Of a DNA stretch of 64,000 nucleotides, positions 1 through 64,000 are shown one piece after another. Origin of the DNA: Gemmatimonadaceae bacterium (lineage in GTDB: Bacteria; Gemmatimonadota; Gemmatimonadetes; Gemmatimonadales; Gemmatimonadaceae); the NCBI GenBank assembly GCA_036273715.1, contig DASUHB010000028.1:124001-188000 (forward strand). Direction: 5' to 3'. The number at the start of each line of letters is the position of its first letter. Within the stretch, counting starts at the first letter, position 1. The notes under the pieces were generated by a model that had not been told where the DNA came from, made no database searches, and saw only the letters and a program-made list of their open reading frames with translations. The translations under genes and the position numbers were made by a program.

Positions 1-326
1 AGTTAGGCCAGGTGCTGCTCAACCTGATCAGCAACGGCACGCAGGCCATCGGCGAGAGCAAGGGCACGCTCACGCTGCGCGCGCGGGCCAACGGCGATCG
101 CATGGCGACGCTCGAGGTGCAGGATACCGGCAGCGGCATCGGGCCCGAGAACCTGCCGCACATTTTCGAGCCGTTGTTCACGACCAAGGCGCGCGGCCTC
201 GGGTTAGGCCTGTCGGTCGCGCGGTCGCTGGTCGTCGTCAACGGCGGTGAGCTGGCCGTAGAAAGCGAGAAGGGCCGCGGCAGCACGTTCACCGTGCGCG
301 TGCCGATCGTCGGAGCGCACCCATGA
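1..326 (+). CDS. sensor histidine kinase, C-terminal part (5' end outside window)
   Basis: This is the catalytic end of a two-component histidine kinase. The frame is open from the first base, so the start lies upstream of the window. The visible 107 residues form a HATPase_c fold: an N box (QVLLNLISNGTQAI), a G1 box (DTGSGIG), an F box (FEPLFTT) and a G2 box (GLGLGLSVARS), ending in the usual GSTFTVRVP strand. The dimerisation/phosphoacceptor part and any sensor domain are not visible. The stop overlaps the next start as ATGA, so it is translationally coupled to the double-receiver gene, its likely partner. Confidence 0.93.
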   Translation, partial: LGQVLLNLISNGTQAIGESKGTLTLRARANGDRMATLEVQDTGSGIGPENLPHIFEPLFTTKARGLGLGLSVARSLVVVNGGELAVESEKGRGSTFTVRVPIVGAHP

Positions 327-1051
327 CCAAGCGCCGCATCCTCATCGTGGACGACGACCGCCTGATGGTGCGCACCCTGCGTGACATCCTCGGCCTGCGA
401 GGTTGGGAAACGGACGGCGTGCACAGCGGCGAAGAAGCCGTGGCCGCGGTGCGCGTCAACGAATACGCGGTCGTCTTGATGGACGTGCGTATGTCCGGCA
501 TGACCGGCGTCGAGGCGCTCCATGAAATGCGTGCCTTGCGGCCCGATCTCCGCGTCATCCTCATGACCGCGTACGCGGCCAACGAGCTCCTCGCCCAGGC
601 CGAACGCGACGGAGCGCTGCACGTCTTTCCGAAACCCGTCGCGCTCGAACGTTTGATGGAGATGCTGGAGGCCGTGATCACCGATGCCCGCTCGGTGCTC
701 ATCGTCGATGATGATGCGGACTTTCTGCGGACGCTCGCCGATCTGGTCGCTGCGCGCGGCTACGGAACGCTGCAGGCGGGCACATTGGACGAGGCGCTCG
801 CGCTGCTCCAGGCGCAGCTGCCCGGCGCGGTGATGCTGGACCTTCGACTGGACGGCCTCGAGCCGCGCGAGAACGTATTGGCTATCAAGAGCGTGAGTCC
901 GGCAGTCGCACTCATTTTGTACAGCGGACATCCAGCCGCGCTCGAGCAAACCACCGGTAGTCTGCCGCCTAAGTTCATTCGCGCCATTCTTCAGAAGCCC
1001 TTCCCTCCCGATCGGGTGTTTGAGCTGCTCGATGAGATCTTCGCTGGCTGA
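323..1051 (+). CDS. response regulator with two tandem receiver domains
   Basis: The 242-residue protein has two CheY-like receiver domains and no output domain. The first (about residues 5-118) has the acidic pair in LIVDDD, the phosphoacceptor Asp in LMDVRMSG and the conserved Lys in FPKPV. The second (about 125-240) repeats this with LIVDDDAD, MLDLRLDG and LQKPFPP. It probably relays phosphate between the upstream kinase and the downstream hybrid kinase. The ATG overlaps the upstream stop by 4 bases, and its 3' end overlaps the next gene by 20 bases, indicating one operon. Confidence 0.9.
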   Translation: MTKRRILIVDDDRLMVRTLRDILGLRGWETDGVHSGEEAVAAVRVNEYAVVLMDVRMSGMTGVEALHEMRALRPDLRVILMTAYAANELLAQAERDGALHVFPKPVALERLMEMLEAVITDARSVLIVDDDADFLRTLADLVAARGYGTLQAGTLDEALALLQAQLPGAVMLDLRLDGLEPRENVLAIKSVSPAVALILYSGHPAALEQTTGSLPPKFIRAILQKPFPPDRVFELLDEIFAG

Positions 1052-2945
1052 CTCGCTTGCCGTCCTCGTCGTCGACGACGACGACGCGATGCTGCGGACC
1101 ATCGGCGACCTGCTGACGCTCCGCGGATATCGTTCCTTCGGCGCGGCCACGGCGCTCAAGGGCCTGGAAGTCGCGTCGCACATGGACCTGCCGCCGGCCG
1201 TTGCGTTAGTCGATCTCCGGCTTCCCGACATGGATGGCTTCGAGCTCGTTGGGCATCTGCGGCTGGTGTCGCAGCTCACCGAGGTCGTGATCCTCACCGG
1301 CAACGCGTCGCTCGACAGCGCCGTGCGTGCGCTGCGCGAACAGAGCTACGACTATCTGGTGAAGCCGGTGCAGCCGGAGTTTCTGCTGCAGAGCGTCGAT
1401 CGCGCCGCCGAGCGCTGGCGCCGCAAGAGCGCCGAGGCGGCCATGCACGAGAGTCAGGAGCGGCTGCGCCGGATCTTCGAGCACGTCGGCGACGCGCTGC
1501 TCATCGCCTCGGAGGACGGCGCGATCGTCGACGCCAATCCCGCCGCCTGCCGGCTCGCCGGACGTTCGGCAGACGAAATGCGGGGGCTCACCGTGCAGGA
1601 AGCGCTCGGCCTTCCCGATGTCGACGCGGGATCGAGCCGCGGCCGCGCGCGCCGGACGCTGCCTAACGGGGAGTACCGCGTCAAACAGCAGAGCGCGACC
1701 CAGGTGCTCGACCTCCGGTCGGCCGCCTTCGTGCCGGGCATGGTGGCGTACTGCGTGCGCGATCTCACCGCCCAACGGCGCCTCGAGGAGGAGCTGCATC
1801 AGTCGCGGAAGATGGATGCCATCGGCCGGCTCGCCGGCGGCGTCGCGCACGACTTCAACAACGTGCTCACCGCCATCACCTGCTACAGCGAGATCCTCCT
1901 CGGCGCCTTCGAGGAAGCCGATGACCGCCGCACCGATGTGCTCGAGATCAAGAAAGCCGCGCGCCGCGCCGCGGCGCTCACCGGCCAGCTCCTCGCCTTC
2001 AGCCGGCGCCAGGTGCTGCAACCGCGCATTCTCGATCTCAACTTCGTGGTCGACGACATGCAGCGCCTGCTCGCGCGCATGATCGGCGAGGACATTCAGC
2101 TGACGATCAAACACGACGCCGAACCGCAAACCGTCCGCGCCGACCCCGGGCAGTTAGGCCAGGTGGTGATGAACCTCGCCGTCAACGCACGCGACGCCAT
2201 GCCATCCGGCGGCGAGCTCACGCTGGCCACGGGCGGCGCGACGCTCGAGACGCCGCTGGCCCATGCGCACGGCGTCGTCCCGCCCGGCGACTATGCCACC
2301 CTGCGCGTCACCGATAGCGGCCACGGCATGTCCGACGCCGTGCTCGCACACTTGTACGAGCCGTTCTTTACCACCAAGGAAAAGGGTCGCGGCACGGGCC
2401 TCGGGCTCTCGACCGTGTACGGCATCGTGTCGCAGAGCGCCGGACATATCGTGGTCACGAGCACGGAAGGCGGCGGGAGCACCTTCACGGTCTACCTGCC
2501 GCGCGTCAAGGAGCGTGAGAACGAGCCGGAGACGTCTTCCACGCCGGTCGTTCCGTCCAGCGGACACGAGACGATCCTGTTCGTCGAGGACGATCCCGCT
2601 GTGCGAACGCTCGTCGTGCGGGTGCTCGAAGCACACGGCTATCACGTCATCGCGGCCGCCGACGCAAAGGAAGCGTTGGCCGCAGCTGCGGCACACGCCG
2701 GTGACATTCATCTCCTCGTCACCGACGTCGTGATGCCCGGCTGGAACGGCCGCGAGCTGGCCGATAGACTGTCCGAGGCGCGGCCGGGCATCCACGTGCT
2801 CTATCTGTCGGGCTATGCCGACGATGCGCTCCTCCGCCGCGGCGTGACCGCGCGGCACACCTGGCTCCTCCAGAAACCCTTCGACACGGCCGCCCTGCTC
2901 GGCAAGATCCAGGAAGCGCTCGGCACGTCGTCGGCTGTCCGCTGA
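1032..2945 (+). CDS. hybrid histidine kinase REC-PAS-HisKA-HATPase-REC
   Basis: Order of domains in about 637 residues: receiver (1-120, VVDDDD, ALVDLRLPD, VKPV), PAS (about 140-245), HisKA with the phosphoacceptor in GGVAHDFNN (His near residue 273), HATPase_c (about 365-485, DSGHGM, FEPFFTTKE, GTGLGLSTV) and a second receiver (about 510-630, VEDDP, VTDVVMPG, QKPF). No membrane segment is seen, so it is cytoplasmic. A TTG at 1020 would add four residues; the ATG at 1032 is preferred because it starts just before the receiver fold. It overlaps the preceding gene by 20 bases and ends the operon. Confidence 0.9.
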   Translation: MRSSLADSLAVLVVDDDDAMLRTIGDLLTLRGYRSFGAATALKGLEVASHMDLPPAVALVDLRLPDMDGFELVGHLRLVSQLTEVVILTGNASLDSAVRALREQSYDYLVKPVQPEFLLQSVDRAAERWRRKSAEAAMHESQERLRRIFEHVGDALLIASEDGAIVDANPAACRLAGRSADEMRGLTVQEALGLPDVDAGSSRGRARRTLPNGEYRVKQQSATQVLDLRSAAFVPGMVAYCVRDLTAQRRLEEELHQSRKMDAIGRLAGGVAHDFNNVLTAITCYSEILLGAFEEADDRRTDVLEIKKAARRAAALTGQLLAFSRRQVLQPRILDLNFVVDDMQRLLARMIGEDIQLTIKHDAEPQTVRADPGQLGQVVMNLAVNARDAMPSGGELTLATGGATLETPLAHAHGVVPPGDYATLRVTDSGHGMSDAVLAHLYEPFFTTKEKGRGTGLGLSTVYGIVSQSAGHIVVTSTEGGGSTFTVYLPRVKERENEPETSSTPVVPSSGHETILFVEDDPAVRTLVVRVLEAHGYHVIAAADAKEALAAAAAHAGDIHLLVTDVVMPGWNGRELADRLSEARPGIHVLYLSGYADDALLRRGVTARHTWLLQKPFDTAALLGKIQEALGTSSAVR

Positions 2946-2952
2946 CGCGCGG

Positions 2953-3762
2953 TCAGTCGGCGCGCTCGATGACTAACGGACCGTTGGTCGTCACGGCGCG
3001 GACCGTCGGACCGCCGGACCCGAGGTCGGTCTCGAGGTGGCGCAGGATCTGTCCCTGAACCGTAATAGGGATCCCGATCGACATCGGCCCGTTCGACGTC
3101 CCCGTCTCGAGATGCGCCGAGTACGCGTCGGGAATGCTGATGGTCGCCGGACCGTTGGTCGTCTCCGCATCGAGCCCCCGTCCAACCCACGTTTTGCCGG
3201 TGAGACGCACCGAGAGCGGCCCATTCGTCGTGCGGCCGTGCACGTCGCCGCCCGCGTCGTCGATGTCCAACGGTCCGTTCACCGCGCTCAGCTCGATCTT
3301 GCCGTGCACCGACTGGATCGCCACCGGTCCGTTGGTCGCGGTGAGGGAGAGGTCGGACGCGCGCGGCACCAGCACGTCGAACGACACCGACCAGGACGCG
3401 CCATCGTGCGTGCGCGGCCCGTTGGCGTGGATGTGGCCGTTCGACATGTCGATCGAGATCTGCTTGGCCATCGCCTGCGCCTCATCGTCGCTGCGCGCCT
3501 GCGTTTGGATGTGCGCGATGACGTCGATGCTGTCGCGATCCCAACCGGCCACGCGCGCTCCGCCGTTCTCTCCGCCATCCACGGTGATCGTCCCGCCGGA
3601 CGCATGCGCGCCCATCGTGCGCTCCTCGCAATAGCGGGGACGGTCCGTGTCCGCCTCGCGGCAGCGCTCGAGCCAGTTACGCTCGTGGTGCTGGGCATGG
3701 ACGGCGGGCGCCGCCCACACGAACGCGATCATCGCGGCAACAGCAGACAGGCAGCGACGCAT
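2953..3762 (-). CDS. secreted DUF4097-type repeat protein
   Basis: 269 residues with a Sec signal peptide (MRRCLSAVAAMIAFVWAA..., cleavage probably after VHA). The mature part carries at least six evenly spaced (T/S/V)NGP repeats, such as TATNGPVAI, AVNGPLDI and TSNGPMSI, each followed by a short beta strand, as in the DUF4097/putative adhesin beta-helix family. Role unknown; probably periplasmic or surface. The ATG is chosen because it begins the signal peptide and has CCGGAGGC 4 bases upstream. The frame continues open into the permease gene, but that extension is only a shadow reading. Confidence 0.85.
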   Translation of the reverse strand: MRRCLSAVAAMIAFVWAAPAVHAQHHERNWLERCREADTDRPRYCEERTMGAHASGGTITVDGGENGGARVAGWDRDSIDVIAHIQTQARSDDEAQAMAKQISIDMSNGHIHANGPRTHDGASWSVSFDVLVPRASDLSLTATNGPVAIQSVHGKIELSAVNGPLDIDDAGGDVHGRTTNGPLSVRLTGKTWVGRGLDAETTNGPATISIPDAYSAHLETGTSNGPMSIGIPITVQGQILRHLETDLGSGGPTVRAVTTNGPLVIERAD

Positions 3763-3851
3763 GCAAGCCTCCGGATTGGCACCGTTGAAATGTCCGGCGC
3801 TGGGCCGGCCATCGAACTTCGACAGCGCCAATCCGGAATTGGTTTGTGGCC

Positions 3852-5315
3852 TCAGTCGGCCGCGATTGCCGCAGTTGGGCCCGCCTCGCGAATACGCTGC
3901 GCGTGGTACCGGCCGTACCAGAAATAGATCGCGAGACCCACCACCAGCCAGATCACCAGCCGCGCCCACGTCTCGAGCGGCAATCCGATCATCTGTGCGA
4001 AGCAGATCAGCGCGCCGAGGATCGGAACCCACGGCATGCCCGGGGTCTTGAACGGCCGGTGCAGATGCGGTTCGCGACGCCGCAACACGAGCACACCCAT
4101 GCACACCATCACGAACGCCAGCAGCGTGCCCATCGCCGTGAGCTGCGTGAGCACCGCGATCGGGAACAGGCCGGCGACGAGCGCGACCACGACGCCGGTG
4201 ATGGCGGTGGTGACGTACGGCGTGCGGAAGCGCGGATGGATTTTGCCTAACAACGGCGGCAGGAGCCCGTCGCGGCTCATCGAATAGAAGATGCGCGGCT
4301 GCCCGAGCAGCATCACCAGCATCGTGCTGGTGAGCCCCATGATCGCGCCGAGCTTGACGATCGGCTTGAGCCACCCGATCCCCGTCGCATCGATGCCTAA
4401 CGCGATCGGCGCCGGCACGTTGAGCTGCGTGTACTTGACGATGCCGGTGAGGACCAGCGCCACCGCCACGTACATCACCGTACAAATGACGAGCGAGGCC
4501 ATGATCCCGATCGGCATGTCGCGCTGCGGATTCCGCGCTTCCTGCGCTGCCGTCGACACGGCATCGAAGCCGATGAACGCGAAGAAGATCACGCCGGCGC
4601 CGCGCAGCACCCCGCTCCACCCGTACACGCCGAAGTGGCCTGCGTTGGGCGGGATGAACGGATGCCAGTTCGCACGGTTGATGTACGCGGCGCCGAACGC
4701 GATGAACAGGAGCAGCACGGCCACCTTGATCACCACGATCAGCGTGTTGAGTCCGGCCGATTCGCGAATGCCGATGATCAGCAGCACGGAGATCGCCAGG
4801 ACGACCAGCGCCGCCGGCACATTGAAGATTCCATGCACCGTCGCGCCGCCCGACAGCGCCACCACCGATCCCGGCGGCCCGGCCCACTGCGCGGGAATGC
4901 CCAACCCGACGTCCTGCAGAAAGCTCTGGACGTTGCCCGCCCACCCCACGGCGATCGTCGACGCGCCCAGCGCGTACTCGAGAATGAGGTCCCAGCCGAT
5001 GATCCAGGCGAAGATCTCGCCTAACGTCGCGTAGGCGTACGTGTACGCGCTCCCGGCCACCGGAATCATGCTCGCGAACTCGGCGTAGCACAGCCCCGCG
5101 AACGCGCAGCCCACGCCGGCGATGAGCATCGAGATCACGAGCGCCGGTCCGGCGAACTGCGCCGCGGCGGTTCCGGTGATCACGAAGATGCCGGCCCCGA
5201 TCACCGCCCCGATGCCGAGCGTGGTGAGACTGAAGGCGCCTAACGAACGCCGGAGCGTGCCCGACTCCGCTTCGACCATCAAGTCGGACAGCGGCTTCTT
5301 GGACAGGAGACTCAT
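3852..5315 (-). CDS. APC-family amino-acid permease
   Basis: 487 residues with about twelve hydrophobic helices. It starts with the typical cytoplasmic N-terminus and first helix of the amino acid-polyamine-organocation family (TLGIGAVIGAGIFVITG). Family members such as YfnA and the cationic amino-acid transporters exchange or import amino acids by proton symport. The ATG at 5315 is preferred over an in-frame start at 5402 because it puts the usual short N-terminal tail before helix 1. Substrate cannot be deduced. The gene diverges from the kinase operon at 5543, with the GTCAG repeat array between them. Confidence 0.88.
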   Translation of the reverse strand: MSLLSKKPLSDLMVEAESGTLRRSLGAFSLTTLGIGAVIGAGIFVITGTAAAQFAGPALVISMLIAGVGCAFAGLCYAEFASMIPVAGSAYTYAYATLGEIFAWIIGWDLILEYALGASTIAVGWAGNVQSFLQDVGLGIPAQWAGPPGSVVALSGGATVHGIFNVPAALVVLAISVLLIIGIRESAGLNTLIVVIKVAVLLLFIAFGAAYINRANWHPFIPPNAGHFGVYGWSGVLRGAGVIFFAFIGFDAVSTAAQEARNPQRDMPIGIMASLVICTVMYVAVALVLTGIVKYTQLNVPAPIALGIDATGIGWLKPIVKLGAIMGLTSTMLVMLLGQPRIFYSMSRDGLLPPLLGKIHPRFRTPYVTTAITGVVVALVAGLFPIAVLTQLTAMGTLLAFVMVCMGVLVLRRREPHLHRPFKTPGMPWVPILGALICFAQMIGLPLETWARLVIWLVVGLAIYFWYGRYHAQRIREAGPTAAIAAD

Positions 5316-5417
5316 CGTCGGATGACCTCGCGCGAGGGGAAGGCAGCAGACCCAGGTCGTGCCGTGCGCGAAGATGACGACGCGCCGCGGCCGCCCCGTC
5401 ATGGCCGCGTCTGGGGC

Positions 5418-5458
5418 GTCAGCACCGCGTCAGCGCGTCTGTCAGAGTTCAGTCAGAG
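5418..5458. promoter_or_regulatory. four GTCAG direct repeats at 11-12 bp steps, PhoB/OmpR-type box
   Basis: GTCAG begins at 5418, 5429, 5441 and 5452. The first two read GTCAGC and the last two GTCAGAG. The 11/12/11 bp steps put all copies on one face of the helix, as in pho-box-like sites where OmpR-family regulators bind head to tail. The array lies 85 bp upstream of the kinase-regulator operon and about 100 bp upstream of the divergent permease. Autoregulation by the downstream regulator is inference. Confidence 0.6.
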
Positions 5459-5542
5459 CTCCCCTTCCCGCACCCCCGCGCACCGTACATCCTGCAATTG
5501 GTTCGTGTCGCGCTCACATCGGGCGCCGTCTGCGAGGAGCCA

Positions 5543-7252
5543 ATGCCGTTGTCGTTCGCTCGGCGACAGTCCGGAGTCGACCGCCAGCCAGCCATTTGGC
5601 GCTCGCGGGCATCGCTGCTCGTCGCGCTGCTCGGCCTCACGTTCGTTCTCGCCGCGGTCCTCGCGTACGAAGCGCACGATGCCGCGCGATCGCACCGCGT
5701 GACCGCGGAGCGCGCGCTCCGGGATTACGCAACCTTCGCCGCATGGGAACTGCTCGCCAACGCCACCGACACGGTCGGCCCAACGCTGTCCGCGGCGTTG
5801 GCGCCCGTCACGGCAGGCATCGCCGCGACGCCGTATGACGCGCTCCCCGGCCCCGCCGTGCTCGCCGCGTCCGGCGGCGCGGCGCTCCGCTGCGCAAATC
5901 AACGAGACGACGCCGCGCGCTGGTACTTCCGTCTCGATTTCCGCGACGGCTCATTCGCGACCGTCGGCGCCACGCCACTCGCAGAGGAACGCTCCTTGGT
6001 CCGTGCGGCGGTCGACCAACAAGCGCGCACCGTCTATCGTCCCGATTGGTCGTATGCGACGCTGCTCGTGGGACGGGGCTCCGCCGAGCGCGCCGTCGCG
6101 TACGCGGTGAAGTACGCGGTGCACGGTGCGCCGATCGCAGCCTTCGGATTCTCCACGTGCGCCGATGCGCTGGGCGCTCCGGTGTTCGCGGGCGTGATGA
6201 GCCGGCACCCGCTGCTGCCGCGAACGCTCGCAATGCACGAGCCCAACGACTCGCTGGTCTCGGTCACCGTGCTCGGCCCGACGGGCGACACGATCTGGGA
6301 CTCGGGCCGGCGCAGCCTCACGCCGTTCACCGCCGACGCCTCACAGGAGACGTTCGGCGGCCTCACGGCGCGCGCCACGCTGCGGCCGCTGGCCGTCGAG
6401 CGGCTCGCGTTAGGCGCGATCCCGCAGTCCAAGGTTTCGCTTCTCCTCGGCCTCCTCGCCCTCACGGCCGGGATGATGGTGTTGGCGGTGCTCCAACTCC
6501 GCCGCGAGCAGGAGCTCGGGCGGCTCCGCTCCGATTTCATCTCGAGCGTCTCCCACGAGCTGCGCACGCCGCTCGCCCAGATCCTGCTCTTCGCCGAAAC
6601 GCTCCGGTTGGGCCGCGTGCGGAGCGCGGCCGAGCGCGCCGGCGCCACCGACGTCATCGTCCATGAAGCGCGGCGCCTCATGCAGCTCGTCGAGAACGTG
6701 CTGCTGTTCTCGCGCAGCGAGCGCCGCATGACGCGGCTGCGTCCCGAGCCGACGGCGCTCGCTCCGTGCGTCCGGGAAACCGTGGAAACCTGGCGCCCGC
6801 TCGCCGTGGCGGCCGACGTCACGCTGTGCACCCGCCTCGATGCGCACGTCGTGGCGCTGCTCGACCGGAGCGCGGTGCGCCAGATGCTGCTCAACCTGCT
6901 CGACAACGCCATCAAGTACGGACCGGCGGGCCAGACCGTCACCATCACCGTCGACCGGCAGGGCAGCCGCGCGCGGCTCATGGTGCACGACCAGGGGCCC
7001 GGCGTCCCGTTAGGCGAGCGGGACCGCGTCTGGCAGCCGTTCCAGCGCCTCGAGCGCGACGTGCGCTCCGCGGCCGCCGGGAGCGGCATCGGCCTCTACG
7101 TGGTGCGCGAGCTCGCCGCGATGCAACACGGCGACGTGTGGGTCGAAGACGCCACGTCCGGCGGCGCATGCTTCGGCGTCTCGTTCCCGCTCGTCGACGC
7201 GCCCGAGCACCTAACGCCGAGCGCCGAGGCTGTCGGCACGGCTCGCCCATGA
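5543..7252 (+). CDS. membrane sensor histidine kinase
   Basis: 569 residues. A first membrane helix (about 20-40) is followed by a roughly 260-residue extracytoplasmic domain of unknown ligand, a second helix (about 300-322), HisKA (FISSVSHELRTPL, His near residue 338) and HATPase_c (N box MLLNLLDNAIKYG, DQGPGV, GSGIGLYVV). No HAMP domain is evident. The ATG at 5543 is chosen over a start at 5498 because GAGGAG sits 3 bases before it and the protein then begins just before helix 1. It overlaps the regulator gene as ATGA. A TACATC at 5486-5491 could be its -10 box. Confidence 0.9.
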   Translation: MPLSFARRQSGVDRQPAIWRSRASLLVALLGLTFVLAAVLAYEAHDAARSHRVTAERALRDYATFAAWELLANATDTVGPTLSAALAPVTAGIAATPYDALPGPAVLAASGGAALRCANQRDDAARWYFRLDFRDGSFATVGATPLAEERSLVRAAVDQQARTVYRPDWSYATLLVGRGSAERAVAYAVKYAVHGAPIAAFGFSTCADALGAPVFAGVMSRHPLLPRTLAMHEPNDSLVSVTVLGPTGDTIWDSGRRSLTPFTADASQETFGGLTARATLRPLAVERLALGAIPQSKVSLLLGLLALTAGMMVLAVLQLRREQELGRLRSDFISSVSHELRTPLAQILLFAETLRLGRVRSAAERAGATDVIVHEARRLMQLVENVLLFSRSERRMTRLRPEPTALAPCVRETVETWRPLAVAADVTLCTRLDAHVVALLDRSAVRQMLLNLLDNAIKYGPAGQTVTITVDRQGSRARLMVHDQGPGVPLGERDRVWQPFQRLERDVRSAAAGSGIGLYVVRELAAMQHGDVWVEDATSGGACFGVSFPLVDAPEHLTPSAEAVGTARP

Positions 7253-7944
7253 CACGCATTCTCGTGATCGAGGACAATCGCAACCTCGCCATGGGGCTGC
7301 GCAACAACCTCGAGATCGAGGGCTACCAGGTGGAGCTCGCGGGCGACGGCAACACGGGCCTCGAGCGCGCGCGCGCCGGCGCGCCCGACGTGATCATCCT
7401 CGATCTCATGCTGCCCGGCCTCGATGGCTATCGCGTCCTGCGCGCCCTGCGCGCCGACGGCTGCGAGACGCCGGTGCTCATCCTCAGCGCCCGCGGCGAA
7501 GAAACGGACAAGGTGCTGGGCTTTCGGTTAGGCGCGGACGACTACGTCACCAAGCCGTTTGGACTGCTGGAGCTCCTGGCGCGCGTCGACGCGCTGCTGC
7601 GCCGCGCAGCGAACGGCGCCCGCGCCGCCCGCGGCGCGCTCGCGCCCCGCGAGCAACTCGGTGACATCGAGATCGACACCACCACGCGCACGGTCTCTCG
7701 CGCCGGCGAGCCGGTGCCGCTCCGACCCAAGGAATACGAGCTGCTCGTCGCGCTGCTGCGCCGCCGCGGACGGCTCGCGTCGCGCGATGAGCTGCTGCAG
7801 GATGTCTGGGGCTACGCCTCGGAAGTCGTGAGCCGCACGGTCGACACGCACATCGCCGAGTTGCGCCGCAAGCTGGAGCGCAATCCGGCCGCGCCCGACT
7901 TCATCCTCACGGTCCGGAAAGCGGGCTACCGCATCCGCATCTAG
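7249..7944 (+). CDS. OmpR/PhoB-family response regulator
   Basis: 231 residues: receiver domain (LVIEDNR, Asp in IILDLMLPG, Thr/Ser in LILSARG, Lys in TKPFG) and a C-terminal winged helix (about 130-230; RPKEYELLVALL, SRTVDTHIAELRRKL). It is the DNA-binding partner of the kinase encoded just upstream, to which it is coupled by an ATGA overlap. The four GTCAG repeats upstream of the operon are the obvious candidate site. A GCCTAAC copy follows directly after the stop. Confidence 0.93.
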   Translation: MTRILVIEDNRNLAMGLRNNLEIEGYQVELAGDGNTGLERARAGAPDVIILDLMLPGLDGYRVLRALRADGCETPVLILSARGEETDKVLGFRLGADDYVTKPFGLLELLARVDALLRRAANGARAARGALAPREQLGDIEIDTTTRTVSRAGEPVPLRPKEYELLVALLRRRGRLASRDELLQDVWGYASEVVSRTVDTHIAELRRKLERNPAAPDFILTVRKAGYRIRI

Positions 7945-7963
7945 CCGCCTAACGAAATCGCGT

Positions 7964-8818
7964 TCAACCCGCCAGCGCCGCCCGTTCGCCGGCGTCGACC
8001 AGCGAGCGACCCTCGTAGCTCGTCGGAACCGCCACACCCAGCGCACTGAGCACGGTCGGCGGCACGTCGAGTAGCTGCGCCCCCTCGCGCAGCGAGCCGC
8101 CCGACACCCCGCCGCCGGCAAGAACGATCGGTATGGTCCGGTCTAACGGATGCGGGCTGTCGTGATCCGTCGGCACCTGGCCGCCGCCGCCGTGATCCGC
8201 TATGGCGATCAGCAGCGTCTTGCTCGACGGCCGGAGATCGATGCGCTCGACGAGTTGGCCGAGCGACGCGTCCAACGCGTAGGCCGCCCGTTGGTACGGA
8301 TCGGACATCCACCCGTGGTCGTGCCCCGCGTCATCGCAATCCGGCCAGTGCATGAGGATGAGTCCGCGGTCCTGCGCCGCGAGCGCATCCGTCGCGCAGG
8401 CGAGCACGTCCCTCGCGCAGGTGCCGTGAAACGTCGCCGAGCCGACACCCAGCCAGCCCGCGATGCGCCGCGCGATGCCGCGCATCAGCCACGGCACGCG
8501 ACACATGAACGCAGACGACGGATAGCCGGCCTCGCCCAACACGCGCGGCAAGGGATGCATCCGCCCGCGGCTCCGCGGCAGATGAAAGCGCGTGCTCCGC
8601 ACGCCGTGTGTGTCCGGCGCCACGCCCGTTAGGAGCGATGCCATGCATGCCGCCGTGACGCTCGGCGCGACGGTCGTCCCGCGCAGCGTCGACGCGCCGC
8701 CCGCGGCAAGCCGCGCCACGTTCGACAGCCGCAACGCCTCGATCGCATCCGGACGCAGTCCATCCAGCACCACCACCACCAGCCGCTGGACGGAATGCGC
8801 GATCGTCAGATCCGGCAT
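7964..8818 (-). CDS. alkaline-phosphatase-superfamily phosphodiesterase/sulfatase-like protein
   Basis: 284 residues. The metal-site order of the alkaline phosphatase/type I phosphodiesterase superfamily is visible: Asp in VVVLDGLRPDA, a Thr/Ser-rich nucleophile loop (TTVAPSVTAAC), then HWPDCDDAGHDHG and IADHGGGG supplying Asp and His ligands. No clear signal peptide is present, so location is uncertain. The substrate is not deducible; a phosphodiester or phosphonate is likely. It converges with the regulator gene at 7944, with only 19 bases between. Confidence 0.82.
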   Translation of the reverse strand: MPDLTIAHSVQRLVVVVLDGLRPDAIEALRLSNVARLAAGGASTLRGTTVAPSVTAACMASLLTGVAPDTHGVRSTRFHLPRSRGRMHPLPRVLGEAGYPSSAFMCRVPWLMRGIARRIAGWLGVGSATFHGTCARDVLACATDALAAQDRGLILMHWPDCDDAGHDHGWMSDPYQRAAYALDASLGQLVERIDLRPSSKTLLIAIADHGGGGQVPTDHDSPHPLDRTIPIVLAGGGVSGGSLREGAQLLDVPPTVLSALGVAVPTSYEGRSLVDAGERAALAG

Positions 8819-9121
8819 GGCCGGCGGTCATCGCCTAACACGAGGCCGCCTGGGCCGGCTGCCATCCGGCGCGCCCCATGCCGATCATCGAGACTCGATG
8901 CCCGGGACGAGCAGTTGCGGCTGTGCCATCTTCGCATCACGGCATGAATGAAGGCAGGAGGCATGCCGCGACCGCCGTCACTGTGTGAATTTCGCCGCGA
9001 CCGCACGGGTTGCGCGTCGAACGGCGGTCGCCTGGCGGCCTGTGCCTCCGACCGCGTCGCGCTCGCGCGGGCCGCGCGGATCGCTAGATTCTCCCGATCC
9101 GCCAGATCCCCGTCGCCAATC
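8819..9121. other. intergenic region between divergent genes
   Basis: 303 bases. It contains one GCCTAAC at 8833 and a TAGATTC box at 9085-9091 that could serve the monooxygenase gene. A frame is open across the right half and continues into the monooxygenase, but its composition (Arg/Ala/Ser rich) does not look like a conserved domain. No RNA gene or strong hairpin was seen. Confidence 0.5.
9085..9091 (+). promoter_or_regulatory. TANNTT-type -10 box of the monooxygenase gene
   Basis: TAGATTC lies 31 bases before the GTG start, giving a predicted leader of about 25 bases. It matches the TANNTT boxes found close to several other starts in this window. No -35 hexamer is obvious. Confidence 0.4.
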
Positions 9122-10426
9122 GTGCCGACCATTCAAGACCGCTATTGTATCATCGGCGCCGGCCCATCCGGCCTCGCAACCGCGCACGAGTTCAAGCGCG
9201 CCGGCATCGCCTTCGATGTGTTCGAACGGCATGGCGATGTTGGCGGTATCTGGGACATGGACAATCCCGGCACGCCGATGTACGACAGCGCGCACTTCAT
9301 CTCCTCACGCACGCAGTCGGCGTTCGACGATTTCCCGATGCCCAACGAGTACGCGGATTATCCGTCGCGCGCCCGCATCCTCGAGTACCTGCGCGCATAT
9401 GCGGAGCACGATGGCATTCGCGCACATATCGCGTTCAATACGGTGGTGAAACGCGCATCGCCCGTTGACGGCGGGTGGGACGTCGAATTTGCGTCAGGCG
9501 AGCATCGCCAATTCCGCGGCGTCGTGTGCGCGGTCGGTAACAACTGGCACCCCGTCGACCCAACGTATCCCGGCCACTTCGACGGCGAGATGTACCACTC
9601 GAGCCGCTACAAGTACGCCGCCTCGCTGGCCGGCAGGCGCCTGCTCATCGTCGGCGGTGGCAACTCCGGCTGCGATATCGCGTGCGATGCAGCACCAATC
9701 GCCCGCGAAACGCTCATCAGCTTTCGCCGCGGCTATCACTTTCTGCCAAAGCATTTGTTCGGCGTGCCCACCGATGCGTTCTTCCGCAGCGGACCGCACC
9801 TGCCGGCCCGGCTGGCGCAACCGCTCCTCACGCTGCTCCTCCGCGTGCTCGTCGGCGACCTGCGCCGCTACAAGCTGCCCAGACCCGACCACAAGGTTCT
9901 CGAAAGCCATCCGATCGTGAACTCGCAGCTCCTGCATTATCTCTCGCACGGTGACGTCCGCGCGGTACCGGATGTGCGCGAGCTCGACGGAAACCGCGTC
10001 ACGTTCGTCGACGGCTCATCCGCCGACGTCGATGTCATCATCTTCGCCACGGGCTTTCGATCGGCGATTCCGTGCCTCGACGCCGAGGTGTTCTCGGCCG
10101 AGCGCGGCGGACGCCAGTTCTACCTGAACGTGTTTCCCGAGCAGCCCGCACTCTACGTCATCGGCCTGTTCGAGACCGACGGCTCACTGTTTCCGGTGGT
10201 GAGCAAGCAGGCGGCGCTGGTCGCGTCGTACCTCGTCGCCCAACGGAACGGATCCGAACGCGCCGCGTGGTTCGACCGTCAGCGCACCGGCCCGCGGCCG
10301 GACGTGAGTGGCGGCATCAGGTATCTCTCGTCGCAGCGCCACGCCTTCTACGTCCAGTACGACGAGTACGTGCATCGTCTGGAGAAATTGCTGAAGCGGA
10401 TGACGCCCGAACGCGGCGCGGCCTGA
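9122..10426 (+). CDS. flavin-containing monooxygenase
   Basis: 434 residues. FAD-binding Rossmann motif IIGAGPSGLATAHEF near the N-terminus, a WDMDNPG segment, and a second NADPH-binding Rossmann motif (LLIVGGGNSGCDIACD) near residue 175, followed by the ATGF motif (IIFATGFRS). This order is typical of FMO/Baeyer-Villiger type enzymes that oxygenate a soft nucleophile or ketone with NADPH and O2. The GTG at 9122 is chosen because the FAD motif begins nine residues later. Its last 110 bases overlap, tail to tail, the end of the iron permease gene. Confidence 0.88.
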   Translation: MPTIQDRYCIIGAGPSGLATAHEFKRAGIAFDVFERHGDVGGIWDMDNPGTPMYDSAHFISSRTQSAFDDFPMPNEYADYPSRARILEYLRAYAEHDGIRAHIAFNTVVKRASPVDGGWDVEFASGEHRQFRGVVCAVGNNWHPVDPTYPGHFDGEMYHSSRYKYAASLAGRRLLIVGGGNSGCDIACDAAPIARETLISFRRGYHFLPKHLFGVPTDAFFRSGPHLPARLAQPLLTLLLRVLVGDLRRYKLPRPDHKVLESHPIVNSQLLHYLSHGDVRAVPDVRELDGNRVTFVDGSSADVDVIIFATGFRSAIPCLDAEVFSAERGGRQFYLNVFPEQPALYVIGLFETDGSLFPVVSKQAALVASYLVAQRNGSERAAWFDRQRTGPRPDVSGGIRYLSSQRHAFYVQYDEYVHRLEKLLKRMTPERGAA

Positions 10427-12158
10427 AGGTCACGACGAGCGCCGCCGCGAGCAGCGCCACCAGCAGCGCCTGCAGCCCCAGGCTCTCGGCCGTCGGATAG
10501 ATGCCTAACGCATCGATCCTCGGCATCCCGCGCACGGGCGTGATCGGAACGGCGCTCACTTCCTGGAGCTCCGCCACGCCGCGTCCGGCGAACACGAACG
10601 CCATCGCGTAGAGCAGCCCGCTCGTCAGCGTGAAGAACGGCCGCAGGGGAATCTTGACGCCGTATCGATGGAACACGGTGAAGATCGCCACGAGCACCAC
10701 CGCGCCGGCCGCGATTCCTAACGCAATCGCGCCCGCCGGCCTGCCGGCCTCGCCGAGCAGCGCCTGAAAGAACAACGCCGTCTCGGCGCCTTCGCGATAA
10801 ACGGCAAGGAACGCCACGAACGCCAGCGCCGTCGCGCCGCCGGATGCGAGCGCCGCGGTGACCTTCTCCCGGATGAACCGCTGCCAGTGCGCCGCTTCCA
10901 CTTTCGAAATGAGCCAATAGCTCACCCAGAACAGCACCACCATCGCCACCAGCATGCTCACGCCTTCGATGAGGTCCTGGCTTGCCGGCACCGCCGACAG
11001 CACCGTCTCGAGAGCCACCGCCGTGGCCGCACTCGCCGCGATCCCCGCGCCGGCGCCTAACCACACGCTGCGCAGCTGATCGCGGTGCCCGGTCTTGATC
11101 AGGAACGCGACGATCGCGCCGATCACCAGAATCGCCTCGAACCCTTCGCGCACGATGATGACGAACGATTGGACGAAGCTCTCCCACGCGCCCGACGTCC
11201 GGCTGCCCAACGCGACGACCGACGGAAGCGTCGCCACGATCGCGTCGCGCGCCCGCGCCGCCCGAGCCAGGTCGCCGGCCGCGATGTGCGCCCGGAACTC
11301 GGCGAAGCGGCGCTCCATGGCCGACACGGCACCGGCACTCTTCACGCGCGCCGCAGCCTCGAAGGGTTCGAACGCCAGATACGCATCCACGGCGCGCGCA
11401 CGCGCCCCCCCGAGATCGCCAGCCCGCGCCGCCGCCAGCGACGAGTCGAGCGACGCGGCCACCACCGTCACGACAGGCACCGCGCAGCTCGGGCACCGGG
11501 GATGCACACCCTGCAGCGACTGCACGTACCCGATCACGTTCCACCGCTGCTGCGACGTCAGCGTCCCGCCCCACGCCGGCATCGCCGTGCCCGACACGCC
11601 CGCCGAGATGATTCGATAGAGCATTTCGGCTGACACGCCGCGCATCGCGGCCGAATCGCCGATCGCCGGCGGCGGCGGCCGCATCCCCGCGGCAGCGGGC
11701 CCGTCGCCTAACCCGCGGTCGCCATGGCAGGATGCGCAGCGCGCCGCATACACGGCGCGTCCCTCGGCCAGGTTCAGCGGCTCCGCCGGCAGGTCGAGCG
11801 ACGCGGCATCGCCTAACGCAACAACGAACTGCCGGTGGAGCGCCGCGAGCCGCGCCGGCGGCACCGTGTCCCGCACCGCCGCCGTCAGCGAATCGAGCCG
11901 CGCGCGAATCGCCGCCGCGTTGCTCCCGTTCAGCTGGGCCGCTGTCACACGCGCATCCACCAGAAAGTCGACCGTTTCCTGATACTCATCGACGGCGCTC
12001 AACCGTCCGCGCGCGTCGACGCCCTTGGCATACTCTTCGACGGCCACCGCGACGATGTTGCCGAGACGCTTTGCCGGGCTCTCCTGCGCATTCGCCGGCG
12101 CGGCGAGCGCAGCCACCGCCCATGCGGTCAAGCAGACTGAACGGAAACGAAATCGCAT
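10317..12158 (-). CDS. FTR1-family iron permease fused to a cytochrome c domain
   Basis: 613 residues. A signal peptide (ends ...PANAQ) is followed by a region of unknown fold, a cytochrome c domain with the haem motif CASCH near residue 140 and a distal Met in GTAMPAWGG, then about seven membrane helices of the FTR1/EfeU family. The iron-site motif REGFE is near residue 337 and a second REGAE copy near 445. FTR1 proteins move ferric iron after oxidation of Fe(II); the fused haem domain probably supplies the electron step. The 3' end, rich in Arg and Ser, overlaps the monooxygenase gene by 110 bases. Confidence 0.9.
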   Translation of the reverse strand: MRFRFRSVCLTAWAVAALAAPANAQESPAKRLGNIVAVAVEEYAKGVDARGRLSAVDEYQETVDFLVDARVTAAQLNGSNAAAIRARLDSLTAAVRDTVPPARLAALHRQFVVALGDAASLDLPAEPLNLAEGRAVYAARCASCHGDRGLGDGPAAAGMRPPPPAIGDSAAMRGVSAEMLYRIISAGVSGTAMPAWGGTLTSQQRWNVIGYVQSLQGVHPRCPSCAVPVVTVVAASLDSSLAAARAGDLGGARARAVDAYLAFEPFEAAARVKSAGAVSAMERRFAEFRAHIAAGDLARAARARDAIVATLPSVVALGSRTSGAWESFVQSFVIIVREGFEAILVIGAIVAFLIKTGHRDQLRSVWLGAGAGIAASAATAVALETVLSAVPASQDLIEGVSMLVAMVVLFWVSYWLISKVEAAHWQRFIREKVTAALASGGATALAFVAFLAVYREGAETALFFQALLGEAGRPAGAIALGIAAGAVVLVAIFTVFHRYGVKIPLRPFFTLTSGLLYAMAFVFAGRGVAELQEVSAVPITPVRGMPRIDALGIYPTAESLGLQALLVALLAAALVVTFRPRRVRASSASAISPDDARTRRTGRRRRGAATRDT

Positions 12159-12161
12159 TTA

Positions 12162-12184
12162 CGATAGAATTTATCGGATTTATC
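12162..12184. promoter_or_regulatory. AT-rich palindrome and -10 box upstream of the iron permease
   Basis: Positions 12162-12176 form CGATA-N5-TATCG. The same stretch holds a direct repeat (GAATTTATC at 12167-12175, GGATTTATC at 12176-12184). On the minus strand it includes TAAATTC, with TAAATT at 12173-12168 ending 9 bases before the ATG. The overlap of palindrome and -10 box suggests a repressor site, plausibly iron-responsive, but no Fur consensus is recognisable. Confidence 0.5.
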
Positions 12185-12219
12185 TGCGCGGCACCACTCT
12201 CGCGGTGCACCGTCGCGCA

Positions 12220-12639
12220 CTAGCCGGCCTGCTGCGTCTCTCCGTCCGACGTCGTCTGAGGACCCTCGAGCACCACCACCGCCCCGGCGGTCATTTGACT
12301 GTGCGACAGCGTCAACCACACTCGGCGCACGCGCAGCTCGGCGCAGCGGATTTCGGCGGCGCCGTGCAGCACGAGCGACGGCAGACCACCGTCGACCGAC
12401 ACGACCTCCATCTCGCGCCACCCGATCCCGCGCGCGCCCGGCGATCCCGAGAGCGCTTTGTACGCCGCTTCCTTGGCTGCAATGCGCGCGGCAAGGTGCA
12501 CGTACGGCTCCTGCCGGCCCATTGCGTAGGTGACCTCGCCGGCCGTGAACAGCCGCTGGAGCGCGCGCGCCTCTTTCGACGCAATCAGCCGCTTCACACG
12601 CGCCACGTCCACCAGATCGAGTCCGACGCCTACGATCAC
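12220..12639 (-). CDS. acpS: holo-[acyl-carrier-protein] synthase
   Basis: 139 residues. AcpS moves the 4'-phosphopantetheine arm from coenzyme A to acyl carrier proteins. The two signature motifs are present: GVGLDLVDVARV at the N-terminus (Mg-binding Asp) and ARIAAKEAAYKAL near residue 55 (catalytic Glu-Lys), plus LTLSHS near the end. The GTG start at 12639 sits behind a GGGAGG Shine-Dalgarno and overlaps the upstream stop as GTGA, so it is the last gene of a five-gene operon. A longer in-frame reading to 12732 lies inside the neighbour and is rejected. Confidence 0.93.
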   Translation of the reverse strand: MIVGVGLDLVDVARVKRLIASKEARALQRLFTAGEVTYAMGRQEPYVHLAARIAAKEAAYKALSGSPGARGIGWREMEVVSVDGGLPSLVLHGAAEIRCAELRVRRVWLTLSHSQMTAGAVVVLEGPQTTSDGETQQAG

Positions 12640-13400
12640 ACATCCTCCCGTGGGGCGCGCCCGAGCCAGCGGCGCCGGCGTCCGCGTCGTCCCGGGACGT
12701 CGGCGGCCAGCACGCGCACGAGTGACAACCACACGTCGTCAGCCATCTCAAAGACCAGCTGCAGTGCCTTGGCCCACCGACGCCACCCCGCATACCGCTC
12801 GCCATCATCGCTCGACGCCAGGCCATCCTGCGCGCGCTCGAGCGCGCCTAACGCACTGACCAGCGGCTCGGCCGCCTCCGTCAGCTCGGCGTCCAGCGCG
12901 CGCCGCTCCGGCGGTTCGGATGGATGACGCTCGGCGGCCAGCTCGTGGATGCGCTGCAGCATCGCCGCGCGGAGCGAGGGCGCATCGAACGCCGCGCGCG
13001 CGCGATCGGGGCTTGTGGCCGTCTCGGCTTCGCGGCGCGCCGCGAGCAGCGGCCCGAAGTATCGATCGTGGTCGGCGCCCTGCGACGCGCGCGGCGAGCC
13101 GAGGGCGCGCAGGGATCGCGTGAGCTCGGGCACGGCCATCGCGCGCCGGTCGAGGTCGGCGGCGAGGACGGCCAGCCCCGGCGACCCGCCTAACGTGATC
13201 ATGTCGCCGCGCGTCAGGAACAGCTCGAGCGTGCCCACCGCATAGCGCGAGCCGTCGAGGCGATCGTACGGCAGACGCACCGCGCCGCCGGACCGCTCGA
13301 GACGAAGCGCCTCATCGTCGAGCGTCGCCACGGCGTGGCCGGCCACATCGGTGCCGCGCAGCAGGCCGCTCACCGTCACCGTCACCGCGTCGTCGGCCAC
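12636..13400 (-). CDS. conserved-looking protein of unknown function
   Basis: 254 residues, starting at GTG. I do not recognise a family. The first 90 residues are beta-rich (VTVSGLLRGTDVAGHAVATL...LPYDRLDGSRY) and could be a PH-like or GRAM-like fold. The rest is helical and charged, ending in an Arg-rich tail (PGRRGRRRRWLGR). No signal peptide or membrane helix. It lies in an operon, 1 base after the CYTH gene and overlapping acpS by 4 bases, which supports it being real. Confidence 0.7.
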   Translation of the reverse strand: MADDAVTVTVSGLLRGTDVAGHAVATLDDEALRLERSGGAVRLPYDRLDGSRYAVGTLELFLTRGDMITLGGSPGLAVLAADLDRRAMAVPELTRSLRALGSPRASQGADHDRYFGPLLAARREAETATSPDRARAAFDAPSLRAAMLQRIHELAAERHPSEPPERRALDAELTEAAEPLVSALGALERAQDGLASSDDGERYAGWRRWAKALQLVFEMADDVWLSLVRVLAADVPGRRGRRRRWLGRAPREDV

Positions 13401-13401
13401 C

Positions 13402-13995
13402 TCAGGCGTCCTCGAGCGCGTAGCGCACGCGCCCGGCCAGCTCGTCGTCGCACAACGCCGGCTGTTGCCCCGTCCGCTGCTGCCACCGCGTCACGAATTG
13501 CGGCAGCCGGTCGGTGCAGAACGCCGACCGCTCGATGCCTAACGCAGCAATCGCGTGCTCGATGCCGGCCGGCGCGCCTTCCACTTCCACCAGGTCGTCC
13601 ATCCGCGGGTAGCGCTCGAATCGCACCGCCGTGCCCTGCAGATCGTACTGCGCGATCTCCCGATCGATCGCGCGCGTGACTTCGTAGCCTAACCGGGCGA
13701 GCATCGTGGCCAGAACGTCGGGAGCGTCTGCCCTGCACTGCAGCTCGTCCCGCACCTTGTAGCCGGCGTCGTAGCCCGTCGGTCCCTTCCAACCCAGTTC
13801 CGCGCGGGCGCCCGACCCATCGCGGTACACGCGCAGCCGCAGCACTTCGTCGCGGCGCGCGAGATCGCGGCGCGGCGTGTCGTAGCGCCGGTCCTCGAGA
13901 CGCCCGGCGAACGTGAGCACGGCGCCGGCCTGCGTTAGGCGTGCGGCGCGGCGCCCCCAATCGTCGAGCACTGCTTTCAGCTCCACCTCACGCAT
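13402..13995 (-). CDS. CYTH-domain protein (class IV adenylate cyclase / triphosphatase type)
   Basis: 197 residues. The N-terminal MREVELKAVL carries the ExExK triphosphate-tunnel motif, followed by alternating charged strands (RYDTPRRDL, LRLRVYRDG, AELGWKGPTG, LVEVEG) as in CyaB/ThTPase-like tunnel enzymes, which act on ATP, thiamine triphosphate or inorganic triphosphate. Which substrate is used cannot be decided. It overlaps the HAD phosphatase gene by 8 bases, so the two are likely made together. Confidence 0.85.
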   Translation of the reverse strand: MREVELKAVLDDWGRRAARLTQAGAVLTFAGRLEDRRYDTPRRDLARRDEVLRLRVYRDGSGARAELGWKGPTGYDAGYKVRDELQCRADAPDVLATMLARLGYEVTRAIDREIAQYDLQGTAVRFERYPRMDDLVEVEGAPAGIEHAIAALGIERSAFCTDRLPQFVTRWQQRTGQQPALCDDELAGRVRYALEDA

Positions 13996-14680
13996 CGAAG
14001 ATCGCCTCGAGCACGGCGGCGGTGACGGCCAGCGTCGGGAACACCGCCGCCGGCACGTGCGCCGAGAGCTCCTCGACCGTGAATCGCCCCGTCGCCACCG
14101 CCACCGCGCGAGCTCCCACGCTGCGCGCGCATTCGATGTCGGCCGGCGTATCGCCGATCACGACGACATCCTCGCCGCGCACGTCGATGCCCAACGCTTC
14201 CCGCGCGCGCCGCAGCGCCACAGCCGGCAGCTCCGGACGATGCGCGTGGTCTGACCCGTACGCGCCGACGCGAAACCGCGTCACGTCCAAACCGGCCGCC
14301 GACAATTTGAGCATCGCGCCATCGCAAAAATTCCCGGTCAGCAGCCCGACCACCGCATCGGACCGCGCCTCGAGCGCCGAAATGAGCTCCGCCACGCCGT
14401 CGAACACGTGCACGCCGCGCCGCCCCGTCGCCAATTCCTGCTCCAGCAGCGCCAGATACCTCGCCGCGAGGTCATCCATCCGCGCGTCGATCGCTGCATC
14501 GCTGTGCCCTTCTGCGCGCATCAGATCGCGCACGATCTGCGGATCCGTCTTGCCGTCGTAGTGATACTCCGTTGGGCCGGAGCCGCCGAACACCTGCGTC
14601 AACGCGGCCGTCATCGCGCGGCGGCCCGCGCCGTCGCTCCACAAAATCGTGCCGTCGATGTCGAACAGGATCAGCTTCAT
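13988..14680 (-). CDS. HAD-superfamily hydrolase
   Basis: 230 residues. Motif I FDIDGTILW with the nucleophile Asp at the N-terminus, a four-helix cap of the phosphoglycolate-phosphatase type (about 15-90), motif II in VVGLLTGN, and motif IV IGDTPADIECA. This suggests a small-molecule phosphatase of the Gph type. The ATG at 14680 gives the standard start 5 residues before the DxD motif and overlaps the EamA stop as ATGA; the in-frame extension to 14734 is not needed. Confidence 0.88.
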   Translation of the reverse strand: MKLILFDIDGTILWSDGAGRRAMTAALTQVFGGSGPTEYHYDGKTDPQIVRDLMRAEGHSDAAIDARMDDLAARYLALLEQELATGRRGVHVFDGVAELISALEARSDAVVGLLTGNFCDGAMLKLSAAGLDVTRFRVGAYGSDHAHRPELPAVALRRAREALGIDVRGEDVVVIGDTPADIECARSVGARAVAVATGRFTVEELSAHVPAAVFPTLAVTAAVLEAIFDA

Positions 14681-15615
14681 GCGCGCGTGAGCACCACGCC
14701 GGCGATGATCGCAACCGCGCCGGCGACCTGCCACGCCGTGGGCGTCTCACCCGGCAGCATTGCCCACGCCACTCCGAGGGCGATCAACGGTTGCAGATTC
14801 GAGTAGATGGCCGTGCGCGTCGGGCCGAGGACGCGCACGCCGCGATACCAGCCGAGATACCCGATCACCAGCGAGCCGATGCCGGCGAACGTCATCGCGC
14901 CCCACACTCGCACGCTCACGCTCGTCCACGCCGTGGCCGCGAATGCCGGCGCCGACACGAAGAGCAGCGGAATCATGCCGCCCACCAGCGTCAGCGCCGA
15001 GATGTCGACGAGCGACACGCGATGCGTGAGCGGCTTGAGCAGAACCGTGTACCACGCCCAACACACGGCTGCCGCGACGACGACCGCGTCTCCCGTGAGC
15101 GTCGCGCCCGAAGACTCGTGCATCGATCCGCCGAGCACCACCAGCGCGATCCCGGCCATGGAGAGCCCCACCCCGCCGTACGCGCGCGCCCCAACGTGTT
15201 CGATGCCCAGCCATCGCCCGATGAGCGCGATCAGCGCCGGCGACGCCGCGAGCACCAGCGCCGCATTTCCCGCTTTGGTGTGCGCCACACCCTCGGCGAA
15301 CAGCGTCTGATACACGCAATTGCCCAGCACGCCTAACGCAAGCAGCGCGAGCACATCCCGCCGCGCGATCGGCCGCGCTCCCGGCCGCCGCCGCTGCAGC
15401 ACCGCCAGCATCCCGAACGCCAGCGTCGCCATCAGGATCCGCGCGCCGTTGAACGCGAGCGCATCCATGTGGTCGGTGCCGTACTTGACCACCGCGTAGT
15501 TCGCGCCCCAGATCGTGGTCGTCAGCAGCAGCCAGAGATCCGTGAGCGAAACGCCCGACCGCGCGGCTGGTTCCGCGCGATCGGGCGCTATCGCCGTGTC
15601 GAGCACCGTGGTCAT
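14677..15615 (-). CDS. EamA/DMT-family transporter
   Basis: 312 residues with ten predicted membrane helices in two EamA halves (about 25-155 and 170-305). Typical features include TTIWGANYAVVK in helix 1 and PTRTAIYSNLQPLIAL in the second half. The family exports or imports metabolites such as amino acids; substrate unknown. It is the first gene of the minus-strand operon running down to acpS. A TAGCTT box sits 6 bases before its ATG. Confidence 0.88.
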   Translation of the reverse strand: MTTVLDTAIAPDRAEPAARSGVSLTDLWLLLTTTIWGANYAVVKYGTDHMDALAFNGARILMATLAFGMLAVLQRRRPGARPIARRDVLALLALGVLGNCVYQTLFAEGVAHTKAGNAALVLAASPALIALIGRWLGIEHVGARAYGGVGLSMAGIALVVLGGSMHESSGATLTGDAVVVAAAVCWAWYTVLLKPLTHRVSLVDISALTLVGGMIPLLFVSAPAFAATAWTSVSVRVWGAMTFAGIGSLVIGYLGWYRGVRVLGPTRTAIYSNLQPLIALGVAWAMLPGETPTAWQVAGAVAIIAGVVLTRA

Positions 15616-15621
15616 GCTCCA

Positions 15622-15627
15622 AAGCTA
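15622..15627 (-). promoter_or_regulatory. TANNTT -10 box, 6 bases before the EamA start
   Basis: On the minus strand TAGCTT is followed by TGGAGC and the ATG. A -10 box this close means the transcript starts at or next to the start codon. The GGAG in the spacer also resembles a Shine-Dalgarno, so a leadered reading from a different promoter cannot be excluded. Confidence 0.45.
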
Positions 15628-15678
15628 GGCGACGCCGTTGGCACGCGACAGCGCCTTCCTCCGCGTCGGCGCTGCCCG

Positions 15679-15684
15679 TAGCTT
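15679..15684 (+). promoter_or_regulatory. TANNTT -10 box, 7 bases before the DUF6941-like start
   Basis: TAGCTT, seven bases (CCCCGCC), then the ATG at 15692. No Shine-Dalgarno fits between. It faces the similar box of the divergent EamA gene 52 bases away. Confidence 0.5.
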
Positions 15685-15691
15685 CCCCGCC

Positions 15692-16108
15692 ATGCACCTC
15701 TCCTTCGCGTTGTTCGCCGACGCCGCCAACCTGTCCGTCGAAGGCAAACTCAACATCCTCGGCGTCTTCGACGCCGTGCAGGTGGCCGGACTGCCCACCG
15801 TCCACCCGCGCGCGCACATCGTCGTGCGACTCAAGGGCACGGCCGCCGACGCCGGCGCGCACGTCATCGCCTTGCAGTGGGTGAATCCGTCTGGCGCGGA
15901 GCTGTGGTCATCCAATGGAGAGCTCAACGTCGCCACGCCGCCCGCGGAAGTCGCCGACATCGATTTCCCGCTCATCGCCGCCGTCGATCTGCCGCTCGAC
16001 GCGGCAGGCACCTACGCGATGCGAATCGCCATCGATGGTTCGGTGCACGGCGAAGTACGGCTGCACGTGCGCACCGCGGTCGTGCCCGCTGGCAAGATGG
16101 TCAGCTGA
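15692..16108 (+). CDS. DUF6941-like small beta-sandwich protein
   Basis: 138 residues. The opening MHLSFALFADAANLSVEGKL followed by NILGVFDAV resembles the DUF6941 family, which is of unknown function; this assignment is from memory of the pattern. The remainder is beta-rich (HIVVRLKG, LNVATPPAEVADIDF, GTYAMRIAIDG). No signal peptide. The ATG at 15692 is preferred to one at 15638 because the protein then starts with the family motif and a TAGCTT box lies exactly 7 bases upstream. It overlaps the convergent NlpC/P60 gene by 8 bases. Confidence 0.75.
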   Translation: MHLSFALFADAANLSVEGKLNILGVFDAVQVAGLPTVHPRAHIVVRLKGTAADAGAHVIALQWVNPSGAELWSSNGELNVATPPAEVADIDFPLIAAVDLPLDAAGTYAMRIAIDGSVHGEVRLHVRTAVVPAGKMVS

Positions 16109-16871
16109 CGCGCCGCGCCCAACGGAACCGCGAGAGCAACGCGCGCCCGTACGCATCGGGCGCCGCGAGCGTCTCGATCGCGTATCCGCCGCGCCCCAAC
16201 CCCAGGTGCACCAGTCTCGCATCGCCGAGCGCGATGGCGACGTGCGTGATGCGGCCATCGCCGCGGTCGGAAAAGAACGCGAGATCGCCGGGCGCGAGCG
16301 CGCCCAACACGTCGCCGGCGTCCACGGCCTGACCCCGCTCGGCCTGGTCGCGCGCATCGCGCGGCATCGCGATGCCGTGGAGCCCGAACACGGTCTGCAC
16401 GAGCCCCGAGCAGTCGGCGCCCCACGGCGTGAGCCCACCCCATTCGTACGGCGTCCCCTCGAACAGCTCGCACGCGGTGCGAGCCGCGGCCGCCGCGCTC
16501 ACAGGGAATCGCCGCACCACCTCGACGCGCTCGACGGCCTCGCCGCTCTCCACGGCCGCCCCGGCATCGAGCCAGGCACCGAGCGGCAGCGCGCGGCGCA
16601 CGCCGGACGCGTCGCGCACCACGCAGCCGAGCGAGACGCGCCCCGCCGGCTCTCCGTTAGGCGGCACCGCCCTGTCTGATTCCGACAGGTAGCCGCGGTG
16701 CATCCACCCCCGGTAGCCATCGCGGAGCCGCACCTCGAACCATGGCTCGCGCCCACCCGAGTCCAACCGCTCCACCGGATGCCCCCACAGCGCCTGCGAG
16801 ACCTGCTCGCTCCCCGCGCGCGGCTCGCCGTTCACCGGCGCCACCGACACCCGCACGACGTACCCGCCCAC
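16101..16871 (-). CDS. NlpC/P60-family cysteine peptidase with SH3-like N-terminal part
   Basis: About 256 residues. The C-terminal NlpC/P60 domain has the catalytic Cys in WGADCSGLVQ, His in THVAIALGD and a further His in LVHLGLG; such enzymes cut gamma-D-Glu-diamino acid bonds in peptidoglycan peptides. Before it are SH3-like segments (VRVSVAPVNGEPRAG, WFEVRLRDGYRGWMHRGYL) for wall binding. No signal peptide is seen from the chosen GTG, so export is unclear; a start a little upstream is possible. It is the third gene of a three-gene operon. Confidence 0.85.
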   Translation of the reverse strand: MGGYVVRVSVAPVNGEPRAGSEQVSQALWGHPVERLDSGGREPWFEVRLRDGYRGWMHRGYLSESDRAVPPNGEPAGRVSLGCVVRDASGVRRALPLGAWLDAGAAVESGEAVERVEVVRRFPVSAAAAARTACELFEGTPYEWGGLTPWGADCSGLVQTVFGLHGIAMPRDARDQAERGQAVDAGDVLGALAPGDLAFFSDRGDGRITHVAIALGDARLVHLGLGRGGYAIETLAAPDAYGRALLSRFRWARRVS

Positions 16872-16882
16872 GCCGACGCGTC

Positions 16883-17158
16883 CTAACGCTTGCGCCGCGA
16901 CGCCGGCTCGATCGACCGCGATGCGCGCGCGAGCTCGGCGTCGCTCACATCGCTCAGACTGCGCACCACCTCGTCGCGCTTCGCCCCGCGCTTGATCGGC
17001 GTCGATGCGACAGTCCGCGGCAACGACCGGTCCAGCGGCACGAACAACAACCGCGCGCTCCATTCGCCGGTGCGCCGGTCGAACGCCGTGTCGCCCAGCA
17101 CCGAGAACGCGCGCTCGCCTAACTGCACCCGCCGGCGCACCACCACCACGTCGCTCAC
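16883..17158 (-). CDS. small protein of unknown function
   Basis: 91 residues from a GTG that overlaps the zinc-ribbon gene stop as GTGA. Strands VVVVRRRVQLGERAFSVLGD, then GEWSARLLFVPLD, then a charged helical end (DEVVRSLSDVSDAELARASRSI). I recognise no family. Its tight placement between the zinc-ribbon and NlpC/P60 genes argues that it is real and linked to them. Confidence 0.65.
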   Translation of the reverse strand: MSDVVVVRRRVQLGERAFSVLGDTAFDRRTGEWSARLLFVPLDRSLPRTVASTPIKRGAKRDEVVRSLSDVSDAELARASRSIEPASRRKR

Positions 17159-17361
17159 GACCCGCGCCCGCCCGCCTGCGCCGCGTGCTTCGCCTCGCAG
17201 TCGCGACACCGCAGCACGCCGCGAAAACTGCACACCAGGCAGATGAACGTGCCGCAATCCGCGCACGGATACCCTTCCGATGCACGCTCCTCACGGCCGC
17301 ACGCACGGCACATCATTCCATCGTGTTCCTGCGGCGTCGGCAATCCTGACGTATCGGCCAT
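17155..17361 (-). CDS. small zinc-ribbon protein
   Basis: 68 residues with eight cysteines in four CxxC pairs (CRAC, CADC, CLVC, CRDC), enough for two zinc sites. It resembles B-box/ribbon-type modules used for protein contact. First gene of the operon with the unknown protein and the NlpC/P60 peptidase. The ATG has no Shine-Dalgarno; a TACATT box lies 7 bases upstream, suggesting a leaderless message. Confidence 0.75.
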   Translation of the reverse strand: MADTSGLPTPQEHDGMMCRACGREERASEGYPCADCGTFICLVCSFRGVLRCRDCEAKHAAQAGGRGS

Positions 17362-17368
17362 GCTGTCG

Positions 17369-17374
17369 AATGTA
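17369..17374 (-). promoter_or_regulatory. TANNTT -10 box, 7 bases before the zinc-ribbon start
   Basis: Minus strand: TACATT, then CGACAGC, then ATG. It has the same spacing as the boxes at 15679 and 36475. Confidence 0.5.
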
Positions 17375-17428
17375 AGAGAAGACGTCCTTCGGTGAAGACG
17401 CGCACCATGCCGCCTGCGTCCCGTGGAC

Positions 17429-18807
<1,379 letters not shown>

Positions 18808-18808
<1 letters not shown>

Positions 18809-21144
18809 CAGCGTCTCCCCACGCTGCACAACAGATGCGCCACCGTGGGCAGCACGAATGGCTTACTCACGTACGGCCGCTTCGCCGTCTGTAAGAATTC
18901 GCGCGCGGCATCGCTCTCCACATCGCCCGTCGCGAACACGACGCGCTCGGCGAGCTCCGGATCGCGCTCGAGGAGCGTCGCGTACACTTCGTCGCCGGAC
19001 TGATCCGGCATGCGCAGGTCGAGCAGGATGCCGTCATAGCGACGGTCGCGAACCAGCTGCAGTGCTTCGGTTCCCGTCGCCACCGCGTCCACCGTGTGTC
19101 CTTCGCGCTCGAGATAGCGCGTCAGCGCACGGCGGATCGACGATTCGTCGTCCACGATGAGCAGCAGCCGCGGCGCCGCCCGCGACAATGCTTCCTCCGC
19201 GGTCGCGAGGCCGTCGCCGGTCGGCGGCGTCGTGATCGGCAGCTCGATCGCAAACGTTGCGCCGTGTCCAGGAGTGCTCTTCACCGTGATGTGTCCGCCG
19301 TGCTGCCGCACGATGCCATCCGAAATCGACAGGCCTAACCCGGTCCCCTCGCCGATCGCCTTCGTCGTGAAGAACGGATTGAAGATGTGATCCAGCGCAT
19401 CGTGCGGAATGCCGTCCCCCGTGTCCGTCACGCTCGCCACCACGCGGCTCTCCACGCGGCGCGTCGTCAGCGTGATGCGGCGATTGCCATCCACGCTGCG
19501 CAACGCATGCTCGGCATTCGTCAACAGGTTGAGCACCACTTGCTGCAGCTGGAACGAGTCCGCCCACACGAGCGGCAGATCCGGATCGAGCTCCGTCACC
19601 ACTTCGACCTGCTGCGTGCGCAGCACGTACCGCCGCAGCTCGAGCGTGTCGAGGATCACTCGATTGAGATCCGTGCTCGCCCGCTCGGGATCGCGCTGCC
19701 GCGCAAACAGCAGCAGGTTCGACACGATCTTCGCCGCACGCTTCGCTTCCATGTGGATGGTCTCGATCGCATCACGGTCGTCGGGTGCGACGGCAGTCGA
19801 GTTCTCGAGCAGCTGTGCGAACGCCATGATGCCGGCCAACGGATTGTTGAGCTCGTGCGCGACGCCGCTCACCAACTGCCCGACGGCCGCCAGCTTCTCC
19901 CGCTGCAGCAGCTGCGCCGACAGCAGCTTCTCCTCGGTCACGTCGCGCACCAGGCCGAGCACGCCCGCGATGCGTCCGTCTTCCAAAACCGGCGCCGTGA
20001 TGATCGAACCCGTGCGCACCGTGCCGTCCACGTCGCGATACCGGAGCTCGGATCGCTGGCGTCGTCCCGCGAGCGTCGCCTGGAAGAGCGCCTCGGCCGA
20101 CTCGGCCTGTCGCCCTTCGAGAATGGTGCTGAAGCGTACGCCTAACAACTCGGCGCGCGGCCGGCCGCAGGTCCGCTCGAAGCTCCGGTTCACCGACGTG
20201 AATCGCCCGTCGACGTCGAGCGTGAAAATCGCGTCCGGCGCCGTTTCTACGAGGTGCTCATAGCGCGCCTCCGACCGCAGCAGCGCTTCCTCGCGCTCGC
20301 GATCCGCAGTGATGTCGCGCGCAATCCCGAGCACCCCGATCGCCGTTGTGCCCTGGAAGATCGGCGTGTTCGTCATCGACAGCAGCCGGCGATCGCCATC
20401 TTTGCGATAGAGATGACACTCGTAGCGGCGCGCGCGCCCGTCCAACGCATGCTGGAAATGCCGGTCGACGTCCGCGAACTCGTCGGGGTCCAACAGCCAT
20501 CGCGCGCGCCGCCCGAGCAGCTCTTCGCGCGCGTAGCCCGCGATCTCACACGCGGCCCGATTCACCGACGTGAAGCTGCCGTCGGCATCCATCGTGAAAA
20601 TCGCGTCCGTCGCGGTCTCGACGAGGTTGCGGTAGCGCGCCTCGGAACGCGCCACCGCGTCGCGCGCGCGACGCTCGTCCGTCACATCGCGCAGCGACGC
20701 GACGACGCCCGTCACCTGATTGCCTTCGCGCAGCGGCGACGTGCTCACCGACACGGTGCGGAGCTCGCCCGTGCTCCGCAGCACCACCGTCTCGTATCGC
20801 TGCGGCGTTCCGCCCAACGCAGCCGCTTCGAACGCCGACACGGATTCGCGCATCTCCGGCGGCAGCGTGTCCGCGACGCGCATGCCGATGAGCGCGTCGC
20901 GCGGGTACCCGAACAACTGATGCGCAGCCGAGTTCGCGAACGCGATCCGCCGCTCGGGATCGGTGATGAGGATCGCATCGCTCGCCGTCTCGATCACGCG
21001 GCGAGACTGCTCGCTCAGGTAGCTCCGCTCTCGGAGCAGCTCGCGCACCGCCTCCGCTTTGTCCGGCGGCAGGCCGGCGAGCAGCAGCGACTCGTCTGTG
21101 CCCGAAAGCCTCGCTGGCTCGAACCCTTCGGCAACGTTAGTCAT
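18808..21144 (-). CDS. multi-PAS hybrid histidine kinase
   Basis: 778 residues: three PAS domains (about 45-160, 165-285, 290-410), HisKA (GVAHELNNPLAGI), HATPase_c (LNLLTNAEHAL, DTGDGIP, GTGLGLSIS) and a C-terminal receiver (VDDESSI, LLDLRMPD, VSKPFV). No membrane helix, so it is cytoplasmic. PAS 2 and PAS 3 are nearly parallel in sequence (SEARYRNLVETATDAIFTM against SEARYEHLVETAPDAIFTL), which indicates an internal duplication. It is transcribed with the NtrC-like regulator. Confidence 0.92.
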
Positions 21145-21220
21145 ACGACGGCCGTCAGCTGAGAGCGACCTGGGACTCCACGACTCCGACGAATGTGAGC
21201 CCGGGTTGCGGCGGGGTCAA

Positions 21221-22129
21221 TCACGTCCGCGTGGGAACCAGAAACAGCGCCGCACCTGCATCGATCTCGACGTCGAATGGCGTCGCCCCCACCAACTCGC
21301 CATCGGCTTGAACATCTTGCGGCGGATCACACGCCACATGAAAGCTACATCCGGCCCGAAACAGCAATCGGTCCGGCGCATCGAAATGCTTCCGTGCCAT
21401 GCGCCACAGCACCCCAATGGCCTCTCGAGTGTTGGCTGGTGAGTAGAGACACAGATCGAGCCGGCCGTCGTTCGCGCGAATCCCGGGACCGAGCACGAGC
21501 GTGTCACTCAACACGCTCCCGATATTGGCGATCATCACCTCCGCTGCGTCACGCTCCAACGGCTCATTGTCGACGCGTACACGCGCCCGGAACGTCGTGA
21601 AGTCCATCGCCTCGCCAAAGGCCGTCACCGCATAGGCGAGCGGTCCGAACCACCGCTTGGCACGCGGCCACGTGCGTGCGAGCATGCGGACGTCCACGCC
21701 GACGCTCACCGAAAACGCGAACCAGTGAGGCGACGCTCCATGACCCCGCACACATCCCAGGTCAGTTGCGGTCGGCACGCCGTCGAGAACGACGCGCGCC
21801 GCGCCCCTCGCATCCATTGGAATCCCTAACGAACGGGCGACGAGATTCCCCGTTCCTCCGGGCAGAATGCCCACGGGTCGTCCAGAATGCGCCAGCGCCC
21901 CCGCCACTTCTTTGAGTGTCCCGTCTCCGCCCAACACAACCACCCGGTCCACACTGTCCGCGCGAGCGCTGGCGATCTCTGCAGCATGACCCGAACGCTC
22001 CGTCCAGACTTCTTCGACTGCAATGCCGGCCGATTGCAGCACGCCGCGCGCGATCGACACAATGCGCGCGGCGCGCCGCGCGGCCGGATTCACGATGAGG
22101 AGGAACGAGCCTCCGCTCAGAAGCTCCAC
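21221..22129 (-). CDS. diacylglycerol/lipid kinase family protein
   Basis: 302 residues. DAGK catalytic signature: LLIVNPAARR, VVVLGGDGTLKEVAGAL and GILPGGTGNLVARSLGIP, as in YegS/DgkB-type kinases that phosphorylate diacylglycerol or a related lipid at the membrane. The GTG at 22129, 13 bases inside the end of tamB, gives the usual family length; a longer reading to 22321 runs through tamB and is rejected. The operon with tamB and an Omp85 protein suggests a role in envelope lipid handling. Confidence 0.85.
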   Translation of the reverse strand: MELLSGGSFLLIVNPAARRAARIVSIARGVLQSAGIAVEEVWTERSGHAAEIASARADSVDRVVVLGGDGTLKEVAGALAHSGRPVGILPGGTGNLVARSLGIPMDARGAARVVLDGVPTATDLGCVRGHGASPHWFAFSVSVGVDVRMLARTWPRAKRWFGPLAYAVTAFGEAMDFTTFRARVRVDNEPLERDAAEVMIANIGSVLSDTLVLGPGIRANDGRLDLCLYSPANTREAIGVLWRMARKHFDAPDRLLFRAGCSFHVACDPPQDVQADGELVGATPFDVEIDAGAALFLVPTRT

Positions 22130-25100
22130 TCGCGGAAGAGATCGATGCCGTACTGTGGCGGCCGACTGCCGATCGATGTCAGTCCCGGGTGACACAGCAG
22201 CGCCGCCGACGATGGCTCGATGCTCGCTTGCAGCGAGTACCCATCCGCGAGACGCTGTTCGACGGTCAGGCCCAACGACTGACCGAACGAGATTCCCGAC
22301 TGCTGACCCGAGAGCCCGCACAAGCCGGCGTTCACGGTCACGAACGTCTTGTTGCCCAACTGCTTGCCCACGCCGATGCGCGTTCCGGAAAGAAAGCCCG
22401 TCGTCGCGCCCGTGGTCGGATCGTTCGTGCTGCCGGTCTGCACCTGCACGTAGTCGATGAATCCGATTTGATCCGCAAGCGCACGCTCGAGCACCGCACC
22501 GACGCTCGGCAGCAGCGCCGCGGCGACTTGCTGCAATACGGGATTCGTCGTCTGGTCGGGGTTGGTCGAGAACGATGGTTGGCCGAACACGAGATAGCTC
22601 AGGATCTCCGTGTTGGACAATTGGAATCGCGAGTTGCTGGTCAGGTCGAGCTGCGGATTCGTCGGCGTGCCGCTGATGTGCGCGATGAGCTTCACGTCGT
22701 CCGCCACCTGCCGGCTCGGCTGACGAACGGTATACGTGGCCCAGATGCTCAGCTCCGGCGGAATGTGCGGATCGCCGTAGAACGTCACCGATCCGCTGTC
22801 CACCTGGAACGTGCGCTGCACGACGCCGAGGTCGAGGCGGTAGGTGCCGCGGCTTACGCGCAGCACGCCGCTCTCGTAGCGCTGCGTGCCCGCCTTGGCC
22901 AGCGTCATGCTGCCTAACAACTTGATGTTGGCTTCCTCGGAACGGAGCCAGACGTCGTCGCCCACGCGCACGGCAAAGCTCGGGATGCTGAGACGTGTCA
23001 CCAAACTATCGAGCAGCGGATTGGCCTCGAGCAGACTCCGATTCTGCACGAGGTTGGTGTCGACGATCGTGTACGCTTCCGGGTCGTTCAGATTGACGAC
23101 CTGTTTGCGATAGATGTCCGAGATGTACAGGTTGCCCTTGTCGACGGTCATGTCGCCCTGCAGCACAGGTTGCTCGAAGGTGCCCGTGAGCTGCATCGCG
23201 CCCGTCACCTGCAGTTGCGCAAAGCCGCGCTTGTCGATCGCCTGAAAGCTCCGCGCACTCAGCGTCAACCCGAAGCCGAGCGTTTGCACGTCGCGCCAGT
23301 TCGGCACCGCGAAACCGCCGGTGAGGCTCACGCGGCTGCCGCCGATGCCCGGACTCTCCGCCGTGAACGTGTCGACGCGAACGCTGTCGGCGGTGAACGC
23401 GACCTTCGCGCGGATGCCGGTCAGCTGCACGCCGATGCGCGGCAGTCCCACCGATCCGGCGTTGACGCGCATCGCGCCTTCCACGGTGGGATGCAGAATC
23501 GTGCCGCCGATGTTGAGCAGCGTCGACGCGGTCCCGGCGCCGTTGGCGAAGTCGGGCGAGATGGCGTTGAGCAGCGACAGGTCCACGCTGTCGGCGCGGA
23601 TCTGCCCGCTCAACGAGTCGTGCAGCAGGCGCTGGTTCACGCGCTCGAGCGCCAGGTCCACCGGCACAGTCGCCGTCGCGGTGAGCACCACCGTGTCCTT
23701 GCGGTACAGCTCGAGCTTCGCGCCTAACTTGCGCGATGCGTAGTCGCCGGCCAGGGTCGCGTAGGGCACGTGCACGTCGCCCAGCTGGGCGTCGGTGAAC
23801 CGGCTCGTCCCGTGCATCACCGGATGCTCGCGCGCGCCGCTCATCGTGAAATCGAACGTCGTCGTGCCGCCTAACGGACGTGTCGTCTGAAGCAGCGTGC
23901 CCACGTCGGCCAGCGCCAGGCTGTCCCCCGTCACCTCGGCGTCGATGGCTTCATGCGCCGGGATCGTCCCCCGCACGCGGAGTACGCCGCCCGCCGTGCT
24001 CCGCATCACCGCCGTGTCGATCGCCAGGCCGCCGCTGTCCTCGACGATGTGCGCCGGCCGCTCGAGGTGCCAGGCGTGATCCTTGAGCGTGGCGCCGGCC
24101 GTGTCGACCGTGAGATGGAGCGCGCTCGAATCGCGCGCGAACGCAACCCGCGCCCCCGCGCGATACGCGCCGCGCTCGGAGTCCGCCACCACCACGAGTC
24201 CGATCGATCCCGAAGACCGATCCGCCAGTACCACCGAGCCGAAAATGCTGTCCAGCCGAATGTTCGCGATCATCACGCTGTCCATGGCGCCGGCCATCAT
24301 CCCCGCCGGCGCGTGCGGCAGGCCGTGAACCGCGTACGAGCCGCTCACGTGATGAATCTCGTTGTCACCGTAGGCGATGCTCTGGCCCGTCACGGTGCCG
24401 TGCGTTTCGAGCGTGTCGATGGATCCGGTGAGCACGCCCACCCCGTGCAGCGTACCGCTCAGCACGTCCTCGATCGCCGTGGAATCGGCCGTCGTATCGG
24501 GCTGGCCATCGCCGGTGGTCGCGGCCACGGAGATGCCGAGCAGCGGCGCCAGCGCGCCTAACGAATCGACGTCCACGACGTACGACAGCGAGTCCGGCGT
24601 CTGCGGCCGCAACCCGATCGCGCCCTTGGCCGTCGCGCGCAGCAGATCGGTCGCGACCGCCATCGAATCCACGCGCATCCGCCCGTCGCCGAACGCGAGC
24701 GACGCCGTCGAACGTCGCACATCGATCGAGTCGACGCGCGACGAATCGAGCATCACCGATGCCGTGCCGACGAGGTTCGCCACCGAATCGCCGTGCACGT
24801 CGGCCGTCATCGTCCCGGTAATGCGCGCCGGCATGAGCGTGGTGTCCGCGAGCAGCATCGGCACGTCGAGATCGTGCGCCGTGAACGTGGCTTTGGCGCC
24901 GTACGTCGGCGGCTCCAGGTTGAACACCCCATCCGCGCCGAATGCGCCGGCCGGCCCGACGAGCTCCGTATGCAACTCGAGGTCCGAGGTCGTGCCGCGC
25001 GCCACGAGCGGACCCGAGTACGTGTCGCGGAATTTGAGTCCTGGATACGAGCGCGCGAGCGTCGTGAACGAAAGCGGCGAGGCCATGAGGTCGACGTCGA

Positions 25101-26682
25101 ACGCCGTCGTCGTGCCGTACGTGACGCGCCCGCGTCCCGTCACGTGTGTCGGCGGCGCCGGACCGTCGTGCTGCGTGAGATCCGCGTCGCTGAACCGCAC
25201 GTCGGTCCACACCGAATCCAGCGTCGCCGTCCCGCTGATCGTGCCGCCTAACTTCGCAAACGACGGAAAGAGATAATGGATGGTGCGCAGATCGAGCGAT
25301 GCCAGCGTCACGTGCAAGCCGAGAAACGTCGCCTGCGACGGCTTGAGAATGTCCAGCGCGCCGCCGGATGCATCCAGCGTCGTCACCGCGCCGGGAACGT
25401 GCGCGTCGTGAAATTCGAGATGCGCGTCGTCCACGTCGAACCGGGTGAGCGGACCGCCGCGCGCGCGCACCGCCCCCGTGAACTGCCCCTGCCAATCCAC
25501 CGGAAACGGGCCGCCGTTGAATTGGCGCAGGAGATCGAAGTCGAGCGGCGACACGGTGACCGCCAGGTCCTTCACTCCCAACACAGGCCCGCCCACCGCA
25601 AACGTCATCGTGCCCTGGAGCCGCGACCGCGTGGTGTGCACGTCCATGTCGCTCAGCACGTAATCCAGCACGTGCAAGTTGAGCTCGTTGTGAATCGTTA
25701 GGCGCAAGTGCCCGCCCCCCGTGTGCGGCAGCGTCGGATACACCCACGCCACGTCCGCCAGCGAGACGGAATCGGCCGTCACGTGCACGTCGTATCGCGT
25801 TGGTATGTCGCCGCCCCACCACACTTTGGCGGTGGCCGATCCCGTGGACCCGGGCAGGTCGAAGTGGCGCATCGACAGCCACACCGAGTCGCCGCGAATC
25901 GTCACCGGCCCCGTCGCATGACGCACACGGAACGGCGGATCATTGATGTCGACGTCGAGCGACGCCACCTGCACGTACCGCCCGCTGCTGTCCGGGTCCG
26001 CAAGGCGCACGTTAGGCGCCGACAACTCGAGATGCGTGAACAGGCGCGTTTGCTTGACGCCCTCGCTCGTGCGCCGGATGATGCGCGACGTATCGCGCAG
26101 CGCCACGCGGGTCGCGCTGTCGCGCCGCGCGCCGTGCAACGAGTCCGGCGCATCCCACGGCTCGGTGAGGATCACCGTCCCGTCGTGGATCGTCACCGAC
26201 GACATCGTGATGTAATCGCCGAACCGCAGCTCTTGCGGCCGGGGCACCCGCCGCGCGCCAGGCTTGGGCGGCGGCCCGCCCGGAAAGATGTGCTGGAAGT
26301 TCCAGGAGTGATCTGCGTGCCGCCGCAGATTGATCACGGGCCGCTCGAGATACACGGACGACAACCGGATCCGCTTGTCCACCAGATCGCGCAGGTCGTA
26401 GTGCAGCTTGACCGGCCCCGACGTCACGAACGACGAATCCTCGGCATCGCGGATGGACAACGAGTCGATCGTGAATCCACTCAGGAGATTCCCGCCTAAC
26501 CGGCCGATGTACATCGAGCCGTTGCCGTGCAGCGCCGTCGCCAGCGTCTGCTGCACGTAGGTGCGCACCCACGCGCGGCCCATGTCGGTCTGCGTGAGCG
26601 CGAGCAGCACGCCGGCGATCACCACCCCGACGAACAGCAGCAAACCCGCGCTCGCGATCGCGACCAGCCGGCGGCGCGTCAT
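22117..26682 (-). CDS. tamB: translocation and assembly module protein TamB
   Basis: 1521 residues. One N-terminal membrane helix (about 8-31) anchors a very long periplasmic beta-rich region, ending in a DUF490/TamB C-terminal domain (about 1180-1521; motifs such as GNLYISDIY, YRLDLGVVQRTF, NTEILSYLVFG) and a final aromatic residue (EWSF). TamB-like proteins bridge the envelope and carry phospholipids or help Omp85-dependent assembly. The gene starts 2 bases after the Omp85 stop and is clearly in its operon. Confidence 0.92.
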   Translation of the reverse strand: MTRRRLVAIASAGLLLFVGVVIAGVLLALTQTDMGRAWVRTYVQQTLATALHGNGSMYIGRLGGNLLSGFTIDSLSIRDAEDSSFVTSGPVKLHYDLRDLVDKRIRLSSVYLERPVINLRRHADHSWNFQHIFPGGPPPKPGARRVPRPQELRFGDYITMSSVTIHDGTVILTEPWDAPDSLHGARRDSATRVALRDTSRIIRRTSEGVKQTRLFTHLELSAPNVRLADPDSSGRYVQVASLDVDINDPPFRVRHATGPVTIRGDSVWLSMRHFDLPGSTGSATAKVWWGGDIPTRYDVHVTADSVSLADVAWVYPTLPHTGGGHLRLTIHNELNLHVLDYVLSDMDVHTTRSRLQGTMTFAVGGPVLGVKDLAVTVSPLDFDLLRQFNGGPFPVDWQGQFTGAVRARGGPLTRFDVDDAHLEFHDAHVPGAVTTLDASGGALDILKPSQATFLGLHVTLASLDLRTIHYLFPSFAKLGGTISGTATLDSVWTDVRFSDADLTQHDGPAPPTHVTGRGRVTYGTTTAFDVDLMASPLSFTTLARSYPGLKFRDTYSGPLVARGTTSDLELHTELVGPAGAFGADGVFNLEPPTYGAKATFTAHDLDVPMLLADTTLMPARITGTMTADVHGDSVANLVGTASVMLDSSRVDSIDVRRSTASLAFGDGRMRVDSMAVATDLLRATAKGAIGLRPQTPDSLSYVVDVDSLGALAPLLGISVAATTGDGQPDTTADSTAIEDVLSGTLHGVGVLTGSIDTLETHGTVTGQSIAYGDNEIHHVSGSYAVHGLPHAPAGMMAGAMDSVMIANIRLDSIFGSVVLADRSSGSIGLVVVADSERGAYRAGARVAFARDSSALHLTVDTAGATLKDHAWHLERPAHIVEDSGGLAIDTAVMRSTAGGVLRVRGTIPAHEAIDAEVTGDSLALADVGTLLQTTRPLGGTTTFDFTMSGAREHPVMHGTSRFTDAQLGDVHVPYATLAGDYASRKLGAKLELYRKDTVVLTATATVPVDLALERVNQRLLHDSLSGQIRADSVDLSLLNAISPDFANGAGTASTLLNIGGTILHPTVEGAMRVNAGSVGLPRIGVQLTGIRAKVAFTADSVRVDTFTAESPGIGGSRVSLTGGFAVPNWRDVQTLGFGLTLSARSFQAIDKRGFAQLQVTGAMQLTGTFEQPVLQGDMTVDKGNLYISDIYRKQVVNLNDPEAYTIVDTNLVQNRSLLEANPLLDSLVTRLSIPSFAVRVGDDVWLRSEEANIKLLGSMTLAKAGTQRYESGVLRVSRGTYRLDLGVVQRTFQVDSGSVTFYGDPHIPPELSIWATYTVRQPSRQVADDVKLIAHISGTPTNPQLDLTSNSRFQLSNTEILSYLVFGQPSFSTNPDQTTNPVLQQVAAALLPSVGAVLERALADQIGFIDYVQVQTGSTNDPTTGATTGFLSGTRIGVGKQLGNKTFVTVNAGLCGLSGQQSGISFGQSLGLTVEQRLADGYSLQASIEPSSAALLCHPGLTSIGSRPPQYGIDLFREWSF

Positions 26683-26683
26683 G

Positions 26684-28891
26684 CTAGAACGCCTGACCGA
26701 TGCTGAAGTTGAACGTCAGCCGGCTGAAGAACGAACCGGTTTGCACCGGACGGAACGTCGACGGGCAGTCCACGCCGGGCACCACCACGCCGCGATCGAA
26801 TGGATTGTGCGGACTCACGCACCGCAGCGCGTCGCTCGACTGGTCCACGAAATACACCGAGCCCAGCGACGACTGATACGGATTGTACGCCACGTCCACC
26901 CGGAACGGCCCGACGAACGAATTGACGCGCACCCCGATCCCTGGCGTTAGGCGCACACCACCCAGGCTCACGTGGTCCGTCGGCCGGTTCCAGACCAGGC
27001 CCGCATCCACGAACCCCGCCAGCTGCACGAGGTCGCGCAAGAACGGCGACGGCGTCCGCAGCTCCAGATTGCCCACCAACATCGTGTTGCCGCCCGTCGG
27101 CGAGAATTGCAGAATTCTCGCCGAGTCGTTGGCCGTGTACACGTGCCGCCCCGCCAACACCGTGTCCCGCACGCTCGTCGAGTCTACGATGTACACCAGC
27201 GGGCCTAACAAGTTCTGGCTGTAGCCGCGCACCGAGTTCGGACCGCCCGCATACAGCCGCTCCTCCGGCGGCACGAAGTCCGTCGCCGCGTTCGTCGAAA
27301 AACCGCTGAACACGCCGGCCAGCTCGACCCGCGCCGCCAGCACCGTCTTCCCGCCGAGACTCTTGTAAAACGACGCGTCGCCCTCGGCGCGCGTGAAACG
27401 CGACGCCCCCGCCGTGTCCAGACTCGTCGTCCCGCTCCTCAGCACGAGCTGCAACATCGATCCGCGCGATGGATCGAGCACGTTGTTCGTCCGGTCGCGC
27501 ACGAGCGTCGCGCTCAACACCTGCAAGCTGCTGTTCTGCTGCAACCGATCGATGTCGGCCAGACTGCACCGGTTGAAGATCTGACAGAACACCGCCGGGT
27601 CAGCTTTCGTTCGCCCGTACTCCAGCTGATACCCGAGCGTGAGCGGCAGACCCGCCCGCAGATCGCGTGGCTGCAGATCGCGCGTCACTTGCGCGAGCGC
27701 ACCGATGGGCGTGTATCGCACGTACGTCCGAAACTCGGACGTCCGTTCGCTGAAGACCGTGAGCGATGGAATGTTTCTGGGACCAAACAGCGAGGGCAGC
27801 CGCAGCGTCGCGCCGGCGTAATAGTTGACGAGATTGCTGAACGCCGTGTCCTGCCGCACGCTCGACGGACACAGCGCGATGTGCGAGAGCCGGGCGTTGA
27901 GCTCCAGCCACTGCGCCCCGCCGAAGAAATTGCGGTCGGTGAGCCGGCCTTGTGTGCGCGCGCAGTCGAGCGACGCCCATCCGATGCCCAGCCGCATCGT
28001 CTTCATCAGTCCTTCGGCCACGAACACGCGCACCGTGAGCGACGTGTCGTTAGGCTGCAGGCTGTCCGGCAGCAGCTCGACGTCCACGTGGTTGTACGTC
28101 TCCAGCGCGTAAAGATCGCGCTGCGACCGCAGCAGGTCGCGCTGGCGGAAGAGGTCGCCCGTGTTGATCGACAGCAGATCGTGCACGGTCTCCGTGTCGA
28201 TCGCTGGCTTCTCTCCTTGTTTGTTGGCCTCGGCCTGGATGTCGATCCTCCCGATGTGCGCGATTTTGCCGGGGAGGAACGTCAGATTGACCACCGCCCG
28301 GTTGGCGGCTTCGTCCACCTCGATGTCGCGCAGTGGATCGGTCGCGTGCGCGTAGCCGTTGTTCAGCAGCCGCGTGACGGTGGTGTCGATCACCGCCAGC
28401 AGCGTGTCGCGATCGTAAATGCCCCCGCGCAGATGGTCGAGTGGCCGGATGAGGCGCTCGCGCAGCCGGGAGGGCACCGAGTCGAGACCGGCCACCGTCA
28501 GCGAATCGATGAGCACCGGCGGCCCTTCGACGATCTGAAACATCACCGACACCGCGCTCGTGCCGTTAGGCGAGATGTGCGGCGTCGCCTGCGTGTGGTA
28601 GTAGCCGTGCTGGCGGTACAGCAGCCGCAGCCGGAGCCCGTCGCGCGCCACCTCGAGCGTGTCCAGACAATGCTCGGCGCCAATCGGAATGTGCAGCACC
28701 CGCCGAAACCAGCTCGACGGCGTCGTGACGATGGCGTTGCTCAGCTGGCTGTCGGAGAAGTGGTCGTTCCCTTCGAACGACAAGCTTCGAATCTGCAGAT
28801 TCCCGGGACCGGCGCCGCTACACGAGAGGTCTTGCGCAGGCAGTGGTCGCGCGAGCACGACGAGCGCGAGCGCGAGTACGAGCCGCCGCAT
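26684..28891 (-). CDS. Omp85 outer-membrane protein (BamA/TamA family)
   Basis: 735 residues. Signal peptide (...ARPLPAQ), three or more POTRA-like repeats (about 32-320, for example IRSLSFEGNDHFSDSQL and IGRIDIQAEAN), then a 16-strand barrel with the conserved loop motif GGPNSVRGY near residue 570 and a terminal aromatic signal (FNFSIGQAF). Omp85 proteins insert beta-barrels. Pairing with tamB points to a TamA-like role, though a BamA function cannot be excluded from sequence alone. Confidence 0.9.
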   Translation of the reverse strand: MRRLVLALALVVLARPLPAQDLSCSGAGPGNLQIRSLSFEGNDHFSDSQLSNAIVTTPSSWFRRVLHIPIGAEHCLDTLEVARDGLRLRLLYRQHGYYHTQATPHISPNGTSAVSVMFQIVEGPPVLIDSLTVAGLDSVPSRLRERLIRPLDHLRGGIYDRDTLLAVIDTTVTRLLNNGYAHATDPLRDIEVDEAANRAVVNLTFLPGKIAHIGRIDIQAEANKQGEKPAIDTETVHDLLSINTGDLFRQRDLLRSQRDLYALETYNHVDVELLPDSLQPNDTSLTVRVFVAEGLMKTMRLGIGWASLDCARTQGRLTDRNFFGGAQWLELNARLSHIALCPSSVRQDTAFSNLVNYYAGATLRLPSLFGPRNIPSLTVFSERTSEFRTYVRYTPIGALAQVTRDLQPRDLRAGLPLTLGYQLEYGRTKADPAVFCQIFNRCSLADIDRLQQNSSLQVLSATLVRDRTNNVLDPSRGSMLQLVLRSGTTSLDTAGASRFTRAEGDASFYKSLGGKTVLAARVELAGVFSGFSTNAATDFVPPEERLYAGGPNSVRGYSQNLLGPLVYIVDSTSVRDTVLAGRHVYTANDSARILQFSPTGGNTMLVGNLELRTPSPFLRDLVQLAGFVDAGLVWNRPTDHVSLGGVRLTPGIGVRVNSFVGPFRVDVAYNPYQSSLGSVYFVDQSSDALRCVSPHNPFDRGVVVPGVDCPSTFRPVQTGSFFSRLTFNFSIGQAF

Positions 28892-28935
28892 CAGGCGTGA
28901 GACGCCCCGACGACAAAAATCGACTGAACGACAAC

Positions 28936-28956
28936 GGCCCGCCGTGATCGGCGGCC
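28936..28956. terminator. GC-rich hairpin between the GGDEF gene and the Omp85 gene
   Basis: GGCCCGCCG, loop TGAT, CGGCGGCC in the 115-base gap. It lies downstream of the GGDEF stop on the minus strand, but no T tract follows directly, so termination is only possible. Confidence 0.3.
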
Positions 28957-29006
28957 GACGCGCGTTGCTCGCATGTTCGCTCTCGTTGCCTTACGATCCG
29001 CTTTCA

Positions 29007-29927
29007 CTACACCGCCTGCACGAGAATCGTGCCCGGCCCGCGCTGCTTCGCCCGCCGCTTCATCTCGGCAGCCAGCGATCCGATGTGGCTCACCGAGATC
29101 CACCGGTCCGGATCCACAAAGAGAATCGCCGTCGACAACCGCGCGATTGGAAATTCTCTCGCGCGTCCTTCGCGATCGATGCCCATGAAGTGCCCGCGCC
29201 GGAGCGCCTCCTCGCCCACCGCACGACCCGCCACCTCGACGAACCGAACCGCACACTCGCGCGCGACCGCCTCGGCGTGCTGTTCCGTCGTCACGACGAT
29301 GAAATCGTCGCCACCGATGTGCCCCACGAAATCCTCGTGGCTCCCCACCACGTCCACCGCGTTGCGAATCGCATGACCCATGTCCCGAATCACCACGTCC
29401 GCGATCGTGAAGCCGAACGTGTCCGCAAACGGCTTGAAGTTGTCGAGATCGATGTAGCAGATCGCGAATCGTTCGCGCAGCTTCGCCCGCCGCGCTATCT
29501 CATCCTCGATCGCTTGACCACCCGGGAGTCCGCTCGTCGGATTGCGATCGCCCTCGCGCCGCACCAACCGCAACAACGCCACGATCCGCGCTCGCAGCTC
29601 GCGCGGATCGAACGGCTTCGCCAGGTAGTCATCGGCGCCCGCCTCGAATGCTTCCACTTTGTGTTCGACATCGCCGCGCGCCGTGAGCATCAGCACGGGA
29701 ATCCGCGCCGTGAACGGATTCAACTTCACTGCGCGGCACACCTCGATCCCCGACATCCCCGGCATCACGAGATCGAGCACCATCAACTCCGGCTCGCGCG
29801 CTTGAATCGCGGCCAGCGCCGACGCGCCGTCAGGCGCGAGATGCACGTCGTGCCCCGCCGAAGCGAGGATCTCGCGCACCATGAGGCGCATGTCCTCGTG
29901 ATCGTCGACGCACAGGACGTAACTCAC
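29007..29927 (-). CDS. response regulator with GGDEF domain
   Basis: 306 residues. A receiver (VDDHEDM, VLDLVMPG, AKPFD) is joined to a GGDEF-type diguanylate cyclase domain; the active-site loop is GGDDF, within the GG(D/E)(D/E)F range of active enzymes. The lead motif NPTSGLPGGQAI matches the usual DPLTGLPN. It probably makes cyclic di-GMP on phosphorylation. No cognate kinase lies next to it. The start is GTG; on its upstream side TAAAGC ends 7 bases before the GTG, a weak match to the close -10 boxes elsewhere. It diverges from the peptide transporter. Confidence 0.88.
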   Translation of the reverse strand: MSYVLCVDDHEDMRLMVREILASAGHDVHLAPDGASALAAIQAREPELMVLDLVMPGMSGIEVCRAVKLNPFTARIPVLMLTARGDVEHKVEAFEAGADDYLAKPFDPRELRARIVALLRLVRREGDRNPTSGLPGGQAIEDEIARRAKLRERFAICYIDLDNFKPFADTFGFTIADVVIRDMGHAIRNAVDVVGSHEDFVGHIGGDDFIVVTTEQHAEAVARECAVRFVEVAGRAVGEEALRRGHFMGIDREGRAREFPIARLSTAILFVDPDRWISVSHIGSLAAEMKRRAKQRGPGTILVQAV

Positions 29928-29929
29928 GA

Positions 29930-29958
29930 TTGACGCTTTACTTGAGGCCCGGTAAGTT
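29930..29958 (+). promoter_or_regulatory. sigma70-type promoter of the peptide transporter operon
   Basis: TTGACG (29930-29935), 17 bases, TAAGTT (29953-29958). Predicted start near 29965, giving a leader of about 29 bases before the proposed CTG start. Confidence 0.6.
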
Positions 29959-29993
29959 CACTCGTTTCACACTCGAAGTCAACGAGGCGCCGT

Positions 29994-31631
29994 CTGCGCA
30001 CGATTCGCTTCTCCCTCGCGGTTCTTCTCGCCGTCGCTTCAGTTTCGCTCGTGTGCGCCTGCCGTGGCGCCGGCTCCACTCCGCAACGCAAAACGTTCAT
30101 CGACTCGCGCGATCGCTACGATCCGCGCTCCCTCGATCCCGCCCTCTCTACCGACGTGCCAACCGGGCGCGCCGTCTCGTACCTGTTCGACGGCCTCACC
30201 CAGTTCACCGTCGACGCACACCTCGCTCCCGCCCTCGCCGCACGCTGGGACCTCTCACCCGACGGCCGCACCTACACCTTCCACCTGCGGCCGCACACCA
30301 CGTTTCACGACGGACGCACTCTCCTGGCACGAGACGTCGTGCACAGCTTCGAGCGCGTCCTCGATCCGCGCACGAAAGGCGGTCGAGGCTGGCCGCTCTA
30401 CCCGATCTCCGGCGCACGCGCGTTCGCCGCGGGCAGCACGTCCACCATCAGCGGCCTCTCCGCTCCCGACGACAGCACCATCCGCATCACACTCGACACG
30501 GCCCTCGCGATCTTCCCAAAGTTACTCGCGATGCCCGTCGCGTCCATCGTACCGGACAGCGACACGGCGAATTTCGCGGAGCATCCCGTCGGCACAGGAC
30601 CGTGGCGCTTCGTCCAGTGGAAGCACGACGACTACGTCCTGCTCGCGAAGAATCCGTCGTACTGGGGCGGCGCCCCTCGCATCGACTCGCTCGAGATCCG
30701 CATCGTGCCGGAACCCAGCACGGCGGTGGCGGAGTTCCAGGCCGGCAACGTCGACCTCCTCTACGTCCCCGAGGCGGAGACCGAACGCTGGGAGCATACG
30801 GACGAGAAGAGCGCGTTTCTCGTGTCGGCGCCCGCGCTGCGCCTCTGGTACGTCGCCATCAATTGCACCCGCGGTCCGCTCAAGGATCCTCGCGTTAGGC
30901 AAGCGCTCAACTATGCCGTCGATGTGCGCACCATGCTGCAGCGCCTCGTCGGCGGACGCGGCACCCTCGCCGCCGGCGTCATCCCGCCGTCGCTCGACGG
31001 CGCCGACACCGCGAGACGACCCTATGGATACGACCCCGCAAAAGCCCGCGCCCTGCTCGCCGCCGCGGGCTACGCGAAGGGATTCGCCGTCCAACTGTGG
31101 GTTGGGCAGGACGAGACGTTTCAGCGAATCGCGCAATCCATCCAGGCGTATCTGGCCGCCGTCGGCGTCCGGGTCGCGCTCGTCCAACGCGACAATTCCG
31201 CGGCCCGCGAAGCGTCGCGCCACGGCGACGCCGACCTCTTCATCAAAGATTGGTACGCCGACTACCCGGACGCCGAGGACTTTCTCGACCCGCTGCTCGT
31301 CGGCGCGAACAAGGGCGTCGGCGGCAACGTGTCGTTCTACGAGAATCCAACCGTCGACCAACTCGTCTCGCGCGCCCGCACCACGGCCGACAATGCCAAG
31401 CGCGCCGCGCTCTATCAGCGCGCGGACTCCGTTGCCTTCGGCGACGCGCCGATGATCTATCTCTTCTTTTACAACGAGCTGTACGCGGTGCAACCGTGGA
31501 TCCGCGGATTCAAGGCGCCCGCCATCTTCAACGGCCAACGGTTTCTCGATGTCTCGATCGTCGGCCCCGGCGAAATCGCGAGCCCAACCCGCGACAGCGT
31601 CGCGCGCGACACCACCGCGCCGCATCGCTGA
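29994..31631 (+). CDS. peptide ABC transporter substrate-binding lipoprotein (probable CTG start)
   Basis: About 545 residues of the SBP_bac_5 family (GRAVSYLFDGLTQF, HPVGTGPWRFVQW, LALWVGQ-type lobes), binding oligopeptides or similar ligands outside the membrane. The first ATG/GTG/TTG in frame, a GTG at 30051, would remove the export signal. The frame upstream encodes RTIRFSLAVLLAVASV followed by SLVCAC, a clear lipoprotein signal. The only start with a fitting Shine-Dalgarno is CTG at 29994 (GAGG at 29984-29987, 6 bases before). ATT at 30003 is an alternative. Next gene: a DppB-type permease. Confidence 0.8.
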   Translation: MRTIRFSLAVLLAVASVSLVCACRGAGSTPQRKTFIDSRDRYDPRSLDPALSTDVPTGRAVSYLFDGLTQFTVDAHLAPALAARWDLSPDGRTYTFHLRPHTTFHDGRTLLARDVVHSFERVLDPRTKGGRGWPLYPISGARAFAAGSTSTISGLSAPDDSTIRITLDTALAIFPKLLAMPVASIVPDSDTANFAEHPVGTGPWRFVQWKHDDYVLLAKNPSYWGGAPRIDSLEIRIVPEPSTAVAEFQAGNVDLLYVPEAETERWEHTDEKSAFLVSAPALRLWYVAINCTRGPLKDPRVRQALNYAVDVRTMLQRLVGGRGTLAAGVIPPSLDGADTARRPYGYDPAKARALLAAAGYAKGFAVQLWVGQDETFQRIAQSIQAYLAAVGVRVALVQRDNSAAREASRHGDADLFIKDWYADYPDAEDFLDPLLVGANKGVGGNVSFYENPTVDQLVSRARTTADNAKRAALYQRADSVAFGDAPMIYLFFYNELYAVQPWIRGFKAPAIFNGQRFLDVSIVGPGEIASPTRDSVARDTTAPHR

Positions 31632-31661
31632 CGTTCGCGTGACACGAGCGGCGCACTGACC

Positions 31662-32585
31662 GTGGGCACCTTCCTGCTGCGCCGCCTGCTGCTCGCGATT
31701 CCGACGCTGGCCGGCGTCCTCGTGGTCGTGTTCGCGCTGCTCTACATTGCGCCCGGCGATCCGGTGATGGAAATGGTCGGCGAGCGCGCTGATTCCGCCA
31801 CCATTGCCCAACTGCGCCGCCAGCTCCACCTCGACGAGCCGCGCCCCAAACAATTCGCCGCCTACGCGACCGGCGTGCTTCGCGGCGACCTCGGCACGTC
31901 GTTCATCACGGGACGTCCGATCGCCCGCGACATCGCCGAACGCTTCCCCAAGACCTTGGAGCTGGCGTGCGCGGCAATGCTTCTCGCCGTCGTGTTAGGC
32001 ATCTCCGTGGGCGTCCTCACCGCCGCCTACCCCGGCGGCTGGCTCGATCGCCTCACGCTCGCCTTCACCTATCTTGGGATTTCTTTCCCCGTCTACTGGG
32101 TGGGGCTGATCCTCATCCTCGTGTTCGCGATGATCCTCCGCTGGCTCCCGCCGTCCGGCACCGGCGGGCTCGCGTTCCTCGTCCTCCCGGCCTTTGCGTT
32201 AGGCACGCGCTCGATCGCCTTCCAGGCCCGCATGACGCGCTCGTCGATGCTCGAAGTCCTCGGCAGCGACTACATCCGCACCGCCCGCGCAAAAGGCCTT
32301 CCGCGCCTCGCCGTGCTCGGCCGACACGCGCTGCGCAATGCGCTCATCCCCGTCGTCACGGTGATCGGCCTCGACTTCGGTTCCTACCTCACCGGCAGCA
32401 TCCTCACCGAAACCGTCTTCAGCTGGCCCGGACTCGGCCGCTACGTGGTCAACGCGATCGGCAAACGCGATCTGCCCGCCATTCAAGGAAGCATCCTGTT
32501 CCTCAGCGTCGTGTTCGTCATTGTGAACATCATCGCCGACGGCGCGTACGCCGCCGTGGATCCCCGCGTGGAATTCGGCCGGTGA
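31662..32585 (+). CDS. peptide ABC transporter permease, DppB/OppB type
   Basis: 307 residues, six membrane helices. N-terminal motif RRLLLAIPTLAGVLVVVFAL and APGDPV typical of DppB, and the inner-membrane permease loop (EVLGSDYIRTARAKGLPRL) that contacts the ATPase. GTG start. The second permease and both ATPase genes that normally follow are absent: directly after this gene lies the opposite-strand hipA, whose 3' end overlaps it by 56 bases. The transporter may be completed from elsewhere or be broken. Confidence 0.88.
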   Translation: MGTFLLRRLLLAIPTLAGVLVVVFALLYIAPGDPVMEMVGERADSATIAQLRRQLHLDEPRPKQFAAYATGVLRGDLGTSFITGRPIARDIAERFPKTLELACAAMLLAVVLGISVGVLTAAYPGGWLDRLTLAFTYLGISFPVYWVGLILILVFAMILRWLPPSGTGGLAFLVLPAFALGTRSIAFQARMTRSSMLEVLGSDYIRTARAKGLPRLAVLGRHALRNALIPVVTVIGLDFGSYLTGSILTETVFSWPGLGRYVVNAIGKRDLPAIQGSILFLSVVFVIVNIIADGAYAAVDPRVEFGR

Positions 32586-33834
32586 CGGACGTACCCTTCG
32601 ACACCAAGCGCCACAACGGTAAGCCCTGCGCGTGTTGCGCGATCGTCGATCGATGGCGGGACGGCAGGCCCCTTACGGCGGGGTCGTCGCGCCACGCCTC
32701 TTGAAAGCTCCGAACCGTTTGTTCAACGGTTTGCTCGACCGCGGCCGTCGGGAGCCCGACCTTGGCGGCGAGCCTCCTAAACGAATCCATCGTCACGGAA
32801 TGCATCTGCGACTGCCCGCTCAGTGCCAACGCGAGATCTGCGTTAGGCAGGAATGCTATCGTGCCAACGAGATCGTACGCCGGCGCCAAGCGTGCGGCGG
32901 TGCGCTCCGCGTAGCGCACCGACCAGTTCTTGAGATGCATGTCGGCGTTTCCGGTCAAGACGGTGAACACGAGCCGGCGCACGAACTCCAGACTGTCGTC
33001 GAGGCCTGACTCGGCCCATATGACCCGCGCGATGTCCTCGCTGCTCGCCGTTCCGTACTTTCGCTCGGGATAGACATTGAACACCTGCGCGAAATCCTCG
33101 ATGTGCACGCGAGCGCCGTCCGGAGCGCGATCAAAACGCTTGACCCCCAGCGCGTGACCATCCAGCGGCCCAAGATCGCGTGGAAGACCATCGATCGCGC
33201 TGAGCGGTAGCAGCTTGTTCTCCGGAACACTGATACCCACCGCTCTCGCAAGTCCAAGCATCGCGTGCTCGTGCTCGGGTACCGATTGAAAGCGCGTCGA
33301 TGGAAGCTTGACGATCCAGTCGCCGCCCGCGCCCGAGACGGGAATCGTCAGACCTCCGCCTGTCTTGGCAAGTGCCGAGAATTTGAGTTGCACACCCGCC
33401 AGTGAAAACCGAAGAGGAGTCTGGGCCGCGCCGTTAGGCGACTGCGACGGCCCGTCTGATGAGTCGACAGTCCACCTGTCGGATGTCGCGCGAAGGTCGA
33501 TCGCTCCCGGCAGATCCCGGCCGAGCAGACCGATGAGGGGAAACTCGCGAATGGGTTTCACCCCGCCACGAGCCGCCAGATACTGCCGAAGGTGCCCTTC
33601 TGGCAGGAGATTCGAAAAGAATGGGGGTAGCCGAACACGAGTGCGGGCCGGTGTGCGCAAAGCGCCCGACGCCGTCTTGAGACTCAGACTCAGTGTCGCC
33701 CGGCCCACATCGTTCTCGTAGTCGAGATCGAACGCCGTTACGATCTGCTCACCTGGCAGCTGTGCGAGCACGCCAATGGGCGCGCCGTAGAGCAACATGC
33801 GCAAGGACGAGATCTGCGGGGCATCGCCCCTCAC
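32530..33834 (-). CDS. hipA: HipA-family Ser/Thr kinase toxin
   Basis: 434 residues: HipA N-terminal domain (about 10-110), a serine loop (FSLAGVQLKFSA), HipA_C kinase core with the catalytic motif GNADMHLKN near residue 300 and the metal motif APAYDLVGT. HipA kinases arrest growth by phosphorylating glutamyl-tRNA synthetase or similar targets. GTG start overlapping the hipB stop as GTGA. The last 18 or so residues (Arg-rich) are antisense to the permease gene, so the natural C-terminus seems to have been lost where the island joins the transporter operon. Confidence 0.88.
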   Translation of the reverse strand: MRGDAPQISSLRMLLYGAPIGVLAQLPGEQIVTAFDLDYENDVGRATLSLSLKTASGALRTPARTRVRLPPFFSNLLPEGHLRQYLAARGGVKPIREFPLIGLLGRDLPGAIDLRATSDRWTVDSSDGPSQSPNGAAQTPLRFSLAGVQLKFSALAKTGGGLTIPVSGAGGDWIVKLPSTRFQSVPEHEHAMLGLARAVGISVPENKLLPLSAIDGLPRDLGPLDGHALGVKRFDRAPDGARVHIEDFAQVFNVYPERKYGTASSEDIARVIWAESGLDDSLEFVRRLVFTVLTGNADMHLKNWSVRYAERTAARLAPAYDLVGTIAFLPNADLALALSGQSQMHSVTMDSFRRLAAKVGLPTAAVEQTVEQTVRSFQEAWRDDPAVRGLPSRHRSTIAQHAQGLPLWRLVSKGTSVTGRIPRGDPRRRTRRRR

Positions 33835-34157
33835 GACACCTCGTCCTCCCGCTCTGGCGCATACAGCGGCACCTCGTCCTGCGGCTCCGCGCTGCCACTT
33901 TTCGGCGGCCGCAGTAAAATGTCGATCGCGGGAACCATTTGCCTGGGCACAAGACGCAGCTCCAGGCCTAACGCGTGAGCGATTTCGAGCACGGTGCTGA
34001 GGCTCGGATCAGCGATCCCGCGCTCGATGCGGGAGAGTGCGGCCTGCGTTGCACCCGCCATCCTCGCCACGCGTTGCTGAGAGAGTCGACTTGCTTTGCG
34101 CTTCGCGGCGAGGCCGGCCGTCAACGCCCGGAAGTCGATACTTCCGCGGATCGGCAT
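33831..34157 (-). CDS. hipB: HipB-type antitoxin, XRE-family repressor
   Basis: 108 residues. Helix-turn-helix of the XRE/Cro type at about 25-75 (SQQRVARMAGATQAALSRIE) with a C-terminal tail likely to contact HipA. It precedes and overlaps hipA, the standard order for this toxin-antitoxin type. AT-rich inverted repeats directly upstream of its start are the probable operators for autorepression. The base composition upstream (about 35% GC by eye) differs sharply from the rest of the window, a sign of transfer. Confidence 0.87.
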   Translation of the reverse strand: MPIRGSIDFRALTAGLAAKRKASRLSQQRVARMAGATQAALSRIERGIADPSLSTVLEIAHALGLELRLVPRQMVPAIDILLRPPKSGSAEPQDEVPLYAPEREDEVS

Positions 34158-34160
34158 GGG

Positions 34161-34212
34161 ATATAGTGTATGCTATATGTGTAGCTGACATCCATAAAGC
34201 ATAATATATAGC
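34161..34212. promoter_or_regulatory. hipBA operator/promoter region
   Basis: A perfect inverted repeat ATATAG-N6-CTATAT (34161-34178) starts 4 bases upstream of the hipB start codon. A second AT-rich dyad-like element (GCATAATATATAGC, 34199-34212) lies 20 bases further. Two such sites match the autoregulated arrangement of hipBA loci. Confidence 0.6.
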
Positions 34213-34235
34213 ATTGCCGGGCGGCGCCAGCCGAA

Positions 34236-34286
34236 TGATATTGTTGTAGGTATAGGTGACGTATCTATATATCTTCAACAATATCA
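34236..34286. repeat. 11-bp perfect inverted repeat at the edge of the hipBA island
   Basis: TGATATTGTTG (34236-34246) and CAACAATATCA (34276-34286) with a 29-base AT-rich loop. It lies between the hipBA control region and the end of the ferredoxin-NADP reductase gene. It could be a hairpin, a regulator site or the end of a former mobile unit. No matching copy is seen at the other end of the island near 32586. Confidence 0.6.
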
Positions 34287-34305
34287 CCAGTGCTCCCCAC
34301 GCACT

Positions 34306-35322
34306 TCAGTCATCGCTCTGACCGAAGATTCCCATGTTCGACGAATGCCCTGGAGCGACCTTCTTGTCCGGATAGATCCAGTGCACTGCCTGATTCACCG
34401 CAATCGCCGCCTCGCTGAATCCCGTCGCGATGAGTTTGAGCTTGCCTGGGTAGGTCGTCACGTCCCCCGCCGCCCACACCCCCGTGCGGCCCGTCTCCAT
34501 CGTGCTGTTCACGACGATCTCGTCGCTCTCCACGCGCAAACCCCACTGCGCCAGCGGACCGATGTCGCTCACGAAGCCAAGCATCGGGAGAATCACGTCG
34601 ACCTCGAGATCGAACTGCGATTTCGCCTTCACGTCCTTGAGCGTCACCGCGCGCACGCCACCGCCATTGCCCCGCACTTCATGCAGCTCGTGAAACGTCA
34701 GCACTCGCGCCCGACCCGCCGCCGCCGCTGCGGTAACGTCCGCCACTGTCGCGCCGTGCGCCCGAAATCGATCGCTGCGGTGGACGAGCGTCAGCTCCGC
34801 CGCCCGATCCAACAACTGCTGCGCCCAGTCGAACGCCGAGTCGCCGCCGCCCACGATTAGCACCCGTTGGCCACGAAACCGCTCGGGGTCCGACACACGA
34901 TCGTAGATCCCCCGCCCATACCACTCCTGCGCCGACGCCTGCGGCAGCCGCCGCGGCGAGAATGCGCCGATCCCAGCCGCGACCACGATCGCCCGAGAGG
35001 GGAAGCGGTCCGTCTCGGTGACCAGCGTGAAGCACCCACCGTCCTCTTCCAGTGAGACCACCCGCTGATTCAGGTGGATCGAAGGCGAAAACCGGCTGGC
35101 CTGCTGTACCAGGTCGCGCACGAGATCCTTGGCGAGAATCTGCGGAATGCCCGCGACGTCGAAGATGTATTTCTCCGGATACAGCGCGAGCAGTTGGCCG
35201 CCCAGCTCCGGTAAGGCGTCCACGATGCGCGCCGTCGCCTTGCGCATGCCGGTATAAAAGGACGCGAAGAGGCCCGTCGGCCCCCCGCCGATGATCGTGA
35301 TGTCTCGAATGTCGTGCGCCAT
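34306..35322 (-). CDS. ferredoxin-NADP reductase, thioredoxin-reductase-like
   Basis: 338 residues. Two Rossmann folds: FAD motif ITIIGGGPTGLFASFY and NADPH motif VLIVGGGDSAFDWAQQ, with a closing GVWAAGDVTTYPGKLKL. There is no CxxC redox pair, which separates it from thioredoxin reductase and fits the type 2 ferredoxin/flavodoxin-NADP reductases (YumC type). The ATG at 35322 is used because the FAD motif begins seven residues later; the frame continues open to 35454 without looking coding. It diverges from the Ser/Thr kinase gene. Confidence 0.88.
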   Translation of the reverse strand: MAHDIRDITIIGGGPTGLFASFYTGMRKATARIVDALPELGGQLLALYPEKYIFDVAGIPQILAKDLVRDLVQQASRFSPSIHLNQRVVSLEEDGGCFTLVTETDRFPSRAIVVAAGIGAFSPRRLPQASAQEWYGRGIYDRVSDPERFRGQRVLIVGGGDSAFDWAQQLLDRAAELTLVHRSDRFRAHGATVADVTAAAAAGRARVLTFHELHEVRGNGGGVRAVTLKDVKAKSQFDLEVDVILPMLGFVSDIGPLAQWGLRVESDEIVVNSTMETGRTGVWAAGDVTTYPGKLKLIATGFSEAAIAVNQAVHWIYPDKKVAPGHSSNMGIFGQSDD

Positions 35323-35380
35323 GGAGTCGGATGACTGATGATCACGGCGCGGCACCGCCGTGGCTTGCGAGTCTGTAATA

Positions 35381-36442
35381 ATGCACTCTGACGAGCACAT
35401 ACTGGAATACGCCGGCTCCTTCCGCCTCGTACGCAAGATCGCGCAGGGCGGCATGGCTACCGTCTACGAGGCCGAGCATTTAGGCCCCGCCGGCTTTGCC
35501 AAGCGCATCGCACTCAAGGTCATCCATCCGCACTACGCCAAGGAAAAAACCTGGCTCCAGCTGTTCATCGACGAGGCGAAGCTCTCGGCGAACCTCGTCC
35601 ACGGCAACATCGTCCAGATCTACCAGCTCGGCGAAGTCGAAGGGCAGTACTACATCTCGATGGAATACATCAAGGGTCCGACGCTGCGCAACATGATCGA
35701 GCGCCACCGCGAGCTCGACCGACTCATCCCCGTGCACGTCGCTGCCTACGTCACGAGCCGCGTCTGCCGCGCGCTCGACTTCGCCCACACGTTCGCCGGA
35801 CCGGACGGCCGCCGCCTCGACATCGTGCACCGCGATGTCTCGCCTAACAACATCATGTCCACCTGGGATGGCCACATCAAACTGGCTGACTTCGGCATCG
35901 CGAAAGCCAAGACGTCCGCGGATCCGATGGACGAATCGCCGATGCTCATGATGGGCAAGAAGCACTACATGAGCCCCGAGCAGATCCTCGGACTCGATGT
36001 CGACGGCCGAAGCGATGTCTTTGCGATCGGCGTCGTGCTCTACGAGCTGCTCACGCTCGAGCCGCTGTTCTACGAAGATGCCACGGACTTGTTGATCGAC
36101 GAAGTGACGTGGCGTCCGCTGCCCAACATTCGCGAGAAAGTGCCCGCCGTTCCGAAAGCCATCGAAGAAGCATTGATGGCAGCACTCGATCGCGACCCGG
36201 CGCACCGACCGACTGCGGCTACGTTCGGCAAAGCGCTCGACCGCTGGTGCGAGGCGCAGTCGGTCGTCGCCACGCCCGATCGGTTGCAAGAACATCTCGC
36301 CGCGCTGTTTCCCACCACGTATCAGCCGAGCGCCGCCGGCGGCGAAATCACGCGCTTCTCCAATTTCAAGCGCGGCTTGCGCCGCAACGGCGAGCACCAG
36401 CGCGGCTGGTTCGGCCGACTGCTCCACGGCATGCGCGTCTGA
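35381..36442 (+). CDS. eukaryotic-type Ser/Thr protein kinase
   Basis: 353 residues. Kinase domain at about 12-275: glycine loop IAQGGMATVYEAEHLG, Lys in IALKVIHP, catalytic loop IVHRDVSPNNIM, DFG in LADFGIAK and YMSPEQ. No membrane helix or PASTA/WD40 domain follows; only a basic 60-residue tail. It is therefore a soluble kinase of unknown target. ATG at 35381 is preferred to an in-frame start at 35360. Confidence 0.9.
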   Translation: MHSDEHILEYAGSFRLVRKIAQGGMATVYEAEHLGPAGFAKRIALKVIHPHYAKEKTWLQLFIDEAKLSANLVHGNIVQIYQLGEVEGQYYISMEYIKGPTLRNMIERHRELDRLIPVHVAAYVTSRVCRALDFAHTFAGPDGRRLDIVHRDVSPNNIMSTWDGHIKLADFGIAKAKTSADPMDESPMLMMGKKHYMSPEQILGLDVDGRSDVFAIGVVLYELLTLEPLFYEDATDLLIDEVTWRPLPNIREKVPAVPKAIEEALMAALDRDPAHRPTAATFGKALDRWCEAQSVVATPDRLQEHLAALFPTTYQPSAAGGEITRFSNFKRGLRRNGEHQRGWFGRLLHGMRV

Positions 36443-36474
36443 GTCGCGCGCTCACCAACGCGCCCCGCGAGCGT

Positions 36475-36480
36475 TAGATT
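36475..36480 (+). promoter_or_regulatory. TANNTT -10 box, 7 bases before pduO
   Basis: TAGATT, then CTGCCGC, then ATG. No room for a Shine-Dalgarno, so the pduO-aroB message is probably leaderless. Confidence 0.5.
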
Positions 36481-36487
36481 CTGCCGC

Positions 36488-37033
36488 ATGCGGATCTACA
36501 CGCGCACAGGTGACAAAGGCGACACCGGATTGTTCGGCGGCGGACGCGTCTCGAAGGATGATCCTCGCGTCCAGGCCTACGGTGAGGTCGACGAGCTCAA
36601 CGCCGTCATCGGCCTCGCGCGGTCCATCGAGATGATGCCGCGCATCGATGAAGTGCTCGCGCCGATTCAACGCGACCTGTTCAGCCTGGGCGCGCTCCTC
36701 GCGACGCCGCACCCGGAGAAAGTCCGCGAGCAGCTCGAGAAAGCACGCATCGACGACGCTCGCATTGCGACGCTCGAGCGCGCGATCGACGACGGCGAAG
36801 CCGAGCTCGCGCCGCTCACCGCGTTCATTCTTCCCGGCGGAACACCCAAGTCCGCCGCGCTGCACGTGGCGCGCACCGTGTGCCGGCGCGCCGAACGGCG
36901 CGTGATCTCGCTCGGCCACGACGTGGCGCTTCCGCCCATCGTGCTCGTGTATCTCAATCGCCTCTCCGACCTCCTGTTCGTCCTTGCCCGCGTCGCCAAC
37001 CGGCGCGCCGGGGCCGCGGAGGTGACGTGGTAG
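36488..37033 (+). CDS. pduO: PduO-type ATP:cob(I)alamin adenosyltransferase
   Basis: 181 residues. It makes adenosylcobalamin from cob(I)alamin and ATP. Family motifs: N-terminal TRTGDKGDTGLFGGGRVSKD (ATP binding), GEVDELNA near residue 32 and the C-terminal VYLNRLSDLLFVLAR. It is the first gene of a pair with aroB, overlapping it by 7 bases. The start fits a close -10 box rather than a ribosome site. Confidence 0.93.
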   Translation: MRIYTRTGDKGDTGLFGGGRVSKDDPRVQAYGEVDELNAVIGLARSIEMMPRIDEVLAPIQRDLFSLGALLATPHPEKVREQLEKARIDDARIATLERAIDDGEAELAPLTAFILPGGTPKSAALHVARTVCRRAERRVISLGHDVALPPIVLVYLNRLSDLLFVLARVANRRAGAAEVTW

Positions 37034-38136
37034 CACCGCGCGAGCGCGCTGCCGCCGCGCTCCGCCTCCTCGACTGCGAGATCCTCGTCGAGCCCGGTCT
37101 GTTAGGCAACGTCGGCGCCATCGCCGCCCGGGCGGCGCCGGCGCACCGGTACGTGATCATCGCCGACGATACCGTCGCCGGACACTACGGCGCGCGCGTC
37201 GTCGACTCGTTCCACGGTCCGTCGCCCCTGCTGCTGCGCGTCCCGCCGGGCGAAGCGCACAAGACACGCGCCACCTGGGCCAGTCTCACCGACGAGATGC
37301 TCGACGCCGGCTGCGGCCGCGACACCACCGTCGTCGCGCTCGGCGGCGGCGTCGTCGGCGATCTCGCGGGATTCGTCGCCGCCACGTTCATGCGCGGCAT
37401 CCCCGTCGTGCAGGTGCCGACGACGCTGCTCGCGATGATCGACGCATCGTTAGGCGGCAAGACCGGCGTCGACGCGCCCGCCGGGAAAAACCTCGTCGGC
37501 GCCTTCCATCAACCGTCCGCCGTCATCGCCGACCCGCAGGCCCTCGCAACGCTGCCCTTGGAGCAGCGGCGCGCCGGCGCCGCCGAAGCCATCAAGCACG
37601 GCGTCATCACCGACGCCGCGTACTTCGACCGCGTCGCCGCCGCGCTCCCCGCGCTGCTCCACGACCCCGCCGGCGACGCGATGCACGAGCTCATCATCGG
37701 CAGCATCACCATCAAGGCCGGCGTTGTGTTAGGCGACGAGCGCGAGCGCGGCATGCGCAAGATCCTCAACTTCGGCCACACCCTCGGCCACGCGATCGAG
37801 ACCGCGAGCGACTATCGCCTGCTCCACGGCGAAGCAATCGCCATCGGCATGGTGCTCGAGGCCGCACTCGCCGAAATGATCGGGATCGCCTCCGCCGGGA
37901 CCGCGCCGCGCATCCGCGACGTCGTGGCGCGCGCAGGGCTCCCGACCGCACCCCCGCCCGCCCTGTCGCCGGAACGTCTCCTCGCGCTCACTCGTACGGA
38001 TAAGAAAGCGCGAGGCGGCGCCGTCGAATACGCGCTCCCCCTCACCATCGGCACCATGGCCGGCGCCGAGACGCAGTGGGGCGTGCGCGTCCGCGACGAC
38101 GACGTGCTCGCTGTCCTCCGCACCGCATCGCACTGA
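37027..38136 (+). CDS. aroB: 3-dehydroquinate synthase
   Basis: 369 residues. Second step of the shikimate pathway: closes DAHP to 3-dehydroquinate using NAD+ and a metal. NAD-binding ALGGGVVGDLAGFVAATFMRG region, PTTLLAMIDASLGGKTGVD, and metal ligands in AAEAIKHG and NFGHTLGHAIE. GTG start at 37027, overlapping pduO; the open frame reaching back to 36880 is a shadow of pduO. A small membrane-protein gene follows 21 bases later. Confidence 0.93.
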   Translation: MVAPRERAAAALRLLDCEILVEPGLLGNVGAIAARAAPAHRYVIIADDTVAGHYGARVVDSFHGPSPLLLRVPPGEAHKTRATWASLTDEMLDAGCGRDTTVVALGGGVVGDLAGFVAATFMRGIPVVQVPTTLLAMIDASLGGKTGVDAPAGKNLVGAFHQPSAVIADPQALATLPLEQRRAGAAEAIKHGVITDAAYFDRVAAALPALLHDPAGDAMHELIIGSITIKAGVVLGDERERGMRKILNFGHTLGHAIETASDYRLLHGEAIAIGMVLEAALAEMIGIASAGTAPRIRDVVARAGLPTAPPPALSPERLLALTRTDKKARGGAVEYALPLTIGTMAGAETQWGVRVRDDDVLAVLRTASH

Positions 38137-38157
38137 CCTCGATCGAGGAGTCACAGC

Positions 38158-38334
38158 GTGGCACCGCGCATTTTCGTGCTCGCCGTCGTCGTTTGCATCG
38201 TCGGTCTCGCCTTCGCCGCGTACCTCCTCGATGTCCCGCCGCTGTGGATCGCCATCGCGGTCGCCCTCGTCGTCGTTCGCGCCGCATTGTCGATCTGGCG
38301 ACGTGCCCGCCGCCAGCGAATCGACAACCCGTGA
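38158..38334 (+). CDS. small two-helix membrane protein
   Basis: 58 residues from GTG. Two hydrophobic stretches (FVLAVVVCIVGLAFAAYLL and LWIAIAVALVVVRAALSIW) are joined by DVPP and followed by a basic tail (RRARRQRIDNP). A GAGGAG Shine-Dalgarno lies 7 bases before the start (38145-38150), and the gene is 21 bases after aroB, so it is probably cotranscribed. Function unknown. Confidence 0.65.
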   Translation: MAPRIFVLAVVVCIVGLAFAAYLLDVPPLWIAIAVALVVVRAALSIWRRARRQRIDNP

Positions 38335-38418
38335 CGCGCCGCTGGCCCGATGCATCGCGCGAGGTTCGCTGTTCCATCGGGTCCCCGCGGTCGCGCAAAA
38401 ACGCATGGGAGTCGCAAA

Positions 38419-38459
38419 TCGTTGTGCCCCAATGCAATTAGCCCATAAAGACACAACGA
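38419..38459. repeat. 8-bp inverted repeat upstream of the sigma factor gene
   Basis: TCGTTGTG (38419-38426) and CACAACGA (38452-38459), 25-base loop. It lies 28 bases upstream of the predicted -35 box, so it could be a regulator site or the tail hairpin of the preceding operon. Confidence 0.45.
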
Positions 38460-38486
38460 CCTCTCTCGCTGCGATTTTCGTGACTG

Positions 38487-38515
38487 TTGACCTAACCGGG
38501 GGCTCACATTATCGT
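38487..38515 (+). promoter_or_regulatory. predicted promoter of the sigma factor gene
   Basis: TTGACC (38487-38492), 17 bases, TATCGT (38510-38515). The predicted leader is about 68 bases. Confidence 0.5.
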
Positions 38516-38589
38516 GCGCTCCCCTGGCGATTTCGAGCGCGCAAGGCTGTCCGGTTCGTCCACCCTTTTACGAAAGGAACGGGGCGAGT

Positions 38590-39483
38590 ATGGAGCATGT
38601 GGCCGAGAGCAGGTCCAAAGGGTTCTTCCGCTCTTCTCCCTCCACCGCATTCGATCAGTATCTACAGGACATCCAGAAGCTACCCCTCATAACCGAACCC
38701 GAAGAAGAACGACGCCTCGCACGACGCGCTCAAAAAGGTGATGAGCACGCCGCCGAACGCCTCGTGACCGCCAACCTTCGATTCGTCATTTCGTACGTCA
38801 AGAAATACCAGGGGCACGGTCTGGATCTCAGCGAGCTGGTGGCGATCGGCAACGAAGGGCTGCTCAAAGCCGTCAAGAAGTTCGACCCGGACCAGGGCGT
38901 GAAATTCATTTCGTACGCCGTCTGGTGGGTCCGACAAGCCGTCCTCAAAGCCCTCGCCGAGCAAACCCGCTCCGTCCGCATTCCCCTCAATCAAAACTCG
39001 CAGCTCATCAAGCTCGCTCGCGCCGAAACGGTGCTCGCGCAGGTCCTCAAGCGCGACCCCACCGACGACGAGATCAGCCGTTTGATCGAGGAGACGCCCG
39101 AGACGGTCCGCGCCGCGCGACAGATGTCGGCCACGGAAGTGTCGCTCGATGCGCCCATCGACCGCAGCGACCGCGAGGCAGCAACGTTAGGCGAACGCTT
39201 CGTCGGCGTGGACGGCATCGAGATCGAAGACACCACCGACTTCAAGTTGATGCGCGAGTTCATCGACCGCGCGTTCCGCAAATACCTCACGCCGCGCGAG
39301 CGGAAGATTCTCTATCTCTACTACGGCCTCGAGGAAGGCTCCGAAGCCATGACGCTCGAGAAGATCGGCGCGCTCATGGGAGTCACCCGGGAGCGCATCC
39401 GCCAGATCCGCGAGCGCGCGTTCGAAAAGCTCCGCGAATCGCCCGATGGCGCCGCGCTCGCGGGATTTTGGAACGCCGCCTGA
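38590..39483 (+). CDS. rpoD: RNA polymerase sigma-70 factor, short RpoD/SigA type
   Basis: 297 residues. Regions 1.2 (FDQYLQDIQKLPLIT), 2 (NLRFVISYVKKYQ, KFDPDQGVKFISYAVWWVRQA), 3 and 4 (LTPRERKILYLYYGL, TLEKIGALMGVTRERIRQI) are all present. There is no region 1.1 or large 1.2-2.1 spacer, so it is much shorter than proteobacterial RpoD and similar in size to the primary sigma of Bacteroidetes. It may be the housekeeping sigma or a group 2 paralogue. A strong terminator follows 30 bases after the stop. Confidence 0.9.
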   Translation: MEHVAESRSKGFFRSSPSTAFDQYLQDIQKLPLITEPEEERRLARRAQKGDEHAAERLVTANLRFVISYVKKYQGHGLDLSELVAIGNEGLLKAVKKFDPDQGVKFISYAVWWVRQAVLKALAEQTRSVRIPLNQNSQLIKLARAETVLAQVLKRDPTDDEISRLIEETPETVRAARQMSATEVSLDAPIDRSDREAATLGERFVGVDGIEIEDTTDFKLMREFIDRAFRKYLTPRERKILYLYYGLEEGSEAMTLEKIGALMGVTRERIRQIRERAFEKLRESPDGAALAGFWNAA

Positions 39484-39513
39484 GCACACCCGCAACCACC
39501 GCCTAACGGAACG

Positions 39514-39547
39514 CGGCGCGGCCCACCACGGGCCGCGCCGTCTGGTT
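39514..39547 (+). terminator. rho-independent terminator of the sigma factor gene
   Basis: Perfect 11-bp stem CGGCGCGGCCC / GGGCCGCGCCG with loop ACCAC, then TCTGGTTTT. Confidence 0.85.
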
Positions 39548-39565
39548 TTCACCCCCCGCGCGTCC

Positions 39566-39571
39566 TACATT
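39566..39571 (+). promoter_or_regulatory. TANNTT -10 box before the LON-like fragment and glcDEF
   Basis: TACATT, then CTCCCT, then GTG at 39578. It is probably the promoter now serving glcDEF. Confidence 0.45.
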
Positions 39572-39577
39572 CTCCCT

Positions 39578-39703
39578 GTGGACGAGCGCATCCTGCCGTT
39601 GCTCCCGCTGCCGATCGTGACCTGCCCCGGCACTGCCCGGCCCTCCGGACACGCCGCTGGTCTACACATGCGCTTCGCCCGCCGCGTCCGCGCCCTGTCA
39701 TGA
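39578..39703 (+). pseudogene. short reading frame resembling the start of a LON substrate-binding domain
   Basis: 41 residues from GTG, stop overlapping the glcD start as ATGA. The sequence ILPLLPLPIVTCPG...LHMRFARRVRAL follows the well-known opening of LON-domain proteins (LPLFPLPxVLFPG...LPLHIFEPRYRxL), with an insertion and loss of key residues. The remaining roughly 160 residues of such a domain are missing. It could be a remnant whose promoter has been captured by glcDEF, or a leader peptide with a chance likeness. Confidence 0.4.
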
Positions 39704-41130
39704 CGCGCGCCGAGCTCACCGACGCGCTCCGCGCCATCGTCGGGCCGCGCGGCGTGCTCTCCCGCGCGTCCGAGTTGCTCCCGTTCAGCGCCGACGGCCT
39801 GCCGACGTATCGTTTGCCGCCGTCGCTGGCCGTTCTCCCGTCGACCCGGCAGCAGGTCATCGATGTCGTGCGATTGCTCGCGCGCGAGCAGGTCGCGTTC
39901 GTGCCGCGCGGCGCGGGCACCGGCCTCTCCGCGGGAGCGCTCGCCCAGCACGATGCGGTGATCATTGGCCTCAATCGCCTCACACGCATCATCTCGGTCG
40001 ACCCGGTCAATCGTCTCGCCGTAGTCGAGCCCGGCGCCGTCAACGTGTCGCTCACGCGCGCCGCCGCGCCGCACGGCCTGCACTACGCGCCGGACCCGTC
40101 CAGCCAGTCGGCGTGCACGATCGGCGGCAACGTCGCCGAGAACTCCGGCGGTCCGCACTGCCTCAAATACGGCGTCACGCTGAACCACGTCGTCGCCGTC
40201 ACCGTGCTGCTGCCCAACGGCGACATCACCACGTTAGGCAGCGCCGAGGGCGAGACGCCCGGCTACGACCTCCTCGGCGCGTTCGTCGGCTCGGAGGGAT
40301 GCTTCGGCATCGCGCTCGATGTCACCGTGCGCCTCGTGCCTGACCCGCAAGCCGTACGCACCATGCTCGCTGACTTCATGTCGATCGAAGCGGGCGCCCG
40401 CGCGACCTCCGCCGTGATCGCCAGCGGCATTCTTCCCGCCGCCATTGAAATGATGGACGGCCCGACGATTCGCGCCGTCGAAGACTCCATTTACGCCGCC
40501 GGCTATCCCGCCGACGCCGAAGCCGTGCTGCTCATCGAGCTCGATGGTCTCGAGGCAGGCATCGATGATGAAGTCCACCGCGTGAAAGCAATGTGTACGG
40601 ACGCCGGCGCGCGCACCGTACGCATTGCACGCGACGAGGCCGAACGCGCGCGTCTCTGGCAGGGCCGCAAGAAAGCCTTCGGCGCAATGGGACGCGTCGC
40701 ACCGGCGCTCGTCGTGCAGGACGCGGTCATTCCGCGCACGCGACTGCCCGATGTGCTGCGCACCGTCCACGAGATCGCCGCGCGATGGAATATCCGGGTG
40801 TGCAACGTCTTTCACGCCGGCGACGGCAACCTTCACCCGAACATCGCATTCGATCCGAACGACGCCGACGCGACGGACCGCGTCCACCACGCAATGCGCG
40901 AGATCATGCGCGCCTGCGTCGACGCCGGCGGTACGATCACCGGCGAACACGGCGTTGGACTCGACAAGCTCGAGTACATGCCGCTCATCTTCTCGCCCGC
41001 ATCACTGGACGCGCAGTGTCGTCTGCGCACGGTGTTCGATCCCGAGCGGCGCGCGAACCCGGGCAAGGTCGTGCCCGTGCACGCGTGTCGCGAATGGCTG
41101 GCGGCGCCGGCGGCCCGCGGGCGCGTATGA
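39700..41130 (+). CDS. glcD: glycolate oxidase subunit GlcD, FAD-linked
   Basis: 476 residues. FAD-binding PCMH domain (VPRGAGTGLSAGAL, IGGNVAENSGGPHCLKYG, GSEGCFGIALDVTV) and the C-terminal FAD-oxidase domain with NVFHAGDGNLHPNI and TGEHGVGLDKLEYM. It oxidises glycolate or a similar 2-hydroxy acid as part of the GlcDEF membrane-associated complex; D-lactate is another possible substrate. Overlaps glcE by 4 bases (ATGA). Confidence 0.92.
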   Translation: MTRAELTDALRAIVGPRGVLSRASELLPFSADGLPTYRLPPSLAVLPSTRQQVIDVVRLLAREQVAFVPRGAGTGLSAGALAQHDAVIIGLNRLTRIISVDPVNRLAVVEPGAVNVSLTRAAAPHGLHYAPDPSSQSACTIGGNVAENSGGPHCLKYGVTLNHVVAVTVLLPNGDITTLGSAEGETPGYDLLGAFVGSEGCFGIALDVTVRLVPDPQAVRTMLADFMSIEAGARATSAVIASGILPAAIEMMDGPTIRAVEDSIYAAGYPADAEAVLLIELDGLEAGIDDEVHRVKAMCTDAGARTVRIARDEAERARLWQGRKKAFGAMGRVAPALVVQDAVIPRTRLPDVLRTVHEIAARWNIRVCNVFHAGDGNLHPNIAFDPNDADATDRVHHAMREIMRACVDAGGTITGEHGVGLDKLEYMPLIFSPASLDAQCRLRTVFDPERRANPGKVVPVHACREWLAAPAARGRV

Positions 41131-42260
41131 CGCCGGCTGCCCAGGCCGTGCGTGCGCAGACGACGCAGGACGTCGCGGCTGCCGTCACGGAGGCCGCCGC
41201 GCGCGCGACGCCGCTCCGCATCGTTGGGCGCGGACACTGGCTCGATGCCGGCCCCCCGGCTCGCTCCGCGACGCCGCTTGCGTTAGACGCGCTCGCCGGC
41301 ATCGTCGCCTACACGCCGGGCGACCTCACGCTCACCGCGCGCGCCGGAACGACGCTGGCCGACGTCGCGGCCGTCGCCGGCGAGCACGGCCAGTGGTTGG
41401 CCCTCGATCCCTTCGGCACGGAGGACGGCACCATCGGCGCCACGATCGCCACCGCCTCCGCGGGCCCGCTCGCCCACGCCTTCGGCACGCCGCGCGACGC
41501 TGCGTTAGGCCTGGAGGTCGTCACCGGCGACGGCGCGGTCGTGCGCACCGGCGGCCGCGTCGTGAAGAACGTGGCCGGCTTCGACCTCACCCGCCTCTTT
41601 ACCGGCTCGTGGGGCACCCTCGGCGTGATCACCGAGGTCACCGTGAGGCTCAGGGCGCGGCCGGAGCACGACGAGACCTGGCTGGCGCCGCTCGCCGACG
41701 ATCGCGCCGTCGACGCCGCCTGTCGGGCGGCGCGCACCGCGGCGCTGGCGCCGATCGCGCTCGAGCTCCTGGACGGCCCGTTGGCCTCCGCGCTTGGGTT
41801 AGGCGCACGAGCAGTCCTGCTCGTGCGCCTCGCCGGCGCGGCGGCGGCGATGCGCGCGCAGCGCGACGCGCTGCGCACGCTCGGCGCCGCCGCCCCGGCG
41901 CCGGACGACATCTGGCACCGCCTCCGCACCGTCGAACCGCCCGGCAGCACCGTGCTCCGCCTCTCGCACCTCCCCGACCGCATCGGCGAAACCTGGCGCG
42001 CCGCCTCGATGCCAGATGCCTGGCGCCACGCCACGCCCTCGCGCGGCATCGTGCGTGTCATCCTGCCGCCCGCCGCCGATGCCGAAGCCATCGCCCGTGC
42101 CGCCGCCGGCCGCTGCACGCTGATCGCCGAGCGCGCGCCCGCACCGCTGTGGACCGGCGAACTCGCGCCGATGCCTAACGAAGAGCTCGCGGCCCGCGTC
42201 CGCGCCGCGTTCGACCCCGCGGGAATTCTCAATGCCGGCCTCGCCGCCCCCGATGCCTGA
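41127..42260 (+). CDS. glcE: glycolate oxidase subunit GlcE, FAD-binding
   Basis: 377 residues. A second, shorter PCMH-type FAD domain: RIVGRGHWLDAG, GTIGATIATASAGPLAHAFG, RVVKNVAGFDLTRLFTGSWG and TLGVITEVTVRL, ending in FDPAGILNAG. In the complex it passes electrons from GlcD to GlcF. The ATG at 41127 overlaps the glcD stop; the frame open from 40593 is a shadow. Confidence 0.92.
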   Translation: MTPAAQAVRAQTTQDVAAAVTEAAARATPLRIVGRGHWLDAGPPARSATPLALDALAGIVAYTPGDLTLTARAGTTLADVAAVAGEHGQWLALDPFGTEDGTIGATIATASAGPLAHAFGTPRDAALGLEVVTGDGAVVRTGGRVVKNVAGFDLTRLFTGSWGTLGVITEVTVRLRARPEHDETWLAPLADDRAVDAACRAARTAALAPIALELLDGPLASALGLGARAVLLVRLAGAAAAMRAQRDALRTLGAAAPAPDDIWHRLRTVEPPGSTVLRLSHLPDRIGETWRAASMPDAWRHATPSRGIVRVILPPAADAEAIARAAAGRCTLIAERAPAPLWTGELAPMPNEELAARVRAAFDPAGILNAGLAAPDA

Positions 42261-43590
42261 TCAGGCCCCCACCCGACCGGGTGCGACCATCGCGGCACCC
42301 GCGCCCGCCGCCCGGCCGCTTCCCTGCGACGGCACGCCCCTCGCCGCCGCCGTCCCCGGCATCATGACCTGCGTCCACTGCGGCTTCTGCCTGCAGGCCT
42401 GTCCCACGTACCTGGCGTTAGGCGACGAAAACGACTCCCCGCGCGGCCGCATCCTGCTCGCGCGCTCGCTCGCCGAAGGCACCCTGCCGCTCGACGACCC
42501 CGACGTCCGCACCCACCTCGACCGCTGCCTCGGTTGTCGCGGCTGCGAAACCGCATGCCCATCCGGCGTGCCCTACGGTCACATCCTCGAGGCCGCGCGC
42601 GCGACGCTCAACGCCATCGAGCCGCCGCCTCCCATCGCCCGCTTCGTGCTCGCCGTCTTCGCCCGGCCGCGCCTGCTCGCCGCCGCGCTCGCCGGCGCCC
42701 GTGCGCTCCGCCTAACGGGAATCGCCGCGCTCCTCGCGCGCCTCCCCGGCCGCGCCGGTTTCGCCTTCGCCATGCTCGCCGCCAGCACGCCGCCGCTCCC
42801 AAGCCGAGCGTACAGCCCGCCACCCACGCCCGAACGTGGCACGGTCGCACTCCTCGAAGGCTGCGTCATGCGCGGCCTCTTCGCGCACGTGAACCGCGCC
42901 ACCGCGCGCGTGCTCGAGACCAACGGATACCGCATCGTCTCCGCTCCCGCGCAGCGATGCTGCGGCGCGCTCCACGCGCACGCCGGCGACCTCGCCGGCG
43001 CGCGCACCCTCGCCCGCCGCAACATCGCCGCCTTCGAGCAGACCGGCGCTGCATACATCGCCGTCAACGCATCGGGATGCGGCCTGATGATCAAAGAGTA
43101 CGGTCACCTGCTCGCCGGAGACGGCGAATGGTCCGCCCGTGCCGCCGCCGTTGCCGCCCGCGCTCGCGACGTGAGCGAGCTGCTCGCTGCCGCGGGCCCC
43201 GCACCGGGCGCCGCGCTGCCGCGACGCGTCGCCTACGATGCACCGTGTCATTCGCTCCACGGACAACACCTTGCCCGCGAACCGCTCGCCGTGCTCGCCG
43301 CGGTGCCTGGCCTCGAGGTCTTACCGCTCCCCAATGCCGACCAATGCTGCGGCAGCGCCGGCATTTACAGTCTCGTGCAACCGCAGCTCGCGCAGGACGT
43401 GCTCGCGCCCAAGCTCGCGGAAATCGCACACACTAACGCGTCACTCGTCGCAACCGGCAACCCTGGCTGTATCATGCACATCGGCGCCGGGTTGATGCGC
43501 GCGGGTATCCCGGCGCGCACCGTCCACCCCGTCGAGCTCCTCGACACATCCTACGCCGCCGCCCATGGCGCGGCGGCGGCGGACCGTTAG
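42253..43590 (+). CDS. glcF: glycolate oxidase iron-sulfur subunit GlcF
   Basis: About 445 residues. Two 4Fe-4S motifs (CVHCGFCLQACP and CLGCRGCETACP) followed by two cysteine-rich CCG domains (APAQRCCGALHAHAGD, NADQCCGSAGIYSL). It carries electrons to the quinone pool. An ATG at 42232 would add seven residues; 42253 is used because it overlaps the glcE stop in the same close fashion as the other genes of the operon. Confidence 0.92.
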   Translation: MPDQAPTRPGATIAAPAPAARPLPCDGTPLAAAVPGIMTCVHCGFCLQACPTYLALGDENDSPRGRILLARSLAEGTLPLDDPDVRTHLDRCLGCRGCETACPSGVPYGHILEAARATLNAIEPPPPIARFVLAVFARPRLLAAALAGARALRLTGIAALLARLPGRAGFAFAMLAASTPPLPSRAYSPPPTPERGTVALLEGCVMRGLFAHVNRATARVLETNGYRIVSAPAQRCCGALHAHAGDLAGARTLARRNIAAFEQTGAAYIAVNASGCGLMIKEYGHLLAGDGEWSARAAAVAARARDVSELLAAAGPAPGAALPRRVAYDAPCHSLHGQHLAREPLAVLAAVPGLEVLPLPNADQCCGSAGIYSLVQPQLAQDVLAPKLAEIAHTNASLVATGNPGCIMHIGAGLMRAGIPARTVHPVELLDTSYAAAHGAAAADR

Positions 43591-43694
43591 GTTAGCAATA
43601 TGTTGCAGGTCGGACCCCGCACGTCCGGTGCTTGGATCCGCAGAGCCGGGTCGCCGCAGACGGCGCTCCACCTACGCGGACTCGTTCTCGTCGC

Positions 43695-44792
43695 ATGACC
43701 GCAGGATCCATCGTCACAGGGACGTTCCCTTCCGTCGGCGACGTCGGCGGCCACTCCGTAGTCATGCACTACGGACACATCGCCGGCGAATATGCCGCTC
43801 TCCGCACATCGGCCATGCTCGTCGACCGGAGTGCGCGCGGACGCGTGCGCATCGCGGGCGACAAAGCGCCGGAGCTCGTCACCGGGCTCGTGACGAACGA
43901 TGTCATCGCGCTGCAGCCCGGCCACGGACAGTACGCGGCCGCGCTCAACCCGAAAGGCAAAATCGTCGCCGACGTCCGGATCTTCCGCTTCGATGAGCAC
44001 CTGCTCATCGATACGCCGCCTCGCGCGCATGCCGGCTGGTTGGCGCTCGTGCGCAAGTACGTCAATCCGCGCCTCGCGCCCTACCGCGACGAATCGAGCG
44101 GGATCCGCGACCTCGGCGTGTTCGGCCTGCAATCGCGGCGCATCGTCTCGGAAATCACCGGCCTAACGGGAGACGTCCTCGCGTCGCTCGGGCCGTACGC
44201 GCACGCGCGAGCGCTCCTCGACGCCGAGACGTCCGTCGACGTCGCGCGCGTGCCGGACCTCGAGCTCGAAGGCTACGAGGTGTTCGTGCCGCAAAGCGCG
44301 TACGCCGGACTCTGGCAGCGCGCCCTGGTCGCCGGCGCTATCCCCGCGGGATTGCTCGCATGGGAAATCGCGCGCGTCGAGGCCGGACGCCCCGAATGGG
44401 GCCTCGACATCGACGAATCCACGATTCCGCAGGAAGCAAACCTCGACGAGCTCCACGCCATCTCGTACACCAAGGGATGCTACGTTGGGCAGGAAGTCGT
44501 CGCCCGCGTACACTTTCGCGGCCACGTCAACCGGCACTTGCGCGGCATTCGATGTGGACACCACGAGCCGCCGCCCGAACACGCCGCGCTGCTCGACGAG
44601 GCGGGCAAACAAGTGGGCGATGTGCGCACCAGCGCCCTGTCGCCGCGGCTCGGCGCCATTGCGTTAGCAATGGTGCGCCGCGAAGTCGCTCCGGGCGCCA
44701 CGCTGCGAGTGCAGTCGCCGCCGCCCGCGTCTCCAGACCCGCACGCCGAAGTGCAGGCCGAATTGTTCGCGCTGCCGTTCCCGCTCGATTGA
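43695..44792 (+). CDS. ygfZ: YgfZ/GcvT-type folate-binding protein
   Basis: 365 residues. The diagnostic YgfZ motif KGCYVGQEVVAR is near residue 270, in a GcvT-like fold (RVRIAGDKAPELVTGLVTNDV near the start, GLQSRRIV in the middle). YgfZ proteins support assembly or repair of some iron-sulfur enzymes with tetrahydrofolate; two iron-sulfur systems lie beside it (GlcF and the molybdopterin enzyme). ATG at 43695 is preferred to one at 43632 in a non-conserved Arg-rich stretch. A strong hairpin terminator follows. Confidence 0.9.
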   Translation: MTAGSIVTGTFPSVGDVGGHSVVMHYGHIAGEYAALRTSAMLVDRSARGRVRIAGDKAPELVTGLVTNDVIALQPGHGQYAAALNPKGKIVADVRIFRFDEHLLIDTPPRAHAGWLALVRKYVNPRLAPYRDESSGIRDLGVFGLQSRRIVSEITGLTGDVLASLGPYAHARALLDAETSVDVARVPDLELEGYEVFVPQSAYAGLWQRALVAGAIPAGLLAWEIARVEAGRPEWGLDIDESTIPQEANLDELHAISYTKGCYVGQEVVARVHFRGHVNRHLRGIRCGHHEPPPEHAALLDEAGKQVGDVRTSALSPRLGAIALAMVRREVAPGATLRVQSPPPASPDPHAEVQAELFALPFPLD

Positions 44793-44811
44793 TGATGCCG
44801 TGCGCAATGCA

Positions 44812-44848
44812 AAAGCGGGGACGCGACCATGAGTCGCGTCCCCGCTTT
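44812..44848. terminator. bidirectional terminator between ygfZ and the lipoprotein gene
   Basis: Perfect 16-bp stem AAAGCGGGGACGCGAC / GTCGCGTCCCCGCTTT, loop CATGA. The A and T ends let it work on both strands. Confidence 0.85.
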
Positions 44849-44884
44849 CGTTGCGCATCCTCGCACGTTGCGAGCGCGCGTTCC

Positions 44885-45091
44885 TTAGTGCTTCGTCGTG
44901 TCCTTCTTGGTCGTGTCCATCTTCATCGAGCCCGTGTCATGCTTCATGCCGGTATCCGTCGCGGCAGGAGCTGGCGCCGGTGCCATCGCAGGAGCTGCGG
45001 TGGTATCCGACGACGTAGCGGGCGCGTTTTCCTTCGCTTTGCACGCTGCAAGCACGAGCGCAGCAGCAGCGAGGACGGCAAGGCGCTTCAT
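44885..45091 (-). CDS. small low-complexity lipoprotein
   Basis: 68 residues. Signal with lipobox (LVLAAC, Cys near residue 17), then a Lys/Glu stretch and a disordered Ala/Pro/Thr/Asp/Met/Lys tail with DTTKKDTTK repeats. No known domain; the His/Met/Asp-containing tail (TGMKHDTGSMKMDTT) could bind metal, which is a guess. AAGGAG lies 7 bases before the ATG, and a near-consensus promoter lies upstream. Confidence 0.8.
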   Translation of the reverse strand: MKRLAVLAAAALVLAACKAKENAPATSSDTTAAPAMAPAPAPAATDTGMKHDTGSMKMDTTKKDTTKH

Positions 45092-45486
45092 TTACAGTCT
45101 CCTTGTGGGGGCCAGTGGCTGATCAACCTTCGTCCGTGCACGCGCGCTGCAATGCAAGGAACGAGCGGCAGTTATTCTACTCCATGCGATCGGCCTGTCA
45201 AGGTTAGCCGAGTGACGCACCCCGCGTCCAGCGTGCGTAGCGCCCCCATTTCGCGCACGCGGCCGAGCCGCGGGATACGCCACTCGACTGGGCGCTTAAT
45301 CGCTGCACGTCGTGGGCCACGGCGCCGATTCGTTACCGATTTAACATTAAGCATCTCAAACGCTTGCCCGCGTCGTGACCGGCACGCGGTCTCGCGCACG
45401 GCAATTCGCCCCGGACGCTGGCTCCCGACGCAGGCAATCGACATGTTGCAGAGTATTCCACCCGCGCACCATCCACGCGTGATGTC
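45092..45486. other. intergenic region between divergent lipoprotein and molybdopterin genes
   Basis: 395 bases. It holds the lipoprotein promoter (45174-45201) and a 75-base leader on the left. On the right is an AT-rich patch (45333-45355, with TTTAACATTAAGC) that may belong to the promoter of the molybdopterin gene, though no convincing -35/-10 pair was found there. Confidence 0.5.
45174..45201 (-). promoter_or_regulatory. near-consensus sigma70 promoter of the lipoprotein gene
   Basis: Minus strand TTGACA, 16 bases, TAGAAT. It is the closest match to the sigma70 consensus in the window and suggests strong constitutive expression. Confidence 0.75.
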
Positions 45487-47583
45487 GTGACCGCTCCCAT
45501 CACACTGCCTTCCGACGCGCACGTCGTGCGCGGCGCGTGCCCGCACGATTGTCCGGACACGTGCGCAATGCTCGTCACCGTTGAACACGGACGCGCCGTG
45601 CGCGTCGCCGGCGACCCCACACATCCCTTCACGCAAGGATTTCTCTGCGCCAAGGTCAACCGATACGTGGAGCGTACGTATCACCCCGACCGCCTTACGC
45701 AGCCGCTGCGTCGGGTCGGCCCGAAAGGACGCGGACAGTTCGAGCCGATCACGTGGGATGACGCGCTCGACGAAATAGCCGCCCGCCTAACGGAAATCGC
45801 GCGGTCCACCGATGGACCGCAGTCGATCCTGCCCTACTCGTACGCCGGCACGATGGGTCTCGTCCAAGGCGCCTCCATGGATCGCCGGTTCTTCCATCTG
45901 CTGGGCGCGTCGAAACTGGATCGCACGATCTGCTCCATGGCGGGAACGGTCGGCATGCGCATGACCGTCGGCGCAAACATCGGCGCGGATGCCGAAGGGA
46001 TTCCCGAAAGTGACCTGGTGCTGCTCTGGGGCACGAACACACTCACCTCGAATCCGCATCTGTGGCCGTTCGTGCTCGAGGCGCGGCAGCACGGTACACC
46101 GATCATCGCCATCGATCCGTTGCGCACCCGAACGGCCCAGCAGTGCGACGAATGGATTCCCATTCGACCGGGCACCGATGCGGCGCTCGCGCTCGGCATG
46201 ATGCACGTGCTGTTCGCCGAGGAGCGCGTCGATCGCGACTACATGGAGCGATATACCCTCGGCGAAGCCCAACTCCGCGCGCGCGCCGCCGAGTACCCGC
46301 CGGATCGCGTCGCGCGCATCACGCGCATCCCGCAGTCGTCGATCGTCGATCTCGCCCAACGGTACGGACGCGCGCGCGCAGCGTTCATCCGCGTCAACTA
46401 CGGGTTGCAGCGCCACGGCGGCGGCGGCATGGCCGTGCGCACCATCGCGTGCCTACCGGCAATCACCGGGCACTGGCGCCGGCCCGGCGGCGGCGTGCAG
46501 CTCTCGACCAGCGCCAACTTCACGTTCGACCGCGCGGCCGTCGAGCGCCCGGATCTCTCGCCGCCGGTGCGCACCATCAACATGATCCGGTTAGGCGAAG
46601 CGCTGACGCGCCCCGATGCCGGCGTGGGCGGGCCGCCCGTGCGCGCCCTCGTCGTGTACAACTCGAATCCGGCCGCGGTGGCGCCCGATCGCAGCGCCGT
46701 GCTCGAAGGTCTCGCGCGACGCGATCTCTTTACGGTCGTGCTCGAGCACTTCCAGACCGATACGGCGGATTGGGCCGACATCGTGCTGCCGGCCACCACG
46801 CAGCTCGAGCACTGGGACCTGCACCTCGCGTACGGCCATCACTACGTCGCGCTGAATCGGCCGTCCATCGCGCCGGTCGGAGAGGCAAAGCCTAACAGCG
46901 AGATCTTCCGCCGCATCGCCGCGCGCATGGGACTCGACCATCCCGTCCTTCGCGACGACGACCAGACGCTCATCCGCCAGGCGCTCGACGGCGGCGGGCG
47001 CAACCTCGAGGGCGTGACCTTCGATGCGTTAGTCGAGCGCGGATGGATGCGCCTCTCGGTGCCGCGCCCGTATCTGCCGTTCGCGCAGGGCGGCTTCCCC
47101 ACGCCGAGCGGCCGGTGCGAGTTCTACTCCGAGCGCCTCGCCGAGATGGGCCTCGACCCGCTGCCGACCTACACCCCGCCGTACGAATCCGTCGAGCGTG
47201 CGCCGGAGCTCGCCGGGCGCTACCCACTCACGCTCATCTCGTCGCCCGCGCACCAGTTCCTCAACAGCACGTTCGTGAACATCGACGTGTTGCGCCGCGC
47301 CGCGCGCGAGCCCGAGTTAGTCATCCACCCCGCCGACGCCGCGCCGCGCGCCATCGTGCCCGGCTCGCGCGTCCTCGTGCACAACGATCGCGGCGAATTT
47401 CTCGCCGTCGCGCGCGTCGAAGACAGCGTGCGCGAAGGCGCCGTCTGGGCGCCGTCGATCTGGTGGGGCAAGTTCGCCGCCGACGGACGCAACGCGAACC
47501 ACACGACGTCGCAGCGCGAGACCGACCTCGGCCACGGTCCTGTGTTTTACGATAACCTCGTCGAGGTGACCCCGGCGGATTGA
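45487..47583 (+). CDS. molybdopterin-dependent oxidoreductase with 4Fe-4S motif
   Basis: 698 residues, GTG start. N-terminal 4Fe-4S motif CPHDCPDTC...CAK (about 18-55), molybdopterin domain (about 60-560; VLLWGTNTLTSNPH, DTADWADIVLPATTQLEHWD) and a C-terminal molydopterin dinucleotide-binding domain (LISSPAHQFLNSTFVNI, NDRGEFLAVARV, ANHTTSQRETDLG). No Tat signal is visible, so it is likely cytoplasmic. The substrate is unknown; many soluble relatives are annotated only by fold. It stands alone, with no separate iron-sulfur or membrane subunit nearby. Confidence 0.87.
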   Translation: MTAPITLPSDAHVVRGACPHDCPDTCAMLVTVEHGRAVRVAGDPTHPFTQGFLCAKVNRYVERTYHPDRLTQPLRRVGPKGRGQFEPITWDDALDEIAARLTEIARSTDGPQSILPYSYAGTMGLVQGASMDRRFFHLLGASKLDRTICSMAGTVGMRMTVGANIGADAEGIPESDLVLLWGTNTLTSNPHLWPFVLEARQHGTPIIAIDPLRTRTAQQCDEWIPIRPGTDAALALGMMHVLFAEERVDRDYMERYTLGEAQLRARAAEYPPDRVARITRIPQSSIVDLAQRYGRARAAFIRVNYGLQRHGGGGMAVRTIACLPAITGHWRRPGGGVQLSTSANFTFDRAAVERPDLSPPVRTINMIRLGEALTRPDAGVGGPPVRALVVYNSNPAAVAPDRSAVLEGLARRDLFTVVLEHFQTDTADWADIVLPATTQLEHWDLHLAYGHHYVALNRPSIAPVGEAKPNSEIFRRIAARMGLDHPVLRDDDQTLIRQALDGGGRNLEGVTFDALVERGWMRLSVPRPYLPFAQGGFPTPSGRCEFYSERLAEMGLDPLPTYTPPYESVERAPELAGRYPLTLISSPAHQFLNSTFVNIDVLRRAAREPELVIHPADAAPRAIVPGSRVLVHNDRGEFLAVARVEDSVREGAVWAPSIWWGKFAADGRNANHTTSQRETDLGHGPVFYDNLVEVTPAD

Positions 47584-47640
47584 CACGTTCGCGACGCCCC
47601 ACCCCTGGCGGCAGGGGCTGTTCGGCGTGTACGCTGCACG

Positions 47641-49176
47641 ATGGCAGCGCCGCCTTCCACGGCGCCGCTCTCGTCGCTCGTTCCCGAAGGCATGGAGAAG
47701 GTCGTGTCGTCTCATCCCAAAACGCTGGGCGCACTCAAGCGCTCCACTTATGCATCGTCCCACCCCGTCGCGCGCTCCGTCAAGGAAGAAGTGCGCGACA
47801 ACTTGCTCCACCGCCTGACATCGCACGCACCCATCTTCACTGGCGTACTCGGCTACGACGAAACCGTCGTGCCCCAAATCGTCAACGCGCTGCTCTCACG
47901 ACACAACTTCATTTTGCTCGGACTGCGCGGTCAGGCGAAGTCCCGCATACTCCGGTCGCTCGCCACCTTGCTCGATGACGAAATGCCGATCGTCGCCGGC
48001 AGCGAGGTGAACGACAATCCGTTCGCGCCCATCTCCAAGTACGCGCGCGCGCTCATCGCCGAGCAGGGCGATGACACGCCGATCGCGTGGGTCGGACGCG
48101 ACGAACGCTTCGTCGAGAAGCTCGCGACGCCGGACGTGACCATCGCCGACATCATCGGCGATGTCGATCCCATCAAAGCGGCGCGCGGCGGCCACGTGCT
48201 GTCCGACGAGCTCACGATCCACTACGGCATGCTCCCCCGCGCCAACCGCGGAATTTTCGCGCTCAACGAGTTGCCCGATCTCGCAGGGAAAATTCAGGTC
48301 GGTCTGTTCAACATCATGCAGGAAGGCGACGTCCAGATCAAAGGATATCCGGTCCGCCTCCAGCTCGATGTGCTGTTGTGCTTCACCGCCAACCCCGAGG
48401 ACTACACGGCGCGGGGCAAGATCATCACGCCGCTCAAGGACCGCATCGGCAGCGAGATCCTCACGCACTATCCCGAGGACGTCGAGCTGGGCATGGCGAT
48501 CACGAAGCAGGAAGCATGGACCAAGCGCGGTGGCCTCGCGGTGCGCGTCCCCGACTTCGTGGCCGAGGTGATCGAGCGCGTTGCGTTCGAGGCGCGCAGC
48601 GACAAGCGCATCGACAAGCGCTCGGGCGTCTCGCAGCGCATGCCGATCACCGTGCTCGAGAACGCGGTGTCTAACGCAGAACGGCGCGCCATCGAGATGG
48701 GCGAGTGCGAGGTGGTGCCGCGCATCACCGATATCTACGCCGCGCTCCCGGCCATCACCGGCAAGATGGAGCTCGAATACGAGGGCGAATTGGTCGGCGG
48801 ACACGCGATCGCCGACGAGCTCATTCGCCGCGCCGCTGACGCGGCCTTCCAGTCGCGCGCCGGCGGCGTGAACACCGACGACATCGTGATGTGGTTCGAC
48901 CGCGGCAACGCGCTTCAGTTAGGCGAAGACCTCGGCGCCTCGGCCATGGTGCGCGCCTTCGAGCGCGTGCCCAGCATCGTCGAGCTCGTCCGCGACACCG
49001 GCTTGGCCACGCAGGGCGACGACGCCATCACCGCCGCCGCCTGCGAGCTGACGCTGGAAGCGCTCGTCGCACGCAAGAAATTGTCGCGCTCCGCCTCGGG
49101 GCACTACACGCGCGCCCAACCGCCGGAGCGCCGCCGCCCGAATCAGGATCTCTTCGGCGGCGGAATGATGACGTGA
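47641..49176 (+). CDS. MoxR/magnesium-chelatase-like AAA+ ATPase
   Basis: 511 residues. AAA+ core at about 75-330, with Walker A region LGLRGQAKSRIL (in place of GxxGxGKT/S), a Walker B region GIFALNELPDL (Asn where Asp is usual) and sensor 1 FTANPEDY. Such ATPases work with VWA-domain partners as chaperones or metal inserters; a VWA gene lies 2.6 kb downstream, beyond three genes. The C-terminus is GGGMM-rich. ATG start; TACGCT ends 5 bases upstream. Confidence 0.82.
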   Translation: MAAPPSTAPLSSLVPEGMEKVVSSHPKTLGALKRSTYASSHPVARSVKEEVRDNLLHRLTSHAPIFTGVLGYDETVVPQIVNALLSRHNFILLGLRGQAKSRILRSLATLLDDEMPIVAGSEVNDNPFAPISKYARALIAEQGDDTPIAWVGRDERFVEKLATPDVTIADIIGDVDPIKAARGGHVLSDELTIHYGMLPRANRGIFALNELPDLAGKIQVGLFNIMQEGDVQIKGYPVRLQLDVLLCFTANPEDYTARGKIITPLKDRIGSEILTHYPEDVELGMAITKQEAWTKRGGLAVRVPDFVAEVIERVAFEARSDKRIDKRSGVSQRMPITVLENAVSNAERRAIEMGECEVVPRITDIYAALPAITGKMELEYEGELVGGHAIADELIRRAADAAFQSRAGGVNTDDIVMWFDRGNALQLGEDLGASAMVRAFERVPSIVELVRDTGLATQGDDAITAAACELTLEALVARKKLSRSASGHYTRAQPPERRRPNQDLFGGGMMT

Positions 49177-49715
49177 TCGAGCGCCCGTCGCCGTCGCCGG
49201 CCTCCGCCCGCCACGCGCGCGCGAGCCGTCGCGAAGCGAGCGACGGCATCACCGTACGCCCCGCGCACATGGCGGATTTGCCGCTCATCGTCGAGCTCAG
49301 GCTCGCGCTGCTGCGCGAGCACGGCGACAATCCCATCTACGAGCGCCTCCGCCCCGACGCGCCCGACCGTGCCCGCCGGCTCTTCGCTGCCCAACTCCGC
49401 TCGCCCGATGAAGTGATCTTCCTCGGCGAAGTGGATGGCGAGGTGAGCGGCATCCTGCGCTGCATTCAAACCGGCGGCCTGCCGCTCCTGTTTCCGGCGA
49501 CGCACGGCTACATCTCGTCGGTGTACGTCGTCCCCCGCGCGCGCCGGCGCGGCGTGCTGCGCGCGCTGCTCGCGGCCGCCATCCAGTGGTGTGAGTCGCG
49601 CGGCCTGACCGAGCTCCGCCTGCACAACGCGTCAGACAACGCCGTCGCCAACGCGGCCTGGGACGCCCTCGGCTTCCGCATCGTCGAGCACCTGCGCGTC
49701 AGGCGCCTCGCCTAA
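49173..49715 (+). CDS. GNAT-family N-acetyltransferase
   Basis: 180 residues. The GNAT fold: ITVRPAHMADLPLIVEL, substrate region, then the acetyl-CoA motif (YISSVYVVPRARRRGVLRALL) and AWDALGFRIVEHLRVRRL at the end. The acceptor is unknown. GTG start overlaps the ATPase stop as GTGA, so the two are coupled. The TAA stop lies inside a GCCTAAC copy. Confidence 0.85.
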   Translation: MIERPSPSPASARHARASRREASDGITVRPAHMADLPLIVELRLALLREHGDNPIYERLRPDAPDRARRLFAAQLRSPDEVIFLGEVDGEVSGILRCIQTGGLPLLFPATHGYISSVYVVPRARRRGVLRALLAAAIQWCESRGLTELRLHNASDNAVANAAWDALGFRIVEHLRVRRLA

Positions 49716-49737
49716 CCTCGGACCACCCGCTCCAGCC

Positions 49738-50370
49738 ATGGCCATCATCACGGTGTCGCGTTTGTACGGCTCCGGCGGCTCGGAGGTGGCCGAGCGCATC
49801 GCGCACGAGCTCGGCTGGCAGCTGCTCGACAACGCGTTCGTCGACGAAGTCGCCGCTCGGCTAGGCACGCCGCCGGCCGAAGTCGAAGCGCGCGAGGAGC
49901 GCGTGCCGTCCCTCGCCCAACGCCTCGCCGCCACCCTCGCGCTGGGCGCGCCCGAAATACTCCCGGGCCCCGCCGACGCCGCGCTGCCCCCCAGCGAAGA
50001 GCGCCTCATCGAAGTCACTGAACGCATCATCATCGAAGCCGCGAGCCGCGGCCACTCCGTCCTCGTCGGTCGCGGCGCCCAGTCCGTGCTCGCCGCGCGC
50101 CAGGACGTGCTCCACGTCTTCTGCTACGCGCCGCGACCGGCGCTCGTCGCCCGCGCGGCACGCCGCCTCGCCATCAGCGACAGAGACGCCGAAAAAATCG
50201 TCGACGAAACCAACCGCCAGCGCGAGCAATACGTGCGCACCTACTGGAAGCGCTCGTGGCGCGCCCACGAAAACTACCACATCTGCCTCAACACCGATTG
50301 GCTCGGCATCGACGGCGCAGCCGACATCGTCGTCCGCCTGGCGCGCGAGAAGTTCGCCGCCTCCGCCTAA
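49738..50370 (+). CDS. cytidylate-kinase-like family protein
   Basis: 210 residues. N-terminal ITVSRLYGSGGSEVAERIA is the glycine-rich loop usual for the cytidylate-kinase-like family (PF13189 type), which lacks the GKT of true kinases; DRDAEKIVDETNRQREQYVRTYW matches the later helical part. Role not established. It follows the acetyltransferase by 22 bases and ends, like it, in GCCTAAC. Confidence 0.85.
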   Translation: MAIITVSRLYGSGGSEVAERIAHELGWQLLDNAFVDEVAARLGTPPAEVEAREERVPSLAQRLAATLALGAPEILPGPADAALPPSEERLIEVTERIIIEAASRGHSVLVGRGAQSVLAARQDVLHVFCYAPRPALVARAARRLAISDRDAEKIVDETNRQREQYVRTYWKRSWRAHENYHICLNTDWLGIDGAADIVVRLAREKFAASA

Positions 50371-50377
50371 CGGCACG

Positions 50378-51658
50378 TCAGAGGCGCTTCACTTCCGGCC
50401 GCACCCACAACACCCAGGCCGCAAACAGCAGCAGCGCCACCGCGCCGCCCCCCACCGCCACCGGCGTTCCAGCCACCTCGGCCACCGATCCCGCCAGCAG
50501 CGAACCGATCGGTCCCATGCCGACGAACACGAACGCGTATGCCGCCATCACCCGGCCGCGCAAATGATCGGGCGACAACGTCTGCAAGAGACCGTTGCAG
50601 AGCGCGTTGTTCTGGATCATCGCGAATCCCACCAGAGCGAGCAGCGGCACCGACAGCCACAACGTCCGCGTGAACGAGAACAGAAACAGAAACACGCAGA
50701 ACGAGATCGACGCATACGCGAGCCAGTGCCCGCGCCGCGCGCGATGCCCCATCATCGCCAGCGACAGCGCGCCCAACACCGCGCCGATGCCCACCGCCGC
50801 CAACAGCGTCCCGTAGGTCCGCGCGCTCCCGTGCAGCACGTCCTGCGCAAACACCGGCATCAAGACGAGAAACGGAATCCCGAACACCGAGTAGACGGCC
50901 ACCAGCATCATGAGCATCGCCACCGGTTTCGTGCGCGCCATGAACCGCAGCCCCTCGATCAATCCCGCCATCGACGAGCCCGCCTGTCCGCTCGACACGT
51001 CCGCTGCCCGGGCCGCCGCCGCCGTTAGGCGAATCATCGACAGGCCCACCAGCACGAGCAGAAAGCTCACCGAGTTGATCGCGAAGCACCACGCCAGGCC
51101 TAACCGGTCGATCACCACCGCCGCTACCGCCGGCCCGATTACCCGCGCCACGTTGAACCCGCTCGAGTTCAGCGCGATCGCATCGACGACGTCTTCACGC
51201 CCCACGAGCTCGATCATCAACGACTGGCGCGCCGGAATGTCGAACGCGCTGATCGCGCCCGCGACCAGCGACAACAACGCGAGCCACGCCACCGTGATGT
51301 GCCCCGACCAGTCGAACCACCACAAGATGCCCGCCTGCACCATCAACAATGCCTGCGTGATCTTCACCATCCGCAGCTTCGCGTGCCGGTCCACCACCAC
51401 GCCGGCGTACAACGTGAGCAACAACACCGGCAGCGACCCCGCCGCCGACACCACCCCCACCATGAACGCGCTGTTCGTCAGCTGCAGCGCCAACCAGCCG
51501 CGCGCCACCGACTCCATCCATGTGCCGATGACGGAGCCCGTCTGTCCCAACCAGAAGAGCCGGAAATTCCGATGCACCATCAGCACCCGAATCGGATTCC
51601 GATACCGGGGCACCGGCGCGACACTGGACGGCGTTACCGACCGCCCGCGTTGTTCCAT
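50378..51658 (-). CDS. MFS exporter
   Basis: About 426 residues, twelve membrane helices. Start region RNFRLFWLGQTGSVIGTWMESVARGWL and the loop DIPARQSLMIELV match the MFS_3/EntS group of exporters (siderophore or drug efflux). A GTG at 51679 would add seven residues; neither start has a good Shine-Dalgarno. It is convergent with the cytidylate-kinase-like gene (7 bases apart) and divergent from the VWA gene. Confidence 0.87.
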   Translation of the reverse strand: MEQRGRSVTPSSVAPVPRYRNPIRVLMVHRNFRLFWLGQTGSVIGTWMESVARGWLALQLTNSAFMVGVVSAAGSLPVLLLTLYAGVVVDRHAKLRMVKITQALLMVQAGILWWFDWSGHITVAWLALLSLVAGAISAFDIPARQSLMIELVGREDVVDAIALNSSGFNVARVIGPAVAAVVIDRLGLAWCFAINSVSFLLVLVGLSMIRLTAAAARAADVSSGQAGSSMAGLIEGLRFMARTKPVAMLMMLVAVYSVFGIPFLVLMPVFAQDVLHGSARTYGTLLAAVGIGAVLGALSLAMMGHRARRGHWLAYASISFCVFLFLFSFTRTLWLSVPLLALVGFAMIQNNALCNGLLQTLSPDHLRGRVMAAYAFVFVGMGPIGSLLAGSVAEVAGTPVAVGGGAVALLLFAAWVLWVRPEVKRL

Positions 51659-51721
51659 TGAAGGGGGAGAAAGCGCCACTGAAACGCGAACGACGAAGGA
51701 AGTGTTAGATATAGACGGAGG

Positions 51722-51766
51722 CGCATCACGCGGCGTCGCCGCGCACCCTCTCGCCGCGCGTGATGC
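51722..51766. repeat. 10-bp inverted repeat in the leader of the VWA gene
   Basis: GCATCACGCG (51722-51731) and CGCGTGATGC (51757-51766), with further GC pairing possible inside. It sits between an AT-rich patch (GTTAGATATAGAC, 51704-51716), probably the promoter zone, and the VWA start, so it may form a leader hairpin. Confidence 0.55.
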
Positions 51767-51801
51767 TTGATCTTTGGTCCAACGGATGGCAAGGTGGCTG
51801 C

Positions 51802-53088
51802 ATGCGGTCGCACACGTATTCGAAGTTCAGCCCCGAGATGGCAGATGCCATCGACCTGCAATCGCTCCTCGACAAGCTCGCTGATTTCCTGCTTCAATCG
51901 GGATTCGCCGGCGGCAAGATGCAGCATCCATACTGGGGCGAGTTCGGCGGCGACGCCGACCGCTCCATGGAAGCGCTGCGTGAGGCGATTCTCAATGCGT
52001 TGATGGACAGCGGACAGTTTACACCGGAGATGCTCGACGCGCTGCGAGGCGACGCCGACGACGACGGCGAAAGCACGGCCAAGCTCGCCAAACTGCTCGA
52101 CGACATCATCCAGCGGCTGGTGCAGGAAGGCTATCTGAATCTCGAGGCGCCGCCGCAGATGCCCGCCGGACACCAGGAAGTCACCGGCCCTGGCGGACTC
52201 GCGCGCGCCGCAGCCCGCGACGTCCAGTTCCAGCTCACCGAAAAGGGCATCGACTTCCTCGGCTTCAAGACGCTGCGCAGCCTTCTCGGTTCGTTGGGCA
52301 AGTCGAGCTTCGGCAGCCACGACACGCCCTATCTCGCCACCGGCATCGAGGCCGATGCCTCGAGCCGCACCTACGAGTTCGGCGACACGATGAACCTCGA
52401 TGTCAACGCCACGCTGCAGAATGCACTCATTCGCAACGGCAATCTCGACGTTCCCATCGACCTCGATTACTCGGACCTCATGGTTCGCCAAGCCGAATAC
52501 CGCTCATCGTGTGCTACTGTACTCATGCTCGATACGTCGCACTCGATGATCCTCTACGGCGAAGACCGATTCACGCCCGCCAAGAAAGTCGCGCTCGCGC
52601 TCACGCACCTCATCCGCACGCAGTTCCCCGGCGACACCCTCCGCGTGGTCCTGTTCCACGATTCCGCCGAGGAAATTCCGCTCGCCCGACTCGCGCACGC
52701 GCAGGTCGGCCCGTATCACACCAACACCGCCGAGGGCCTCAAGCTCGCACGCCGCATTCTCGTCTCGCAAAAGAAAGACATGCGCCAGATCGTCATGATC
52801 ACCGACGGCAAGCCGAGCGCACTCACGATGCCTAACGGCACCATCTACAAGAACTCGATGGGACTGGACGCCCTCGTCGCGGCCCAGACCCTGCGCGAAG
52901 TCGCCGACTGCCGTCGCTGCGGCATCATGATCAACACGTTCATGCTGGCCCGCGACCGCGCCCTCGTCGAGTTCGTGAAGCGTGTTGCCGCCATCAGCCG
53001 CGGCAAGGCGTACTTCACCAACACGATGACCCTGGGTCAGTTCATCTTGATGGACTTCCTCCGGAGAAAGACCCGCAAAGTGTCCTGA
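51802..53088 (+). CDS. VWA-domain protein, partner of a MoxR-type ATPase
   Basis: 428 residues. The helical N-terminal half (about 1-220) is not recognised. The von Willebrand A domain (about 235-420) has the metal-ion site [12 protein letters not shown] (DxSxS), a Thr region and ITDGKPS. Such proteins bind targets or metal and pair with MoxR ATPases such as the one at 47641. ATG at 51802 is chosen because AAGGTGG precedes it by 4 bases; a GTG at 51760 is possible. Confidence 0.87.
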
Positions 53089-53165
53089 CTACCGTCGTAC
53101 GCCCAACGCGTTACATCGCGGGCATCGCCGCGTCCTCTCGCCAGACTCCATTTGGCAGACGCCAC

Positions 53166-55055
53166 GTGCCCGCCCAGCCTCGAGAAAAAACTCCGCGACC
53201 CAGCCGCCGGAACCAGATCCGCAACTTTCGCCGCCCCGGTCGCAATCGACGCCCGCACATCTCCGGACCATGGCCGATCGTGGCCGCCGTCGGCGCGTCG
53301 CTCATTCTCGCGCTGGTGGCCTTTCGCCTGCTCCACCCCGCACAACCACCAGCGCCAACCGTCCCGTTTTCCGAGCTCGCCCAAGCGCTCGCAGGCCATC
53401 AGGTAAAGGAGCTGCGCCTCGACGATGGCGGCGCGCGCTTGATCGCCACCTTGAATGCGCCCAAGACGATCGCCGGTCGAAACCAAACGGTCATCCAGGC
53501 GAACGTCCCCGCGCGCGCCGTAACGCTCTCCGACCTGCAGCAATGGAGTACCAGTGGCGTCCGTGTCACTGTGGATGCCCTCGGCTCCTCGGCCGGTGTT
53601 CAGCTGCTGATTCAGATTCTGAGCCTCACGGTCATCGTCGGCGTCTTGCTGTACGTCGTCGTCCGCCAGCGCGGCATCACGGCCTCGGCGCGGTTCGTCG
53701 CCACGCCGCCGTCACGGCATCTCACGCTGGCTGATGTCGGCGGAGCGCGTGAAGCGCGCGCCGACCTCTCCGACGTCGTCGCGTACCTGGCGAATCCCGA
53801 TCGATATCACGCCCTCGGAGCACGCTGCCCGCGCGGCGTGCTTCTCGTGGGCCCGCCGGGCACCGGCAAGACGCTGCTCGCCCGTGCGGTAGCCGGCGAG
53901 GCCGGATGCCCGGTCATCGTCGCCGCCGGTTCCGACTTCAACGAGGTCTACGTTGGCGTGGGCTCGCGACGCGTGCGGCAGCTGGCCAAGCGCGCCCGCG
54001 AACAGGCGCCGTGCATCATCTTCATCGACGAATTCGACTCCCTCGGCGGCCGCCGCGGCAGGCCTAACCGATCCGGCGAAGAGGAAGTCACGCTCAATCA
54101 GCTCCTCGTCGAGATGGACGGCATGGAAGCCAACGACGGCATCGTCTGGATGGCCGCGACGAACCGCGAGGACATGCTCGATCCGGCAGTGCGCCGGCCG
54201 GGACGCTTCGATCGAGTCGTCGAGGTACCGCTGCCTACGACCACCGATCGCGCCGAAATCCTTCGCCTTCACGCGTCGGGCCGTCCCTTGGATCCGGACG
54301 TGAATCTCGAGCGCCTCGCACAACTTACCGTTGGGCATTCGGGCGCCGACCTCGCCAACCTGCTCAACGAAGCGGCGATCATCGCGGTCCAGCACGACAG
54401 TGACCGCATCACCAACGCGCACATCGAGCAGGCACGGGACAAGGTGCTGCTCGGTCGTGTGCGATCCGGCGTCATCGTTGCCGAGACCGAGCGTCGTCTC
54501 ATCGCCATCCACGAGGCCGGACACGCGGTAGTCGGACTGGTCGCCTGTCCGGACGATCGATTGCACAAGGTGACCATCGAGCCGCGCGGCCGCTCACTCG
54601 GCGCCGCCCACTTCGCGCCCGAATCGGACCGCCACGTGCATCCCCGCTCGTATCTCGAGGGCGTCATTGCCAAAGCACTCGGCGGACGCGCGGCCGAGCT
54701 CGTGTTCCTTGGCCCCGACGCGGTCACCACCGGTGCCGGCGCGGATCTGGTGCAAGCGACCACGATTGCACGCCGCATGGTGGCGGAGTTCGGCATGAGC
54801 GACGAGGTCGGACTCATCAGCGCCGATCCGTCGTCGCCGAGCGGTCCGCCGAGCGCGCAATTGCAAGGCGAGGTCGATCGCGCGGTGCGCACGCTGATTG
54901 CGGCGCAGGCGCGCCGCGCCGAGTCGATTGTTCGGGAGCACCAGCAGGCCGTGGACGCACTCGCGGCGGCGCTGCTCGAGCGCGACATCCTGACCGCGCC
55001 CGAGGTGCACGAAATTGCGGCGGAGCACGGCGTGACGCCGCGCGCTATCGCCTAA
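53166..55055 (+). CDS. ftsH: FtsH-type membrane AAA+ zinc protease
   Basis: 629 residues, GTG start. A basic N-terminal tail of about 33 residues, helix 1 (about 37-57), a periplasmic domain, helix 2 (about 150-170), AAA+ domain with GPPGTGKT, pore segment NEVYVGVG, FIDEFDS, the second region of homology ATNREDMLDPAVRRPGRFDR, and the zinc site HEAGH near residue 445. It degrades membrane and short-lived soluble proteins. The stop TAA is within GCCTAAC. Another FtsH may exist elsewhere; the long basic tail suggests an accessory copy. Confidence 0.9.
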   Translation: MPAQPREKTPRPSRRNQIRNFRRPGRNRRPHISGPWPIVAAVGASLILALVAFRLLHPAQPPAPTVPFSELAQALAGHQVKELRLDDGGARLIATLNAPKTIAGRNQTVIQANVPARAVTLSDLQQWSTSGVRVTVDALGSSAGVQLLIQILSLTVIVGVLLYVVVRQRGITASARFVATPPSRHLTLADVGGAREARADLSDVVAYLANPDRYHALGARCPRGVLLVGPPGTGKTLLARAVAGEAGCPVIVAAGSDFNEVYVGVGSRRVRQLAKRAREQAPCIIFIDEFDSLGGRRGRPNRSGEEEVTLNQLLVEMDGMEANDGIVWMAATNREDMLDPAVRRPGRFDRVVEVPLPTTTDRAEILRLHASGRPLDPDVNLERLAQLTVGHSGADLANLLNEAAIIAVQHDSDRITNAHIEQARDKVLLGRVRSGVIVAETERRLIAIHEAGHAVVGLVACPDDRLHKVTIEPRGRSLGAAHFAPESDRHVHPRSYLEGVIAKALGGRAAELVFLGPDAVTTGAGADLVQATTIARRMVAEFGMSDEVGLISADPSSPSGPPSAQLQGEVDRAVRTLIAAQARRAESIVREHQQAVDALAAALLERDILTAPEVHEIAAEHGVTPRAIA

Positions 55056-55061
55056 CGAAAG

Positions 55062-55085
55062 GCGCCGCGCTCAGAGGCGCGGCGC
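55062..55085. terminator. hairpin between convergent ftsH and kinase genes
   Basis: GCGCCGCGC / GCGCGGCGC, 9-bp stem, 6-base loop. The right half is inside the kinase gene, and no T tract follows. Confidence 0.3.
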
Positions 55086-56249
55086 GATCGCCAGATCCAG
55101 CTCGAAGCTGAAGCGCGTCCCCGCCGCGGCGCCGGTATCCACCTGCAGCGCACCGCCCATTGCGGCGACGAGCTTGCGGCAAATCGACAGCCCCAGGCCG
55201 GCGCTCGAGAACGTATACTCGCCCGCGTTCCGCCGCCTCCGGAACGTCTCGAAGAGACAGCTCATCACTTCGGGCGGTATCCCCCGTCCCGTGTCCTGCA
55301 CCGAGAACGCAAGGCGCGTCCGCGACAGCTGCTTGGCCGTGAGCTCGACGTGGCCTTCGCTCGTGAACTTGAGCGCGTTCGTCGTGAGATTGAGCAGCAC
55401 GCGGTTCAACGCCCCCGGATGGCCTAACCGAAAATCCGCGTCCGGCGTGGTGAGCCGCACCGTAAGGCCCTTTTCCTCCGCCATCGGAAGCACGATGTCG
55501 CGTACAGAGCGCATGAGATCGGCCACCGAAAACGGCACCAGCGCCGTGTCCACCAGGCGATCGCCGCCCCGCGCCAGCTCGATCACATCGCTTGCCATGG
55601 CGCTCAGTCCGAATGCCGCGCTGTAAATCAGACCGAGCTGACGCTCCTGCACGGGATTCACGACACCGCTTTGCGCTTTTCGAAGGGTCTCGGCAAGAAA
55701 GAGTATAGACGCCAGCGGCGATCGGAGATCGTGCGCCACTTCGACGATCAGCTCGAGACCACCCGCACCCGACAGTCGCGACGCGAACCGGTGCGCCTCG
55801 TCGCGGTCGAGGGCCAGTTGCACGTCCTCGATCGCGCTCATGAGCGAGATGATGTCACCCGCCGGAACGCTTTCCCGCACACTCGAGAGCTCGGCGACTA
55901 ACGACGCGCGCAGCAGATTGAGGACTTTCTGGACCGGCACCGCCGGCGCCGCACGCTCGAGCAATGGCGTCTCGCCCGCAGCGGCTTGTGAGATCGCAGC
56001 CTGCAATGCCTCGAGCTGGAAGCGCAGATCGTCCGCATGCGTCCCCTGCTCGACGGCCGCGGGTGCAGCGGCCACCCGATCGGCGGCTCGGCGCAGCGCC
56101 TCGCGCAGCGCCTTCGCAATCCGCAAATCCGGTACGGCAAGGGTGACGACGGGTGGCACGGCGCGCATTGCGCCGCTGCCACCCGATGAACGCTCGACGC
56201 GCTCAGGCTCGCGCGCCGTCGCGGTCGCGCGCGGGGCGCGCGACCTCAC
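55071..56249 (-). CDS. soluble sensor histidine kinase
   Basis: 392 residues. N-terminal half helical with no recognised sensor fold or membrane helix; HisKA with VEVAHDLRSPLASIL, HATPase_c with LNLTTNALKF, DTGRGIP and SSAGLGLSIC. GTG start overlapping the regulator stop as GTGA, so it is made together with the sigma54-type regulator and is its probable kinase. Confidence 0.9.
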   Translation of the reverse strand: MRSRAPRATATAREPERVERSSGGSGAMRAVPPVVTLAVPDLRIAKALREALRRAADRVAAAPAAVEQGTHADDLRFQLEALQAAISQAAAGETPLLERAAPAVPVQKVLNLLRASLVAELSSVRESVPAGDIISLMSAIEDVQLALDRDEAHRFASRLSGAGGLELIVEVAHDLRSPLASILFLAETLRKAQSGVVNPVQERQLGLIYSAAFGLSAMASDVIELARGGDRLVDTALVPFSVADLMRSVRDIVLPMAEEKGLTVRLTTPDADFRLGHPGALNRVLLNLTTNALKFTSEGHVELTAKQLSRTRLAFSVQDTGRGIPPEVMSCLFETFRRRRNAGEYTFSSAGLGLSICRKLVAAMGGALQVDTGAAAGTRFSFELDLAIAPRL

Positions 56250-57778
56250 TCGCCTGAACCAGTCAGCTCGTCACGCCGCACGTTGTGCTTCTCCATCAGA
56301 CGATACAGGGTCGTGCGGTCGATGTTCGCGAGTCGTGCGGCGCGAGACATGTTTCCGCCCGCCCGCGCCGAAAGGCGCGTTAGGTATTCCTTCTCGAACT
56401 CTGCGATCAATCGGTCCTTCGCCGCATGGTACGGCTCGTCCATCATCGACATCGGCAACGCACTCTTCGCTGCCGGAGCCGGACCGTCATCATACACTGG
56501 TATATCTGACGGTTGGATCGGCTGTCCTGGCTCACTTAATACCGCAACGTGTTCGATCACATTTTGTAACTCTCGCACGTTGCCCCGCCAAGGCCGCGAT
56601 CGCAAGAAGTCGAACGCCCCGTCCGTCAGCTTGGGCTGCGGGTCTCCCGGCAGGCGATGACGGGCCCAGTAGTGCGCCAGGAAGTGATTGGCGAGCAACG
56701 GGATGTCTTCCAATCGCTGACGCAACGGAGGCAGCTTGATCGGCACGACGCGAAGCCGGTAGAACAGGTCTTCGCGCAGCACTCCCTTGCCCACGGCATC
56801 CTGCGGATCGCGGTTGGTCGCCGAGATGAATCTGACGTCGACCACCGCGTCCTGCTGTTCACTGCCTACCCGACGAACCACGCCGTCCTGGAGCACGCGC
56901 AGCAGCTTCGCCTGAATCGGGTGCGACATCTCCGTCAGCTCATCGAGGAACAGCGTGCCGCCATTCGCCGTCTCGAGGAGGCCTGGCTTGTCTCGATCCG
57001 CGCCGGTGAAGGCACCCTTTCGATGCCCGAACATCTCGCTCTCGAGCAACGGCTCCGGCAGCGCCGCGCAGTTGATCGGCACCAGCTTCCGACTCGCACG
57101 CCGACTATGGTGGTGAATGAATTGAGCGATCACTTCTTTTCCCGTTCCGCTCTCCCCAGTAATCATCACCGACGCGTCGGTCGACGCAACCTTTCTCGCG
57201 AGCTCCACGGCGCGGCGAAACGCTGGCGACACTCCCAGCAGCGTGATCTTGTCGCTGTTTCCGCTCTGCTGTACAAGTTGTAATCGCAAGTCATTGGTCT
57301 CTCGCGCCACCATCACAGCATGCGACGCACGACCGACGAGCACTTGCAGGTGCGTCGCCGAGAACGGCTTGGGCAGATAATCCCAGGCGCCTGCGCGCAA
57401 CGCTTCGATGCTCGATGTCACACTGGGATTGCCCGTCATCACCACCACAATCGTATCGCGGTGCGTCTCGAGTGTCGCCTTGAGGATGTCGATGCCCGAC
57501 ACCGGCGTGAGATAGAGATCCACGAGCACGATGTCGAACTTGCGGCGCCGTACCATTTCGAGCGCCTCATCGCCGCGACCAACGAATGTCACATTGTAGC
57601 CATCGAGTTGCAGCACACTCGCGCAGCCTTCTCGCAGCGTGCGGTCGTCGTCGACGACCAGAATTCGTATGCTTGCCTTTACCTCGGCGGGAATTGATAG
57701 TGGGTCACGGGAAGCGGCTTCAGGAGCCTGCACCGGTGCTGGCAGGCTTTCCGGCTCTTCAACGAACGGCATCGACAT
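56246..57778 (-). CDS. sigma54-dependent response regulator (NtrC family)
   Basis: 510 residues: receiver ([20 protein letters not shown]), AAA+ domain with [10 protein letters not shown], the sigma54-contact motif [23 protein letters not shown], and a Fis-type helix-turn-helix ([19 protein letters not shown]). AAGAGGAGAC lies 6 bases before the ATG. It diverges from the tyrosine-kinase gene, which has a -24/-12-like promoter, so it probably activates exopolysaccharide synthesis. Confidence 0.93.
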
Positions 57779-58013
57779 TCGATAGTCTCCTCTTGGCTTC
57801 GAGCCGGTCCTTGACCAGCGCAGCTCCGTTGGTCATGGGCAACATCGCCTGTAATCGAAACACTACATGGCTGTTGTCGGCGTTCCACATGATGTAGATC
57901 ACACGAAACGACCAAACGTCACCGAGGCGGACACAAGCTAAGTGATCCTTGGCCCGGAAGCACGCCTCTTCGGCGAAACCTGCGTCGCCATAGGCGGCTT
58001 GGACGCAGGACAA
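57759..58013 (-). CDS. possible small protein upstream of the sigma54-type regulator
   Basis: 84 residues from a TTG, overlapping the regulator start by 20 bases. Contains FRVIYIMWNADNSHVVFRLQ, which looks like strand-rich protein sequence, and ends in [13 protein letters not shown]. Not recognised. No ribosome site for the TTG; shorter versions from an internal ATG are possible. It may be a chance open frame. Confidence 0.3.
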   Translation of the reverse strand: MSCVQAAYGDAGFAEEACFRAKDHLACVRLGDVWSFRVIYIMWNADNSHVVFRLQAMLPMTNGAALVKDRLEAKRRLSNVDAVR

Positions 58014-58377
58014 CGTGTTGTCGATTAAATAGATATGACGGCAGCGACCGATATTTGCCGCAGTGACGGCTTAAGCGCCGGCTGTTCTGCCATAGAACGC
58101 GAAGCGAGCCACTCCCGTAACGCCGCGCGATTGACCAACTGCAGAGATCCAACTTCACCAACCGGCGAGCACAGGCGCATCCTTGTGACGAGCCGCACTC
58201 ATTCCCACGAGCGAATTGTCACATAGTTGACCAGGTTCCGAAGCCGTCACACGGTTGCGGCCCACCCGCGCCGCGTGGGCCTGGATTTGCATCCGCTCTA
58301 CGCGTCGTGCCCAATTTCACCAAGTAATTCCAACTGGGCGCGTTGAGCGTGGTCCAACTTTGGAGAGCTGGTATCGA
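57779..58377. other. intergenic control region between regulator and tyrosine-kinase gene
   Basis: 599 bases, clearly less GC-rich than its surroundings. It includes a possible small ORF at the left, two TGACGGC repeats (58036-58042 and 58064-58070), an AT-rich patch (ATTAAATAGATAT, 58024-58036) and the -24/-12 type element at 58276-58291. Confidence 0.55.
58276..58291 (+). promoter_or_regulatory. sigma54-type (-24/-12) promoter
   Basis: TGGGCCTGGATTTGCA has GG and GC exactly 10 bases apart and TTGCA at the -12 element, matching TGGcacg-N4-TTGCW at the most conserved positions. Predicted leader of about 75 bases before the ATG at 58378. Confidence 0.6.
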
Positions 58378-60882
58378 ATGACCGGCAACTACATTCCTTC
58401 GAACCTCCCCGTCGAGCGCGGGCCGGATCCGAATTTCCCGGCATTCGCACCGCAGGGTGCTTGGCCGCAATGGGGAGGCGGAAACGGCGACGAGCCCGGA
58501 ATGAACTGGGGGCGCTACTTCTCGGCTCTCAGACGTTACAAATGGCTCATCTTGATCTTGGTCATTGTCGGCGGAGCAGCCGGCGTCATCGTGACCAAGT
58601 TCCTGCCGCCTGAGTACGCGACTCAGGGCCAACTCTGGATCAACGACAACGGCGCCGCGCAGCGGAATGAAGCGCCGGGACCTGTCCAGGGCGACGAGCT
58701 TCTTGCCGCCGGTGCGTGGGCCGATCTCCTCAAGAGCTCGACCATCATGGACCGCGTCGTGAAGAAGATGTCGTTGTACCTGTGGCCGAAAGATCTCGCC
58801 GATTCCGCGGTGTTCGCCGGCTTCGAGCCGGGACCAGGATTCCGGGGCGGCTCGTATGCGCTTCGCGTCGATCCCGCCGGTCAGAAATATTCGCTGGTCA
58901 CCGAACAAGGCGCGATCGTCGAGTCGGGCGCGGTTGGAGACTCCGTTGGGCGGTCGGTCGGCTTCCTCTGGAAGCCGCGGCCCGAGGCCCTCGGTCATGG
59001 ACGCGCCATCCAGTTCACGGTCGCCGATCCGCGCGACGTCGCCATGGGTCTGTTAGGCCGCATGGACGTCACGCTGCCCGAGCGCAGCGCATTCTTGAAG
59101 GTGACGATGACCGGCCGGAGTCCGCGTCGCACTGCGGCGATCCTCAACGCCGTGATGTCCGAGTTCGTGGCCACGGCCGGTGAATTGAAGCGCCGCAACC
59201 TCGAGCAGAGCGCCACCATGTTGGGCGAACAGCTCGATACGGCGCGCGGGAATCTGCGCTCGGCGGAATCGGCGTACCAGACCTTCCGCCAGAATGCGAT
59301 CACACTGCCGCAGGACAACGCGCCGGGCGCGCCGGGCACCGACCCGCTCACCATGGCCGCCGTCGGCGGCAACCAGCCAGGCGGCGCGGGTCAGGCCGGC
59401 ATGCCTAACGACCCACTCGGCGGCAACGTCGCCGGCGAGAACCCGGTCGTCGGCAACTACTTCACCGACAAAGCACAGCTCGAGCAGCTCCAGCACGATC
59501 AAGCCGCGTTGCAGCAGCTCGTGCAGCATCCAGATGCGATCAACGCCGACGCGTTCGTGCCGATTCTCACGGCGCATACATCGCCTGCCCTGCAGAGCGC
59601 GCTCACCGATCTCGGCAAGCGCGAGGCGGAGCTCCGCACGGCGCGTGAGGTCTATACGGAGCAGCATCCCACGGTCGTGGCGCTGCGGACGAGCGTGCAG
59701 GCCATGCGCACGCAAACCATTCCCGGCATTCTGAAAGGACTCATCGCGCAGATTCAATCGCGCGAACAGGACCTCCAGGGTCAAATCGCTTCCGCGGGCA
59801 AGGAGCTCAAGGCCATCCCGCCGCGCACGATCGAGCAAATGCGGTTGGAACGCGACGTGAACACCAAGACGCAGCTGTTCCAGATGCTGCAGGCGCGCTA
59901 CGAGGAAATGCGGCTGGCGGAAGCCAGTGCGATTCCGGATATCAGCATTCTCGATACGGCGGTCGCACCGCTGCTGCCCACCAAGAACACGACGCCGAGC
60001 ATCATCGCCTTTGCGATCGTCGCCAGTTTGGGCGGCGCGCTCGGCCTCGCGCTCCTGCTCGACCACACCGATCCGCGCTTCCGGTATCCGGAGCAGGTGA
60101 CCAGCGATCTCGGCCTCACGATCCTGGGCGCCGTTCCCAGCATCAAGCGCGCGCGGAGCGGTGAGCCGAACCCTGAGGAGGCCGCGCAGGTGATCGAAGC
60201 CTTCCGGACGATTCGTATGAGCCTAACGAACTCGTACGCCGGAGCGGGCTCGATCGCGTTCGCGGTGTCCAGCCCGGGGCCCGGCGATGGGAAGTCGCTC
60301 GTGTCGTCCAATCTCGCGCTGTCGTTCGCGGAAGCAGGCTACCGGACGGTCCTCGTCGACGGCGACACGCGGCGTGGTCAGCTGCATGCGATGTTCGGCG
60401 CCAACCGGCGCCCGGGCTTGCTGGACTACCTGGGCGGCGATGCCGCGCTCGAGACGATTCTTCGCACCACGACGCACGAAAAGCTGGCGCTGATTCCGTG
60501 CGGCACCCGCCGCCACCGTGGCCCGGAGTTGCTGCACTCACAAGCCATGCTGCAGTTGATGGGCGAGCTGCGCGCGCGCTACGACGTGATTCTGATCGAC
60601 AGCCCGCCGTTGGGCGCCGGTGTCGACCCGTTCGTGCTTGGCGCGGCGACAGGCAACCTGCTGCTGGTGCTCCGCACCGGCACGACGGACCGGAAGATGG
60701 CCGACGCGAAGCTCAAGCTCCTCAAGCGTCTCCCGATTCGTCTGTTAGGCGCCGTGCTCAACGACATCCGCGCACAAGGCGTCTACCGCTACTACACGTA
60801 CCTCTACGGATACACCACCAGCGAGGACGACGAGCTACCGCAGCTGGCGCCGCAGGCCGGGGAGTTCTCGGGCAAGAGCTGA
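58378..60882 (+). CDS. Wzz/BY-kinase exopolysaccharide regulator
   Basis: 834 residues. Wzz chain-length domain with two membrane helices (about 55-75 and 540-562), a coiled-coil middle part and a Gly/Pro/Asn-rich insert (about 320-360), then a bacterial tyrosine kinase domain: Walker A SPGPGDGKSLV, Walker A' VLVDGDTRRG, Walker B VILIDSPP. The C-terminus has the tyrosine cluster YRYYTYLYGY used for autophosphorylation. It controls polymer length and export. ATG at 58378 follows GGAGAG; the longer reading to 58255 spans the promoter and is rejected. Confidence 0.92.
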   Translation: MTGNYIPSNLPVERGPDPNFPAFAPQGAWPQWGGGNGDEPGMNWGRYFSALRRYKWLILILVIVGGAAGVIVTKFLPPEYATQGQLWINDNGAAQRNEAPGPVQGDELLAAGAWADLLKSSTIMDRVVKKMSLYLWPKDLADSAVFAGFEPGPGFRGGSYALRVDPAGQKYSLVTEQGAIVESGAVGDSVGRSVGFLWKPRPEALGHGRAIQFTVADPRDVAMGLLGRMDVTLPERSAFLKVTMTGRSPRRTAAILNAVMSEFVATAGELKRRNLEQSATMLGEQLDTARGNLRSAESAYQTFRQNAITLPQDNAPGAPGTDPLTMAAVGGNQPGGAGQAGMPNDPLGGNVAGENPVVGNYFTDKAQLEQLQHDQAALQQLVQHPDAINADAFVPILTAHTSPALQSALTDLGKREAELRTAREVYTEQHPTVVALRTSVQAMRTQTIPGILKGLIAQIQSREQDLQGQIASAGKELKAIPPRTIEQMRLERDVNTKTQLFQMLQARYEEMRLAEASAIPDISILDTAVAPLLPTKNTTPSIIAFAIVASLGGALGLALLLDHTDPRFRYPEQVTSDLGLTILGAVPSIKRARSGEPNPEEAAQVIEAFRTIRMSLTNSYAGAGSIAFAVSSPGPGDGKSLVSSNLALSFAEAGYRTVLVDGDTRRGQLHAMFGANRRPGLLDYLGGDAALETILRTTTHEKLALIPCGTRRHRGPELLHSQAMLQLMGELRARYDVILIDSPPLGAGVDPFVLGAATGNLLLVLRTGTTDRKMADAKLKLLKRLPIRLLGAVLNDIRAQGVYRYYTYLYGYTTSEDDELPQLAPQAGEFSGKS

Positions 60883-60908
60883 TCGGACGCCCCGCACGCA
60901 CAACGAAG

Positions 60909-60949
60909 GAGGCCGGCCGCGGTGAACGTTTCCGCGGCCGGCCTCTTTT
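60909..60949 (+). terminator. rho-independent terminator after the BY-kinase gene
   Basis: Perfect 14-bp stem GAGGCCGGCCGCGG / CCGCGGCCGGCCTC, 9-base loop, then TTTT. Confidence 0.88.
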
Positions 60950-60972
60950 GCGTTCCAGGACCCGCGCACTGC

Positions 60973-61854
60973 CTACATGTATCCGTCGCGGCGCAACGAC
61001 TCCAGGCCGCCGCCGTCCTCTTTGTCCTGGGCCCGTCCCGCGCGTTCGGCAATGTGCGAGAATTTCCCGGTGCGCAGCTCGACGATGATCTCGCCCACAT
61101 CGCGCGCATCGGACTGCACCTTTTGCGTGCAGGGACCGCAGCCTAACGAGCGGTAGCGCGTTCCGTCGCCGTGATCGTAGTACAACGACACCGTCGGAAT
61201 CTGCTCTCGGCCGATGTACTCCCAGATGTTCAATTCGGTCCAGTCGAGCAGGGGATGGATGCGCACGTGCGTGCCCGGCGCAAACTCGGTCTTGTACTGA
61301 TTCCAGAACTCCGGCGGTTGATCCTGCACCTCCCACTCGCTCTGCGTCGTTCGAGGAGAGAAGTATCGCTCCTTGGAACGGCTTCCTTCCTCGTCCGCGC
61401 GCGCGCCTACGATGACGCCGGTAAACGGCTCCGTGTTCCGATCACGCTCGTACGTGTGTGTCGTATGGTTGAAGCGATAGCGCGGACCTTCACCGCTCAG
61501 CGTGCGGCGCAGCGCTTCGGTCTTGAGCAGCCCGCAGCAGGTGAGCCGGTCCACCGCGCCGTCCGGGTACGTTCGATGCTCGGCGAGCGCGACCTCGTTC
61601 TGCCCGTACATCAGGTTCAAGTGCCACTCCGCCGCCAGCCGGTCCCGGTACGCGATCATTTCCGGGATCTTGAACGACGTGTCGATGTGCACGAGCGGGA
61701 ACGGCACGTGCCCGAAGAAGGCCTTTCGCGCCAGCCACAGCATCACCGTGCTGTCCTTGCCGATCGACCACAGCATGCACAGCTGCCGGAAGTTGGCGTA
61801 CGCTTCGCGCAGAATATGGATGCTTCTGTTTTCGAGTTGTTCCAGATGATCCAT
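60973..61854 (-). CDS. cysD: sulfate adenylyltransferase subunit 2
   Basis: 293 residues. PAPS-reductase-like PP-loop ([13 protein letters not shown]), [14 protein letters not shown] and [10 protein letters not shown] are typical of CysD, which makes adenosine 5'-phosphosulfate from ATP and sulfate with the GTPase CysN. GGGAGTG lies 5 bases before the ATG. It is the last gene of the minus-strand sulfate operon, 23 bases after cysC. Confidence 0.94.
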
Positions 61855-61877
61855 CGTTCACTCCCGGATTCGCAGCG

Positions 61878-62597
61878 TTACAGGTTTGCGCGAATCCTGT
61901 TCATGACTTTCTGACCCGATTCCTCGACGGTCACGCCGCGAGTGTCGAGAACGACATCGGGGTTGACCGGCGCCTCGTACGGGTCGTCGATGCCGGTGAA
62001 GTTGAGGATCTCACCGCGCCGTGCCTTCGCGTACAAGCCTTTGACGTCCCGTCGCTCGCATTCTTCGAGCGGCGTCGACACATACACCTCGACGAAATTG
62101 CGGCAGAGCCCGCGAACGAACGCGCGTGATTCCTCGTACGGCGAGATGAACGACGCCACGACGAAGACGCCGTTCTCCTCGAGCTTGCTTGCCAGGTATC
62201 CCACGCGTCGGATGTGCTGGTCGCGGTCCGTGCGCGTGAAGCCCGTCGTCGGGAAAAGATGGCGAATCGTGTCGCCGTCGAGATATTCGGCGCGGATGCC
62301 GCGGCGCCGCAGCTCGCTGTGCAGCCATTGTGCGACCGTCGTCTTGCCCGATCCCGACAGGCCCGTGAACCAGATGACCGTCGGTGTCGGCTCGTGTTTG
62401 CCTAACGGGATGCGCTCCCACAGGCGCTCGTGCAGCCAGAACAATAGAATCTTGCCCACCAACTCCACCACACCGACAAACAGCGCGACTTCCACCCGCT
62501 TCGTGAAAACATATACGATGATCGCGGTGGTCAGCGTGCCGAACAGGCGCCACGAGAAGGCCTTTGCGAACGACCTGAGGTTGGTATCACGATGCAT
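61878..62597 (-). CDS. cysC: DUF2061 membrane domain fused to APS kinase
   Basis: 239 residues. The N-terminal 60-70 residues (RSFAKAFSWRLFGTLTTAII, then a second hydrophobic stretch ALFVGVVELVGKILLFW) form a DUF2061 two-helix membrane unit. Next comes an APS kinase domain with FTGLSGSGKTTVA, LDGDTIRH, GFTRTDRDQHIRR and YEAPVNPDV. It phosphorylates APS to PAPS, here apparently held at the inner membrane. Confidence 0.93.
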   Translation of the reverse strand: MHRDTNLRSFAKAFSWRLFGTLTTAIIVYVFTKRVEVALFVGVVELVGKILLFWLHERLWERIPLGKHEPTPTVIWFTGLSGSGKTTVAQWLHSELRRRGIRAEYLDGDTIRHLFPTTGFTRTDRDQHIRRVGYLASKLEENGVFVVASFISPYEESRAFVRGLCRNFVEVYVSTPLEECERRDVKGLYAKARRGEILNFTGIDDPYEAPVNPDVVLDTRGVTVEESGQKVMNRIRANL

Positions 62598-62632
62598 GGT
62601 CGAGCCGGGTCGTGCCGATCACATCGGCGCCC

Positions 62633-63400
62633 TCAGGCGCCGAGAACGAATGAGCCATTGCGTAAATCCCGTTTGTTGTACGTGAACGGTGTCTGGCGGC
62701 GGCCATTGCGCGCCGACTCCCGATAGACGCAATCTCCGGCCGCCACGTCCCACTCCATCGTTGGGCCGAAGCGCGGGTACATATCGGCACGGCCATCGGC
62801 GACCCAGCAGAACTTGAGGGAGCTGCCTAACGAAATGCGCTGCTCGACGCGAATCGTCGCCAGGTACGCCTCCAGCTCGGCCGAGGGATGCGAACGGCTC
62901 TGCACGACGATGCGGCCGGCCGTCGCCGGACGCTCGGCGCTGTAGACGCGTTCGGGCCCGGCACCGGCGCTTTCGCGCCAGGTTCCCGCGCCGGAGCGCG
63001 CCCAGTACATGAGGTCGAGCACCGGAGCGAACACCACGCCCATGGTCGGCGCTCCATCCTCGATCAGCGCGATGTTGACCGTGAACTCGCCGATGCCCTT
63101 CGTGAACTCTTTTGTGCCGTCCAACGGATCGACGAGCCAGAAGCGCGTCCAGTGACAGCGCGCCTCGTACTCGGGGATGTCGCCTTCCTCCGACAACACG
63201 GGGATGTCGGGCGTTAGGCGCTGCAATCCGGCGGCGATCACCGCGTGCGCCTCGCGGTCCGCCATCGTCAGCGGCGTCGCGTTCTCCTTCCACGCCACCG
63301 CTTGCCGCGTGTCGCTCGAACCGTAGAACCGGAGAATCGCCTCGCCCGCCTCGCGCGCCAGCAGGCGGAGGTCCTCGCTGAGTCGTTCGGCGTTCACCAT
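62633..63400 (-). CDS. cysQ: 3'(2'),5'-bisphosphate nucleotidase
   Basis: 255 residues. Inositol-phosphatase-like fold with metal motifs SEEGD, WLVDPLDGTKEF and EWDVAAGD. It removes PAP, the by-product of PAPS use. ATG at 63400 overlaps the cysN stop by 7 bases; a longer frame to 63493 lies in cysN. Confidence 0.92.
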   Translation of the reverse strand: MVNAERLSEDLRLLAREAGEAILRFYGSSDTRQAVAWKENATPLTMADREAHAVIAAGLQRLTPDIPVLSEEGDIPEYEARCHWTRFWLVDPLDGTKEFTKGIGEFTVNIALIEDGAPTMGVVFAPVLDLMYWARSGAGTWRESAGAGPERVYSAERPATAGRIVVQSRSHPSAELEAYLATIRVEQRISLGSSLKFCWVADGRADMYPRFGPTMEWDVAAGDCVYRESARNGRRQTPFTYNKRDLRNGSFVLGA

Positions 63401-64000
63401 GGTCGAAAAACGACGCCCAGGTCCTTGAGCCGGGTCTCGATACGATCGAGGGACTCCGATCTGCCCTCCGCATCGCTGACGTAGAGGTTGCACTCAAGGT
63501 CCGTTGTCATGCGGTCGCCCACCCAGATCGTCTCGATCCGCTCCGGCTCCACGGCGGCGCGAATGACGTCGAGATCCTCGCTCGTCAGCTCGGCGGCCGT
63601 CACGATGAGGATCATGCCCGCGTCGAGCATGATGTTGGCGACCTCCGCGAGCCGTCGCATGTGCTCCAAGCGGTTCTCGCGTTGTCGTCCGAGATCGGCG
63701 TCCACACCGTATAACACGCTGCCGATGCCGAGGAAGTAGACGACCTTTCCCTGAGCGAAGAGCCGTCCTTCTAGGTCCTTGGCCAGCACCTTGCGCTCGG
63801 TCTCTTTGTCGCCCGTGATGAGCAGCAGCATCGCGCGCTGGTTGTACCGCTCGGCGCGCCGTTCGGCGGGAATCGATCCGCGCTCCCACTTCGAGTTGCG
63901 TACCAGCACCTTCTCGCGCACCCATCCCTGCTGGTCGGGCAGCGCTTCGCGAACGATGCCGCCGCCGCGGATGTCGTACTCGTCGACGATCACGAAGCGG
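63394..64000 (-). CDS. cysN: sulfate adenylyltransferase subunit 1 with a degenerate APS-kinase-like domain (5' end outside window)
   Basis: The visible 202 residues begin with the end of the CysN elongation-factor-like part (RFVIVDEYDIRGGGIVREA) and continue into a C-terminal domain that follows the APS-kinase fold, as in CysNC fusions. The P-loop, however, reads LLLITGDKETERKVLA, without GxxGxGKS/T, so this domain should not bind ATP normally. A complete separate APS kinase gene lies two genes downstream. The GTPase domain lies beyond the right end of the window. Confidence 0.85.
   Translation of the reverse strand, partial: RFVIVDEYDIRGGGIVREALPDQQGWVREKVLVRNSKWERGSIPAERRAERYNQRAMLLLITGDKETERKVLAKDLEGRLFAQGKVVYFLGIGSVLYGVDADLGRQRENRLEHMRRLAEVANIMLDAGMILIVTAAELTSEDLDVIRAAVEPERIETIWVGDRMTTDLECNLYVSDAEGRSESLDRIETRLKDLGVVFRPW

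Follow-up and report, generated by a model that had tools for sequence, protein, structure and literature searches.

The window, by which we mean the whole 64,000-nucleotide stretch of DNA analysed, contains four copies of GTCAG on the forward strand, at steps of 11, 12 and 11 bp, between a kinase-regulator operon and a divergent amino acid permease gene (Table 1). The copies and their steps had been described in the earlier note, and we recovered both at exact coordinates; the reading frames given there also hold, with the starts refined to an ATG at 5543 for the kinase and, on the reverse strand, an ATG at 5315 for the permease. The array thus ends 86 bp from the first of these and lies 102 bp from the second, and its 12-bp middle step forms a variable linker between two pairs of half-sites, A and B. 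All three GTCAG pairs separated by 5–8 bases in the whole window belong to this array, while shuffles of the window gave a mean of 0.57 such pairs and reached three in one of 100. The earlier note had proposed a search for the same array elsewhere in the genome; in the 4.34 Mb of this Gemmatimonadaceae genome we found no other array of at least three GTCAG copies at 10–13 bp steps (and none of a control pattern), and from the frequency of GTCAG we would expect about 5e-5 four-copy arrays (steps 10–12) per genome by chance.

Table 1. Features of the kinase-regulator-permease locus (positions are those of the window)
Feature	Position	Strand	Evidence or remark
APC-superfamily amino acid permease, GkApcT-like, 487 aa, divergent; probable second target	3852..5315	-	Pfam
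Half-site 1 GTCAG, pair A	5418..5422	+	GTCAA in orthologue L006, else invariant
Half-site 2 GTCAG, pair A	5429..5433	+	11 bp from half-site 1; invariant in 5 orthologues
Half-site 3 GTCAG, pair B	5441..5445	+	TGTCAG counting the T at 5440
Half-site 4 GTCAG, pair B	5452..5456	+	11 bp from half-site 3
TACAT, possible -10 of kinase promoter	5486..5490	+	inferred; ACAT kept in five orthologues
GAGGAG, probable kinase ribosome-binding site	5534..5539	+	sequence
Sensor histidine kinase, 569 aa	5543..7252	+	Pfam; AlphaFold2 model; Foldseek
OmpR/PhoB-family response regulator, 231 aa	7249..7944	+	Pfam, PDB search, alignment

The regulator, whose start overlaps the kinase stop by 4 bp, consists of a receiver domain (PF00072) and a winged-helix domain (Trans_reg_C, PF00486), both above cut-off, and carries the recognition helix SRTVDTHIAELRRK. 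The kinase has two membrane helices, a putative double-CACHE-like periplasmic sensor, HisKA and HATPase_c. Its periplasmic domain, about residues 45–295, is well predicted in the AlphaFold2 model (pLDDT 91), and the best Foldseek matches are double-CACHE and related sensors, which, with TM-scores of only about 0.3–0.5, include KinD, CqsR and the amino-acid chemoreceptors PctA, PctC and Mlp24, whose ligands are pyruvate (KinD), ethanolamine (CqsR) and amino acids (the other three); a PDB sequence search with the sensor domain found nothing. This domain would sense a ligand, perhaps an amino acid or another small molecule. The permease aligns with GkApcT (PDB 5oqt, 6f34) over residues 1–474, nearly its whole length (E 8e-150 against 5oqt), and scores 600.2 bits against the NCBIfam BcaP model, below the cut-off of 690.

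The permease-array-kinase arrangement is common to four further genomes of the same genus (L033, L004, L005 and L006). The absence of the repeats upstream of orthologous operons had been named in the earlier note as evidence against a regulatory role; they are present in all of these orthologues, at the same place and with the same 11, 12 and 11 bp steps, with a single half-site decayed in L006. In the five-way intergenic alignment the half-sites are invariant in 19 of their 20 columns and the spacers in 10 of 19, and the flanks show 26 invariant columns of 44 just downstream of the array and 31 of 102 on the permease side. The best conserved part of the array is the palindrome TCTGTCAGA (5438–5446), which holds half-site 3; its counterpart in each of the four orthologues is CTCTGTCAGAG. 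In the stretch from the array to the kinase, CCCCTTCC (5461–5468) and ACAT (5487–5490) are kept in all five genomes and, judging from this conservation, may be promoter marks of the kinase gene; a sigma-70 promoter scan gave no consensus match here, the candidate TACAT included. Beyond the genus, a degenerate form of the array precedes the kinase in most relatives.

To look at the wider family we gathered the upstream sequences of 102 related kinase genes, almost all in members of the same class, and reduced them to 73 by dropping recognisably similar ones; in this unbiased scan all 5-mers at all steps of 6–25 were considered, counting the loci in which the word was repeated in the 170 bp that precede the kinase. 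The word GTCAG/CTGAC came out at step 11 in 21 of the 73 loci, the next unrelated word in three, and the other words exceeding three (TGACA, CCTGA, CGTCA) were the same motif in shifted, overlapping frames. When the letters of these upstream sequences were shuffled, the best step-11 word reached at most three and GTCAG/CTGAC at most one, and no step-11 GTCAG/CTGAC pairs were present inside the kinase genes of the scan. Step 11 dominated among all steps tried, which corresponds to direct repeats about one helical turn apart. These pairs are strongly concentrated by position, with 26 in the 12.4 kb before kinases, seven in the 13 kb directly after regulators and two in the remaining 596 kb, although the family loci are related by descent and such counts are not independent. 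Relative to the kinase gene the pair faces one way in 12 cases and the other way in 14, depending on the lineage.

Across the family the half-site consensus is TGTCAG(G/C)R with a weakly constrained spacer. A TGTCAG-N5-TGTCAG box with at most two mismatches over its twelve positions precedes 36 of the 52 operons whose regulator has the helix RTVDTH (0–0.4 in shuffles); a recognisable box is missing from the other 16 within the 175 bp searched, and none of 17 more distant kinase loci had one. Four-copy arrays occur with steps of 11, 12, 11 (the window and three orthologues), 11, 10, 11 (four related loci) and 11, 11, 11 (L124), so that the outer steps are 11 throughout and the middle one varies, a spacing that would match two dimers, each spanning an 11-bp pair. 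In a class-wide search for three-copy arrays, none of the 30 loci examined lay near a kinase, regulator or permease of this family, and many of the matches were tandem or coding repeats; the bare pattern therefore fails to find the regulon.

The half-site varies together with the recognition helix of the neighbouring regulator. All 38 regulators having an exact GTCAG pair nearby carry threonine at the site equivalent to T200 in the window regulator, while such a pair was found near none of the 18 regulators with another residue there (Fisher test, which ignores kinship, 7.6e-5 for all loci and 2.5e-4 for the reduced set). For the residues M, I, V, A or S the count of exact pairs is 0 of 17; instead, 10 of these 17 have TGTAAG-N5-TGTAAG (at most two mismatches; 0 in shuffles). 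In the best pairs the fourth half-site base is C in 45 of 52 T-type loci and A in nine of 12 others, so that RTVDTH goes with TGTCAG and RTVD(M/I/V/A/S)H with TGTAAG. On the tree the helix-residue label needs four changes, of which two or more fall on well-supported branches, and with only two to four changes few independent events underlie the covariation. The residue of Mycobacterium tuberculosis PhoP that aligns with T200 is Ser216, one of the major-groove DNA contacts of that protein (PMC4832192). This covariation ties the array to the adjacent regulator.

The permease adjoins the kinase-regulator system in four gene orders, all within the regulator's subclade: divergent, as in the window; permease-kinase-regulator (L121, L141); kinase-permease-regulator (L122); and kinase-regulator-permease (L123, L124, L125, L155, L178). 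Immediately before the permease, L122 and L125 have a pair and L124 has a looser array; all three read CTGAC towards the permease, the orientation also seen in the window. Where the permease-linked group has a box before the kinase, it reads GTCAG towards the kinase. The single array of the window presents GTCAG towards the kinase and CTGAC towards the permease at once. In four other permease-linked loci (L121, L141, L155, L207) there was no clear direct-repeat pair before the permease. Two of these, L121 and L141, share a CTGACC-N5-CTGTCATTC element before the leading permease, an inverted rather than direct arrangement of half-sites.

Conservation, 11-bp phasing, position before the operon and covariation with the recognition helix together make the array a predicted regulator site. 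In our preferred reading, to which we give a probability of roughly 0.87, it is the operator of the two-component system at 5543–7944, bound as two head-to-tail dimers, through which the operon would regulate itself and probably the permease as well. Each dimer would read a pair of TGTCAG-type half-sites spaced by 11 bp, or one helical turn; the 12-bp step would fall between the dimers, and the regulation would be activation rather than repression. The earlier note had proposed tandem OmpR/PhoB-type dimers, control by the neighbouring regulator and possible joint control of the permease, and these proposals fare differently: the direct-repeat spacing of OmpR/PhoB type is supported by the lead of step 11 in the unbiased scan, and control by the regulator encoded at 7249 by the covariation, both through sequence comparison, while joint control of the permease is favoured less firmly, by the arrays directly before the permease in rearranged relatives. 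Shared control is nonetheless likely, given the CTGAC-oriented arrays before the permease and before other downstream targets, and we consider it probable that the array also controls the divergent GkApcT-type permease.

The closest contender keeps the operator and drops the second target, so that the array would control the kinase-regulator operon and the permease would be a mere neighbour. Most family members indeed have the box before the kinase with no permease nearby, and so do the nearest relatives outside the genus (L133 and L134, with a degenerate box); at the same time, the permease stays attached through all four arrangements, pairs sit directly before it in L122 and L125, and the DUF5916 and dioxygenase genes downstream in other lineages (see below) have arrays of their own, so that we regard autoregulation alone as unlikely, if worth keeping in mind. 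A further option is that some other regulator binds the array, for which the genome, with about ten full-length OmpR-type regulators, offers candidates. Such a regulator would have to account for a half-site that covaries with the helix of the adjacent protein and a box that follows this regulator family into other phyla, which makes it a distinctly improbable explanation. Least credible of all is a chance repeat in a G+C-rich intergenic region: class-wide three-copy matches are often tandem or coding repeats, but this array is unique in its genome, its half-sites are kept while the spacers drift, and the family shows strong positional enrichment, so that we give chance practically no weight.

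The earlier note had also likened the half-sites to the pho box, which would imply a PhoB-type regulator binding the array in response to phosphate. The likeness is partial and superficial: the Escherichia coli PhoB pho box, quoted in PMC4832192 as CTGTCAT(A/T)4CTGTCAT, shares with the array the TGTCA core and head-to-tail half-sites at 11-bp steps, and PhoB, like the window regulator, is of the OmpR/PhoB family. The array differs in the final half-site base (G, not T) and in having no A/T-rich spacer, and TGTCAT fits the family far more poorly than TGTCAG. The phosphate link is not supported. The regulator scores 196.7 bits against the PhoB equivalog (cut-off 296.2) and is fourth for PhoB likeness in its own genome; the kinase, with a match limited to the kinase core, is far under the cut-offs of phoR_proteo (142.3 against 334.2) and PnpS (167.2 against 400); and the neighbouring genes encode an amino acid permease or, in relatives, DUF5916 and dioxygenase proteins, not phosphate functions. 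We therefore rejected the pho-box reading as very improbable.

Among characterised systems, M. tuberculosis PhoP, one of the closest PDB sequences to the regulator, binds TCACAGC-N4-TCACAGC as a tandem dimer on 11-bp direct repeats (PMC4832192); TGTCAG lines up with TCACAG and the recognition helices are in the same register, but half-site and helix residues differ and the window regulator is not an orthologue. Clostridioides difficile RR_1586 is likewise an OmpR-type regulator with a direct-repeat site (an 11-nt motif repeated) that was derived, and carried on to a regulon, by comparative genomics; its candidate sites include an autoregulatory one, and binding was verified experimentally (PMC6222199). 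Its half-sites are of TTAAG type, whereas the predicted window site is of TGTCAG type.

The box is also found outside the phylum. With homologous kinase-regulator pairs, TGTCAG-N5-TGTCAG with 0–1 mismatches occurs in an Acidobacteria MAG (L219), three Woeseiaceae MAGs (L226, L229, L236), Aliikangiella coralliicola (L228) and two Gammaproteobacteria MAGs (L223, L232), all named as in their records, and two members with the helix RTVDIH (L222, L224) have TGTAAG pairs. No box was seen at the homologous pairs of Sulfidibacter (L230) and L225. We put at even odds the broader reading that these loci represent an undescribed autoregulated two-component family with a TGTNAG-pair operator (11 bp), which would be common in Gemmatimonadota and extend to Acidobacteria and Gammaproteobacteria. 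In such a family the T200-type residue would set the fourth base (T giving C; M, I, V, A or S giving A), and adjacent targets would have been captured as permease, DUF5916 and dioxygenase genes gained their own operator copy. The kind of system is well known, an OmpR/PhoB-type regulator with a tandem direct-repeat operator; the family, with its operator and its helix/half-site rule, seems not to have been described in the papers searched, where we found no account of the motif or the two-component system, nor any regulator binding site that had been defined in Gemmatimonadota, a phylum common in soil. The analysis offers a concrete, testable predicted operator for a two-component family found in at least three phyla. 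The regulator/DNA pairs that occur naturally in this family also form a series in which one specificity rule of OmpR-type recognition helices can be traced and put to the test, and the array would connect an orphan sensor kinase with an amino acid transporter.

Within its own genome, step-11 GTCAG pairs number 10, where an even spread would give about four. Eight are outside the array; several of these fall within reading frames, and only two or three seem to be intergenic (for example L089 1018, C69:96917, and L085 1116, C34:74715, which could be additional targets). With so slight an excess and so few intergenic pairs, we do not claim further targets there. The same genome also has a paralogous kinase-regulator pair (L186, C64:118701-121125) with about 41% kinase identity and a single GTCAG upstream; its helix is RTVDTH too, so two systems of the same predicted specificity coexist. 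In other lineages, pairs after the regulator precede DUF5916 or dioxygenase genes, with CTGAC towards the target in seven of seven. In six loci (L165 537-3248 and L210 1011-3254, both on the reverse strand, L140, L142, L167 and L168) the regulator gene is followed by one for a DUF5916 + CBM9-like protein; in L165 and L210 this second gene has a step-11 CTGAC pair of its own, placed immediately after the regulator gene. In L180, L187, L189, L190 and L191, three- or four-copy CTGACA arrays (11, 10, 11 or 10, 11) after the regulator gene precede the gene of an intradiol-dioxygenase-like protein; Dioxygenase_C was found in L187, and L180 and L189 show the same N-terminal sequence.

Follow-up and report, generated by a model that had tools for sequence, protein, structure and literature searches.

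The closest described relatives of the gene analyzed here are the family-5 substrate-binding proteins DppA, OppA, NikA and GsiB (PF00496). It resembles them in its domain, in a lipobox that follows the signal and in the permease gene directly downstream, and it differs from them in that its NCBIfam matches lie below cut-off, its start is almost certainly not ATG, GTG or TTG, and no dppC or ATPase gene directly follows. CTG starts are rare in bacteria but known, E. coli infC uses an ATT start, and standard gene finders miss starts outside ATG, GTG and TTG. Non-canonical starts in Deinococcus deserti were reportedly described by Baudet et al. in 2010; like the start considered here they lie outside ATG/GTG/TTG, but the present one is conserved in four species and is deduced from comparison only. 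We regard the probable CTG start of the binding-protein gene as a new conserved case and not as a new kind of start, and among the titles that a literature search of partial coverage gave, none hinted at this gene or at the use of CTG as a start codon by Gemmatimonadota.

The window (the whole 64,000-nucleotide stretch analyzed, from a Gemmatimonadaceae bacterium) carries a family-5 (peptide/nickel type) substrate-binding lipoprotein gene at 29994..31631 on the plus strand. Its product matches PF00496 (SBP_bac_5) over residues 77-440, with an E value of 8.2e-99 and 331.6 bits against a cut-off of 32.4; the best NCBIfam matches are DppA and GsiB, and all 11 NCBIfam matches fall far under their cut-offs. 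As an earlier note on this DNA had stated, the reading frame extends upstream without a stop as far as 29946, just after TGA 29943-29945, and this open stretch translates as GPVSSLVSHSKSTRRR-L-RTIRFSLAVLLAVASVSLV-CAC-RGAGSTP. The earliest in-frame ATG, GTG or TTG is the GTG at 30051..30053 (plus strand), which gene finders limited to those three codons would choose. It lies only three codons 5′ of the lipobox cysteine codon (30060..30062, plus strand), so a start there yields no signal peptide; the GTG form leaves M-C-A before the cysteine. A hydrophobic signal and a lipobox appear only when translation begins 5′ of this GTG, and the best 11-residue mean hydropathy is 2.75 when the protein begins at CTG, compared with 0.19 at the N-terminus of the GTG version. 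The earlier note was thus right that the export signal lies upstream of the first canonical start, and its expectation that annotation restricted to ATG/GTG/TTG would cut the signal off is supported.

The CTG at 29994..29996 (plus strand), the most likely start codon, is the sole in-frame CTG between the upstream stop and the GTG. From it runs a predicted 22-residue lipoprotein signal peptide, MRTIRFSLAVLLAVASVSLVCA (29994..30059, plus strand), with a hydrophobic core and an n-region net charge of +2 over the first six residues. The lipobox reads VCAC here and VSAC in the three nearest species, and relatives have VSA-C, LGA-C or LAA-C at this position; signal peptide and lipobox were judged by hydropathy and pattern only.

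The comparison draws on a search of 60 genomes, including that of the window, 32 of which gave a match with an E value of at most 1e-60, and on a scan of named genomes that gave 65 loci. Most of the latter are titled as metagenome assemblies from Gemmatimonadota or Gemmatimonadaceae; among those titled otherwise are L051 (Roseisolibacter sp.), L067, L075 and L084. Merging seven duplicates gave 88 distinct loci, and dropping the truncated L084 and L098 left 86 readable N-termini; this count leaves out G056 and G052 (matches without a locus) and the own-genome paralogues L002-L005. A canonical start at least 13 codons before the lipobox cysteine is present in 81 of the 86, 77 of them with ATG and four with only GTG or TTG. 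None of the 86 begins at the GTG without a signal, an arrangement that the earlier note had named as fatal to its proposal. The five that have no canonical start before the lipobox are four species with the CTG, all of one uncultured Gemmatimonadaceae genus, and L034 (G057), which belongs to another family of the same order. In L034, known from a single assembly, ATC is the best in-frame candidate by eye and reads IRHPPLLPVLLLLAAC.

All six genus genomes examined, each a separate draft or metagenome assembly, have an orthologue match. Five of them also occur under second locus numbers, the two copies being identical over 2200 compared bases (L035=L006, L036=L007, L049=L008, L037=L009, L038=L010). 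In four of the six (L001, the window's own, with L006, L007 and L008) the CTG, the GAGG that precedes it and the first ten codons agree in every base. These four species have no ATG, GTG or TTG from the upstream stop to codon 19, and none has a canonical start at least 13 codons 5′ of the lipobox cysteine. The first ten codons from the CTG are identical even at synonymous sites, and no other identical run among the first 300 codons is as long (the second longest has 7). In the rest of the gene, unchanged 10-codon windows make up 30.3% vs the close L035, 0.8% vs L036 and 0.2% vs L049. Five other CTG codons lie at indices 11-299, and not one of them is retained by all three relatives; of 28 Leu codons, 10 are identical across the four species. 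The four CTG species form one clade (tree support 100/99; 100/100 for five species including L009) and so represent one evolutionary event, not four. In the fifth species (L037/L009) the sequence is GAGGC-ATG-ACC-CTG, with an ATG one base after GAGG and two codons 5′ of the CTG in the same frame, and in the sixth genome (L010) the ATG is elsewhere. The upstream alignment that the earlier note had proposed as a check has therefore turned up what it hoped for, a CTG conserved in four species and GAGG, CTG and ATG side by side in L037.

The strongest single result comes from L008/L049, where GTA replaces GTG 30051. There, the first ATG, GTG or TTG after the CTG is at codon index 115, inside the PF00496 match, which starts at residue 77. 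The dN/dS ratio over the mature part of the gene is 0.072 vs L035 and 0.090 vs L036, and it is 0.116 vs L049 over codons 23-299; by this measure the binding-protein genes are under strong purifying selection and functional. Since its first canonical codon lies so far inside a gene under such selection, L008 must use a non-canonical start, and on the sequence evidence it is close to certain that the binding-protein gene of the window does so as well.

The Shine-Dalgarno-like GAGG lies at 29984..29987 (plus strand), with a spacer of 6 to the CTG in all four CTG species and of 7 in L037. It directly follows GTCAAC in L001, L035, L036, L049 and L037 and is not there in six other aligned loci; in L040 a GAGG is found elsewhere in the leader. 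A 16S-tail motif with the anti-Shine-Dalgarno sequence CCTCCT occurs at four places in the genome, and PMC10783764 lists an anti-Shine-Dalgarno sequence with CCUCC for the class Gemmatimonadetes. By chance alone, one of the 4-mers GAGG, GGAG, AGGA or AAGG stands 4-10 nt before 43 of 871 plus-strand and 79 of 1020 minus-strand CTGs, i.e., before 122 of the 1891 CTGs in the window (~6%). Only five of the 77 ATG-starting orthologues have such a 4-mer at a spacer of 4-10, which is about background, and because this gene family rarely uses a Shine-Dalgarno sequence the argument that it offers for the CTG is modest. We also looked for other CTG-start candidates among 44 gene calls in the window (42 of 47 crude calls plus two added; those at 3134, 16101, 21059, 21887 and 41309 were dropped as doubtful). 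At least 15 open codons lie ahead of the first canonical start in 21 of the 44; the calls contain 13 in-frame CTGs before the first canonical start, and only that at 29994 has a Shine-Dalgarno 4-mer. Taking these comparisons together, we put the probability that translation starts at CTG 29994 at about 0.77, in agreement with the earlier note, which did not mention the second candidate discussed next.

That candidate is the ATT at 30003..30005 (plus strand), conserved in the same four species. A start there would give MRFSLAVLLAVASVSLVCA-C, with a 19-residue signal, and would make the CTG part of the leader; we consider this unlikely, although several observations speak for it. Like the start of E. 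coli infC it is a non-canonical ATT, and it lies three codons 3′ of the CTG. Signal lengths in the family fit it better, since the signal is 14-20 residues long in 53 of the 77 orthologues that start with ATG (in 24 it has at least 21), a range that includes its 19 residues and excludes the 22 of the CTG form. That Shine-Dalgarno sequences are uncommon in the family is also in its favor. A reporter selection in mycobacteria enriched ATT (9.8%) among leadered starts but did not enrich CTG (0.03%; PMC4633059). PMC11497404 cites AUG, GUG and UUG usage of 82, 14 and 4% and describes E. coli initiation complexes as less stable on CUG than on these three codons; from this lower stability and the lack of enrichment in the mycobacterial selection, CUG is counted as a poor start codon. 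Against the ATT, and unlike the described ATT starts, no Shine-Dalgarno-like 4-mer stands at a workable distance, GAGG being 15 nt off, and the sister species L037 has no ATT at that place but does have both GAGG and CTG, its ATG lying two codons 5′ of the CTG. The CTG thus remains the preferred start.

Upstream of the leader lies a promoter-like element, TTGACG-N17-TAAGTT, at 29930..29958 on the plus strand (TTGACG 29930-29935, TAAGTT 29953-29958). The earlier note called it a good promoter. The element does exist, and a looser form of the pattern is present at 44 of the 86 orthologous loci, the 14 closest included, with no match at the other 42; measured against the E. coli consensus, however, "good" is generous, as the -10 hexamer matches at only 3/6 positions and a stricter E. 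coli-type scan (at least 4/6 per hexamer and at least 9/12 overall) reports no promoter here. The GTCAAC at 29978..29983 is a TTGAC box on the minus strand and, judging from its position, may be the -35 for a response-regulator gene transcribed in the opposite direction, along with the genes that follow it; in all 44 pattern-positive loci a GTCAA occurs 3′ of the -10-like box, at a distance of 19 or 20 nt and in one case of 23 nt. The complete inverted layout, TTGAC-N17/18-TAnnnT-N19..23-GTCAA (29930-29983), stands between divergent genes in 44 of 86 loci and is possibly a conserved bidirectional promoter; the genes behind the response-regulator gene appear by eye to be BamA-like and TamB-like. 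We read the upstream conserved stretch as promoter and leader, so its conservation does not speak for coding, and regulatory DNA that belongs to the divergent promoter could account for some of the invariance around the CTG.

This reading of the stretch bears on a third set of possibilities, namely initiation out of frame with a later frameshift, a near-cognate ACG at 29982 or 30000, or a second upstream promoter. The frame is open to a point 5′ of the -10-like box, which would leave room for such a route, but it has no canonical start there, and promoter and leader suffice to explain the stretch. Neither ACG is well placed, that at 29982 having no Shine-Dalgarno 4-mer at useful spacing and that at 30000 having GAGG 12 nt away, and we consider all of these routes very improbable.

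A start at the GTG, with a protein that is not exported or a gene that is decaying, has in its favor that this codon is the first in-frame ATG, GTG or TTG and is also found in L035 and L036. It is already refuted for L008, which lacks the codon, and we reject it: a protein begun at the GTG lacks a hydrophobic segment close to its N-terminus, 81 of 86 orthologues start upstream of a lipobox, and dN/dS values of 0.07-0.12 speak against decay. A read or assembly error that hides a real ATG, which the earlier note had feared and which draft and metagenome assemblies might invite, would have to have arisen four times, since the L006, L007 and L008 assemblies, from species that differ from that of the window at 13-43% of the gene's codons, likewise show the CTG and lack an ATG at that place, and we dismiss it.

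With CTG 29994 as the start, we envisage a transcript that would begin near 29965, a ribosome that would bind GAGG 29984-29987 and initiate with fMet-tRNA at the CUG, and a product that would begin with the 22-residue signal followed by cysteine, to be processed by Lgt and Lsp at Cys 30060; GTG 30051 would be an internal valine codon. The predicted product is the peptide-type binding protein of an ABC importer similar to Dpp and Opp, exported and held by a lipid anchor, the kind of substrate being suggested by family membership.

The leader folds no better than shuffled sequences (z 0.40 and 0.57), and mRNA structure as a special signal was rejected on that ground. In the predicted fold of all four CTG species the first two bases of the CUG are unpaired and the G is paired, and a small GCGC-loop-GCGC hairpin is predicted in all four, with those first two bases in its loop. 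A hairpin over the ATG of L037, suggested by eye, was discarded when the computed fold differed. One might speculate, with little confidence, that the clade fixed a CUG start in a tuned context (a Shine-Dalgarno sequence in a family poor in them, the GCGC hairpin and invariant first codons) that sets a low or regulated rate of binding-protein synthesis, and that other genes of these genomes use CTG as well. The CUG might be used in L037 too, since the ATG there is only one base after GAGG.

The locus offers a clean comparative case, in that in at least one species the intact protein cannot be made from ATG, GTG or TTG. Annotation restricted to those codons would lose the export signal and make the lipoprotein look cytosolic. 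The genus also provides a natural series (ATG; ATG beside CTG; CTG alone) in which to study the fixation of a weak start codon and to ask whether a stronger ribosome-binding site compensates for it.

A DppB/GsiC-type permease gene (PF00528 and PF19300) lies at 31662..32585 on the plus strand, probably in the same transcription unit as the binding-protein gene, which it follows in all nine relatives checked. Within the window no dppC or ATPase gene stands directly after it, and the genes of the importer may be dispersed in the genome. The same contig has an OppC_N-type permease gene at a distance of ~62 kb (C28:91841-91984, L104), next to a gene that is acyltransferase-like by eye; a second is on C50, and a third match, on C69, is below cut-off.

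Beyond the permease gene is a hipB-hipA pair, both on the minus strand (HTH 33831-34157, HipA 32530-33834), and the HipA reading frame overruns the 3′ end of the permease gene. The pair lies mostly in a stretch of ~1.7 kb (window 32604-34294) that is represented by only ~39 bases in the 97% identical L035, and the pair was not seen at that place in L049; by this comparison the stretch looks like a recent insertion. Finally, L075 (CALQGY020000037.1), a contig titled "Candidatus Kuenenia stuttgartiensis," has a 61% identical copy of an orthologue that elsewhere occurs mostly in Gemmatimonadota, and the contig is probably mislabelled or from a mixed bin.
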